This document shows positions 1 through 64,000 of a DNA stretch of 64,000 nucleotides, one piece after another. The stretch is from contig CM032117.1 of NCBI GenBank assembly GCA_018894105.1, positions 43,882,501 through 43,946,500 on the forward strand, given 5' to 3'. The DNA comes from Jacaranda mimosifolia. Lineage: Eukaryota > Streptophyta > Magnoliopsida > Lamiales > Bignoniaceae. A model generated the notes under the pieces. It did not search any database. It was not told the origin of the DNA and was given only the letters and a program-made list of their open reading frames with translations. A program made the translations under genes and the position numbers. Every line of letters begins with the position of its first letter. Position 1 is the first letter of the stretch.

Positions 1-528
1 ATAAAACAACTTTATAAGCAAAAACAGATAATTTTACTTATGCGAACTATATCAAGTTTTAAAAAACATTTTAGTTTCTAAAATATTTCATATTATAAAG
101 CATATGCTAAATTGGTGGTCAATAACAACTTAATATAAGTTCATTTTATAAATGACATACCAAAAGATTATATATTTACTTCATTAATAAATTATGACAT
201 TTTTAAAACTTCAATTGTCATGGAAAATGTATCTATAACTTCTATTATTATTATAAAAAACATTGGATAAAATATTTTAATACATTTTTTTCTTTTTTTT
301 TCTCATTTATTATTTATTCTTTTAATTTTAAAAATCTATTTATAGTTTATAAATTTAAAATTACTAATTTTCAATATTCTACTATTTTAAAATTTACTAT
401 TTTCAAATAAAATAATTCATTTATGTTATTTGATAAATATTTTTTGTTAAAATATTAAAAATAATAACATCTATATCAAAATTACTCTTGGTATGGTACA
501 TTGTGCCCACGCATGTCAGCATATAAAA
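1..528. other. AT-rich sequence with no recognisable gene
   Basis: Very AT-rich with long T and A runs. No coding potential or transposon end is visible apart from the Helitron-like start at 529. Confidence 0.5.
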
Positions 529-1096
529 TCTATAATATATAAAGTAAAATGATATTCAACTCTATTTTAAGTATATTATTTTATGTGGCAATAATGTGCA
601 TAAGTTAGTTTTGTTCATATTTGCCATGTAAATGTATTCCATATATAATATATGTAACTCCCTATGATATATTTCCATATTTCTCTTTTCTATATGCCAA
701 CATATTTCCATATATAATATACATGTAACCTTCTATATTAATTTTTGTAACTCCCTATATTAATATATAATTTTCGTATCTCCTGCTTATATTATTAATT
801 TTATTCTTTTTGTCTATATCAACATATATATATATATATATACACACAAATAATACTATCCTGTCAATATTTATTTTAATATTAATATAAAAGATTATAT
901 TAGTTCATATTTTTTGACCCCATATCTAGTTTTGATAAATATTCAATATATATACATATTAATATATAATTTTTATAACACCTTATTTTAATATATACGT
1001 TTTGTACTTCTTTTTAAAAATATTGTCTAATAGTTTCTTCTAATCTTTGTCATTTATATTCTCAAAATTTAATTTTTTTAATAATTATGGATAAAT

Positions 1097-1133
<37 letters not shown>

Positions 1134-2637
1134 ACCAGATTTATATATAAGCCTATTTGTCAATGCTATTTAATTGGCATATCTTGCTTAAGCTAAAAAT
1201 CTTTAAAGTAGTTTATATTAAAAATTATTTAGACATACAATTATTACTTCTAAATAAAAATCATTGTCTTTTTGAATTAAATTATTTTTTTTAAATAATG
1301 CAAATATTTTATAATAATTATATTGGTTTCTAATATTTTTTATTTTTATATTTATGAATCAAGATAATTTAGGGGAAAAAAAGGATTTCAGTCCTGATTT
1401 AAGTATTTCTTTTATGTGCTAATGATATGGATACGTTAATTTTATCCATTTTTTCATGTCAATATATTTTTATATTTGATATCTTATCAATATTTATTTT
1501 AATATTAATATAAAAACTTATATTATTTCATTTCTATAACTACGTGTTTAATTTTAATACATATTCAATGTATATTTATATATATTAATATATATATGTA
1601 ACTTTTTATAATGGGTTTTATAACTCTCTTTTACGAATTTATAATTTTTATAACTCCTTATTATTATATTGTCTAATATTTATGTTTTTTAATATCACTA
1701 TGGATGAACATATACATATGTGTATATATATACATTGTTGTGTGTATATATAGGTGTATTTATCAATATTACAATGTAATTAATATGTCTTACTTCATAT
1801 GTATTATGCATATATAAATTTTTTATATATATGAATATTATAGTAATATAGAATTTATTATAATTTAATTTTAAGTATATTATACTATGTTATTTCATGA
1901 GTTATCTCTTATTCCGTAATTTAATATTTTAATTAAGTTAAATCATAGCTAGGAAAAGTTCCTAAATCTAACCTAAAAATCTTTAAAAATATATGTACTA
2001 GAATATTCTAAACATATGATTTACTATTTAAAAATTATAAAAAAACACATGTCTTCTTTTTTCTCTAACTCTATACGATCATTTTCTTACTACATCAAAA
2101 ATTATTTTCTTTTCTTGAAGATATATGTATGTGTAATGCTCATATCTTTTTCTAATGTTTTAATTTTTATGGTAATGAACTAAGATAATTTATAAAAAAA
2201 AAAATTGAAATCTCAAATTTATGGCAAATTAAAATATTTTATCTTCTATTACCCAAATTCATTTTTCAATGTTGAATTCTTTAATTTCTTCAAATTAAGT
2301 CAATGTGAAAGCAATTTTCTTTATCTTATCTTCTACTATATTTATGAATAATTTATTGAATTTATAGAGTGATTTAACATTTAGCAATTAATTTCTGTGT
2401 AAAAATGATTAATGAATGGAATTTGATATGATAATACATAAACTATATTTATATAAAATATTATTATGTCTTATTCACATCATCAATTATATTATATCAA
2501 TAAAAAATTTAATTTTTTAAGTATTATATTTGTAAAAGTTATAAAAAAAAAGGTATTAATATCTAAACTATAGTTAAAATTAAATGAAATAAAAATTTAA
2601 ATTTACTGCCTGGTGCAACGCATGGGCTAATAACTAG
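529..2637 (+). mobile_element. Helitron-like non-autonomous element
   Basis: The right end has the features of a plant Helitron 3' terminus: an imperfect hairpin (CCTGG, loop, CATGGG near 2609-2626), a short AT spacer, then CTAG at 2634-2637 followed by a host T. A candidate 5' end, TCTATAATATATAAAG, starts at 529 after a host A. No RepHel gene is present. The interior is AT-rich and contains two diverged copies of one sequence (about 568-1140 and 1399-1790), suggesting nested or duplicated elements. The 3' end is the stronger call; the 5' end is an inference. Confidence 0.5.
823..1134. repeat. Microsatellites (TA)n and (CA)n
   Basis: TA repeats lie near 823-842. A CA run (about 1097-1122) is followed by TA repeats. 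Both are inside the Helitron-like element. Confidence 0.8.
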
Positions 2638-2676
2638 TATAAAAAAGAACATCAATTTCATGATATCCACTCCATT

Positions 2677-3431
2677 TAGACCTGGCAATTGGGTACCCGT
2701 GGGTAACCCAATCACGGGTAACACGGGTAAATTTACCCGTTTTTTATTGGGTACGAAGTAGGGGACCCGTTACCCATCCTCACGGGTAACGGGTAACCCG
2801 TGGGTACCCAATTTTTATTTTTTTTTATTTTTTTATATTTAGAGGTAAATTAATATCCAACTTGTGACTTATATGATGTTGCTCAAATTTTAACTAAATA
2901 AAACTCAAACAACGAAAACAAACTAAAAATTTCAAATATTAAATTGAACAAATACTTAAAGTACATTAATAATATTGTAGTTTAAAACTTACATCTTAAA
3001 TATTCAAAGTCTACCAAATTTAAAGTACATTACATTCAAAAGTTCAAATTTAAATCCATTACATGCCAAAAAAATTTTGAATTGAAAGTTTAAATATCAG
3101 TCGATCATTGTTGTCCTTGTAGAAAAAGATATTGCATCCATGTTTTTGGGAAGGAATTTTTGTTATTTAGAATTTTATTTTATGATATAATTTTTAATTT
3201 AATTTGTTATAAATATAAAATATTTATATGTAAATATATATTATATAAAATAATAAAAAAATATATTTATAAATACGGGTAACCCACGGGCCGGGCCAAA
3301 AAGCGGCGGGTAAATTGGGTACGGATAAAATTACCCGTAATTTTTTGAGTTGGAAAAACAAGACCCATTACCCGTAATTTTTTGGGTACCCGCGGATACC
3401 CACGGGTACGGGTAGAATTTTGCCAGGTCTA
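2677..3431. mobile_element. Non-autonomous hAT element with perfect 8-bp TSD
   Basis: The ends are inverted repeats: TAGACCTGGCA at 2677 and TGCCAGGTCTA ending at 3431. The 8-bp direct duplication ACTCCATT flanks it at 2669-2676 and 3432-3439, the size made by hAT transposases. The subterminal regions carry clusters of GGGTA/TACCC words in both orientations, a likely transposase-binding arrangement (inference). The middle is AT-rich and codes for nothing. Confidence 0.88.
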
Positions 3432-3439
3432 ACTCCATT

Positions 3440-3962
3440 GGATAGCAATTGGGTAAGTTTGGCTTAACTCATACCTCACTCCGTAATACTTCACTCTTCT
3501 CTGCCCAAAAAACTGCACCCCATCCCATCACACCTCACCCCATTGGGTTGGCGGGTTAACCAGCCAACACTAAAATAGAAAAAAATATATTAATATATAT
3601 TATTTTATTATAATGATTAAATTAAATTTGGTAATCTAAACATATCATAACCCTTATTAAATACATTTAGTCTAATTTCAAGTCAAAATATTAATTTTAT
3701 ATCAACAAATTCATTTGTTAATTTTTAAAAATATAAAAAAATTCTATATAGATGATATATTTATTATTCTATTATTATATATATTTTATACGGGGTGGGC
3801 TTTTGGGACAGGGTGATAAAACCCGTACCCCACCCCAAATTTATTAGGTTATAAAAAAATGCCCCATGCTACCCCGTACTCCATTACACCACTCCAAATT
3901 TGTCCTCTTCGAAATGGGTTGAATTCAAATTTAAATTTTGGTCTATCCCATTATCATTCCTA
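3440..3962. other. Possible second hAT-like element, C-rich strand words
   Basis: This lies directly beside the 2677-3431 element. Its edges carry CCCCAT/CACCCC-rich words near 3510-3560 and 3790-3900 around an AT core. ACTCCATT occurs on both sides (3432-3439 and near 3963), so it may be another insertion using the same target word. The terminal inverted repeat is weak and the call is tentative. Confidence 0.25.
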
Positions 3963-4383
3963 CTACTCCATTAATGATTATGATAATATTATAAGATTTA
4001 ATTAAAAAAAAAATGCAATTCTAATTTCTAGAGTTCACACTTTCTCTCAGCTTCAATAGAGATTCCAACATCCCTATTAAAAAATGATTAAGATTCAAAT
4101 TCTGAACCTCTAAAAAATGCCACACTCGACAAACTTAAAAAAAGAGTTGAATGAAGTTTAATAATCAATCCTTATTACCAGAAATATATAGTAGAAATCT
4201 AACAGCACCAATAAATCGTACACATAATCATTAAAATTCAGATTTTATTAAGTTTGTACACAAGACAATCCACAGCTGTGGATGGAAAGTGATGTTTACA
4301 CCATCTCAAAAGTCAGGAAAATCAGTCAAGAAAATCGAAACCCCATCATAGACGGCCGACGGGCGAGGCAGAAGGTACGTAGA

Positions 4384-4617
4384 TTACTGAGACATGGCAT
4401 CAGGCTCTTCGAAGTTTGGATCTTTGGCATCAACAGCCTCCTTCTCAGCCCACCCCAGCTCCGCCCGCGAGTAGCCGTCGCCGGCCCACGTGAACTTTCC
4501 GCCATGACCGCCTTTCTTGGGCGACCCTATCATGCCCGAACCTGATTTGCGGTCCTTCCTCACCTCTGGTCCGTTGGGCTTGCCGCTCATTTTGGTACCT
4601 TTGCCGGCGTTCTTCAT
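4384..4617 (-). CDS. Small basic protein with KGGHGGKFTW motif
   Basis: A 77-residue intact reading frame without introns. It is rich in Lys and Gly in the first half (DRKSGSGM, then PKKGGHGGKFTWAGDGYS at about residues 34-51) and acidic towards the end (EKEAVDAKDPNFEEPD). The short GGHGGKFTW block resembles a segment of plant MA3/PDCD4-like and HABP4-type RNA-associated proteins, so an RNA- or ribosome-linked role is possible but not shown. The frame upstream of the chosen Met is open to a stop near 4735 without another ATG, so 4617 is the first usable start; Met10 is an alternative. A TATA box lies about 70 bp upstream. GC content is clearly above the surroundings, as expected of a real exon. 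Confidence 0.72.
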   Translation of the reverse strand: MKNAGKGTKMSGKPNGPEVRKDRKSGSGMIGSPKKGGHGGKFTWAGDGYSRAELGWAEKEAVDAKDPNFEEPDAMSQ

Positions 4618-4683
4618 CTTCTTCTCAATATCTCTCCTTCTGTTCCTCCGGTTTATGCGCTGAATAGATGGAATGTGGGGGTA

Positions 4684-4690
4684 CTTTATA
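4684..4690 (-). promoter_or_regulatory. TATA box of the small KGGHGGKFTW gene
   Basis: TATAAAG on the minus strand, 67-73 bp before the ATG at 4617. This predicts a short leader of roughly 40 bases. Confidence 0.55.
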
Positions 4691-4803
4691 GCAGGAGAGG
4701 TTAGGTGAAATGATGTGATATTGTGGGCTACTCATGTGATTGATGAGAGCATGGACAAACGGATAAGAACGAGCTCATCATGATTTTCATTTATTTATTT
4801 TTA

Positions 4804-5157
4804 TGGATAATTGCAGTTAATCTCCCATTCTATGATTTTCTTTGCACATTGTTCATAATTATTATTGATATGTAATTTTATCACTTGAACTAATTAAAAT
4901 GTGCAATTTTACCACTTGAACTAATAAAAATGTTCGTCAACACTACATTTGCACATTTATGGTGGAATGTAACAAGAATATTTCGGTGTTTTCAGTCCAC
5001 GTGTCCAATGTTGATTGATTGGATTCCACCGGAAATGGACAAAGGTGGTGTTAGCGAACATTTCAATAGTTCATGTGGTAAAATTACACATTAACAATAA
5101 TTGAGGAGCAATATGGCAATGAGGCCATAGGTTGGGAGGGTAATGTACAATTAACCC
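4804..5157. mobile_element. MULE-type MITE with perfect 9-bp TSD
   Basis: A 354-bp non-coding element with long imperfect inverted repeats (about 100 bp each; compare GTTAATCTCCC on the left with the complement of the right end, CATTACCCTCCC). It is flanked by TTATTTTTA at 4795-4803 and 5158-5166, a 9-bp duplication typical of Mutator-like elements. It sits about 115 bp upstream of the TATA box of the 4384-4617 gene. Confidence 0.85.
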
Positions 5158-5166
5158 TTATTTTTA

Positions 5167-6584
5167 TTTCTAAATCAAAAAACAACTAGAGATTGCTGTT
5201 TTCGTTTGTGTGGTTTGATTTTTACATTGATTAAAAATATTAAAAATGGCCACAAGTTATTTCTATGCATCATTGCTTTCCCCCCGCCCCCCCCCCCCCC
5301 CCCTTTTTTTTCTTTGTCGTTGTTAATAGGACTGAGTTGGCTGAAAACTCCTTGTTATTCATATAATATGGTTAGTTTGTGAATTAAAAATTACTTTTAT
5401 GATTCAAAGATTAGTGGTAGTTGAAATTTAGGCTTAGTATTCTTTGAGTGCATTCTCCTATGGAGTTGTTAATAAGTTATTCAAAACGTATGACTTACTA
5501 TACATTAATTAATCGAGTGATCATGATGATTTATTTTATTTAAATCAATAATAAAATAGAGTTGATAAATTTTAAACGCGAGGTAATTAAATTGAATTCA
5601 TTGGAGAGAATTAAATTGGGCCATTGGATAGAGTCATAGAGAACTCTAAAAGGAAGTCCACCAGTCGGAAAAAATGGCGAAAATGGAGAATCAAAATAGT
5701 ATTGTTCCGTTATTGATGGAGGAGTTGACCAAGTGATGAAGCATAGCACAGGAGACGCTTTTCTATCCAACTTAATTAACTTATCATAACCATTGAATTC
5801 TTCAACCGTAATAATAGAATTTGTTATCTAAGGTTTTAGGAGAATGTTGGCAGTATGTATATATGCTTGCACAGACGATTCCTGAAAATATTACTGGGAA
5901 TTATGAATGGAATCAATTAAGTTGTCACCTCTAAAGTAAATTCCTCTCTATTTTTCATCCTTACCTTATCAAATTACTATTTATTTGTTTCCCAACAAAA
6001 CTCCAATCATTGTAAGTTGGGACAATATTATAAGTTGGTTCTAGATAGAGTACTTCAATTCAGGCGGCATTGATCCACGACCAAGCAAACAATTCTCGAT
6101 TCAAGGAGATGCAGGAAAACTAGAAACCAACTGATGCCTCTCCACGCTCAAAATTCTCAAGCCATAAATAATATGGAGGAATTAAATAGGCATTTGCAAG
6201 TCCATTTTTAAGCTAATGTTTAGTATAATTTAAAGATTTGTTCCATTTCCGTACAAATCTTCATTCCTAAAAGTACGGATTGGACCTCTAAAAGTACAAG
6301 TTTAGGCATTGCTTCCTCCTCTATGGTTAACCTATAGGTTTAATCCAACCCCAACAAAATTAGCATTTAAACCTAAGTAGACTAAAGCCCACTAAGAAAT
6401 TAAATATTACAAATACCAACTTTTCAAAGTCAAATAGGATGAAAAATCAATGATAAGAAATATAGAGCTCGTTATCTACACAAATGTGTTTGTAGCAAAG
6501 AACTCTTTGAATTCTGTTGAATTCCAAAAAAGACCTTAACTCAATTTTTGAGCAGCATCATACATACATATATATATATATATA
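5167..6584. other. Intergenic sequence without recognised gene
   Basis: Contains a C run merging into a T run (about 5281-5310), followed by AT-rich unique-looking sequence. No protein family was recognised in any frame. Confidence 0.45.
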
Positions 6585-6592
6585 TTCAAAAT

Positions 6593-7432
6593 CAGAGACG
6601 GGTCTTGGGGAGGGGGGCAAGGAGGGGCAGTGCCCTCCCCCCCCCCCCCCACCCCACCATTTTGATAAATTTTATTTGATTCATATGTACATTTGTTTCC
6701 CCACATGCCACGGCTCCTTATATATATATATATATATTAAATTTTGTAATAAATTTCAGTTTATATATATTTAATTACTTAGTTATAATTTTTATTAATT
6801 CTTTACCTATTTTAATTTTGAAATGTTTAAAGTAAATTTTTAGGCCCATATTTTCAATTAAATAATTCACAATTAGGTTAAGTCCATAAGACACTTTCAT
6901 TTTATTTGTTTAAGAATGTATTTATAGGGATCTAACAAAAAAACTCTTTACAACTTTATAGGAACTCACAGAAGAATTAAAATCTCTCCCTTTTGACTCA
7001 ATGTGATTGAAGCAAAGAGACAAAATAATCATGGCAAGTTTAATACCATCAATTCGTTCTTCAAGAGAAAAACTAATGATAATACAAGAGTTGGTGAATC
7101 ATATTCTACTCTGTCATCAATAATTCAATTCAGTAATGAAGAACAACGTCAATCTAAAATTCCAAGAGTGGAAAAAGATTATGTTTCTTTATTAGAAAAA
7201 GATATGAGAAAGCGCTTATCAATTTGGCAATATAATACTGAACAAAGGGACAAAATTCAAAGATTTTATATACCAAGTGGATCATATTAGTCTGTTCTCA
7301 CTGATATGAAAGAACGTCGCTTTCAATTTCAACGATATGTATTTCGAATTCATAGATTATAAAATTTATATTTAAACTTTTATGTTTTATAATTTTCGCT
7401 CCCCCAGAGTCTTAGTTCTGAATTCGTCCATG
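6593..7432 (+). mobile_element. Deleted hAT element (ZMYM1/TTF-type family)
   Basis: The left end CAGAGACGG at 6593 pairs with a right end whose complement begins CATGGACG. The 8-bp flanks are TTCAAAAT (6585-6592) and ATCAAAAT (7433-7440), one mismatch apart. G/C-rich runs follow both ends, as in plant hATs that encode TTF-type zinc-finger transposases. Only the N-terminal piece of that transposase is left inside (7003-7290), so this is an internally deleted copy. A C13-14 run and TA microsatellites have grown inside. Confidence 0.75.
7003..7290 (+). pseudogene. N-terminal fragment of hAT TTF-type transposase
   Basis: This 95-codon frame matches the start of plant zinc finger MYM-type 1-like (hAT) transposases. 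It has a basic start, the block NSFFKRK near residues 17-23, then EEQRQSKIPRVE (about 46-57) and a segment ending KIQRFYIPSGSY that corresponds to the conserved WEYPVNQQDEIRRAYI-type region just before the TTF zinc finger. It stops where the zinc finger should begin; the DUF4371 and hAT dimerisation parts are absent. The protein cannot be an active transposase. Confidence 0.7.
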
Positions 7433-7440
7433 ATCAAAAT

Positions 7441-9572
7441 TCTAAGTTGCTGAGAAAATAATTAATTAATATATAGAAATAATCCAATAGTACATTACCT
7501 TAATTAAAAATAAAGCGATTATATATATAAATAAAAATAATTAAATATTAAAAATTAATTGCTTGGTTTGGCATAACTTAATTATCAACTATTTTATTGA
7601 GATAAATCTCATATTTTTTGGATAAAAATGTAAAAATAAATTAAAAATTAAAAACATCTAACTCTTTAGGTGAAAATTATAACTTAATATTCTTAAAACT
7701 AACACTAACTATTGGATAGTTTCGATGTATTCATTTCGTGTATTCACTTTTCATCATGTCAAGGCATGAAAAATTATTTTATATTGTTAAATTATCAGAG
7801 TAAGCCTAAGTTATTAATTAAAATATAGAATATATATCAATTATGCGAAAAGTAAATTTTTTGTAGCAAAGCATTTCAAGTTTCTAACTACATACACAAA
7901 ATCATTTTACATATAAAATTATATAATTTTATTTATTTCTTAGTAGAGAAATAAAGTTATTTTTATAAAAAAAGATTATAAATAAAAATAAAAATATTCG
8001 AAATAAACATGTCCGCGGCACATGATGATATATAAATATAAAAGGTTCCCTTTTTTTTATGCACATAGTTACAAATACACAAATCACATAACGCCAATAA
8101 AATTTAATGAATTTCTTATGGAACATACATTATATATTTTCATCGATTCGATAGGAACAAAGTAATTTCAATTACTCAAAAAATATTATAATATTTTGAA
8201 TATTTCATAAGTCATATTATTCGAGTTACATTATTCAACTATGAAGTATATACAAATATTTTTTTATTCTTAATTTAGAGAAATTGAAAAAGTTACAAGC
8301 AAAATAATAATAAAATAAATTTTCAATAACCAAACATAATGCTCAACATGGACAATTAAAAATGTATAAAAATAACATTAAAAAATGAATATATAACGTG
8401 TTATTAATTAAATAACCCAAAGTACTATATGCTATTATTTTAAATAATATAAAAATTACTAACCTAAGTTGACCATAAGAAAACTTAAATTTCAAATAAA
8501 TATTGAGAAAATAAGTAGTAACACTACTGAAGTTTTTAAATGAATTAAAAGAATACCTATTTAAATCATGATGAGAATAAAATCAAAAAGATAAAGATGT
8601 TTCATGAAAAAGTTCTTAAGAATTTATATGCAAAATAATTTATCTAATATATTATGATAAATAGGATATAATATTTCCCAATTAAATAACAAAAAAGAAT
8701 AAAAATAAAGAACAATGGCAGCTCTAGTAATTAATGTGAAAATAAAAGGTGGAAAAATGATAGTATAATGACAAAATAAATATATGCATAAAATAAGTGC
8801 AACAAGGATTGTTAATTAATATTGTAATAAGTTAAATTTATCGGATCAAATATTGTTATTAGAATACTTAATTTGGTGCTTATTACTTATCAGACACATT
8901 TAAATTTTAAATGTATATGATTAGATAAAAATACCTAGTGTCTAATTGGCAGGTTGCTGAACGAACGAATCTAATGGCATTACCCTCACACTTGTATCTA
9001 TGAGGTTCGAGATTTGAGCTCTAATGAATTCTTGACGTACATATGCATATAAATTTTAAAAATATATATATATATAAGTGTAAAGTTCTGGATTTAAATT
9101 CTAATGAATTTTTTGTATGTGTATGTACGTAAATGGAAAAAAATAACTGATGAGATAAAAATATATGAATAGAAATATTTTGAATCTGTCAAATGAGATT
9201 AAAATTTATAATGCAACTTTAGATATACACAATATGATGATTTAGTTATAACAATAAGTTGGCTATGTTTAAAAAATAAATAAATTAACAATAAATGAAA
9301 ACTTTTAGTTTAATTAATTAAAAAATCAAAATTTAAAAATTTAGTATTTAGCCAAAATTGTATAATTACAATTAAACCCCATTGTATTATATATAATAAT
9401 GTAGATTACGTTTACAATTACTCATGAAATTTGAATAAGTAAATGTAGATTATAGGATTATATGGTTGGCTTGATTTTACTTCTCCTGATTACATCGGTT
9501 TTAACGTTTGATTTATTAGCTAGTTTGTAATTTGACCTTTTTACCAATCATGTAAAAATGCCAGCTTATATC
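7441..9572. other. AT-rich intergenic region
   Basis: No gene, RNA or clear transposon end is seen. It has short TA runs (for example around 9060-9075). The frames are short and look random. Confidence 0.45.
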
Positions 9573-10530
9573 CACTACAAGAAAATTGGCATTTAGTGGC
9601 ACTAATTTGGTGACATTTTATAATATAATGACACAATAAAGTATTATGGTAATAGGTGTAAAGGCATTTGATTATTAATGACAGACATAAATATATTCAA
9701 AGACATTTAATTAATGTCACTAATTTTTTTAAAAAAAAATGCCACTAATATGTAGTTATAGTGTTATTTAAAGAAAAATATCATAAGGTATTCCGTGACA
9801 TTAACTTAGTAGCATCTATAGTGTAATGACGCACAAAAGTAATATGGGTGATAGTAAAAAGAAATGTCACTATAATAAAATATTTAATGGCATTTGATTA
9901 TGAGATGACATATAAAATAGTGACATTTGATTAAAAATGCAGCATTTAACTAGTGTCGCTAATTTTTTTTTTTTAAAATGCCACTCATATTTATTTATGG
10001 TGTCACTTAGAAAACTGCCACAAAATATTTAGTGACACTAACTTTGTGACATTCAATAGTTTAATGACAAACAAGAGTAATAAGGTGATAATTGTTGAAA
10101 AATGTCATTGTAATACAATATATTAGTGGTGTTTGATTAATAAGTGATAAAAAAATAGTGACATTTGATTAAAAATACCAACATAAATATATTTGCAAGA
10201 TATTTAAGTAATGCCATTAATTTTTCTTAAAAAATGTCACTTATATTTATTTATGGTGCCATTTGTAAAAAGTATCGTAAATTATTTAGTGGGACTGATT
10301 TGATGTCGTTTTACAGCATAGTGGCACATTATAATATAGTGATAGTAATAAAAATGCCACTAAAATATAATATTTAGTAGTAATTGATTAATAAATATTA
10401 TAAAAACATACTTTTATTAAAATTATATACTAAAAGCATTTAACTAGCATTGCTACTTTTTTCTTAAAAAAATAAAATAAAATCAATCATACTTTAGTTA
10501 TGGTGTGACATGAAATAAATATTACAAAAA
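9573..10530 (+). mobile_element. 5' end of a CACTA (En/Spm) element with subterminal repeats
   Basis: CACTACAAGAAAA at 9573-9585 is the characteristic terminal inverted repeat of plant CACTA elements. It is followed by four imperfect tandem units of about 200-255 bp, starting near 9590, 9787, 10030 and 10286, each built from GTGACATT, AATGCCACT and AATGACAC words in both orientations. Such repeats are where TNPA-like proteins bind in En/Spm elements (family knowledge). I could not find the opposite end (TTCTTGTAGTG) downstream, nor a TNPD transposase, so the element is truncated or its other end is diverged. Confidence 0.7.
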
Positions 10531-10857
10531 TAGATAAAATGATATATAGTTATTAATATCAGTAAAATTTATAAATTTATATCTTATCATAATGTCTTGA
10601 TTAAATTAACTACTTAATATAATTTTAATGTATCAACTAAATTAACCATATTTTTAAGAAGTATAAAAAATTTAAGTTTTTGCCCATTTTTTCTCTTCAC
10701 CTATACATTATTTTTTTGAATATTTTCTCTCTAAATTTAATGTCTCACACGTTTTCAAATAGATTATTTAATAAAATAATTTTAAGCATATATTTCAAGA
10801 TCTATCAAACACCAGAGAATTAAGAGAAAATTAAGGATAACTTTATGAAGCAGAAAT

Positions 10858-11760
10858 CTAATGTGTGGTACAACTTCTACCGTGACTAGACACCCCAATG
10901 TAAACACCAGAAAGATGAAATTGAGAGGTTGGTCTAGAGAGGACATCTAAAAGAATATGTGGCGCAAAGCTAAGTAGTCCTAAGAAGAGTCCAAGAGCTG
11001 GATAAAGTGGAGACCGTCGACAATGGCCTAATAAACGTTCGAGGCCTGAAGATTGGCAACACCAATATGACTTGAAAAACTTCCATGTAGTTGGTGGCAT
11101 TTCGTTGGTCTCAAAAATACTAGCTAGTGGAGACTCCATTAATACACGAAAAGTGCATAGCTCAAGTAGCGTGACTGATGCAAGCTCACACCATTGACCA
11201 TATCTTGGGAACTTTTAAAGCGCGTCCCCCAATGCCCAACATCACTTGGTGGAACCCAAGCTTGAGAATTCATAGCCAAAAAAAACCTCCTGCTGCTTCA
11301 AAATGATTGTGTGAATGTGCGGAAAGATGAACCTGAATTAAGGAGGTAGTGACCCTCAAGGTGTTGGCAAACATAAATCATCGGAGAAGGAAGCCAACTC
11401 TAACCAAAGATAGGTTGATCGTTTGCATCGCCTAGACGAGAACCCTTTAAATATACTCCCCTGAAAGGCCCTAAGGGCATAGATACCTAAAATTGCTACA
11501 TTACAAGGCTTAACTAACAACTTCCAAAGATTACATAGAGTTCGAAAAGATAGAGGTCCCAAAGTATTGCAGCTATCATCATTATAGATTGCTAGAACTT
11601 GAGAGATGAAATTGAGATACTGATCCAACAAGGATATGTTAAAGAGTATGTAGATGAGAAGAAGGCACTCACAAAGGCAATATAGAGCAAGAAGTGAAAG
11701 AAACAATCAGTATCTGTTTGGCAAATAGTCGCACCCAAGGGCAAGGTTGTATACCGCCAA
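10858..11760 (+). pseudogene. Decayed Ty3/gypsy gag remnants
   Basis: Two segments resemble the conserved gag block after the CCHC knuckle of plant Ty3/gypsy elements, where proteins read like L-x-DEIE-x-LI-x-x-G-x-L-x-x-YV. The first, at about 10913-10960, reads DEIERLV, a stop, then RGHLKEYV. The second, at about 11594-11653, reads LRDEIEILIQQGYVKEYVD and is preceded by a CSYHH-like string. Stops and frame changes interrupt the rest, and no reverse transcriptase or integrase motif was found. Two copies about 680 bp apart suggest either two fragments or an internal duplication. Confidence 0.45.
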
Positions 11761-12279
11761 TTAATGTAACATCAACTCCTATAAGAGGAGTCACCAGAGT
11801 AACTCAAAAGATAAAGGTGGTGCTTCGCACTGTGGTGCCAAGACCCTAAAGAACACGAAAAATCTTGCCACTCGGGTTGACCAAATGAAGGAGCTGCATG
11901 GCAGCAAGAAAAAAGGTAAAGGCACACTCTGAAACTTAGATGTCATGGTGATGTTTACTTTTAGGATATTCCTTCCAAAAGACGTGACTGTACTGCTGGC
12001 AACATCCCTTTTCTACTTTGTGAGTACTTTCAATAGAATGTTGTTGAATAAGTTAGGATTTTTTTTTCCTTTGTTTTAAAATAGTACCAACCTATATGGG
12101 GAAAGTGCCTCAATACTGCAATTAATTACATGAATGAATGTTATTCTTCTCATATTGTTGTCTCTTACTATTAATTAATTTACTTGAGGTGTTTGTGTTG
12201 CTCTTTGGAGCACTTTAGCATCTCTTAGGCATAATCCCATTATACGGTCTCTTCGAGGGTGCGTGGTTGTCAAACACTT

Positions 12280-12520
12280 AAAAAATATGTATAAATTATG
12301 TTCTAACACTTGAAAAGGTGTATAAAATATGCTCTAACACTTGAAAAGGTGTATAAACTACACTCTAACACTTGAAGAGGTGTATAAACCATAAACTATA
12401 CTCTAATACTTGAAGAAGTGTATAAACTATGCGCTAACACTTAAAAATATGTATAAACTAAGCTCTAACACTTGAAAAAGTGTATAAACCAAACTCTAAC
12501 AATGAAAAAGTTACGAACTA
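12280..12520. repeat. Short tandem repeat, about 30-bp unit
   Basis: About seven copies of a unit that reads CTCTAACACTTGAAAAGGTG followed by TATAAAC, spaced 30-38 bp apart and with a few substitutions. It lies in the low-copy or retroelement-derived region and codes for nothing. Confidence 0.85.
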
Positions 12521-15500
12521 CATCAACTCGAATGAGCTCTAACACGGAAGTTATGTAATTTAAATCACCTATCCCTTGGCGGATACATGGTCACCTCACA
12601 AAAGCCAACCGTAAATCCTTACTTGAGGTAAATGGAAACACCTTAACACTTTAAAAGTTGAATTGTACTCATATTAGAATTAGTACGGCATAAGCTCACT
12701 ATGAGGCCTTCCAGGAGGTACGTGGCTGCACCTTTCACAAAATCAACCATCGAACCCCTCTGGGGACATGAGTTCAATGCGCTAAATTCTCATCGGAACA
12801 ACTAAACACTTGGTTCGGAGACCTCTTGCATGAGGCTCGCATTTTAACGACAACACATTACTTAGCACCAATAATTAACCTTGCACTTTAACGACATCAC
12901 ATTACTCAGCACCAATAATTAAAACCTCAAGAATGAGGCTCGTGATTAAATTTTACTATAACAATTATTAGTGATGTCAAGAGCCCTTGAGTGGGATCTT
13001 TTGTAAAATGTCATCACAACACTTGATATTTGTAAGCCCTCACTAGCAAGGCACTCAACCACATTCAAAACAAACAATTAAGTACTACAACAACCCTCTC
13101 TCCCATCAATGTGTTTGATTGATTCTAATGAAATCAATGAAGTATCACGACAAGACCTTATCAATGGGCCGCTCAGTGAATTCTAAGTCAATTGATTAGA
13201 TCATTGCCAAAAGATCCCTCTAACTTATGGCAAACTCAATGAAACACATTTGTGTAGCATAGCCTAGTGCTCAATGCTCACAAATGGTCGTTCTCGACAC
13301 CCCCTATCAAGGCTAGGTGCCTCCTGGTCACTCTACACGCAACATTGTAGCTAGGCGCTCTGAGAGCACCCTGCGACGAATCTTAACAATGTTTGGCCGC
13401 CTGGCACCCCACCTGAGCACTTGCTCAACAGTCTCCACAGTAACTACCCTATCTAGGCAAACACCACATGCGCGAACTAAAATGCACAAAGATGCGCATA
13501 CTATATCACAAAAGCAATGAATATTATGTGAGATGAGTCCTTCAAATGGCTCAGTGCAAAAGAATCACGACAATACTCCAACCTCTGAAATAAAGACATG
13601 GTATTTGGAAATACTGCATATGCAAACACCACCTTACACACGATTGATACTTAGCCACCAAGGAAAGTAAGATGGGCTTGTGAAGATCACAGTTGTTGTA
13701 AGACCTTTCCAAGAGATTTGCAAGGAAAAAAGAAAAAAAGAAAAAGAGAGCACTCCCAACTGTGAGATTGTAATCACACTTAACAAAAAAAAAAAAAATC
13801 TCTGGAGTGCAAAGAGACGTTTCTATAAGGAGATAACCCACAAACTTCAAACATTGTATAGGTACCTTTGAGAACACATAACTCTGTCAGTAATCCTAAA
13901 AGATCGATGAGACAAGAACTACAAATGAACAAATCTCCATTTCATGTGAAACAAAGATGAGACAATATCGACTTCACTAGGAAACTTAGGTGCACTTGCA
14001 CCTTATATGTGTTTACTCACTCCAAGGCTTAAAAATCATTCTTTATTTGGAGTAAAGTCAATCCTATTCTAAGTCCTTCACAAAGAACCTACTCCTTGTG
14101 GACACTTAAAAGTACCCATTGAGAGTCAAGACTCAATAAAGCTGAAACATTTGGACGAAGTCTTCAGAGTCATTCGTAGAGTTTGAACCTTGGACGAGTG
14201 CCTCAACACCCTTCATGACACCAATCTTGCTCCCCAAAAAGTTTTTAAGTCTCTCTATGACGTTATGTTGTTTCCTGTCATTTATCTGATCCTTGTCATG
14301 AGAAAGATTAAAGGCCACATTAGTCAAAATGATGGACACCCAACTACATTTGACAAAATGTCCAACTTGAACATTAAAGAAAGCACTAGAAGCCTCTTTG
14401 ATGAAATTTGATTCTATCCCAATCAATTTGACTAGGGTCATACCTTCGACATCTTGCTCCTTATGGCCATACTTGCAATTTGTCTAAGTCCTTAGACAAA
14501 TCCGACACGAAATTTTCATAAGCCTTTGGACAAATAAGAGTCGTGAAGTTTGACTAAGTCCTTAGGCGAAAGCAACATATAAATTTTTAAGACTCCTAAT
14601 AAATGCAAGAAGACTAGCACGATGCCTCCTAAAAAACAACCAAATAAGAAAACTTGAAGAATTTCAACTCAAACGAAATATGAGTAAACGCAAGCCTATA
14701 TGCTCAACTCAATTATTGATATTCAATTAAACTAATAATCTTATTTTAAGAAATTAAGATAAGACAAAGAATTAAAATTGGACTTTTTGATTCTTTCAAT
14801 ATGAAAATAAGATTGTAATGTGAATAATTAAATCTGAAATGGTAAAATGATAAGAGAGCTAAAAGGGCCCAATGGATTAAATTGATTAATTAAATAGAAA
14901 GGGGCTAAAGAACCCAAAATCAATTAAACCCATGAAAAAAGACGATAGTATTATAATGGGCCTAAGCCTATTAAAAATAAACTATAAATGCTCAGGCCCA
15001 AAGAAAATTTGGATACAAGAAATCATTTGCAAGAAATTTCAAAACTTCAAGAACCTTCAAGAGCTGGAATTTCTTTAAACGCATTTAAGAGAAAACGAAC
15101 CGAGCACCTTGCTACCTATTGGAAAGAATCATGCTCAATTTCTATGCAGCATCACAAATATAATTAAAATAAGAAAAATTATTAAAGACCCGTTAAAATG
15201 AACTTTTATATCTAAAAATTTTATAAAATTATTTTTCAATTTAAAATTCATTGCACAAACTTTTTATTTTGAAAAATTCCAACCATTAACTATTACTCTA
15301 TTTTTGGACAAAAATTGAATCTATCATGTTAATTTTTTTATTGGTTAATATTTAATTTTAAAATTTATTTTTTATATAGTTAGTAAATAAAGTTAAAAAA
15401 AATTAATTTATGAATTTTAAAAAATTGTAATATCTTTGTTTAGTTCATTTACTTTTAAGAGTTAAGATTATCTTCTATAATTTATATATTTAAAAATTCA

Positions 15501-15700
15501 AGAAAAACATTTATTCAAAAATTTAATTTAGTAAAATTAAAACCATAATTGATATAAATTAATTTAAACAATTTAAAGAAAAAATTTCTATTAAAAAGTT
15601 AATTCCTTAAATTTCTTAACATAATGAATCAAGGGTAATTAAGTCAAAATATTAATTGTTGGCTTTTGGAGTGAAAAAAGTTGATTCAATATGTATTTTA
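12521..15700. other. Probable retroelement-derived spacer
   Basis: GC content is higher than in the flanks, with several short direct repeats: an ACGACA/TCACATTACT-CAGCACCAATAATTAA word twice near 12847-12920, and a TAAGTCCTTAG word at about 14485 and 14560. This suggests decayed retroelement sequence continuing from 10.8 kb. From about 15.16 kb it becomes plain AT-rich DNA. No gene was identified. Confidence 0.35.
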
Positions 15701-15714
15701 CGTGAAAAAAATAT

Positions 15715-15723
15715 TTTAATGAA
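15715..15723. repeat. Left 9-bp target-site duplication of the 12.2-kb MULE
   Basis: TTTAATGAA, identical to 27955-27963. Confidence 0.9.
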
Positions 15724-15860
15724 GAGTTAATTAGAAAAAAATCCCTAAACCTACTTTCCATTTCGTATTCAGTCCCCATTTGAATATTTACACACTAAAC
15801 TCCCCACTTTTTCACAAAAATTAGGAATCACTTCCCATATCTTTTAGAAAGACCTATACA
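15724..15860 (+). repeat. Left terminal inverted repeat of MULE
   Basis: Aligns with the complement of about 27818-27954 with around six in ten bases equal by eye. The best-kept blocks are GAG at the tip, CAGTCCCC and ATCACTTCC. Confidence 0.8.
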
Positions 15861-15863
15861 CCC

Positions 15864-16304
15864 TTGCAGCTAGAAAAAACAACAAAAATACCTAGGAAAT
15901 GCGTTCTCTTGAAGAAGAAGAACGCTTTCCTTTTTTTATTTTTGCCTGAAATCGACTTGTCTAAGTGCCAAAAGAAAAGGGCGCAAAATCGTTCCTCTGC
16001 CATCTGCATGAGAAGAAGAAGAAGAAAAAGTGTGGAAAAAAAAAGGCACCAAGATTTCTACCATTTTTCTGCGATAATGGAAGGAAAAACAGCTGCAACA
16101 AGAAGTAAAGTACAAAAAGAAGTGATGAAAAGAAACAAAGCTATGTTTTCTGCATTTGAAATTTCAAATGTCCGTGATTTTTCAGTGTTACACTCATTTC
16201 TTGTCTATTTTCTCATGTTTAGGGTTTTTATTCCTTTTTTAGTCGTTAAACACTTGAACCCCTTTGATATATATGATTTCTGTTGTGAGATGGGAAGTTT
16301 CTAA
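15864..16304 (+). other. Open frame near MULE left end, possible leader exon
   Basis: A 146-codon frame, very rich in Lys/Arg and then hydrophobic. It matches no domain I know. A stretch beginning at the ATG at 16077 could be a first exon of the Ulp1 transcript, because a good acceptor (TTGCAG, about 17420) follows array 1. It may equally be a chance frame in the subterminal region. Confidence 0.2.
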
Positions 16305-16414
16305 TTTGTACTTGAAGGGCATGAAAGTTGCACTTCACCTTTTACGAGTTTATACTTCTTTTTAACTGAAATTATATGGTGAAATTATACTATAAAACTA
16401 TCTGAATGTGGTAG

Positions 16415-17395
16415 TGCATTATCTGTAGTACAGAACATCCAAGCATGCAGTACACATAGGAAAAGTGTAGTATATAATCTGAGTAACCGCAGTACATTTT
16501 AGAAGCAAATATCATATAAAACATTCAAACTTGCAGTACACGTTGAGCAAAAGGGTAGTATAGTATATAATATGTATAGTTGCAGTACATTTTAGGAGCA
16601 TCTGCAGTACACATTAGGCAAAATTGCAGTATATAATATGTGTAGCTGCACCACATTTTAGAAGTAAATGTAGTATAAAGCATTCAAACTGGCAGTACAC
16701 TTTAGGCATAAGTGTAGTATATAATTTGTGTTGCTGTAGTACATTTTAGAAGCAAATGCAGTATAAAACATTCAAACTGGCAGTACACTTTAGGCATAAG
16801 AGTAGTAATCTGCAGAGCTGCAGTGCATTTGAGAAGCAAATGTAGTATAAAACATTCAAACTGGCAATACACTTTCGGCATAAGTGTAGTATATAATCAG
16901 TGTTGCTGTAGTATATTTTAGAAACAAATAAATATAGTATAAAGCATTCAAGCTTGCAGTACACATTAGGCAAAAGATAATATACAATCTGTATAGTTGC
17001 AGTACATTTTAGGAGCATCTGGAGTACACTTTAGGCAAAAGTGTAGTATAAATCTCTATAGGTCAGTACATTTTAGAAGCATCTTAGTACATAAACATTC
17101 AAGCCTGCATTATACATTAACTGAAAATGTAGTATATAATCTTTGCATCTGCAGTACATTTTAGAAGCAACTAAAATATAAAACCTTTAAGCCTGTGCAG
17201 TGTACATTAAATGGAACTCTAGTATATAACCTGTGTGTCTGCAGTACATTTCAGAAGCAACTGTAGTATAAAAATTCAAGCTGAAAGTGTAGTATATATT
17301 ATGTGTTTCTGAAGTACATTTTAGAAGCATGTTTAATAGAAAACATTTAAGTTTTTAGTACACTCTATCTAAAAGGGTTAGTTTATTATATGTTT
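16415..17395. repeat. MULE array 1: about 11 units of 80-90 bp
   Basis: Each unit contains GCAGTACATTTTAGAAGCA, then GTAGTATAAAACATTCAA, then CAGTACAC and a GTAGTATATAAT word. Units start near 16491, 16581, 16650, 16737, 16820, 16910, 17000, 17067, 17150 and 17242. The array lies between the left terminal repeat and the Ulp1 gene, probably in a 5' intron. Confidence 0.9.
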
Positions 17396-17421
17396 ATATA
17401 CTATTTTTTTTCTCATTGCAG

Positions 17422-20400
17422 CAAAGCCAAGACATTGTGAGGTCTGCTCTCGTTGCTCCCCCCAATATTTTTAGAGTAAATTGGAGCTTGTGAAGTCCAA
17501 GATGGGGTCCAAATTTTTTGATGCATTGAAGAAGACCCCTTTCTATATATACATGGATATGCCTAAGTTAAGTTCAAGCTTCATTCGGCTTGAAGCTATA
17601 CTTAGGAGGTTTGACCTAAAAAAGCTCTCATTTCATTTTGCGGAGGGAGTTGAGGTTCCTTTTTCTACAGCTGAATTTTCAATGGTTTTAAGGTTGCACA
17701 TGTAGGGCAATCTGTTGATATGACATTGAAGATGAAGTCTTCAACCTTTGACTGCCTTTTTTCTGGAAAGCTGCAGAATATAACTAGATCTGAAATAGCA
17801 AAAAAACTTGAGGAGTATGTATATAAGGATAGTGTGGAGGACTTGAATAATTTTTGTAGTTTGTACATAGTTTTTGTTTTTAATTGTATTCTGTTTCCAA
17901 GATCTAATTATTGGACTCCACGATTTCTCCTACCATACTTGGACAATTTGTCTAGAGTTGGTCTGTATGCATGGGGCATAATTGCATACAATTTTCTTGT
18001 CCAAGATATGAAGAACCATTTAGGAGTAGATGGAGAAAGAAGAAAGAAGAACATTGATGGGTGTACAGTCGGCTTGATGGTAAGTGTTTGCTTCATTTTT
18101 CTAATAACATTGATTATATTTATATTCAAGTGAGTATAATTTTTCAATTTATGAATGACAGGCATGGGTTTATGAATGCATCCTGTCACTGGCTTCACTA
18201 GTAAGTTTGTTTGAGTTTCCACGCTTTTACCGGTGGAAGGATAACAAACTCCCACAAAATGTGGAGTAGACAGAGAATAAATTGAAGCAAGTTAAAGCAG
18301 ATATGGTAATAGTTGTAATAATTCATTATTAGTTTTTTGTATAATAATTTGAATTTGATAATTTTTTCCACTATAATAGGTTGTAGCCCTCAACCATGCT
18401 CCAGAGGAGTTAGAATTGGCAGTTTTGATCAAGAAATCAGAGGCTGCCAGTACTACCATCAGTGAAGTCCATATCTGTGATCATACAATATATGAAACAA
18501 TTATTGCAGTAAAAGGTGAAAAAATTAAATCATTGAAAGAAAAAATTTACTTCATTCGAATACATGGCAATGAAGGAGCAGGGTGAGGAGGAGCATCTAG
18601 CTGAGGAAGAGACTGATAGGGTGGAGCTTGAGCAGGAAACTGGTGAGTATGTGCATGAGGGGCGACTTGATTTGGTACATGATGCACAGAAAGAAGGGGA
18701 TGATTATGAAGACATACTGGATGAAGAAAGTCGAACCAAACTCCGTCATGATCCTTTAGATTCCCCCATACCTTTGAAGACAGAACATTATATACCAATT
18801 CAAGCAGCTGAGTTCGAGGAATCTGAGATTGAAGTGGCAAATGTCATGTCCTCGATTGTGACAAATGTGCGCAATCTAGAAGATAGGAAGCCAAAACAGA
18901 AATCTCCAGATTTTGTTAGCCCCCCGAGCACTACACCAGCCAAAAGAGCAAGACAAGTGACAAAGACCTATCGTGCTCATCCTCATGCATGAATAAACAA
19001 AGAACAAGAAGAGAAGAAGGTGTTGTACACTACCTAATGTTTTATTTTTTTTGCTATTTGCATTTCATTTGTAAACTGTATGTTGTAATAAATGTTATGA
19101 TATCTTATACTTGATTGGTTGATAATTGCACTTAATGGATGATATCCTATACTTCATTTTGGTGATACTTGTACTTATGTGCTAATCTTTTGTACTCCAA
19201 GTTGGTGATATTTATACTTAATATGCTAATCTTTTGCACTTAATGTTGGCGATATTTGTACTTCATGTGTTGATCTTTATACTTAAATAGTTGATACTTT
19301 ATACCTAATGTGCTTAAGTTCTATACTCCATGTTGGTGGTATCTGTACTTCATGTGCTTATCTTTTCTACTTCAATAGTTGACACTTTACACCTAATGTG
19401 CTTGAGTTCTGTACTCCATGTTGGTGGTATCTGTACTTCATGTGCTTATCTTTTCTACTTCAATAGTTGACACTTTACACCTAATGTGCTTGAGTTCTGT
19501 ACTCCATGTTGGTGGTATCTGTACTTCATGTGCTTATCTTTTCTACTTCAATAGTTGACACTTTACACCTAATGTGCTTGAGTTTTGCACCCCATGTTGG
19601 TGGTATATGTACTTCATGTACTTATCTTTTCTACTTCAATAGTTGACACTTTACACCTAATGTGCTTGAGTTCTGTACCCCATGTTGGTGGTATCTGTAC
19701 TTCATGTGCTTATCTTTTCTACTTCAATAGTTGACACTTTATACCTAATGTGCTTGAGTTTTGTACCCCAGGTGGCAGATGAACCAACCAACCCAAAGAC
19801 TGAATGGTTGATCCCTATAAAGGAAGGACTGATTATAGAAGTATTGCTCTTATTCCAGTAGAAGAGCGAGAAGTCATCGACAACTTTGTTAGAAGAGATA
19901 ATTTGAGGTAACAAAATTTGCTTATTTTTTTTCTGTTGGATAAATTGGTATCTGAACTAACAATTAATAATTGTGTAGGGTGACTGTCTGGGAGGGAGCA
20001 AGACGATTTCTGGATGGAAGAAACTTTTGTGAGCTCTTATTTGGAGGAGAACTGACCGATGACATAGTGGACTGCTATATGTCGATATTATGTAGCCCAT
20101 CTTTCGGCAAGAAGTGTCAGCACAAGGTGTGGTTCACGTCCTCAATAGCGCAGGTATGTCGCGGTTTCCTAACTTAATTTAGTTCCTGTTTCCAATGAGT
20201 CTAACCATTTGTTTTATACTTCATAGGCTGATATATTAGACCGACTCGAGGGACGCAACATCAAGGATATTACGGATGAAGAATTTGTGGAGTTGAAGCT
20301 TCAACTTAACACCTTCACCTGTAAAGATTTGGAAGAGCTCACAGTTGATGTTTTAAACCAGTGTCGTTATATAATCCTACCGATTTGCCGGCGCCAGCAC

Positions 20401-20796
20401 TGGTTCTTGGTTGTCCTCGACACCTCGACTCGTTCTTTCTTATACATGAATTCAATAATGGCCGCCAGATACAAATCGATAGCTATTGCCATTGTAAGTT
20501 TGCTTCCTTTCCCTATGATTTCTTCATAAAGTAGAGAGTTAACAACTGATCAATATTTTTGTAGGCTTCATTCTATTCTCGGTACATGAAGCTTTCATTA
20601 GGGAGTCGTGTGGGCGAACAAATAAAACAGGCGACAAGCGGGAACAGTGGATTGTGGTGTCTATGTATGCCTTTGGGCAGAATGTTTTGCTAGAGACACC
20701 CCCGAGTTCTGGAGGGATGCTAGAATAATTGAAATTGATAAATATCGTGCGAATATGGCATATACAATATTAAGTCATGAAAATGCCAGGATTTGA
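17422..20796 (+). pseudogene. MULE-borne Ulp1-type (C48) protease gene, frameshifted
   Basis: The first coding part (17481-18085) resembles the plant-specific domain fused to Ulp1 in transposons (DUF1985-like: PFSTAEF, GLYAWGI, NIDGCTVGLM, then AWVYECILSLASL after an intron ending at about 18160). An acidic linker follows (18564-18992, TPAKRARQV near its end). The protease part runs from about 19772: DYRSIALIP, WFTSS, the catalytic His in RRQHWFLVVLD (20398-20400) and the catalytic Cys in VDCGVYVCLWAECFA (20653-20655), ending with TGA at 20794-20796. Introns of GT-AG type separate the parts. Disabling features are a frame change near 17695, a TAG after NVE (about 18268), a shift in the 19.8-kb exon and an apparent 2-base loss just before the Cys. 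The residue where the catalytic Asp is expected is Asn (FLYMNS, 20449-20451). Confidence 0.8.
19120..19775. repeat. MULE array 2: exact 88-bp tandem repeat
   Basis: The word GACACTTTACACCTAATGTG recurs at 19381, 19469, 19557, 19645 and, with one change, 19733, exactly 88 bp apart. Looser units extend upstream to about 19120. Each unit contains TGTACTCCATG and TGTACTTCATG, the complement of the AGTACA word of the other arrays. It ends directly at a splice acceptor (CCCCAG, about 19772), so it fills a Ulp1-gene intron. Confidence 0.92.
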
Positions 20797-20894
20797 ATCA
20801 CTTGTATGTGAATACATGTGGAAATTGAAGCATACTTTGTTTATAATATTATTTTGTATGTAAGTGTAATTTTTCATTAATTATTTATAACTTA

Positions 20895-21870
20895 AATTCA
20901 ATTGAAACAGGGCAGGGAATTTGAATACAATTCAGGGAAAATGAAGTACAAACTCGGAATAAACAAAGTATAAAATGTGTTTCGTTGTAGTACACTTCAA
21001 TTCAATTGAAACTGGGCGGCGGATTTGAGTGCATTTTGAGGGCAATGAAGTACAGACCCAGAACAAAGAAAGTATAAAATGTGTTTCGGTGAAGAACACT
21101 TAAATTCAATTAAAACAGGGCAGGGAATATGAGTACAATTAAAGGGAAACAAAGTACAAACTCAGACTAAACAGAGTATAGAATGTCCTTCATTGAAGTA
21201 CACTTCAATTCAATTTAAATTGGGCGGCGGATTCGAGTGCATTTTGAGGGTAATGAAGTATAGACCCAGAACAAAAAAAGTATAAAATGTGTTTCGGTGA
21301 AGAACACTTAAATTCAATTGAAACAGGGCAGGGAATATGAGTACAATTCAAGGGAAACAAAGTACAAACTTAGACTAAACAGAGTATAGAATGTCCTTTG
21401 TTGAAGTACACTTCAATTCAATTGAAACTAGGTGGCGGATTTGAGTGCATTTTGAGGGCAATGAAGTACAGACCCAGAACAAAGAAAGTATAAAATGTAT
21501 TTCGGTGAAGAACACTTAAATTCAATTGAAACAGGGCAGGGAATATGAGTATAATTCAAGGGAAACAAAGTACAAACTCAGACTAAACAGAGTATAGAAT
21601 GTCCTTTGTTGAAGTACACTTCAATTCAATTGAAACTGGGTGGCGGATTCGAGTGTATTTTGAGGGCAATGAAGTACAGACCCAGAACAAAGAAAGTATA
21701 AAATGTGTTTCGCTGAAGAACACTTAAATTCAATTGAAAGAGGGCAGGGAATTTGAGTACAATTTAGGGAAACGGAGTACAAACTTATACTCAGTACAAT
21801 TCTGGAGAAATGAAGTACAAACTTGAAAAAACTAAGTATAAAGTTTGTTTTGTTGAAGTACACTTTTTGC
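20895..21870. repeat. MULE array 3: about 208-bp tandem repeat, four to five copies
   Basis: CACTTCAATTCAATT recurs at 20994, 21202, 21409 and 21618, about 208 bp apart. Every unit has two related halves, each with a GAAGTACA word, a GGGC(A/G)G word and an AGTATA-AATG word, so the unit is itself an old dimer. It is located just after the Ulp1 stop codon. Confidence 0.9.
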
Positions 21871-22189
21871 AATTGAATAATTATTCTCCAATAATTATAA
21901 TGATGGGCAAATACAATAATTTGAGATTATCGAATCTGGTGAAGTACGAATTTGTACGCGTGATATGGTGGATATCATCACCAAATTCTCATTTGTTTAC
22001 ATCTTTGAAAGCATAAGTATTCTTTCACTACTGCGATTGATAACATTCATCCGTTGAACACCAATGATTAACAATTTAAAAATTTTACACTTTATTTTAT
22101 TCATATGATAAATATTGGACACATACCAAAACTTAAAAAGCAAATCTTTGAGCAAATTTCAATTCAAAAATATTAGTAAATATATTAAG

Positions 22190-22647
22190 ATATTAAGTAC
22201 AAAGTTGCCCAAGTAAGGTGGAAATGTGAAGAAATCAAGTACAATTGTCCCAAATTGAGGTACAAAATTCCACTATGTCTCGAACAACATGCAAGAATGC
22301 TAGTTTCACACTAAATCACCTGCCTCATTGCCCAAGTGAGGTGCAAATGTGAAGAAATCAAGTACAATTGTCCCAGATTGAGGTACAAAATCCCACTATA
22401 TCTCAGACAACATGCAAGAATGCTAGTTTCACGCTAAATCACCTGCCTCATTGCCCAAGTGAGGTGCAAATGTGAAGAAATCAAGTACAATTGTCCCAGA
22501 TTAAGGTACAAAATTCCACTATGTCTCGGACAACATGCAAGAATGCTAGTTTCATGCTAAATCACCTGCCTCATTGCCCAAGTGAGGTGCAAATGTGAAG
22601 GAATCAAGTATAATTGTCCCAGATTGAGGTACAAAATTCTACTAGTT
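22190..22647. repeat. MULE array 4: exact 123-bp tandem repeat, four copies
   Basis: CCCAAGT starts at 22208, 22331, 22454 and 22577, exactly 123 bp apart. Each unit holds CAAGTACAATTGTCCCAGAT and GAGGTACAAAATTCCACTA. It lies between the Ulp1 and MURA 3' ends. Confidence 0.92.
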
Positions 22648-25600
22648 TACTAATTCTTTGCAAGTTCAACAATTATGCCCTGTTCTACCACACCTTTTAC
22701 ACTTAATTACACGTTTCTCAATATGTGATGGAATCCTCTATGTCCTTCTACGCCCAAGCTGAGATCGACAATCAGGTGCGTGAATGACGTGATCATCATC
22801 TAGAGGGAATAAATGCATATCAAACATAGGAATATGGTTTATCACTGCTTGGTATGCTTGTTGATACATCTCAACTAGGTAGTATTGATTGATGAAGTCA
22901 TACGGTGAAAGTAACTTTGACTCGATACAAGCACAAACATGTCTGCATGGTATTTTATCAATCTGCCATGCTCTGCACGAACAAACCCTGCTATGTAGAT
23001 TTACAACATACGATTTATCTTGCTCAATCACCTCAAAGCTCCAACCGCTAGACATGACAACTTTTAAGCTACGAGAACGCATATGATTAATTGCCAACTT
23101 CTTCTCCTGCTTGGGACATAATTGACCAACCATCTTATGAGATTCTTCTCGTCTATCATGCATTATAACCATTATTTGCATGCGTATGTGATCAACCATG
23201 GCTGCAACTAGCATAAGTTGGGCTGGTTTAACCCAATTATTCCAACTTTCTGCTTGATTATTGTTTATTACCCCCCATCGATCTCCACTGAATAAGAAAT
23301 TTGCCCAACACGGTGGGTCAGACTGCATAATAAAGTCTTTGGCAAGCGGCATTGACTCCAAGATGTTGTCTATATGTCAGGTATACTCTTGCCTTGTAGG
23401 CACATATGCAGCTTTCATAAAAACAGAACACCAATGTTTCTTGCTATGTAGAGGGTATTTCCTTAATACCTGAATTTAGAATAATAGAACAGTAATGTGC
23501 TAAATGTTATGAATTAGAGTTTATTTCACATAATTATCTCACAAACAAAGATAAAGTATATTTACCTATTTCTTAAGTTATCCACTTAATGTCTCAAGCA
23601 ATATGCGTGGTGGCTATCGGGAAATATCATAGGGAGGGCCTTAAGAAGACCTGGATGTCAATCAGAGATGAAAGTAAACCTTGATAAGCCAGACAGATAT
23701 TCAGAATCTAAGACACTGCTTAGCTTAAAGCAGAACCACTCCCAATTAATGTAATTTTCAGAGTCAACAACTGCATATGCTAACGTGAATAAGTCATCAT
23801 TAGCATCCTTACTAATAGCGCCGAGTAAGACTCATTTGTATTTATTTTTAATATGGGTGCCGTTCAAAAATATCAATGGCTTGCATCCCCTGAGGAAACC
23901 AAGAAGGCAGGCACTGAAACATATAAATAGCTGACGAAATTTTTGACTGATTGGGTCAATCTCACAGTCTGCAATACTTCTAGGGTTTGTCCTATTCACA
24001 GCATCACAGTACCACCTCAACTTATCATAAGATCCCTTCTCAGCTCCATGGATGTCATGCATAGCTAATTCCTTACCCATCCATGCTTTATGGTACCTAA
24101 GTTCCACATCGTATTCTTTGTGGATATCTTTCAATATGGTAGAGGGCCGATAACATGACTCTGATCTCAATTTATCCTTCACTACGTTAGCAACACAAGT
24201 GGAATCGGCTTTAGGATATCCCCTTGTCCGAAGATTAGCCTCACCACATGTGTGCTCTAGATTGTATTTTCGAATGCCAAATAATTTATCAGGCTCATGC
24301 CTTGATGCATAGATTCTCCATTTGCAATTTTCATCACTGGAAACGGCTATGATTTTTTTGCTGTCATTTTTCTTGTATTTAAATGACCGCAAAGTAGACA
24401 TTGCATAATTCTTAAGCATAATTCTGAACTCCTAAGCATCCTTGAATGTTTGACCCTCTCCATATATACAATTCCTCCATGCATCAGTTGAGTTGCTAAT
24501 TAAAGCCAATTTATTATGCGATGCATTGGTCGAACTAATTTCCTCCTCGACTGCATCCCTTGAGGTTGACAAATGAAGTACAATTTTAGGTAAAATAAAG
24601 TACAATATGTAGAATAATTCAGCCTTGTGGTATAATTTCAAATATACGAAGTACAATTTCAAAATAATAGAAGTATAAAACGCAAGTAATTGCAGTACAA
24701 TTTTTGATAATCCATTAGTAGAACACTGTAAAGTTAAATAAGGATTCAGAAAATTGAAGTACAAGTTAAGATAAAATGAAGTACAATTTGAGAACACCTG
24801 AAGTACATAAATTCAATGAAAAGAGTACAGGTTTATGTAAAATTATGTATAAAATGAAGTATAATTTTAAGAAACAGAAGTAAAAGAAGTGAAGTACAAT
24901 TTTAGAACACCTGAAGTATAGAACCTTAGCTATTGCAGTATAATTTTTAGATAATCCATTAGTAGGGGCTTCAAAATTAAATATTAGATTCAGATAATTG
25001 AAGTAGAAGTTCAGATAAAATGAAATACAATTTCGGACACTTGAAGTATAGAACTTCAACGACTGGAGTACAAGTTTATGTAAACTTATGTATAAAATAA
25101 AGTATAATTTTAAAAAATAGAAGTACAATTTTAGACAAAGTAAAGTACAATTCCAGAACACCTGAAGTATAGAACTTCAATGAAAAAATACAAATTTAGG
25201 TGAAAGTATGTAAAAATTGAAGTATAAGTTCAGAAAACCAAAGTACAATTTCAGATAAAGTGAAGTACAATTTCAGAACTCCTGAAATATAAAACTTTAG
25301 CTATTGCAGTATAATTTTTGGATAATCCATTAGTAGGGGCTTCAAAATTAAATAATAGATTCAAATAATTGAAATACAAGTTCAGATAAAATGAAATACA
25401 ATTTCGGATACTTGAAGTATAGAACTTCAACGACTGGAGTACAAGTTTATGTAAAATTATTTATAAAATGAAGTATAATTTCAGAAAATAGAAGTACAAT
25501 TTTAACAAAGTGAAGTACAATTCCAGAACACTTGAAGTATAGAACTTCAATGAAAAAATACATATTTAGGTGAAAGTATGTAAAAATTGAAGTATAAGTT

Positions 25601-27500
25601 TAGAAAACCTAAGTACAATTTCAGATAAAGTGAAGTACAATTTCAAAACTCCTGAAGTATAAAACCTTAGCTATTGCAGCATAATTTTTAGATAATCCCT
25701 TAGTAGGTGCTTCAAAATTAAATAATAGATTCAGATAATTGAAGTACAAGTTTAAATAAAATGATGTACAATTTCGGACACTTGAAGTATAGAACTTCAA
25801 CGACTGGAGTACAAGTTAATGTAAAATTATGTATAAAATGAAGTATAATTTCAGAAAATAGAAGTACAATTTTAACAAAGTGAAATACAATTACAGAACA
25901 CCTGAAGTATAGAACTTCAATGAAAAAATACAGATTTAGGTCAAAGTATGTAAAAACTGAAGTATAAGTTTAGAAAACCAAAGTACAATTTCAGATAAAG
26001 TGAAGTACAATTTCAGAACTCCTGAAGTATAAAACCTTAGCTGTTGCAGTATAATTTTTGGATAATCCATTAGTAGGCACTTCAAAATTAAATAATAGAT
26101 TCAGATAATTGAAGTACAACTTCAGATAAAATGAAGTACAATTTGAGAATACCTGAAGTATAGAACTTCAATGACAAGAGTACATATTTAAGTAAAATGA
26201 TGTATAAAATGAAGTTTAATTTTAAAAAACAGATGTAGAATTTTTGATAAAGTGAAGAACACTTTCAGAACACTTGAAGTATAAAACCTTAGCAATTGCA
26301 TTACAAATTAGATAATTTATTAGTAGAAAACTTCAAAGTCAAATAATAGGTTCAGATAATGTTCAATACAAGTTTAGATAAAATGAAGTACAATTTAGGA
26401 ACACTTGAAGTATAGAACTTCAATGAATATAGTATAGTTTTCTGTAAAATGAAGTACAAAAGAAAGTATAATTTCAGAAAATAAAAGTACAATTTTAGAT
26501 AAAATAAAGTATAATTTCAAACTCTTGAAGTATAAAGCCCTAGAAACTGCACTATATTCTGGATAATCGATAAATATAACACTTAAAATATAGACCTTCA
26601 ATGAATAGAGTAAAGATTTTGTAAAATAAAGTATAATCTCAAAATATTGAAGTACAATTTTAGATAAAAAGAAGTACAATTTTTGAACACTTCAGGTAGA
26701 AACGCTAGCAATAGCAGTATAACTTTGGATAATCAATTAGTAGAACACTTTGAAGTGTAAAACTTAAATAATAGAGTACAATTTTGGTGAAATGAAGTAC
26801 AATTTTAGATAACTGGAATATAAATTTGTATAAAATGAAGTACAATTTTCGAACAATTGAAGTATAAAACCCAGCAACTTCAGTACAATTTTCGTAAAAT
26901 GAAGTATAATTTCAGAAAACCAAAAGTATAATTTTATATAGATTACGTACAATTTGGAACACTTCAAGTATAAACCGCTACAAGTTGCAGCACAATTTTA
27001 GATAATTCATTAGTAGAACACTTGAAGTATAAAACTTACACAATAGAGTATAATTTTTGTGAGATGAAGTACAATGTTAATCGCAATGAAGTATAATGTA
27101 GAACGCTCCAAGTACAGAAAGATTTTCAAATAAACATAGTGTAATTTCAGAACTCTTCAAGCACAAAACTTTACAAACTGGAGTACAGTTTAGATTCTGT
27201 AGAAGTATTACCTTAAAACATCACTGCTCTTTTTTTCTCTGCTGCTTGATTCATCATTTCGATTTACCAGGATGTCAACAATGTTCATCTTCAATGTCAA
27301 ATGTAGTAAGACCATATTCATGACATCGTTGTCATCAGTTAAACTCATGTACAATCTTTGATGTGGAGGTATATATTGCAAATTGAAGTGCTCAGCGTTG
27401 ATTTCACTCTATTTTCTTGTGAGATTAATGTACATATCCATTAAGGTCATACTATTCTTAATTGATATTATATGGAGCTGGTCTTTATAGCGGCAACCCC
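22648..27500 (-). pseudogene. MURA-type MULE transposase gene, multiple stops
   Basis: Read on the minus strand. An N-terminal PB1-like exon (about 27500-27230, with YMSLTDDNDVMNMV) is followed by an intron filled with array 5, then a large exon from about 24570. That exon has the MuDR DNA-binding region (DAWRNCIYGEGQTFKDA, stop, EFRIMLKNYAM; CKWRIYASR), then the DDE-type transposase core: FLNGTHIK at 23862, ISD-stop-HPG at 23658, and QAESWNNW at about 23250. A short intron (about 23472-23571) precedes the last part. A SWIM zinc finger (CSCRAWQIDKIPCRHVCA) and a CCHC knuckle (CKRCGRTGHNC) close the protein. Stops occur at 27419, 24432, 23832, 23658, 23586, 23377, 22738 and 22666. The first catalytic Asp of DGTH is Asn. 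It cannot make transposase. Confidence 0.88.
24575..27210. repeat. MULE array 5: 370-bp higher-order repeat of AGTACAATTT monomers
   Basis: Built from roughly 25-35-bp monomers reading GAAGTACAATTTTAGATAAA with variants (AGTATAATTT, GAACTTCAATGA). TAGTAGG recurs at 24960, 25331, 25701 and 26071, giving a higher-order unit of 370-371 bp present about four times, with looser monomers to 27210. It occupies the first intron of the MURA gene, which it enlarges to about 2.6 kb. Confidence 0.92.
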
Positions 27501-27954
27501 CCTGACACTTGATTTAACACACTTGCTTCACTAATGGTTGATATTATCAGAAAAATATAAGAAACTCAGAAGCAACTAAGAAGAAATTGAGAAGAAGATG
27601 AAAACCAAAAATGATGAAAATAAAAAGAGAAGAAGACAATGCAGCTGTCGGGTTGGTGGTTTTTGGCTCTGATGTTATTCTCGTTCTCGCCGTGGAGCTT
27701 GTTGCATTTTTCCTGTTCTTTCTGTTTCTGGTAATGAGCGTATGATAGGGTTTACTGTTTGCTTGTTCGGATGAAGAAGAAGTGACAAAAAATGAATGAA
27801 AAATATTATACTTAAGGGCATTTTTGTTAAATCTTGTTAGTAGGAAGTGATCTTTAAACTTTTAACAAAACTATGAAATTTATTCTAACAAAAATCAAGT
27901 GGGGACTGATCACAAACTTTGAAAGTGTGTTTGGTACTTTTAAATAAGTGTCTC

Positions 27955-27963
27955 TTTAATGAA
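27955..27963. repeat. Right 9-bp target-site duplication of the MULE
   Basis: TTTAATGAA, identical to 15715-15723. Confidence 0.9.
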
Positions 27964-28028
27964 CTTTTTAATTGTAGTAATATTTTTTAAGAAAATTTTA
28001 GTAATTCTTTTTCAAAAATAAAGAATAA

Positions 28029-28070
28029 AGGGGGCGGGGGGGGGGGGGAAGACAAAAAAAAAAAAAAAAC
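28029..28070. repeat. G-run and A-run
   Basis: A long G stretch broken by one C, a few bases, then an A stretch of about 17. Lengths in such runs are often unreliable in assemblies. Confidence 0.8.
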
Positions 28071-28199
28071 GCCGTGAACCCATATGCCACATGATTGGAG
28101 GACATCCCATGACTGGAGGCCACCAGAACTGAAAAATACAAGCACATACACGGCAACTGCTCAAACTACACTAGCAACAAACCGTAGTTCCCAAACGCT

Positions 28200-28380
28200 C
28201 ATTGTCCAGAAGGTATAAAAGGCAAATGCAATGAATTGCAGAACAAATTTTCCCTCGCCTCCCCACCTGCGCGCTCTCTTCCATTGCCATTGCTCTCCAC
28301 CTTTCTCCTCTCCCCGTAATCGCCCCCCCCCCCTCTCTCTCTCTCTCACATATCTTTGTCTGTCAACTGGCTTTTAAGGA
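28200..28380 (+). promoter_or_regulatory. Promoter and leader region of the arginyl-tRNA synthetase gene
   Basis: Between the MULE and the first possible ATG (28381) the sequence becomes pyrimidine-rich: a C-run followed by (CT)n at about 28323-28347. This is typical of plant leaders and core promoters of housekeeping genes. No convincing TATA box is seen on the plus strand. Confidence 0.4.
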
Positions 28381-31300
28381 ATGTTTGGTAGTACAATTTT
28401 TTGGATTTGTTTTATTAATTTTCTTGGAACATTTTCTGGGGGAGGGGAGTTCCATGGGATTCTTAGTTTAGCCTAAGAAGAATCATATATTCTATATTGC
28501 AAAAATTCTATGGTTTCGCTGTATTCAATTTTATGCTAGTATTATATTTTGGTTTTAGTAATTTGTTGTTAATGTTGTGAAACTAGACAGGTGTTGTGAG
28601 AGCAAACTCTAGAAGGACTGGTTCCGCAGTGCAGTCACAATCTTTATCAATCATGGCATCGGTAAGCTCAAACTCATATTCATAGGCCCCTTACGCTTGA
28701 ATTTGTGCATATCATGATATTGGGGCTGTTACTTGTAGTAAATAGCTAAAATGCTTATAGATGGTGATGCATGTTATAGGAAATTGATGTCATTAGCAGT
28801 TCATTTTAGTTTAGTGGAACTGAATTTGCAAATTTTATATCAAGCAGGATCTACCAAATGCCGGGAGTCTTAAGCAACAAATAGCAAAGCTGTTTGAGGA
28901 ATCTTTGAGGACAACAGTACCTGATGAGGTAGATGTAGAGCCTGCAATTGCTCCTTGCCAAAATCCTAAATTTGGCGATTATCAATGGTATGAAAATATG
29001 GAATTATTTTAAGTGTACCTCCCAGTTTACTGGAATTTTTACTTTTAGAAGCTCAAGCTACAAGCTTCTTGCACTCGAAATATAAGACTGACTCAATAGT
29101 CTGATTGCTGATAGATAGAATTGTTCCATTGGTGCAGCAATAATGCCATGGGCTTATGGTCAAAAGTTAAAGGCAAGGGTACACAATTTAAAGGTCCCCA
29201 ACCTATTGGGCAGGTATTTCCTTTTGCCCTAGCAGCTGAAGTACTTGCTTGTTTTTCCATCTTAGATCTGGATTAGGACTTCTATTGACAATTGATATAG
29301 GATTCAAATACATTCTTATGTTTAGGCCATTATGAAAAATCTTCCTCCATCAGAAATGATAGAGTCTGCACTATAGCTGGGCCTGGCTTTGTAAACGTGA
29401 TATTATCGAAGGATTGGATGGCAAGGGTATTTGATCTTTTTAGTTTTATGCATGTTGAACTCTTAATTTTTTGCGATGCTTTGTGTTTATATGCATCTGA
29501 GGTTTGCTTTTGCTGTTTTAGAGTATCCATAAGATGCTTATCCATGGTATTGAAACTTGGGCACCTGAGCTTCCCGTTAAAAGAGCAGTAGTGGACTTCT
29601 CCTCACCAAACATAGCAAAAGAAATGCATGTTGGTCATTTGAGATCCACCATTATTGGAGACACTCTGGCCCGAATGCTGGAGTATTCAAAAGTTGAGGT
29701 TCTTCGTAGAAACCATGTTGGTGACTGGGGCACTCAGGTAGACATGATCCTTTGAGAATTCCATGTTGTTACTGTTATATGAATGCATACGTGCATTTGC
29801 TTTATTTTTAATTATTATTTATTTCTTTATGCGCAAAGGGTGTTCTTGTGAGGCAGAATATTTGATCTTCTTGTCATTCTTCATGGCTTTCTATTTTTTG
29901 ATGGATAGATTTTTATTGTTGTGTTAAGCTAAGCAGTTCAAAGTGGTAAACCAAGGAACACCTATTTGTATAATTGTGGAACTTCATATCTGATTCTATG
30001 AAATGGATTTCGTTTTCTGAATGTGGAACGCTAAAACAGAAAAGACAATTTTTGTTTTAAAACAAGGCACTCCAGATTCTATGTGATAGGGGCACGAGGT
30101 TCTAAGCAGTCTCTGTTTCTATAGCCTTTGAAACAACTCAATGTTCCTCCTAAAAGTGACTCATCAATGGAAGCAGACATCACCTGTCTGACTTGGAATT
30201 CATCAAGATGAGGCACCTGATTTCACAAGCCAGTTTGCAGCAAATGAGTAAATCGGTATCTCCTTGCTCTGTTGCTGCTAGAAAATACTTCATTTTATAT
30301 TAGCTCTTCTTCTCCTGTGGGATCATGATAGCATCTCCACCTGCAAGCCACAGAAAAATGCTACCTTTTTGGCTGCCTACTACCACATTAATTTTATGGG
30401 AACAAAGTCCTTGGAGTCTTATTTAATAATGTGTAAAAAGATTTCAAGGGAACTGGTTTTTTGCCTTGCCTTTTCACTGTCTTCCGTGCGGTTCTAGTCC
30501 AATGTAGCTTTCTTAACATCTCCAAACAAATAATACCAATCACTGATAGCTGCTTTAAATTTATATAAATCTCGCTGCACATTTTCATCTGAAGCTCTCT
30601 GTGCTGCTCAATGCATCTTGGTGTACTGAGTATGAAGATCTGGGTTAATGCACTTCGTAAAATGCTTACATTCCAAATGTTTTTGCAAATTTCTCCTTCA
30701 AAATGCAACTCTGTAAAATTTAATAAAATTCCTTGTGACATCTACCGGTCACCCCATCTTGTGTGTGCTCATAGCACAAAAACCTACAACACAATTGTGA
30801 AAGCAGCACTAGTCTTTTCCATGAGAGAACATGAGTCTTTTAGTGCACATGAAGAACATATATTTTTATCTGATAACACCTCCTCATGAAGCATCTGCTC
30901 ATTGGCATGCATTTAAAGTCCCTTGTCATCATGATTTACTGTAATTAATCATATTCCTCAACTGATATACCATATCATTCATCATCTTCCAAGCTACTCT
31001 GGTAGACTGTGACTCCAATAAGTTGGCATGAGTTGTGAAACCAAGTGTATGTTTTGTTATCCAACTTTTCTGCATTATTTTTCCTTTTCTTTTGGTGCCC
31101 TTGAAGCACTGATGTGAATTCTTTCTCTTCCATTTCTTATATCTGTATTGAGTAATCCAAATGTAAGGCAATCCAATTCCAGGGGATTGTTTGAGGGTTC
31201 AGTTTGTAAATGCATCTTGATCTGATTAGAAAGAGGACACATGGCCCTCCCCTGACTTAGTGGTTCCCTTTCATTTCATTTTGGCATTATTTCATACATC

Positions 31301-34300
31301 TTTCATATCCTTGTTGAATATGTTTTACAGGCTACTGACCTAGAATCTTAACATCTGCAGTTTTCTTTTACATGAACTTTAATATACTCCAAGAAATTTT
31401 ATCGAAGAACTTTATTTTAAGATGAATTTTCTCTTTTCTCAATCATATGATGCAACCTCCTGATGATATTTTTCGTGTTCTGCAGTTTGGTATGTTAATT
31501 GAGTACCTTTTTGAGAAGTTTCCTTCTGGGGAGGTTTCTAGCGATCAAGCCATTGGAGATCTCGAGGTGAGGAAACAACTTTATTAGACCTTAATTCTTG
31601 TTGATGTTCTGGACTTCCTTTCCCCATCTATCTTTTTAGTTAGAGTTGGATTTCATGCACATGATATTGCATTTTTGATAAAAAAAAATTTATGAATGAG
31701 TAATTCGGATTCTTTGTTTGGCTGAATTGGTAATACAAGAGACATCACAAACCCATTCTAGTCCATTGCAGGAATTATTGCGCAATTCAAAAATTAGGTT
31801 TCAATATATTCTATAATCTGAGTATTACATGTTTAATATTGAGTTAGTAATATAAATTCTAGTCGTCATTTCTGTAACATGCATCTAGATTGGTAAAACA
31901 TAGCTTGGCTTGGATATCTATTTTATGCCATTCAGTGTGGGGCATTGTCACTTATTTGTATTTCATCTCAACATCATGATGATGTTGATTGGGTTTACCT
32001 GTGCTCAAGAGCTTTTTTTGATCAGATCCTGTGCTTTTAGCAATTAGGTTTTTCTCTCTCGCTTGTTCTACGCATGTGTACTTTTGAATGATTCAATATC
32101 CTGCAGTTTTGTCAAATGAGATCTGAAGTCATGCAGAGAGACCCTTCTTTCACTTGGCCTTTTATTTTCAGTCATTCTACAAGGCCTCAAAGCAGAGATT
32201 TGACAGTGATCCTGTATTCAAGGAGAGGGCTCAAAGGGCAGTAGTCAGTCTTCAGGTGAATAAAATGAGAGGTTATATTTTACAGTTTCCCTTATATTAA
32301 AGCTTCTATAGAGATGACTATTTTTGGTTTTGATAAATGAAATAATCATTCTACATATCTAACTTGTGAAAAGGATTGGATGAGTTTAGTGCATATGTAT
32401 TATTCCCTCTATTGTATCCATGATTATATGTCTTTTGCCTCGTATAGGGTGGGGAAGAGAAGTATAGGAAGGCATGGGCACAAATCTGTGAAATAAGCAG
32501 AAGAGGTTTCGAAAGAGTTTATCAGCAGCTCGGAGTTCACTTAGAGGAAAAGGTATACTTTTACTTTTTGCAGTTGCTTTTATGAATTCTATTTAAAACT
32601 TGTAATTAGTTTATCAGCAGCTTGTCACATCTCCAAATGGGTCATTACATGTCTGTATCATGATAAATACAGCAGCATGATGATCCAAAGCCACAGGGTT
32701 AAACTAGTGTATAGATAAATTAAAGTTTCAAACAACCACCATAAAAAATCTAAATCTCTGCAAAATCCAATTCAATAAATTCTTAAGGTATAGAGGATCT
32801 ATCATTCCAAACATGTTGGAGGTATAAAGCCACCAATAGAGAAAGCACTAAATATTTACATATTCTGAGTGCCAAATACTATTTTGTGAAATTAGTGTAG
32901 CAACTTATAAATCTTTAGTCTTAACCATAATCTTTCTGTAGAAGCTTCTTTCACTGTAAAAATCTACTAAGTATATTGAAAATTCGAGTAGTAAGATACC
33001 AGACTAAGAAATCCCTAATTTCCCTGTGTAATTTTGAGCATAAGTTTCAAAACCTATTGTGATGATACGCGCTACTTACCTATATGTTAGGAATACTAAC
33101 TTTTCGAGGGGTTAAGAGAAGAAAATAATTACCAGAATGAAACAATTTACTTGGCCCAGAGAATGCCCTGAATGATGTTATAAAAGTAATCATGATTAAG
33201 ACAATATTTTAATTTTCCGAAAATATGGCCAAGGTAAATTAGATAAACTTGTTCTTATCAACAGCATGATCTCCAATGAGGACCAAGATAGCAATTGAAA
33301 TTTGTGAACTTGACATTAGCAGACCAACTATTTCTAGGTCCATAGATTGCGATATGTAGTCAGAGAAATACAATGAATATGTTTCATCCATTTCTAGGCC
33401 AAATTGCTCATTGCTTTTCTAAAATATAAGACCTTTTCTAGACACAAGTTAGCAGTTGCGTCGTGTTGTCCCAATGTGCGTAAACTTATTTGGGTAAAAT
33501 GCGTCACTTATACAAAATTTTACTTCATGTTATTGAAAATTAAATTACATGTAACGTATTAGTGCGTAATCTGACCTTTTGCCTACATGGTAAGTTTAAT
33601 GTGATCTATGTAAAGCATCTTTTTCATTTTAGGGTTGAATCAAACAACAATATTTGGTCAATGTCACATTGTTGGGCTCAGTTTTTGCCTAAATGCAATA
33701 ACATCTATGGCTTGACACCAAAATTTGGAAGAAGTTTATATAAAAGTATCGAGTAAAATGAATTTGGTACATGTTTTTCCTTATACATCATATACCAGCT
33801 TACCAAAGAAAGAAAACATAATATTCATTGGTAGTCATAGCAAACTAATCATTTGAATCAAGCAAAATTACATCCTCAGCTGGAAAATAGATCAGTTTTG
33901 AAATTATAATCTGCCATCTTCATGGCATGCAAAAAATTGCTGCAGCCACTTATAAAAATCCTGAAGTATTCTTTATTCCCAATAGAACATTCCATTAATC
34001 TTGTCAAGTGTACAAAATGTAGGCATTTAGCAAAACATGGGCATTTAGCGACTATCAATCTTGGCCTATGGAAGTGCATGAATTGTATTAGAATCAAAGT
34101 TTTCCCCCAATAGCTGTGCAATTTGTATGGCTAACCTAACTGTGTCATTAAAAATTTCATTGTCTCTCTACTTAAATCTCATCCTCGAATACATCTACAA
34201 CTGTATATATTCGTACAGCTTCTCTTGGTCTGACATAGTCTAGATTAGAGCATTATTCCATTACATGACGTATCCACGACAACCTGAAATTGGAATTGAA

Positions 34301-37300
34301 ATTAAGATGAGATTAAAAATTTTCCAGGAGACTAACTGAGAGCCTATTATGAGGTACTGAGTGGCAAGAAACTAACATTCTCAACAAAGTAGGTACACAA
34401 ACCAATGAATGCTTGAACATTTCAACACCACCAGGTGATTAAACTAATGTGCCTCAACTAGTACACCTGAAAGTGAATTCAGGTTGATATTATTTAGTTA
34501 TATTACAAACCTTTACATCTGTCTCTGTATTTTAAATCATTCATTCTGGTTCCAGAAAAAGAATCTGAAGATATTTCTGTTCCTTTGCTTGCATATTAAT
34601 GGCCTTTTTTTTGTAACTTAATAAAAATCAACTTTTAATAAGGCCTTGTAATAGATAATTACTTCCTAAAGTTTTTTGTGTAAGCTTTTCCTGATCAGTT
34701 AATTAGCGGTCCAAAATTCATGGCCCCTAGAGTCATGAAATGGATAAATCTCATGTGATGGTCTGTCTTTAAATGCTGTTACGGATTTCTTATGACAGAA
34801 TGGCCACATATTGCATTTTCAGTTTCTCGTTTTATTTTCTCCTTTTGTCTGTTACACTACTACTTTTTCGTAGAAGCATTAGTTTCCTACATCTGCAATC
34901 TTTGTACTGAAGACAAATACCATGTCTATTACTATGATGAAATGGAAGGTTGAAGGACCTTTATTAACTGTGGATCATTGTAATCCTGCTGCTAATAAAT
35001 TTTAAGAACCAGAATTTGTAGCCCCAAAAGGGATTCATGGGTAGACCTCGATTGCAGCAATTGGGGAAAATACAACAAAAACTTGGCCTGAAACAAAAAA
35101 AGAAAAAGAAAAAGAAGCATTGATAAAAAGAATTAGACAAACAATTTGCAATCATCTGATACGGGGGTAAACCTAGAATGCACCGACAATTATGCCATGG
35201 GACCTCCAGAGGATTGAGTTCACTACTTTGTTGATGGATTATTCCAATAACAATTTGAGGAATAAGCAAGCGCATTGATTAAATGTTGCATTTCAATACC
35301 AAAATTTGCTAAGAATTCAAAAAACTGCTCTAAAGCATCAAGAAAATGAACATACATTATCAGTAAATGAACATATAACATTGCATACGTTAATTTGTTA
35401 ATAATTCCTCCAGAAAAATATTTAAAATTGATCGTTTGGTTAATAGCAGAGACATGGTTGCTCGTTGAATATGAGTACATGCAGTTTTCTTTGACTTTTA
35501 ATTATGGAAAAAAATATGTAATCCTATGAAAAAGCAAGAATTACCTCCACGTCAGACCAACATCAACATGGGTTGGTAATCCCTACTCAAATTTTATGGC
35601 ATGTGGGTGCATTTGCTTATTAATAAAAATATTGAATTCATTAATATTAAGGACAATGGAAAATTATATCCACTTCAAACTACCATAACCATTGGAAGCT
35701 TTGGAAAGATGACCAGAGCCGGAAGACAAACAATTTTTAACTGAGCTCATGAATACACATGAAAAAATGACTCATATTATTGTAAAAATGAAAATTAGAA
35801 AGACTCAAATCAGTTAATTGAAAACAATTACAAGTAAAATGTATAATGAGAAAATTCCTCCACTTCCAAATCAGATGCAAGTGATATCAACACAAATTTC
35901 CAAATGGGAAAATGGATGGGCATATTAAAAACAATATCGTTTCAAGGGCTTTGATTGAAACTGTGACTTGAATTAAAGGATTCATGGTAAAAATAGGAGT
36001 TGTGAAATTAGCAACCAAGAGGTTGGTGAATCTTTGAGAAATTACAGTTGATTTTCATATCCCGGGAAATTGGAGTTGTTGATTGAGTAACCGTTGAGAA
36101 ACATTGAGCTATTGGAATATAGGGGTAATGGAGAATCTGAATCTTGGGGATTGCGGTTTTTGGCTGACTGAGAAATTATGTAGAGGTTGATATGGTCTTA
36201 TCAAGTAGGGGGTAAGATATGCATGCAAAGTTTCTTCAGAAGACACTAACCTGTTCAAGTGCCAGAGACAATTTGTGGGAAGTACCTTCTACTTTTAGAG
36301 AGGGGAACATGCTCTTTTCTATAACAGATGATATAGAACTACAAGATAAAGGATTCAAAATCTTGAAAATACCACACATGAGCTTGTAATAGTAACAATA
36401 ACAGGCAGAAAAGCTCCTAAGTTCAAAACTTGATGTGCCTCAAGAACCTCCATAACTATTAAATCAATCACATCTAAAATAATTGCACACAAGACAATGT
36501 AATAAACTGTATGATACCAAGATATCCGTAAATGGTTTAAAGAATCACCAGATTGGGTGCAATATAATCCTGCTAATGCAATCAGTTTGGGTACAGCTAA
36601 AAATGCATAAAACACTGGAAATATGAATACACCTCCCAAAGTTCCTGCGTGACTTTCTTGTAAGAGAATTATCAATTATCAGGCAGGCACACTACAATAA
36701 ATCTTTACTGACAAAGAGAAATAGAGTATGTACATACCTGGTCCTGTGAAGTTCATTTTACAAAATCCTTAATCAATATGCACACTATTTCAGCCAACCT
36801 AAGGAAGTTTTGTGTCTTGAGTCCTTTTTTTGGTTTCTCTCTCAAAAAATATGCCTACTAATCATTTAAACTTGAGACCCATCGACACTGGCATCATGAG
36901 AGTTCAATACAAGATGTTTTCCATGAACAACAGTTTGGATTTCAATTCCTATGTTTGGGTAGTTTAATAAGCCCCAGAACTCATAGCAATAGAGAACAAG
37001 GTAGGTCAAGTTTAAGTTAGTGTATAATCCCTGAAGTTCATAATATTCTAAAATAGTTCTATGTAGTCATCCCAGTTAACTCATCAAAAATACACTTTAA
37101 ACGGTTTCACTTTACACACGCATGGACACACATAAAACTCAAGGCCCATAGTACCAGCATCAGAAGAAATATTTTCTCTAAGTTAATGTCAAGTTTAAGT
37201 TAGTCCTTGGTATGGAACTATGGGTACAACCTTTAGAACAATTTTCCTTTATATAATTTACTCCCTAATTATTTGTAGAAGTACCAGTTGCCATGTTTGT

Positions 37301-39060
37301 ATCGCTTTGTACTCTTTCTCATGGTAATATTATAACCCATAACTTTCTTCACAATTGTGCTGGATTTGCTGAATTTTTTCTTCTTTCCAGGGAGAAAGCT
37401 TTTATAATCGATACATTCCAGGGGCACTGGAATTGCTGAATGAAAAGGGATTAATTGAAGAAAGTGAAGGTGCTCGTGTAATCTTTATTGAAGGGAAAAA
37501 TATACCGCTTATTGTTGTAAAGAAGGATGGTGGTTACAACTATGCTTCAACTGATCTTGCTGCTTTATGGTATTTTCTAAAATTTCTGTTGTCCACTGAT
37601 GGATCATCTAAATTTTCTGTTATTTTTTCTGTAACTGATTTTATGTTGTATGATTGTCAAACCATTGTGCCTTGCTCTATGTTGGTTATCATTGTTCTGA
37701 AAATTTTTATTTGATCTATAAACCATAGCCAAATGTCAATAGGGCAGAGAATTTGATTATTAGTGATGATTGTGTATTCCCACCATTTAGATGCTGCCTG
37801 ATATGTAATTCTATAACTGATATGGCAACTTGCTGCATTTTGTGTTCAGCTTTGTTATATAGTGGGGAAACTAATAATTTTAGTCCAAACCATTTGTGCT
37901 ACATGTAGGTATCGGCTTAATGAGGAAAAAGCAGAATGGATAATATATGTTACTGATGTCGGGCAACGAGAGCATTTTGAAATGGTCTTTACTGTAAGTT
38001 CTTGTGTGCTACCTATATACAGGGTGGATTAAACCGTTTTTCCATTTTTTGTCATGTTCTAGGCTGCTAGGTTCTGAGGCTGTACTTTTTATCCTGCTTC
38101 CAGGCTGCTAAACGAGCTGGATGGCTGCCAGCTGAGGATAATAAGTACCCAAAAGCTAGCCATGTTGGATTTGGGCTTGTTTTAGGAGAAGATGGAAAGA
38201 GATTTCGAACTCGCAGTACTGAGACTGTCAAATTGGTTGATTTACTCGATGAAGCGAAAAGTCGATGCAGAGAAGCTCTAATTCAAAGAGGTAACTTGAT
38301 GATTACTTAATAATTCTGCAAGTTCAAGTTCCTAGTTGCTGTGAAGCATCACTAGTTTGTGTGAAATATTTCTCCAGTACAGAATCTTAACTTCACTACC
38401 ATATTTCTTTTTCAGTTAGCATGGATGTAAAATAGCTAATTTCAATGTTCTGAACATCAATATATTTAATTGCTTGGCTAGGTAAGGCTGAGGAATGGAC
38501 TGCAGAGGAGCTTGATAGAACTGCTGAGGCAGTAGGTTATGGGGCTGTCAAGTGAGTTCCTTTGTTTTACATGTCTTCGGATTAAAGAAGAATCATAAAT
38601 GCATTTAAGGAAACTGAATATTCACTTGTACAAAAATACCATTTTGTGCATCAGCAATTGTCATATCCTATGTTGTCGTGCATGGGGTACTCTTGTGGTC
38701 CGTGGCTATTGACAGAGTGAAATATATGACCATAAACTTGTATAAGGGATCTGGAACTGGGTTTCAGATTACCTTGGTTATGCTACAAAAGTTGATAAAG
38801 GCATCTGCTCATGGGTTTTTTTATTTTACAACTAGCAGGGCTTGTGTGCGTGTGTTTGTGCGTGTGCGTGTGTGTGGCTTTTTCATCTTTTATTCTGTTT
38901 AAGTTTTTTCTGACTGGATAACATGTAATTTCTCTCTCCTGATATAAAACAGGTATGCTGACTTGAAGAATAATAGAACAACCAATTACACATTCAATTT
39001 TGATCAGATGCTTAACGACAAGGTGATTATGGACTTTTATCATTATCAATTTTTATTCAA

Positions 39061-39112
<52 letters not shown>

Positions 39113-42100
39113 CCACGCACTCACCCACCCACACACATTAAATTCTTTCTACCTTTTTTTGTTGCCTTCTTCCTTAATATGCAAAAACTTGAGTACTTCG
39201 TCTTTGGTCAAGGTTGCTAGGCATTACTGTCAGCTTGTTCTTGACTTAATCAAGTTTGAATTCATTCTAGTTATCATCTTGATGGGTCACAGCCAATTAC
39301 ACATTCAATTTTGATCAATGCTTGATGACAAGGTGATTATGGACTTTTATCATTATCTATTGTATCATCATTCACTCTCTCTCTCTCTCTCTCTCTCACA
39401 AACACACACACATTAAATTCATTATGCCTTTTTATTTTGCCTTCTTCTCTAATATGCAAAAACTTGAGTACTTCGTCTCTGGTCATGGTTGCTAAACATT
39501 ATTTTCAGCTTGTTCTTGACTTAGTCAAGTTTGAACACGTTCTAGTTATCATTTTTGATGGGGTTAAAATTATACCTATTTCTTTGACATTGTTTTACCC
39601 TTGATCTGTTTCAATTCCACGCCAAGAATTGGTTGTGTGCCTCCCATCTGGTGGTGTATTATTTTCTGCCCATATTGGCAGCCATAATTCTATTTTCTAT
39701 AGTTTCTTTACTCTTTTTTACCTTCTTGGCTTTTGAGCAGGGAAATACTGCTGTGTATTTGCTATATGCGCATGCTAGAATTTGCTCAATCATCAGGAGA
39801 TCGGGTAAAGATATAGAAGAGTTGAAGAAGGTAGACTGTCGTTCTCTCTGAACTACTGATCTGTTGTAAATGAAATGCCATATGGTTTCTTCACTCCTTA
39901 TATTCTTTAGTTGATCTTTCTCAGTGGACTTTTTAATGATTGCATGCAACTACACCTTGAATGAGAAGAAAACAAATTGGAAGGGGTCATCCATTTTTTT
40001 ATTTTTTGAAAACTTATTATATCCTTGGCAATTTCTACGTTCATATGGATGTGATCCAAAGTTGGTGCAATATCCATTGCAAATTTTTTGGTTTATATCT
40101 TGGTCTTGACATACACGTAGTTTTATAGAAGAGCTTTGATTGGTTGGTGAATTAAAAACACTAACACAGTTGTTCAGTCTGAAATTTTTTAATAAGTGAT
40201 GTTTTAATTTGAATTGAGAGCTTCAGTTGAAAGTCAGTTTGAATATTGACTATATGTAATTGTCGTGCTGCATGAATTTGTTTGGTGTTCCTGATATTTA
40301 GGTCTAAGACTAAGCCTTAGTTCATAAGATAGCTGCTGTCTATCTCCATGATGGTTAATGTTGCATGTAGCTGTCATAGGAATATTGGAGTGGTAGCTTG
40401 AAGTCTTCGCTATGAGCCAGTGACAATTGAGGCAATATATTTGAACATAATCAAATTATAGATCTATTTAGTTTGCAATTTACATGAATTCATGTTTACA
40501 TGTGACAGATTGGAACCCTGGACTTATCTCACCCAGATGAACGGGTCTTAGGTCTTCATTTGCTCCATTTTCCTGAGGTATGAATTCATTTGACTTGTGT
40601 GACTATCCATGATGTCACTCCTGGAAAATGTTTCGGTTATTTATATTGTATGTTATGTTCTTTTTAATAATCATACACTTGTTCTTGACCTTTGCAGATT
40701 GTTGAAGAGGCATGCACCAACCTTTTACCAAATGTTCTTTGCGAATATCTGTACAATTTGTCTGAAGACTTCACAAAATTTTATACCAATTGTCAGGTAT
40801 GAGATTATGTTAAGCATGCACATAAGAAAGGAAGAAAACAAATCAAAGGAATTTTGCTTTTCTGGAATAAATGTATATATTGAGTTGCTTTAGAAGGGTG
40901 GATGTAAGAGTTGATTGCCTGCTTGCTGAGATGCCTAATAACAACTTACCCTGTTGCTGTACTTTAGGCTGTCTACCTGCATAAAGAAATGAAATAGTTT
41001 AAATAGGGATGCTCAATCAGTACTAGTTACATAGAAACATAGATAGCTCCAGTTAACAAAGTTCCTATGCCTTCTCTCCTTTTCCTTTTGAAACTTATAT
41101 ACAAGGAGGTCATGTTAGCTTGAAATTCTTGTTTTCACCTTACCATACGAGAACCTAAACAAAAGTTACGAGCACCTTTGCATTTGTTTTATCAATCAGC
41201 AGGAAAGTGCTGAAGCCACCTTTGAGTAAGTTCACAGGTTTTGAAGCCTCTCAACTTTTATGATGGCACCAGATCCAGTGGGTAGGACTCTAATAAGAAT
41301 TTTAAGATATCATCAGGCATCAGCCATACTAGAGGAAACCAATTAGGATAATAAGGCCACAGCATCTTTGATACCCAAACCATTTGTGTTGAAAGAAGCG
41401 AATGCAGTGAGGTTTTATATATGTACTTTTTTCTGTATGACTTTAGAATTAAGGGTAAAAAGGTTGCTCATTTGTGGGCATCTGTACCAAACATCAGTAT
41501 GAATTTCCCATGAAAGATAGAAAATTCTGCCTCTTTATTTTCAAAGTAGAGAAAGCAAATAGGTTCATCAACCGGGGCCATAAGAAGAAGGTTATCTTCC
41601 ATAAAAAATCCTAACTTTACTGTTGATGCATCTTGAAACAATGAGACTGATCAAATTATCTAAAAGCCTCAAAGTGCTACCTCTTTGCCTCTGTTGACTA
41701 TTTTTGTCATTTTTCTTTATCACTTGTAAGTTTTCCATTGCTATACTGGTTTGCTAGTTTACTGGATGTTATTTTACTCTATACTGGTCTTGTAGTGTCT
41801 CCTACAATTTGGCAAATTTCTTAAGATTATTATGCATTCTATCATGTGGTTTGGTCACTTCTGTGGTTCATTTAAGTTCTCCTCCTGCACCTGGATCATT
41901 AACTTTCTTAGTATTGCAAGCATTCATACACTTGTTAGTTTAGGACTAAATGCAAGAACCTGGAAAGGGTATGCTGCATTGCTTGTTTATGAAGGTACCT
42001 ATTATGATGAGAACGAGATGGGAAAATGCTTGCCTTGTGTTGGCAAATTATTTTACCTCATTTTGTTTTAATCCACCTATATAGCTTTCATTCCATCTGT

Positions 42101-42422
42101 TATTGCCTATGTCTGAGCTTTGATGAGAACAAGATGGGAGATTAGCTCCCAATGTGTCTTAAGCAATTCTTATTTTTCATCCATCCATAAGTTACAACTT
42201 CATGGCAGATTCTCAAGGCAGACTTTCGTTCCCTCTAGCTGAAATTGATTGACTGACCCATATTATGGCTCTAGTACAGTTTGCTCAAGACTGATGTTGA
42301 AATATTTGCAGGTTGTCAGTTCCGCTGAGGAGACGAGTAGACTCTTATTGTGCGAAGCAACGGCTATTGTCATGAGAAAATGCTTCTATTTGCTAGGGAT
42401 AACCCCTGTATACAAAATTTGA
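28381..42422 (+). CDS. Arginyl-tRNA synthetase (class I), one-base deletion in the fifth exon
   Basis: Charges tRNA-Arg with arginine. Coding exons: 28653-28661, 28848-28987, 29138-29213, 29326-29426, 29522-29737, 31486-31566, 32172-32255, 32448-32552, 37391-37569, 37909-37993, 38104-38290, 38482-38551, 38953-39022, 39741-39830, 40509-40577, 40698-40796, 42312-42422; all introns are GT-AG. Landmarks: [12 protein letters not shown] carries the class I HIGH motif (HVGH at 29627-29638), [15 protein letters not shown] follows, [33 protein letters not shown] replaces KMSKS, and the C terminus ends ITPVYKI, as in plant cytosolic ArgRS of about 590 residues. From the ATG at 28653 the exons total 1772 nt, one short of 591 codons. 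The loss lies near 29366 (ESA.. where [10 protein letters not shown] is expected). An upstream start at 28381 would join in frame through an exon at 28591 and add a Ser/Arg-rich leader. Intron 32553-37390 is 4.8 kb. Confidence 0.92.
29367..29367 (+). other. Single-base deletion site in ArgRS exon
   Basis: The exon 29326-29426 is 101 nt, but both of its borders are phase 0, so 102 nt are expected. Inserting one T after GAGTC restores SCTIAGPGF. As written, the frame hits TAG within five codons. Confidence 0.75.
32553..37390. other. 4.8-kb intron of the ArgRS gene
   Basis: AT-rich, with no repeated element end that I can define. It contains a candidate antisense small gene at 36355-36756. The rest shows no coding signal. 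Confidence 0.6.
36355..36756 (-). CDS. Candidate hydrophobic small protein in ArgRS intron (uncertain)
   Basis: On the minus strand an ATG at 36754-36756 starts MNFTGP, with a good donor (G|GTATGT at 36738). A good acceptor (CACGCAG| at 36645) rejoins the frame exactly to give 102 residues ending CVVFSRF before TGA at 36355. The product would have about three hydrophobic segments ([54 protein letters not shown]), so a membrane protein or a captured gene piece is possible. I recognise no family. Codon use is AT-rich like its surroundings, so a chance frame cannot be excluded. Confidence 0.22.
38843..38880. repeat. (GT)n-type microsatellite in intron
   Basis: TGTGCGTGTG-type run in an ArgRS intron. 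Confidence 0.8.
38982..39555. repeat. Tandem duplication of partial ArgRS exon plus intron
   Basis: The segment beginning CCAATTACACATTCAATTTT inside exon 38953-39022 (at 38982) recurs at 39293, 311 bp away. Similarity continues through the splice donor, a (CT)n(CA)n microsatellite and about 200 bp of intron. The second copy has lost a base within the exon part (GATCAATG for GATCAGATG), so its exon copy is dead. Confidence 0.88.
39067..39136. repeat. (CT)n(CA)n microsatellite
   Basis: A CT run then a CA run in the intron after exon 38953-39022. A shorter sister copy is at 39374-39411. Confidence 0.9.
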
Positions 42423-43261
42423 GCCACCAACACTATCATTACAAGCTCTTAACATTTCAAAATTTTGACTGCAGATTGCACCCTCCCAATTCTTACAACA
42501 AGTAAATAGCCCTTAGCCAGAATGGTGCTGACATAAGGGCTGATAGAAATTGTTAAATGTGCCTGTTGGCTGGTATTTAGTTCTAGTTGTTTACTAGTAG
42601 CACCGCAAGTATTTTTGTTATCAACTATATACCGAAATTATAGTGCTTCCATTAGTGGCTCTATCTAATTCCAGATGTTAAGTAATACTTGCCTAATTTT
42701 GAAATTCTATTTGATCGGCACAATTTAAAATTTTGAGAAGTTTTGGGGAAAGAAAATGTGTCATAAATTGGAATTGATGGGATGTATATCGTTGTTAAAT
42801 TTGTGAAGTTATAAAATATATAGGTTGATTGCAAGGAGCAAGAATGCCTTTGGTAAAGCCTGTGATCTCCTGACATATAAAGCAGTTTCTCTCTCCTCCT
42901 CCCCATTTCTTTTTGTACTTGTACATGCCTGTTGCAAAGCCTTATTTCCTTCAATCCAGAAGAAGAACTCTTTTTCTTCTAATTATGATGGTTATAAGAT
43001 ATCAATATTTTATTATCAACCAATAATAGAGAACAAAACTAGCAAAGCCCAATCGAATTGTTAGCCACCTTAAGAAGGGAAAAAAAAAGGGGCTATTGAA
43101 GGATTTTATCCTAGGTATCGATCACCGTGGGACCTTTAGTATTTACCTATAGAATCTTTAGGTTGAAAATAATCTTCTGGGAGGTCTCTTTGTAATGGTA
43201 GGCTTGGGACCAAATTTTCGCTGATTCAAATTCCCCCCAGGCCACTGGCTCTTGCATAATT
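42423..43261. other. Intergenic gap between convergent genes
   Basis: Holds the 3' ends of the ArgRS and OXS3-like transcripts. No separate gene is seen. Confidence 0.5.
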
Positions 43262-43698
43262 TCATTCTTCTACTATAAGAAGCCCCTTTCTTTGCAAGAT
43301 ACTCGCTGCATTTGCCAAAGATGCAAAAGTTTGTGATTTGCCATTATAAAACTTGGACAGACCCCTTCTGACATCACCAATTATAACCTCACATTAACAC
43401 ACACACACAATTTGAAATAGAATGAAAATACTTAGTTGATGGGGAGTTGGGCCATGAGCTCAGCCAATTCATAGAGAGGCCCACTTGAGGGGGAAGAATT
43501 TGATGAAGTTGAAGAAGAAGCATAGGATGCATCTTCATCATCATCTTCCAACTCTGATGATGATGATGAAAATGAATCATTAATGGGGGATGATCTCATT
43601 GATTCACAATATTCATCTTTCTTGATGGTTGACCAGTATACATTCCTATACTCCTTGAAGCCCATTTCCTGAAGATATTTTTGCTTCTCGTCACCCAT
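43262..43698 (-). CDS. OXIDATIVE STRESS 3-like protein, splice donor lost
   Basis: Nuclear OXS3 family proteins are linked to heavy-metal and oxidative stress tolerance. Exon 1 (43436-43698, start MGDEKQ) has an aromatic MGFKEYRNVYWS segment (about residues 12-23), a Ser-rich and acidic stretch (SELEDDDEDASYASS) and the family block GPLYELAELMAQLPI. Exon 2 (43262-43367) follows a normal acceptor (TGTCAG) and reads KRGLSKFYNGKSQTFASL, the rest of the family signature, ending at TGA 43262-43264. Joined lengths (263 + 106) give 123 codons in frame. However, the expected donor after ATCAA reads CTAAGTATT instead of GTAAGTATT, so unspliced translation stops at once (LPIN, TAA at 43432-43434) and the RGLSKFY motif is lost. 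Several upstream in-frame Met codons exist (to 43836), but 43698 best fits the family. Confidence 0.75.
43435..43435 (-). other. OXS3-like donor site changed GT to CT
   Basis: The first intron base on the minus strand is C. All six following bases match the strong donor consensus (TAAGTATT after it). The predicted intron is 68 bp. Confidence 0.65.
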
Positions 43699-44099
43699 AA
43701 TTATTTGATCATTCAAATATATATGTCCCAAAACGGCTCGTTGGGGGCGCATATGTATACATATTTGTTTGTTCAATTTATACAACTGAAATATATATGT
43801 AATATGTGGTTGTTCTAGAAGGTTGGTCATTTTCAAAATGGTTTCTTTATCTTCGTTTTTGATTTCCCATTAAGTGGTACAATGAAAAGAGGAAAAGGTC
43901 CACGTTTTGGAGACATCCAAATCTGAGTCAACACCCTCTGCAAGTTGGAGAGACTTATATTTAAGGTCACAAGCTTTGTATTTCTGTCCCCCACATAGTT
44001 ATGACACCACTAACTTTGATCCAGTCAATTAACCCATGCTCCATGCCAACGACCCCTCTCAACATTTTCCATCCTTATTTTGTAATCTTACTGATATGG

Positions 44100-44883
44100 G
44101 ATAGCTCAACAGGTCCAGCCCAACAATAATACTCGATCAGGCCAAAGGCGGCCCAGTTACCCAGGGAGGCCAACCTATTTTGGGCTGACCGCATCATCAA
44201 CTGGATGTCAAGCATATTGGCTATTTCTAGTCGTCAACTGGGTTGTGGTCAACCACCGCCAAAGATATTGCGTTTAGCGATCAATCGAGAAGACTCGCAC
44301 CCGATAGAGTTACACTATGTCAACTAGAGTCTTCTAAAGTTATTTATCTCTACCTTATATGTCGATATTAGGCGACAATCTCTCAGTCGCATTGAATGCT
44401 CTGCCAGGCAGCGTGCCTCCGCATTAATGACGCATGCCACTACCTGTACTGCCTATTCAGCCACGCTAGGTTAGGCGCACCTCTAATGTACCATCTTGTC
44501 CTAAGCAGCGCCACCTAAAATAGTACACAAGCTGGAGAAGACTTAAAGAACTTTAAGTAAGGACAAAACCCTTCCTACTTAATAAGGGTACCATAGACAT
44601 GTCAACCATAATGAGAAGGCTATAAATACCCCATTGCCAGCCTTCAACAAGGTATGTCATTTATCATTCCAGAGCTCTCACTTTGCTGCTCCATTTGATA
44701 GTCAATATAATGACTTGAGCGTCGGAGTGCTTTAGTCGATGTGTCTTCGGCTAGCCTGACGTTTGCTGTTGATCGCATGACTCGACCCCAATACATTGCA
44801 AAGTGCTTCTCTCGAACTACCACCTGGTCTATCATATTAGATTTCAGCCCAATACACTCATCAAATGATTCTTACCCTCATCA
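44100..44883 (+). mobile_element. Solo LTR of a Ty3/gypsy element
   Basis: Starts TGATATGGGATAG and ends CTCATCA, flanked by CTTAC at 44095-44099 and 44884-44888 (5-bp duplication). A promoter TATA box (CTATAAATACCCC, about 44621) and the downstream TGACTTGAGCGTCGGAGTGC string (from about 44711) are typical of plant Ty3/gypsy LTRs. No internal domains, primer-binding site or second LTR are next to it, so it is the product of LTR-LTR recombination. Confidence 0.85.
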
Positions 44884-44888
44884 CTTAC

Positions 44889-46268
44889 GTACATCACGTT
44901 TTTCTTTCTTTCTTTCTTCTTCTTCTTCTTCATTATTTTGTTTTCCCTCTTTTTCTTTTAGAAAGAGCACGCATATTTACTTCTATTTTAGTAAGCATTT
45001 TTTTGTGTTTGTATAAATTACTCACTATTTGGCTTCGCCACTTGTATTATATAGCATGGATACATAAGGTGCAACATTCCTAATTAATTAAAGATAATTG
45101 AACTAATTATATGGTGATGGCGGGTCATCTTTTTATGAGTCTTTTCATGAGATTCATAAAGAAACTTAACTTACGTTTATCTTTGACTTTCTTTGTTGGA
45201 CCTAATTTACTGCCTAATTAAACCAACAACCGTACTCGTATTGATTTATGCACTATAAATTAAAGTTTCTTCTCGTATTATTGAATCTTTAATTTTGTTT
45301 TATTAATTCAACGGTCTTGGTTAAAGTTCTACCATTAACATGAATATCACGTGTTATACGTTAATATGTGTTATTGTGTTAACAATCCACCATCTATGAA
45401 TATTACACACACATACACTAGTCATTTCATTTACCAAGAAAAGTTGTCTTGTTCTAAATTGTGAAATTAAATGCTTGAAGAAATTCAGAATAAAACATAA
45501 TATATTTTGTTTGAAAGCGAACAAACAACTCATTATAGCCTGAAATCACCAAAAGTCATTACGATCGCTAGGAGGGCCCAATGAAAATCCTCCAATGTTC
45601 AAGTCAAATTGTGAGGTCGATAATTAGTAGTAAAGCTAGGTATTTAAAAGTGGAAAGTTAAGTGGACCATACCTACTAATTGTGAAATAGAGTGCTATTT
45701 ATGGTAATACTTGATTGCCAACTGGTGGTATCTTGGTTGTCCTTGCAATAATCATCCAATGGCTCTTCTATCTTTTGGTCGGATTCGGATGTTCGGTTCG
45801 AACGTGACATGGATAAGGCAGACACTGACTCTTCTCTTTATGGACCTGTCTTACTAATGTTGCGCATTGGAACTTCAAACTGGGTTTCCCCAATCATATA
45901 TATTATCTGAGACAACAATATTTTACATAGCAGGGGAAGTCAAATGCTTGATATCTTGATGGGAAATATATACATAATACCTATGATTATATAATCATAG
46001 CAAATGTTGACAAGGGGAAATACTCTTAATGATTATACAAACGTAAGAAATTATATATTAAAAATGTAATAACTACTCATGAATAAATTATTAGAATAGT
46101 GAGTTTTTTTAGTATTATTACTTATTTGTAAGTGATACCGTGATAAACATTAAGTAAAATTGTTGTGTTCTTGGTGAGAATGAATTGAGATTGAGTAACA
46201 AAGACTAATTAGATCAAACTTTGCTTTATTAAACAAGTGCTACAAAAGAAACTTGCAATTATTTTCAA
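44889..46268. other. Intergenic region, nothing recognised
   Basis: Starts with T-rich sequence including (TTC)n-type runs near 44900-44935. The rest is AT-rich without gene or transposon signals that I can support. Confidence 0.45.
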
Positions 46269-47513
46269 GGTTAATTATCTAAACGTAACTATGAGGTTCG
46301 GGATATTTATAAAAAATCTCAAAAACTCATGAAATTATAGATACCCTATGACCCTAACAACCTGCTGTTAAGATGGATGCAATATGTAAAAAGTTCAAAA
46401 TAAACCTCACAAAAAAAAAAGTAAAGAAAAAAAAAGGTTAAAAAAGAAAACAAAATGACCAAGAGCCAATATTTAATTTCCAAAAATTTTTAAAAAAAAG
46501 GAAAAAAAAAATGACTGAAAAGCCCTAGTTAATTATAAAAAAGCCTCCCATCTTGGCGCCTAAATCTTGTCTCTCTCATCATGTCTTTTCTAAAACACCA
46601 AGCAAAAGCCAGGAAATTACCTCTCATCTTCAATAGACCATTTTCCATCATTTTTGAAGCTTTGATAAAACACCCACTATGTGATTCCAATTTTGAATGC
46701 AGCAGAGAGCTGAAGACAACGTCTTTGTTTGAGAGCTTCATTCATTTTGCGTAAAGATCTCATGTTTCCAAAAATAGGATTTTCAAGTTTGGGAAAGGTA
46801 AGATTTTTACTTCCACAATGAGTTATGACATTATTATATTCTGATATATCTCTTGATAATTTTTCAAAAGCTGCAATTTTTTTGGTGTGTTGAGGTTTTT
46901 TATTTTAATTGTAAATGAAGCCATATTTTGTAGGTTTATTAGACTTTGATTGCATACGTTTTGAGTGATTTAAGTTTTTTCGTGAATAATTTATAAACTA
47001 TTCTAGTATTGATGTTTTCCTACCTGTGTCAGTATGTTGGAGTACACTATAGATTATGCAAAAGTAAAGTTGGTATTTTGTTACATTTGAGAAAATAGGA
47101 GGGAAATGTAATGTTTTGCTTATGTTATGCATGTTGTTTCTTATTTTAATATTTGGTTTTTTGTTAGGGATATATTATCAATTGGCATGGCCTTATTGTG
47201 CATTACGATTCAATTTATAGGATTGAAAATATTGATCCTAAGATATATACTTTTTAGAAATCTAGTGAATAATGTAGATTTTATGTTAAAGAATGTATCA
47301 ACCTCTCCAAGTTTGGTTGTTACTTTTAGTTATGATTTGGTCCGTTTAGGTTTGAAAGAGAGGAAGAGTATTTTCAATTGATTAGTCTTCACAAATGTTT
47401 TAGTTCAAAAATTAAGATGTTTGACAAATAGATTTATTTTTGCAAACAACTGAGGCACCTCCTCTAGCTGCTCATTAATCATTTTACAAATTACTTGAGA
47501 TTTCAATATAGAT

Positions 47514-49400
47514 GGAAAAAGATTTTGAGCAAACTTTGAATAGTGAGGAAAATGATAGCACTAGTAGTGAGTAGGTTGGGGGACAAAGGTATGAGAGGGA
47601 TTCTATCAATGAGGGATTTGATGAGGCTACCGAAGAGTCTATTGAAGCTAAGAGGCCTGATGTTGATGCTGTTGAGATTTCTTTTTGCATTATATTCTAT
47701 TTTATAATGTTAGATGTTTAGTTGTGCATAGCTTCTAAAATGTTTCTTGTTTTCTTTTTCCTATATTTTTTATGTTTTAGGTTGTTGGTGATGGTTTTGG
47801 AAGACTTGATAATATCAATGAAGGTGTAAATGAATTTGAAAGGGAGTGCTGAAGTTGGAAAACAGGCTGCTCATGTTGCTGAGATTGCCATGATAAGTTT
47901 TTGCATTTGTTTCAGCATTCTGTTATATTTTGGACATCTTTTGGAGATGTCGAGACGTATGTAATGCTTCCGAAACATGAGGGAGGCCGTATACAATGTT
48001 GTGTAATGCTTTTATAACATTAAGAGATAGTGGTAATGTTAAAATGTTTATTTCAGTATAGCTTTTGAAATGTTTCTTTTTTTCCTATACTTTGCTATAT
48101 TTTAGGTTGTTGATGAGAGTTTAGAAGGGTTTGTTAATGTTCATCAGTGTGGAAATAAAGCTAAGAGGGCATTTGTTGAAGTTCGGAAGGAGATTGGTGA
48201 TGTTGTTGCTGCTACTAAGACTGTTGTTGAGTTTATGAATGAGATTACTGATGAGGGTTTAAATTTAGGAGGGGCTGCTAATGTTAAAAAAGAGGCTAGT
48301 GAGGTTGCTGAGACTGCAAGCATAAGTTTTCTACATTTCTTTTTGTATTATGTTGTATTTTATATTATGTTTAGGGAATGTTGGGGGGTATGTGTACTGC
48401 TCTTGAAACATGAGCATGGTTTGTTTATTGTTTTCTAAACATAAGGGGTTTATGTAATGTTGTGTAATGCTTTTATAACATTAGGGAGTAATTACAATGT
48501 TAAATATTAATGTCTATATAGCTTCTGAGATACTTCTATTCTTTTTCCTGTATTTTGTTATATTTTATGTTATTGATAAGGGTTTAGAAAAGTCTGCTAA
48601 TATTCATGAAGGTACAAATGAAGCTGAGATGGAGTTTGTTGAAGCTAGAAGGGAGGCTGGTGGTGTTGATGAGGATGTCATGGTAAGTTTTCTACATGTC
48701 TTTTTGCATTATGTTGTATTTCGGATATGTGTAAGTAATGTTATGTGGTCTGTGCAATACTTTAGGAATATGAGGAGGATTGTTGTAATGTTAAATGTTT
48801 ATTTCTACATAGCTTCTAAATTGTTTATTGCTTTTTCCTATATGTTTTATGTTGCTGAAGAGTTTATGAATAAGATTGCTGGTAAGGGTTTAGGTTTAGG
48901 AAGGGTTGCAAATATAGGGATGAAGAATGTTGATGATGTTGAGACTACTACAATAAGTTTTCTGCATTTGTTTCTGCATTATTTTTTTTTTTGAATATTT
49001 TATAAAATGTTTGTGGTCATGTGTAATGTTGTTGAAAAATGAAGGAGGTGTACATATAATGTTCCTAAAACCCAAGGGGGTAGCTATATTACTTTTGAAG
49101 TATGAGGGATAGTTGTAATATTAGATGTTTAATTTCTGCATAACTTTTGAATTGTTTCTTACTTTTTTCTTATATATTTTAAGTTGTTGATGAGTTTATG
49201 ATTGAGGCTATTGATATTTTTGGTGAGGATTTAGAAAGTGATGATAGTGATAAGGGTGATGATGTGGGGAGTAATGAATCTGAAGATGGTAGTAGTGAAT
49301 TTGAGTCAAGTGAATCTGATGCTAATGGGGGCCCTTTACTTCAAACTGATGATCATTCAGACTACCAGTCTAATGATCATTGTGAGCTTGAAAACTCATA
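47514..49400 (+). repeat. Five-fold tandem exon-intron unit in MULE spacer region
   Basis: A unit made of an intron end (CTTTTTCCTATATTTT...TTTTAG), an exon start GTTGTTGATGAG, an acidic exon (ANVxEGxNEAE, EARREAGGVDED) and a donor region (ATAAGTTTTCTACAT, then GCATTATGTTGTATTT) recurs with starts near 47752, 48075, 48536, 48826 and 49159. Copies are 290-460 bp apart. The final copy leads into a long acidic segment (DLESDDSDKGDDVGSNESED). This resembles the acidic spacer between the PB1-like and DNA-binding parts of MURA proteins, multiplied together with its introns. Confidence 0.75.
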
Positions 49401-49479
49401 AGATGATAAGCTTCCCGATGACCCAATAGGACTTACTACCCTAGACAATAGACATAGATGAATTCATCGTTCCTGATGA

Positions 49480-52440
49480 TCTAGCTACATAAGTTAAACT
49501 TGAGAAAGGAATGTTGTTTTTGGATGTATATGCCTTTAGAGAGTTATTAAAACAGCATGTCACAAGAGTTAGTTTTGACATTTTAAGGATCAAAAAGGAA
49601 AAGTAAAGAGTAACTGCTAGTGTGCTACTAGAAGATGCCCTTGGAGGATTAATGCCTCAACAACGTCTGATGGAGTTACATTCTATCAAAACTTCTGTAT
49701 CATAACACACATGTAAGAGTTGATCATATTAAAGAGGCCAATGTTGTATGGATGGTTAGAAATCTAAAGAGGTGTTGAGGGCTAATCACAACATGAGGCT
49801 TAAAGGACTGAAGATAGGGTTGAAGAAATTTGGAATTGCTCCTCCTTATATAATATAAAGCCAAAAAAAAAAAACAGTTGATGCTCTTGAGGACAACCAT
49901 AGTGAGCCCTTCTCCTAGTGTGTGCCTATAGTGAGATGGTATTAAGAAGGAATCATGATTTTATTTTTAGGATGGAGTTCTAGAGGAATATTCAAGTGAA
50001 GATGTTGATGGCACATGAAATATTTCAATATGATTTACACCTAATTTTAAGAGGGTATTCATGGGCTTGAACGCCTTAAGGGACAAATTTTTGAATGATT
50101 TTGGGGCTTTTTTAGGTTTTGATGGATGCCACCTAAAAGGAATCGATAGAGGAGCACCATTGTCTGTTGTGGGACATGATGGAAATAACTATATATTCCT
50201 AATTGCATTTGTTATGGTTGAAAGCGAATGCAAAGAAGGTCGGGGGTTTTTCTTTAAATGTCTAGAGAAGATGCTTGCAAGATTCAACAATGACAAGCCC
50301 AAGATTTTATGTCAGACAGGCAGAAGGTATGGTGTCTGTTTTATGCTTAAATCCTGATTTATGTTTGTAATATAATACAAAGTTCAAGGTTTAGTTAAAA
50401 ACCTTATACAAAATCTCAGGGGCATAAATACAAGATTTGAAATAGTTCAAGGTTGACCTTGTTATAGTTTCAAATTTATGAAGTATTTTATGTTTTATAT
50501 TTGTTATGTGCTTAAATAACAGGGTGAATTACGTTTACTATCCCTGAGGTTTAGCGAAAATATATATGAAAAGATCCTTACTTTTTTAGAAATTACAATA
50601 ATCTCACTGAATTATGTAGTCGTTCAACAATTTACTCCAGTTGTTAGGTATCTTTAGGGGTTTCCCATTTTCTGTTAAAAATAGTACGTGAAATTTCAAA
50701 ATTGCCCTTCCGATTAATGATCCATTAAATAAAAGTACAAAATACCCTTAAGCCTCAATAAAAAAATATATATTCAAAAACATTTAAATATTTAACTATA
50801 TATACATACATATATATAGATTATATAATACTATATAATATATGTAATATATAATATACTTATATAAATATAATATATAAACACACACACCCCTATCCCC
50901 AACCCTACTGGCTGGATATGGCCCCACCAAATCTGGCTATGGTGGCTACCAACAGCGGCCGCCATAAGGTTTCTATTGCAATGGCCGCTTGGTTAGGGGG
51001 CTATGGCAGCCCATGGCTGCCTATGCCATGGGCAGTAGCTGCTAGCCGTGGCATGGCCATGGCCAGTGAAAGAAAGGGATGGGGGGAGGGGGGATGCCAT
51101 GGTTGGCCGAAGAAGAGTGGGTGGGGAGGGAAAAGGATTTTAAAAAGAAAATTACTTATTTTTTTAATTTATAAATAATCTTGTTAATATATATATTTAA
51201 TTTTTTTTTACTTATTTATTCTTAATTAATAGTCTTTTAATTTTTAATTTATTGCATTTAATAAATTAATAGATTTAACTAAATTTAATTAATTATTTTA
51301 GATATATTTATTATTTGAACAAATAATTTAATTAAATTTAATAAATTATTGTAGATATGTATATTATTTAATATAATTTAAAATTTCAAGATGCAATAGT
51401 ACAAGAGGGGCATTGAGGACTTTAGCCATCTCATTAATTTTCACCATTTTTTTTAATTATTTTGCTATTAGGGTATTCTGGATTTTGCTCAAATTTGATC
51501 TACATTATAGCTAGTTTATCGTTTTAGGGGGGTTATTGTAATCTTTGAAAAAGTGAGGTTCTTTTCTTAATTTCACCAAACCTTGGAGGTAGTTGGCATA
51601 AGTCATCTAAATAATATTTAACCTTCCTATGATACTTTCGTTACTACGTTCTGATTGAAGCTATTAGTGAATTTGCTTTGCATGCAATAAATAGGAAATG
51701 TGGCATGCATATTTATGCCAATTTAAACAATAGTTTCTAGGTGTGCTAGAGAAATTTTTTTTGGATGTCTCATAGATGTTATGATTTCCAAGGTTTCAGT
51801 TGTTCCATGTATACAATTAAATAGCGTAGGCATGATGTTGATAATTGGCTGATGAATGTACCTATTATTCCATTGTTGGTACGGAATGTTTCTGATGTTA
51901 GATTGAAAATAATCATGTGAGCAACAACATATCTGAATTAATCACTAATAGGAGAGCAAAGGTAGAGTAACTATCAGTAAGTATATTGTGATTAAGCTTA
52001 ATGGTCTGAAACTGGGAAGCAATAGGCTTTCGTTTGATAGATAGTAGTGTATATGATTTCAAATTAAAGACAAAGGGATGCACTACATTTTGAACCTTAT
52101 ATCGAGGAGTCGTGATTGTAGAGAGTAGGATATCTCTGCATTTCTTGTAAGGATAGTGTATTAAGAGTCAATAGAACTATATGCAGATATTTGCTTTTTC
52201 AAATTTGTATACTTGAATGCGTATTCTGAGATCATCAATCCTATTCTAGACCTCACCTTTTGGCCTTCAGAGTTCAGACTTGACTGCACAACCTACAAAA
52301 GTACTTCCTCTAAAGATAAAAGAGGTTGCTAGATAGACCCGAAAAGAACAGAAGAAGAGGGGCAAATCAAATGTGATAAAAAAAGTAAGAGATCCAGCTC
52401 TTTCAGATGCATCAACTATTAGTGTTTTAGGCAAAACAAA
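49480..52440 (+). pseudogene. Decayed MURA transposase, interrupted by insertion
   Basis: Recognisable MURA pieces occur in order. The DNA-binding region has LEKGMLFLDVYAFRELLKQH, then a KKEK-stop-RVTASV break (about 49499-49630). The transposase core has DFGAFLGFDGCHLKGIDRG, which keeps the DGxHLK aspartate, then VVGHDGNNYIFLIAFVMVESECKEG (50061-50300). After the insertion at 50522-51607 come RKCGMHIYANL (about 51690-51725) and a Lys-rich tail with SNVIKKVRDPALSDA (about 52365-52415). Many stops and frame changes separate the pieces. It is older and more degraded than the MURA at 22.6-27.5 kb. Confidence 0.7.
50522..51607. mobile_element. Small MULE/MITE-like element inserted in MURA, with GC-rich cargo
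   Basis: Left end GGTGAATTACGTTTACTATC and right end (complement AGATGACTTATGCCAACTACC) form long imperfect inverted repeats: GAGGTTTAGCGAAA matches AAGGTTTGGTGAAA, and AGAAATTACAATAA matches AAGATTACAATAA. The flanks are AAATAACA on the left and AAATAATA on the right, an imperfect duplication. It contains no transposase. At 50890-51140 a block of much higher GC, rich in GGCCATGG words, sits in otherwise AT-rich DNA and may be captured host sequence or a simple-sequence expansion. Confidence 0.65.
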
Positions 52441-52450
52441 GAAGCTGCAG

Positions 52451-53729
52451 CAGGCATATCAGTCTACTTCCAGGAGTAGGAATATAATAACTCTATTCTT
52501 ATCAAGTTATCTCTGGATTTTACCAACTTATTAAGGAATCCTTTCTTTTCTATTTTCAGAAGAGAACTGAACAATCTGATGTTCTCAGCCTCAATAATTA
52601 ATGAGCAGCTCCGCTACTGTCAACTTACATGGATCATTTGGAAATGCCTAAAAATGGTGTTTGATTAATCTTGTTTTGGTGATGAACAATGATCTCCCTT
52701 TTGTTTTGTTAATTCTGAATTCTGATGTAAGCAAGTTAAGTTCGTAGAAATGTTGTGCAGAGTGGATAAATAAATTTCAACTCATTTAGGAACAACCTTT
52801 TTGGGATTAGATGATGTGGATAGTACTTCTATAAGTGGTTCTCTAATTTGAAACTTAATGGTTGTATTCTCATACTCATTTTTGTCAAGATTTTGGCATT
52901 TTCAAGGATGAAAAATATAATATTAAAACAATATTTTTGAGTTGTGTGATATGGTTAATATGTGCTCGAGCAGGTTATTTAATTTTTCGGCATTCTTAGG
53001 GGGCAACGGAAATATGGCAAAACTGTTATTTGTTAAGAAATAGTTATGTTATGCTTAATACGTGCTTTAATAATTTTTTGGCATTTTTAGGGGGTAAAAG
53101 TGATTATATGTTTTACAATAGTATACTGCTTTTTTAGGCCTTAGGGAAAAATATAAAGACATTTTTGAATTCCCAAATTTCTGCATTTTCTTGTAAATAC
53201 CCAAACTTAAGAGGGTCTATGTAATGAATTTTTATTTTTAATATAAAATGTAGAACTTATGCCCATAATAATATTATGTTATATTGGGAATTTAGATTTG
53301 GAAGGAAAATGATAAGAAAATAAAATACAAATACAATCACTCTAAGAAGTTGAATTTGGATGGACGAATTTGTTCGACAAACTAATTTAGAATTAAGAAT
53401 TTTAAATAATTATGTAAGTTTGAATTTCATAACAATGATAGAGAGACAAGCAGAAAATTAGCATTTAAAGAATTTGACAATTTGTTGTGACTTGAAATTA
53501 TTTAAACAAGCGTAATAAATTTGTTAGTATAAATTTAATATTCCTAATTTTGAAATCTTTTAATTCAGAAACATATTTAGTGTTTTTCTGACTAAATTCA
53601 AAAAGTTAAACCTAGCCTTAGTGAAAAACTTGTGGCAATTATCAACTAAAAGGATGCTTATTATGTTCCAAACTTTTGGACACTTTCTTTAATCAAATGA
53701 ATAATTTAATGACATATGCATATACATCA
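52451..53729. other. Intergenic, AT-rich, no gene seen
   Basis: A TATGGTTAATATGTGC / TATGCTTAATACGTGC word and a GGCATT(C/T)TTAGGGGG word repeat at about 52950-53000 and 53045-53095, a minor duplication. Nothing else was recognised. Confidence 0.4.
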
Positions 53730-53734
53730 CACTC

Positions 53735-56588
53735 TGTAATGCCGCATAATTTTATTTTGTATTTAATCGATCACTTTACCTTATTTTATTCTATTTATTA
53801 TTTAAATAAAAAATGTAATGGCTTAGAAATTCTTTCATCTTTAATTAATTATTTTATTCTATATCTATTTTTATTTTCTTTTAATTTTTTTTTCATCATA
53901 CCAGTTAGAAAATATAAAATATATATATATATATGTATATGTAAATATATATTATATATTTAGCACTAAATTTGTCTTTGGTTAAATAGTGAGAATTACT
54001 ATTTAAGGTCATAAATATTTACCTATATAAATATATATATATATATCAGATATTTCAATTCTTGGAAAAAAAATTATAATTTTCTTAAATTAATATTATA
54101 TCGTTACTAGGAATTAATAATTGAGACATTCAGAATTAATAATAAAGATACTAGAATTATTGTAGGGTTATCCTAATCCTAGAAGATAAATAACCAGAGT
54201 TCTAATTGAAGTATAACACTACTCCTATATATATGGTCTCTATAATTGAAAACCCTAGTCTGACAAATCAAAAAGAATAAAAAGGGTAAAAAATAACTGT
54301 AGAAATAGAATAGAGAAAAAAAAACAAGGGAAGGAAAGAAGAACGAAGAAGAAAACCGGAAAAGAGGGCGGCGACCTGCGCAGACCCATTAGAAGAAATC
54401 AAAATCTAAGGAAATTTGGTTAGTACTCTTTATTGTATGGAGAAATTTATTACCAGCCCATTATTAATTGATGAAATTGATGATTGTTGATTAACTGAAG
54501 AAAATTGGTAAGATATATATATATATATCCTTGTGTCTAGTGCCGATCTTCTGTTTTGTAGTGTGGAATTCACTATGTCCGGTGTGCAAGTTTGTCTTCT
54601 TCCATGAAACTATGCCAAAAAAGAAAAGAAAAGAAAAGAAAAGGTTGCAAAGAGTGAGAAAACCGAGAGACAGAAGAAAACTTTGCCTGCATGTATGTTT
54701 GTGTACACCTATATACACATCAACCTTGGAAACTATTTTCCTTTTTGTCTTCTTGCAATTAAAGCTTGTTAGGGAGGATATTCTCACATATATATACATA
54801 TAGAGAGAGAGAGAGAGATATCTTGTAAATATGTACTTATTTCAAACATGCATGTGTTGACTAGAAAGTTGTATCTTGATGGCACAAATCCAAATTTATA
54901 TGTATGTGTGTGTATATATATATATATTTATGCTTCCAAATTCATGAAATTGGTTTTCACAAATTTAGACAGTAGAAGCGGATACCAATTTAGGCCGAAT
55001 GTCAGTTGTTTTTCCTTGGAACAATATTTGTTTCTTTTATTGTTTTGATGATAAGGATTTTAGGATTCGTCTCCTATTAAATTTTAGAATTTATTTAAGT
55101 TAATCTTCTTTACTTATAATTTTGGGATTTTCAATGGATTCTAAGTGAATATATATAGGATAAACCCAATTGATTGAGTATATTTAGGATCAAATTATAG
55201 TGTGTCCGGGAGTTTGTTTTTAATTGTTTTGAAACTGATACTTATTGGTATCGAAAAAGGGATGGAGAATTTGATTTTTCATAGTTATATTGAAGACATG
55301 ACATTTTGGTCGGTGTAAATTCGAGTGCAATTGAGATTCTATAAATTAGATATTAATTAAGTTAAACGATAAAATTGTTTCAGCAGGTGTACCAAGACTT
55401 GACTCGATAAAGCCGACTTTTGATTCCCCTGATAAGTACTGTGAGTGACTAAACTTATAAATATTATATATTGCTATGTTTCAAAACCCTGAAGGATATA
55501 TGCTATTATATAATTGTTCATGAATTGTTTTCAACTTACACTGCACTACATATGTATTCCACTGCGCACAAAAAGAAATATTTTTCTTGTTTTATTTCCG
55601 CACAAAAAGAAATATTTTTTCTTGTTTTAATTCTGGAAAAAGAAACCCATGCTTTATGATTTTAATGCTTCTAGACTACCAATTAAATTCGATGATCAAC
55701 TGATTATTGTTACTGTTAGTTGATCCAACTTGGTCTGGGTGTGTGAGGGACTTCACTGGTTAGCAGTGGGCTAGCCGGTTGAATACCAAGCCCCCATGGC
55801 CTAATCTCCCCAGCGCACAACAGAAGTTGTTTGTGGCTGAGGTGGGTTGTAGGAATTTTCAGGGACGCTCGGGCACTGTTTTGGTAAGGTCGCTCCTTGC
55901 CCGGAGCGATAAGGGACTGTTACGGTGGGAGCCATAAGGTTGACTGGCTACAGCAAACACTATCTGATCATTGTATTTAAGTTGTTAGTTTAAGAAAATC
56001 GTTTATTAAACTTTTGACTTGATATTGCCTGACTGTTTATAAAATTCTTGACTTGCTACTGCTTGACTGTTCCTGCTAAACTGTTTTATGAATTCCACTT
56101 ATGTTTTTTTTTTTTTTTTTTTTTTTGCCTTTTCTCAAATATTTTCACTATACAAATTCTTGAACATTTTCATTGTACAAATGATTTTAATTTTGGAACT
56201 CACATTACACCCACTTGGCACCCACTGAGTCTTTTACTCACACTCTTTTCTTTTCTTTAACTTCCTTCTAGCAGACATAAATTCTAGTCCTACTGAGGAG
56301 GTAGATCGTGCATATGATGAGAATAAAGGGTGAAGACGTAGTTTTTGGAATTTTCTGTAGACTAGTATATTTTCTATTAAGTTGGTTAGTTTTGTTTTAT
56401 TTGTTATGGATTTTATTGTGTTTAGTTCCAGAAATATTTCGATACTTTGAGTTTTATGTTGTGAGTTTGCTAGGAATTGGATGAGTTATTATTTAACCTT
56501 ATGTTTTTGGATTGTTAGTTTCATTTATTTTGGATTAAATTTCACGCTCAATTCTATTATAAATATGGTTTAATTTTGGGGCGTGACA
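53735..56588 (+). mobile_element. 2.85-kb solo LTR, Tekay/Del-type Ty3/gypsy
   Basis: Begins TGTAATGCCGC and ends GGGGCGTGACA, the pattern of plant chromovirus (Tekay/Del) LTRs. It is flanked by CACTC at 53730-53734 and 56589-56593. Inside, a TATA-like CCTATATATATGGTC (about 54225) marks the likely promoter, and a GC-rich block at about 55720-55960 is the only region unlike the AT-rich surroundings. No gag-pol or second LTR is present. Confidence 0.82.
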
Positions 56589-56756
56589 CACTCCGATCTA
56601 AATTTCATGATTTTCTAGTTTAATAAATATTAATTGTTTATTTATCAAATTATATTATTTAAAATAAAAAATATATATCTCAATAATAAATTAATATTGA
56701 TATAGGGAATATAAATTGAAACATAGTTGATCAATGCCTCGATGATAGGTTTGGAT

Positions 56757-58610
56757 TAGGCCTGTCAATGCGTATGGTGAAATCCCACCCATGCCCATAC
56801 CCATACCCAAAAAAATGCTCAAATGATAAGATCTTATGTTTTACCCTACCCTAAAATACCCATACAATGAGACCCTGTACCCTACCATACCCTATATAAC
56901 TCAATATTCGTTGGGTCTAGTTTCTTAAATATAATTTTTTAGAGTTTTGATTAATTTTTTCGTATTAATAGATTCTTTTGGTATACGATAACAAAAAAAT
57001 ATTATTGAAATTTAATTAGTGTATACATTTAATTTAATTAATTCTATACATTGAATTTTAATGTACTAAGTGAAAAAAATAAAAAAGATACTATTTTTCT
57101 TTCTAAAATCTGAATTAGTGAGCAAGATATCATATATTAGTCCACTTTCTTATATTGTTGGTCAAATCATATACTAATTAAGCACTATTTTTTTTAAAAA
57201 AAATTTATCTCTTTTTGAAAAGTATTTATTATTCAAATTTGACCCAATTCCTTCTTTATGTAGCTAAAAAATATTATAAGTATCGGATAACTCTTCTCTC
57301 CCAATTTTTTTTTTAACATTTTCTCTCTAATTATATATTTTTTCTCTTTAATTTTATATTTTTCATTTTCTTTTAAAATAATTTTTCAATATAAAAAATT
57401 TAAAATATCACATCAAACTTTAAACCAATGTCATACTTTCTAATAAATAGATTAATCTTTCATCATTATTTTTTTAAATGGTATGGATTGTGATGGACTC
57501 ATATTTTATGAGCATATATTATTGAATTTAGAATGCAACAATTGACTAAAGGAAATTGAGACCAAAAAATGCCCATGGTGTGAATATAATAAAATGTTTA
57601 AATATTTAAACAAAGATATGTAAATTATTAAAAATATATATTATTGTATAAAAAATAATAAATATTTATTATTACATATATATCAAAAATTTATCATTAG
57701 TCTATTTCTAATTTTGGTATATGTAATTTTTAGGTCAATGATTAAATTTGGACATTAGGATAATGGGTAATTGTTGGATATGGGTCTATGGGTAATTCAT
57801 GGGTATAAACCTTACCTAGAGCTGTCAATAGATCTAATTTTAATCCGAATCAATCGGAATTCAATCCAAATTTTAAGATTTTTATTCGATTAAAACATCT
57901 GATGGATCATATCTGATTATAAATATTCATAATTCGAAATAAGTGGATCGGATATGGAATTAAGCAATCCAATCCGTTATAAATCTGAATTTGAGCTTTA
58001 ATAATTTTTTAGTAAATTAACACGCTTATGTATAATATTAATAAAGATTTTAAAATAAAATCTGTACACTATATTAACCTAATATCTATGTTAACGTTTA
58101 TATTATATTATTAATATTGAGTCTTTAGCCGAAAAAATAAGAGAGATACTGGTAAAAAGTCAAGTATAATAATATATAATAGTTCATATATGCATTAATA
58201 TAATATGAAATAGGGATTTAATATTCAATTATTAACTTTTAGACTAATATATAATAAAAAGTTGTTAAAAATCCAACCATGACATAAATTTACTTTATAA
58301 GTACGATAATTTTATACAATTCTAAAGGAAAAATATATATTAATTCGGATCAAATTTTTTTATCGAATTTCAGATATCTATTGGATTCGAATATGGTACA
58401 AACTAACAAAAATCCTATAGGATATCGAGTTAGATTCAAATATAAATTTTAACAATCGATTTCAGATCCAAATATGACTGATCTAATTCAAATCCAACCT
58501 GTTGACAGCCCTAACCCTACCCATTCCCATTGCATTTTTTTTAATAGGTATGGGCCTGAGTTGAGTATTGCAAATTTTTTTGGACTAAAACTCACCCATC
58601 GACAGACCTA
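56757..58610. mobile_element. Non-autonomous hAT element (outer)
   Basis: Inverted ends TAGGCCTGTCAATG (56757) and CATCGACAGACCTA (to 58610), with flanks GTTTGGAT (56749-56756) and GTTTGGAC (58611-58618). Subterminal CCCATACCCATACCC words recall the GGGTA words of the element at 2677. Another hAT lies inside it. Confidence 0.82.
57817..58513. mobile_element. Nested non-autonomous hAT element (inner)
   Basis: Inverted ends TAGAGCTGTCAA (57817) and TTGACAGCCCTA (to 58513), with flanks ACCTTACC (57809-57816) and ACCCTACC (58514-58521), one mismatch apart. Subterminal words are ATCCGAATC/GATTCGAAT-like rather than GGGTA. It inserted into the outer element and is therefore younger. Confidence 0.82.
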
Positions 58611-58770
58611 GTTTGGACTACGGTAAATTGCTCATTAGTTTCTGTTTGCAAGCTATGGTGAAAGTTTGTACACTTTTCCTATTATTTTGTGTGTATATAT
58701 GTGGATTGAATTATTGAACAATTTCTGTTTGGAAGTCTCACCAAATATTGCAATTTAGACCGGATTTAGA

Positions 58771-59152
58771 GGGTCTTTAGATGAGTTTATAAGCTCCCCA
58801 AAATATCTTATAAATGTTTGAGAACTTATAAAATGTAAAAAAGTATTTGATAAATTTTTCTAAAAAAGAGTTTATAACTCTTAAAGTAACATATTAAGAA
58901 CTTATAAGCTCTCTTTTTTAAAAATAAGAAGTGCTTAACTTATTTTGAAAATCTTAACAAACTAGCTTAATTTTAATCATATTAATTATAAAAATACCAT
59001 TATTAACATCTTATAAGCTCCAAGATATTATTTTATCCACAATACTTTAAGAACTTATTTTTAAAAAAATATCTAACATTTTATAAGTTCCAAAAATATC
59101 TTATAAATTTAAGAACTTATAAGATCTTTTAAATAAAATTAACCAAACACCC
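58771..59152. mobile_element. MITE with GGGTCTTT/GGGTGTTT ends
   Basis: The left GGGTCTTTAGATGAG pairs with the complement of the right end, GGGTGTTTGGTTAAT. TTATAAG(A/C)T and AACTTATAA words repeat in both orientations throughout. The flanks (ATTTAG / ACTTAG) suggest but do not prove a duplication. Family probably hAT or PIF; unresolved. Confidence 0.55.
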
Positions 59153-59710
59153 ACTTAGTTTTGCCGTTTCTCCAACTTCACCCTCTCCACATAAATTTCG
59201 CTTGTGAAAACAAGAAAGGTATTTGTCTTAAAAGGATTAAACAAAAATTGAGTTTCAAGTGAACAATTTTATGTCGATTTGTCTGTTTTAATAATCTCTG
59301 TACAACTAAAAACTAACTCATTGTTGATTTTAATATATTGGGCCAAAAATGTAGCTATTGATACTAAAATTAAAATACTACAGCAATATGCTGATGAAGC
59401 ATACTCAGTAACATCCATTTTCTAGTAAAATCAATTTATGAATGAAGCAAATAAGCCATTAGTGGTTGTATAGGACCTCAGCTTTCAGATTTGCTATAGC
59501 TTATAAATGTATTGGCTTCAGAATCTTGTTTACTCTCTAACATGATAATGGCTGCATACTATTAGCAAGTAACACTGACTCACAAATGTTCACAAGTTCA
59601 CAACAACATATGTAGAATGGCTGAGTTTGTTTACGTAAGGATACATACGACAGCTGATAGAGTAGTACATAAATGGACTTACAGTTGGACCTACATATGC
59701 AAGAACATTA

Positions 59711-62395
59711 TTATCTGGGAAAATTTACCGGTGGCTCCAAGCTGCCCACCAAAATGCTGAGATCAATGTCTTTATCTTCAAACTTCTTGATGAAAGGATG
59801 GCTCTGCTAATACCAATAGAGTAGTTAATTAAACATTAGTTGAGGCGTGTATAAAGACGAGGTACGTTGAAAATAAACTAACCAGTAGTTCCAAAGACGA
59901 CGATCTGTCTCTAGGATCCTTCTGTATGCTGCACATCCACAAACCAATGAATGAATAGGATGTTATTTGAGATTTTGAGTCTAAAATAGCTCACCAGGAA
60001 ATTAATGAGAACAATCAAGAATCCAGCAAGAATTGTGTAGCATTTCTAATTTTCTATAATGCTATCAAATCTTTCCGGATTTCAAGTTGATTACTAGATA
60101 GAAAAAACAAAGTAAAGGAGTATCAGTAAGTAGGAATTTTTAATATCCAAAAGAAAGAAAGATTCATTCACCATTGTCAGGAGTAACATAACTTGGCCAT
60201 CACCAAGGTTCATGACATGGATATTTTGATTAATGAAAAAAAGGGGGAAAAACATTTTCTTTCTCTGTCCAAACTGAATTCCAGCATGGGTAAGGTCTCT
60301 CTAACTTTTTTTTCTTTTCCATATTTTATAATTCCGTATTTAAAAACAAGCTCATGTTTAAGCTAGATAAAAATTTAAATGGAGATCCAGCAACGAAAAT
60401 TCCAAACTATTGATGAAATAATCCTTTTTCTTTCTACGCTTGTTTTCATCAAATATGACCTGATAATCTTACTGGTTATTGGGTGCATATCAATAACTGA
60501 GATCATATTGGAAAAAGGGAACTATATAACCCACCAGAAAGCCTAAAGCTTAATAACTGCAGAGAGAAGAAACTTAGGCCCTCATTTGGTTTCATTTCCA
60601 TAGCCACTTTTTCATTTTCTACTATTTCAAAAATAAAACACATCATTTTTTAAATATTTTCACCCAACATCATTTTCAAAACACATTCTCCAATAACCTA
60701 TATATCTTCTCTCTCTATTCCATTATTTCTATCTCTTTCCACCTACAACCTACTAAACCCAACATAATCATTACTTTTCCAACAATTCATCCAAATACAA
60801 ACTCATTTTTAACTCATTTCCACTAACAATTTTTATAAACTTTAGGAATGATGGAAATGAAAATAAAACCAAACGGGGCCTATACTCTGAGAAAGATCCT
60901 TACCAGGCTGAAACAAATGAACAGAATTCTGGAGAGAATTGATCTGGTGGAGCAGAAGGTGGTGGACTTCCAACAATTGCTTGCAAAAGCTCATAAAAGC
61001 TTGGGCCACTTTGTTGATCTTCAGATTTGGTGTAAGGAAAACGCCCAATAGCACACTCAAGAATCACCATGCCCAGACTCCAAATATCACTTTTATAGTC
61101 ATAGGTGCTTCCACTGATTCTTTCAGGCTAAAGAAAGAGTTCAGAGGGGAAAATATCTAGTTAGGCATTAGTGTTGTTTATTGCTTTTGTTGCATGATTT
61201 GTTACAAACGATACAGAAAAAGATCTTAAATAAAAGAAAGACAAGCAGTCATTATTATATGATCCTGAAGGATGTAAATTTATACTCACTGCCATGTAAT
61301 TGTAAGTCCCAACAAATGTGTCTCGTTGGCCCATAGAGCTAGCCAGCATTGCACTAACGCCAAAATCTGTAATTTTTACTTCCCCTTTGTGGTTCACTAG
61401 CAGGTTCGAAGGCTTTATGTCTCTATGTATTACATGTCTCTCATGATGCAGGTAAACTAGGCCTTGTAAAACCTGAAGTTGAAATGTAGCGCATCGAAGA
61501 TTGAAGGAACTGACAAGGAGTATGGTTTTAAGTTTGAACGATATAAGATTATGGAGTGAGAAACTTCCAAACCTGTTTGCAGACAACAGCAAGATAAGGT
61601 TCAAGGATTGTCTTAACTTGTCTGATTACATCAACTAGTGAACCACGATCCATGTATTCAAACACAAGAGATATAGCTCCATTGTGATAGAATGAGTGAT
61701 AGCAAACTACCACGTTTGGACATTGTGATGCTTGATTTATTTTAAGCTCCTGAACAATTTGCTTGCGAATCTCCTCCTGTATATTCATCTGGATAACCTG
61801 TAGCAACACCTTATTCACTTCACTATATCAAAATCTCCGAAGACCGAAAGAGCAATTATCATATTGGTGTCAGGATAAATGTCAAAACAAACTCGAAAAT
61901 TGCCCTGATACTAAGACTTTGGAAAAGTAAGGAAAATCATTTAATTTTATATGGTACTTGTATCAAACAATGACCGGATATAACCTTTTCCTTTTAGTGT
62001 AAATTTCTACATCTATTACTCTTGTAACTGAGCTCTATTCCAATCTTATTGAAGAGAAAGAAATAAGTGATTTCCAATTGTTTGAAATTGTGGTTCATTC
62101 GTTATTAAGCAAAACATAATGAAAATAATAAATTGCATATACACAATGTTGTACAAGGAATAATCGCTTATCCAAGAATAGTAAAGCTTGCAGAAAGCTT
62201 ATTGAGTTTTCAGTTAAATGAATAACTGTCAGTTGAAGTACCAAATGATTGTGTACTAACCTTCAAGGCAAACAATGTTCCAATCCATTTATGGCGAACC
62301 AGTTGAACGACACCACCACTTCCCTTGCCGATAACCTTGATGGTCTCAAGATCTTCCAACGAGAACTGAAGATCAATCTCCTTCTTTTCTGATGG
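59711..62395 (-). CDS. MAP kinase kinase, MKK6/NtMEK1 type (3' part)
   Basis: Dual-specificity kinase acting on plant MAP kinases; MKK6-type enzymes serve the cytokinesis (MPK4/MPK13) pathway. Minus-strand exons: 62395-62261, 61797-61573, 61472-61290, 61127-60904, 59928-59883, 59803-59711, all GT-AG and in frame, giving 302 residues to the stop. Motifs: GKGSGGVV (Gly loop), FALKVIQ (ATP-binding Lys), [12 protein letters not shown] (catalytic loop), DFGVSA, the activation loop SSMGQRDT fitting the plant S/T-x5-S/T pattern, SDIWSLGM, and the C terminus [21 protein letters not shown]. Family members carry about 50 more N-terminal residues (docking region), which must lie beyond 62395, probably outside the window. 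The residue before PER is Ala (NYMAPER) where MAPKKs have Ser. A MITE sits in the 60.9-59.9 kb intron. Confidence 0.92.
60575..60882. mobile_element. MITE in MKK6-like intron
   Basis: Left TAGGCCCTCATTTGGTTTCATTTCC and the complement of the right end, TAGGCCCCGTTTGGTTTTATTTTC, form terminal inverted repeats around an AT-rich, CATTTTC-rich body of 308 bp. The flanks do not show a clear duplication, so hAT versus PIF/Harbinger origin is undecided. It lies in the intron between exons 60904 and 59928, close to the donor. Confidence 0.7.
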
Positions 62396-64000
62396 CTGTA
62401 TGGTTAGCCCCAAAATTTAAAGAAACATAAAGCAAAGTCCAGTTAGCTCCACTTTCCGAGGAGATATAATTTGACATTGAACAACTTATATATCATCTCA
62501 GTATGCACACCACAGAAATATGTTTACACAGCAAGAGACGAAATCTGAAAGTAATGCAATTCTAAGCTTAATTTTTATTTTTTCTTTGTTTTTCTAAGCA
62601 GTCTGATATAAAATTAAGCAGTGGGTTACATATATATTTTAAGTTTACTTGCCCAAATAATGGCTGCTATCTTTTCCAATTGTCAGATTTCAATTCATAG
62701 CAAGAGATCTCAACATTCATGCATTTCTAATAGAGTTACGACACCAGCTTTCCTTCTTATCTGAGTTAAAGTAGAAGTGTAGAACACTAGCACTTTTGTG
62801 GGCCATGATCTGCAGAACCAATCACCAATTATTGAATAAAAACTCAGCTGAAAAATATCCATAAAACACAACATAGCCCATGGCCCCATACTTCTAGTAG
62901 AAGTCAGATTTATAATCCAAGAGTGTAGAGTCCGAGAGCCTCAGCTTTGACTTCCAGAGCAAGGTTATTGGTAATATTATATGCACAACACAACTGCCCA
63001 TTAAGAATACTAGGTTTTAAGCGAACAAAGTCAGTCATCCAGAACTAGTCCAGTAAACTGTTCCGTCCAAATATTAGATTCTGAAATTTCCAAATCCAAT
63101 GAGTGTGAAAATGAAACAGTTCGACCAGTTTGCTATTTCTCTATATGTCAATGGTGTAATTCCTTTTACTGAACTATGAGTGTAAGAAAACTGCAGTCCA
63201 CCTGAAGTAGGGGTATGACGTGAAAAATATATAGGGCTAAAGATCTGGATTCAACCTAAGGTAAGTGAAAGACAGAAAAAGGTTATTTGTAATAAGCCAT
63301 ACAGATGTATTTTGATTGCAAAAGTCTGGACATAAGATCGATGCCCTGATGCAGATGTCTTAGTTCATCAGGCAGTGGCATATAAGAATTTTGTGCTGCA
63401 ATATATCGAGAGATAGGTTAAGGTTCAAATACAAAAAAAAAAAAAAAAAAGGACAGCAAAAGCACATCACTTTATGAATCAATCACAAAAAGTTTGCTCG
63501 GGATGAGGCAAATAACCAAATTTATGGTAATATTAGTGTTGGAAAAAGCAACAAAATAGATTCATACATTGGGTCAGAGATTCTCCATGTAAACATCATG
63601 GAAGTGGAGTACACCTCTTCTTGCCATGGCTAAGTTTTAGGAAATTAGAGAAGAACATACAAGTCCTAACATCCTGTACAAGCAATTGGGGAAAGGGTAA
63701 CCAGAGTAACGTAGACAAGACAAAGCAGGCAAGGGGTTATGTTTGTTTCCTTAATTTAAATCCCTTTTCAAATTGTTCTCTGGTAGAGAAAAAAAATCTT
63801 GAGATGTCTGGCCAGTTATATTCATTTAATTTTCTTCCCCGATGAAATTGCTAGTATCCTTGTAATATCAACAGCAGCCTTGATTTAACTTGTCATTGAC
63901 TGTCGGTCACCAACTGCAGTAGGCATTTACCAGCTCTGTCCTTATAGATATGGACCCTGGCTTATTCATAGTACTTAAAGATTATAGATTCTGTTAAAAC
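62396..64000. other. Upstream intron/flank of the MKK6-like gene, no exon found
   Basis: The intron before exon 62395-62261 has a clear acceptor (ATACAG). I searched this stretch on the minus strand for the conserved first-exon words of the family (LKQLKLSVP, FLTASGTFHDGD) and did not see them. A long A-run lies at about 63433-63450. Confidence 0.5.

Follow-up and report, generated by a model that had tools for sequence, protein, structure and literature searches.

The 64,000 bp stretch of Jacaranda mimosifolia DNA analysed here (the window) contains a Mutator-like element of 12,231 bp (15724..27954) with five tandem arrays built on one short word, AGTA(C/T)A, and by analogy with the Arabidopsis VANDAL families we consider it probable, at roughly 70%, that this is a VANDAL or KI-MULE-type transposon with a predicted VANC-type protein that would bind that word. 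The element is flanked by the target-site duplication TTTAATGAA (15715..15723 outside the left end and 27955..27963 outside the right end; 9/9 bases agree) and its inverted ends align with a score of 62, against a maximum of 38 in 200 shuffles. The terminal inverted repeats are degenerate, with ~110 bp aligned and many mismatches, missing or degenerate repeats being a VANDAL trait, and a second such trait is the dense, one-orientation short word in non-coding tandem repeats, sparse in one array (D, 9 per kb). The window copy has MULE transposase domains (PF03108, 37.5 bits, cut-off 25; PF04434, 30.3 bits, cut-off 19.6), and it shares with KI-MULEs an Ulp1 domain (PF02902, C48) on the + strand with the transposase on the - strand.

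All five arrays claimed in the preliminary description were recovered by Tandem Repeats Finder, and they cover 5740 of the 12,231 bp, or 47%, close to the half of the element that had been estimated. Array A (16415..17370, + strand) is made of 88-bp units of four 22-bp cells (periods 88/90, also 44, 66, 159 and 172) and lies upstream of the exons of a DUF1985-like gene, where from its position it is probably an intron or leader intron. Array B (19095..19770; 88-bp unit, words on the - strand) is an intron with a linker exon of the same gene on one side and Ulp1-side exons on the other, P0121 aligning to 18816-18962 and 19977-20093. Arrays C (20880..21880, + strand, 104/208-bp units) and D (22205..22650, + strand, 123-bp unit in which AGTACA and GGTACA words are separated by 21 bp) are found between the two genes, and array E (24570..27210, + strand, 370-bp unit of 21-22 bp cells) sits in a transposase intron; the match of P0011 (24812-23574) enters this array by 0.2 kb, and those of P0002 and P0036 start at 24506 and 24509, short of it. 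The arrays had been placed in introns, spacers and subterminal DNA, of which the non-coding location is borne out, but they halt ~0.7 kb before both element ends.

That the arrays are studded with AGTACA and AGTATA is also confirmed, 159 of the 171 AGTA[CT]A words in the element falling inside them. Counts of AGTA[CT] on the +/- strands are 34/0 in A, 0/18 in B, 29/1 in C, 4/0 in D and 79/1 in E, giving 27-36 per kb in A, B, C and E against 3.8-3.9 in the flanks. The enrichment of AGTAC survives correction for copy number (a single hand-picked unit per array, 2000 shuffles), with 12 observed, 1.46 expected and a shuffle maximum of 6; GTACA and AGTAC are the two top-scoring 5-mers and, of the 20 listed, the only ones that occur in all five units. 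Within single arrays the enrichment is weak in A (p 0.16), B (p 0.08) and D (p 0.09).

Whilst five array periods were indeed found, they are not independent of each other, as every one of the five arrays spaces its words by 21-22 bp, and 88, 104/208, 123 and 370 bp are higher-order periods built on that spacing. Another word (with at most one mismatch) follows at 20-23 bp for 132 of 155 words (28/33 in A, 11/15 in B, 23/28 in C, 4/5 in D and 66/74 in E), other lag windows reaching 0-18%, and when near-identical spacers are collapsed 51 of the 61 spacings of up to 30 bp equal 21 or 22 bp (word RGTAYA). Distances across gaps >30 bp are spread modulo 10.5 and give no support for a helical phase, therefore phasing can be claimed only for words that neighbour each other within a run. 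Between C and E the spacers are alike (p 0.0002), those of A resemble both with p 0.02-0.03, and the remaining seven pairs have p >0.05, all uncorrected for ten tests.

Identity of word and spacer to the next 22-mer is 0.77/0.32 in A, 0.70/0.39 in B, 0.69/0.23 in C and 0.64/0.38 in E, with a background of 0.27-0.32, so that the word is better kept than the spacer in four of the five arrays, although in B the spacer also exceeds its background (0.39 vs 0.27). In array D, where the lag is 21 and exact words are few, the test at lag 22 fails (0.17 vs 0.38, n=5). When the window copy is compared with two further full-length copies, c1 and c2, identity is 95.8% for the word's five fixed columns and 83.9% for other array positions, and none of 29 control 6-mers exceeds 94.6%; the Y column shows 54 C/T changes and 17 others, and with this column included one of the 29 controls is as conserved as the word. 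Constraint on array B between copies is weak (0.833 vs 0.851, window to c2), and in L031, a more diverged copy, identity is 93.3% for the word against 75.7% for other positions, yet 9 of 26 control 6-mers are equally conserved. The earlier proposal of independent amplification of a functional word thus holds in part: amplification of such a word fits, because the word outlasts its spacers in four arrays and between copies and is enriched after correction, but independence is unsupported because one spacing of 21-22 bp is common to all arrays and C and E have similar spacers.

In the 707-Mb host assembly there are 31,144 pairs of words 22 bp apart, against 261 for a reversed-pattern control, and in a lag histogram of 18 stretches with 1924 words, 22 bp accounts for 759 pairs and 21 bp for 234. 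Comparison with other copies, as the preliminary description had proposed, finds all five arrays in c1 and c2 in identical places and orientations and arrays A-D in matching places in L031; the copies L009-L023, hence c1 and c2, were selected for holding the word and only L031 by protein match. Arrays A, C, D and E are retained in ten gene-deleted derivatives. As in VANDAL elements, tandem repeats have been gained and lost between copies, the window, c1 and c2 having 7.1, 9.0 and 6.4 units of B, 4.3, 2.8 and 2.8 of C, 3.6, 6.6 and 4.6 of D and 4.2, 4.6 and 2.6 of E, with 13.6 units of D in L031. Target duplications were sought in 11 copies and reported for nine, of which seven have 9/9 agreement (allowing the ends to shift by one base at most) and L011 has 8/9; c1, with 5/9, is counted as having none, and L012 and L013 yielded no pair of ends.

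Both genes are broken in the window copy. The first, DUF1985 or plant-mobile-domain-like, has + strand exons at 17430..18266 found by tblastn of P0122, P0123 and P0121 (17430-17696, 17690-18088 in another frame, and 18162-18266; frame broken), the P0122 alignment beginning at 17430, downstream of array A. These are followed by the linker exon, with a PPSTTP stretch (18816..18962, + strand, tblastn of P0121), and by the Ulp1-side exons (19971..20796, + strand), in which Peptidase_C48 runs from 20227 with a frame break near 20650 and PF02902 scores 23.7 and 25.6 bits (cut-off 20.7), or 48.6 with the pieces bridged by X. Scores for DUF1985 (PF09331, cut-off 35.1) are all below cut-off, at 19.6 in the window (21.5 bridged), 18.0 in P0121, 21.2 in P0122 and 27.0 in P0123, as are those for the plant mobile domain (PF10536, cut-off 34.9), at 13.4 (17.4 bridged), 20.7, 25.2 and 29.0 respectively, and it is the plant mobile domain that scores higher in the three P proteins. 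Relatives of this VANC-like gene are few, with one protein, then three including the query, each among ~8000 candidates scored, and fold prediction for P0123 and three relatives gave a mean pLDDT of 34.6. The transposase lies on the - strand, with DNA-binding, catalytic and SWIM exons at 22648..24506 (tblastn of P0002: 24506-23574 and 23472-22648), in-frame stops, and a PB1-like first exon at 27253..27501 (tblastn of P0011 residues 14-96); P0011 carries PF00564 (27.0 bits), and both P0002 and P0011 carry PF10551. Among the best 120 of 198 matches, the named transposase relatives scoring best are from Henckelia, Primulina and Erythranthe, all Lamiales.

The preliminary description knew of no MULE family with such arrays; this was mistaken, as VANDAL21 and VANDAL6 of Arabidopsis have them, their VANC proteins binding tandem repeats of short words in non-coding DNA (PMC5735166, available text). 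In VANDAL21 the word is dense and keeps one orientation across introns, intergenic regions and terminal non-coding sequence, where it often forms tandem repeats differing from copy to copy, and binding and demethylation by VANC21 have been demonstrated in Arabidopsis thaliana (PMC5735166, same portion). As far as that text describes VANDAL21 (Hiun), it has in common with the Jacaranda element the Mutator-like class, the dense one-orientation word, and repeats gained and lost; its second gene has a DUF1985 domain, where the Jacaranda gene has a DUF1985-like match below cut-off. However, the word is YAGTATTAY in VANDAL21 and AGTAYA here, the Jacaranda gene has an Ulp1 domain additional to what is described for the VANC21 gene, and VANDAL21 has a VANB gene, whereas none was recognised among the element ORFs examined; binding and demethylation, demonstrated for VANC21, are for the Jacaranda element inferred. 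VANDAL6, read by VANC6, has another short word (AGTTGTCC / AGTTGTAC) in its non-coding tandem repeats (PMC5735166), which also differs from AGTAYA, although AGT is present in the words of all three. Matches to known VANC words in the element number none for YAGTATTAY and one for AGTTGTMC. KI-MULE or KIU elements, which are non-TIR and of high copy number, carry VANC-type genes with Ulp1 in reverse orientation and are said to recognise non-coding motifs of their own kind (PMC13317346, PMC2528002, as far as available); these are the traits by which the Jacaranda element, with its Ulp1-like protease domain in a putative VANC-type gene, is likened to them, its motif recognition being predicted.

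The preliminary description had named a transposase or a host factor as a possible binder. On the first of these readings the words would be internal sites serving transposition or an activation and demethylation like that of TnpA in Spm. In the available text of PMC10398659, MURA in maize makes the terminal repeats of non-autonomous elements less methylated, and activation of Spm by TnpA goes together with demethylation. Derivatives without both genes still carry arrays, as any trans-acting binder would predict. This reading would nevertheless seem unlikely, and the DUF1985-like/Ulp1 protein the likelier binder of the two, because the arrays keep clear of the element ends: words are near background at 15724-16414 (5.8 per kb) and 27211-27954 (4.0 per kb), where a transposase must act, and arrays C and D are >5 kb from either end. 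A host factor driving or insulating the genes of the element, whether a transcription factor or a chromatin protein, would suit the intronic and intergenic arrays, but this is very improbable, given that the word number (seven derivatives have 71 to 140 words, and three full copies have 144 to 159 in their arrays) favours an element-encoded binder, as the match to VANDAL anatomy would also do.

It is likewise doubtful that the arrays are a functionless satellite, an ancestral 22-bp repeat that spread in the element, diverged and was re-amplified as higher-order units. The common spacing, the likeness of C and E spacers and weakly of A to both, the B spacer identity above background and the equivocal controls against L031 speak for such a history; against it, adjacent spacers in A, C and E differ little or not at all from background identity although the word is kept, the word is constrained among the window copy, c1 and c2, the strand bias is almost perfect and the arrays lie in non-coding parts. 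The spacing may still have come by common descent, with selection acting on the word later.

The best reading of the system, by analogy, is VANC-type anti-silencing with a new word. The DUF1985/PMD-like and Ulp1-like protein would be the binder of AGTA(C/T)A, and one-orientation words at intervals of 21-22 bp, close to two turns of the helix, would align neighbouring sites along the same face of the DNA. The protein could then coat, in many copies and perhaps cooperatively, the introns and intergenic regions of the family that encodes it. Such a coat may remove silencing, with loss of methylation, and bring the element and its non-autonomous derivatives back into activity, whilst the arrays would grow and shrink, probably by unequal exchange, with word and spacing retained. 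Work by Sasaki et al. in 2022 reportedly found VANC proteins with DUF1985, DUF287 and Ulp1 across eudicots, and is said to have traced VANC specificity to word sequence, density and helical periodicity.

More tentatively, the element may belong to a large VANC-like lineage outside Brassicaceae in which binding by DUF1985/PMD-Ulp1 proteins needs two-turn phased arrays and selection acts on word and spacing and not on the unit, so that arrays of unlike units would serve one reader, and the system would have driven a recent burst across the genome, along with derivatives that lack genes but retain their arrays. If the VANC-type reading is true, anti-silencing directed by a specific sequence would operate at very high copy number in a plant that does not belong to the Arabidopsis group, through a new target word whose 21-22 bp spacing follows a very clear rule, and the many similar copies, array-bearing derivatives and shifting words within one genome would make the co-evolution of VANC-type proteins and their targets testable.

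The Mutator-like element (15724-27954; 12,231 bp) ends in low-identity inverted repeats and has a 9-bp duplication, TTTAATGAA, at both sides. Its five tandem arrays, A (16415-17370), B (19095-19770), C (20880-21880), D (22205-22650) and E (24570-27210), total 5740 bp or 47% of the element, in keeping with the half estimated in the preliminary description, and contain 159 of its 171 AGTA[CT]A words. AGTA[CT] is dense in A, B, C and E (27-36 per kb) and sparser in D (9 per kb), and word strand is nearly uniform within each array, plus in A, C, D and E and minus in B.

The transposase, on the minus strand, has DBD_Tnp_Mut and SWIM domains and in-frame stops, and its best named relatives among the best 120 of 198 hits are from Henckelia, Primulina and Erythranthe, all Lamiales. 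Within those same 120 of 198 hits, Zingiber (up to 58% identity over 86% of the query, 22738-24431) and Curcuma (up to 68% over 47%) rank amid the Lamiales matches, with date palm (Phoenix) at 39-41%; horizontal transfer is a possible reading of this ranking. A second, short MULE transposase fragment (50037-50252, plus strand) has 29-34% identity to relatives of the element's transposase. Among 2-kb bins of the window, GC skew peaks at 0.392 in 48001-50000, against 0.205 for the second highest. The second gene, on the plus strand, has a first part lying between DUF1985 and plant mobile domain, both below cut-off, a last part scoring over the cut-off for Peptidase_C48, and reading-frame breaks near 17690 and 20650; its Primulina relative P0121 is a single protein with the DUF1985-like part, a linker and the first Ulp1-side exon.

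Array B is flanked on both sides by P0121 alignments and array E by those of P0011, a transposase relative, one match of which enters E by 0.2 kb, and array A is upstream of the DUF1985-like match, where alignment of P0122, another relative of the second gene, starts at 17430. On these alignments B and E are intronic, C and D sit between the two genes, and A is probably within an intron or a leader intron. The earlier placement of arrays in introns and spacers thus stands, but not that in subterminal DNA, as the terminal 0.7 kb at each end has 4.0-5.8 AGTA[CT] per kb, near the 3.8-3.9 of the flanks.

The five different periods first described are real as larger periods, but beneath them, in all arrays, successive words lie 21-22 bp from each other. 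With one mismatch tolerated, the next word is at 20-23 bp for 28/33 words in A, 11/15 in B, 23/28 in C, 4/5 in D and 66/74 in E, against 0-18% in all other four-base lag windows, and with near-identical spacers merged, 36 of 61 spacings of 30 bp or less are 22 bp and 15 are 21 bp. Identity to the next 22-mer is 0.64-0.77 for the word in A, B, C and E, and 0.32, 0.39, 0.23 and 0.38 respectively for the spacer (background 0.28, 0.27, 0.28 and 0.32); in D, whose own lag is 21, the word is not better kept than the spacer at lag 22 (n=5). As this spacing is common to the arrays, the 88, 104/208, 123 and 370 bp periods are higher-order units on top of one spacing rule. Gaps over 30 bp between words showed no helical phase. 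Sasaki et al. in 2022 reportedly found VANC (VANDAL anti-silencing protein) systems eudicot-wide, with words of helical periodicity. Outside the element there is a 31-bp tandem repeat (12273-12508), also in 38-, 69- and 100-bp forms, with AGTACA absent from its consensus units, and a 238-bp repeat of two copies in AT-rich DNA to the left (9704-10176).

Enrichment of AGTAC survives correction for copy number: with each array cut down to one hand-picked unit, 12 were found against 1.46 expected and none of 2000 shuffles exceeded 6, with C and E alone significant array by array. Two other full-length copies, c1 and c2, chosen for word content, have all five arrays in the same positions and orientations with differing repeat copy numbers, and L031, chosen by protein match, has A-D, E being beyond its stretch limits, so the arrays do recur in other copies. 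When the window copy, c1 and c2 are compared with one another, identity in the five fixed columns of the word is 95.8%, against 83.9% elsewhere in the arrays (n = 14,998), and 29 control 6-mers have a mean of 88.6% and a maximum of 94.6%; including the C/T column the word is at 94.0%, a level reached by one of the 29 controls. Against L031 the word is at 93.3% and other positions at 75.7%, 9 of 26 controls being as high. Constraint on the word is weakest in array B. Gene parts of L031 are 87-93% identical to those of the window, and best array matches are 75-79% for A, C and D and 83% for B. Its array D (L031 7187-8895; 13.6 units of 124 bp) retains one AGTA[CT]A among 24 RGTAYA words, the change being toward GGTACA; this change is concerted across the array and recalls the C- and T-type words of VANDAL21.

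Among 14 stretches compared, six are derivatives that keep arrays A, C, D and E, with main transposase exons cut to ~0.1 kb, no match to the DUF1985-like, linker or Ulp1 exons or to array B, and lengths of 6.4-6.7 kb in the four with ends located. Four are shorter (3.3-5.9 kb in three with ends located), with partial arrays A, C, D and E and 0.12-0.15 kb of DUF1985-like exons, L010 is a rearranged copy, and L016, L021 and L023 are near-complete copies clipped at the stretch edge. In seven derivatives 77-84% of words have the next word at 20-23 bp.

In the host assembly (707 Mb, 65 contigs, containing the window) GAAGTACAATT occurs 19,137 times against 532 for the reversed pattern, and AGTACA-16 bases-AGTACA 31,144 times against 261. 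The 21-22 bp lag is present in 15 of 15 stretches picked by word, two of which (L009 and L010) share 1 kb, and in none of the 62 words of five arbitrary stretches. A tally of 1924 words in 18 stretches has two peaks, 22 bp with 759 pairs and 21 bp with 234; no other lag from 10 to 35 bp has more than 41. P0122 has at least 133 matches in the genome (126 of 2265 candidates scored), with a stop codon inside 12 of the long matches listed; about 40 have an identical score of 223.3 bits, a pattern suggestive of a recent burst.

The preliminary description knew of no MULE family with such arrays; however, VANDAL21 of Arabidopsis is built in the same way. There, YAGTATTAY is the word bound by VANC, a protein with DUF1985; it is dense, in single orientation and often in tandem repeats, its sites fall in introns and in intergenic and terminal non-coding DNA, and the repeats turn over fast from copy to copy. 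The word of VANC6 targets is AGTTGTCC/AC (PMC5735166). VANC genes with Ulp1 are described in KIU elements (PMC13317346), and a reversely oriented Ulp1 domain in KI-MULEs (PMC2528002); VANC and RNA-directed methylation have opposite effects on the same non-coding regions (PMC10398659). The identity of the protein that reads the Jacaranda word, and its action, we infer. From its likeness to the descriptions of VANDAL21, KIU and KI-MULE elements, the Jacaranda element would belong to an already known VANDAL-type kind, set apart by a new word, strict spacing and large copy number.
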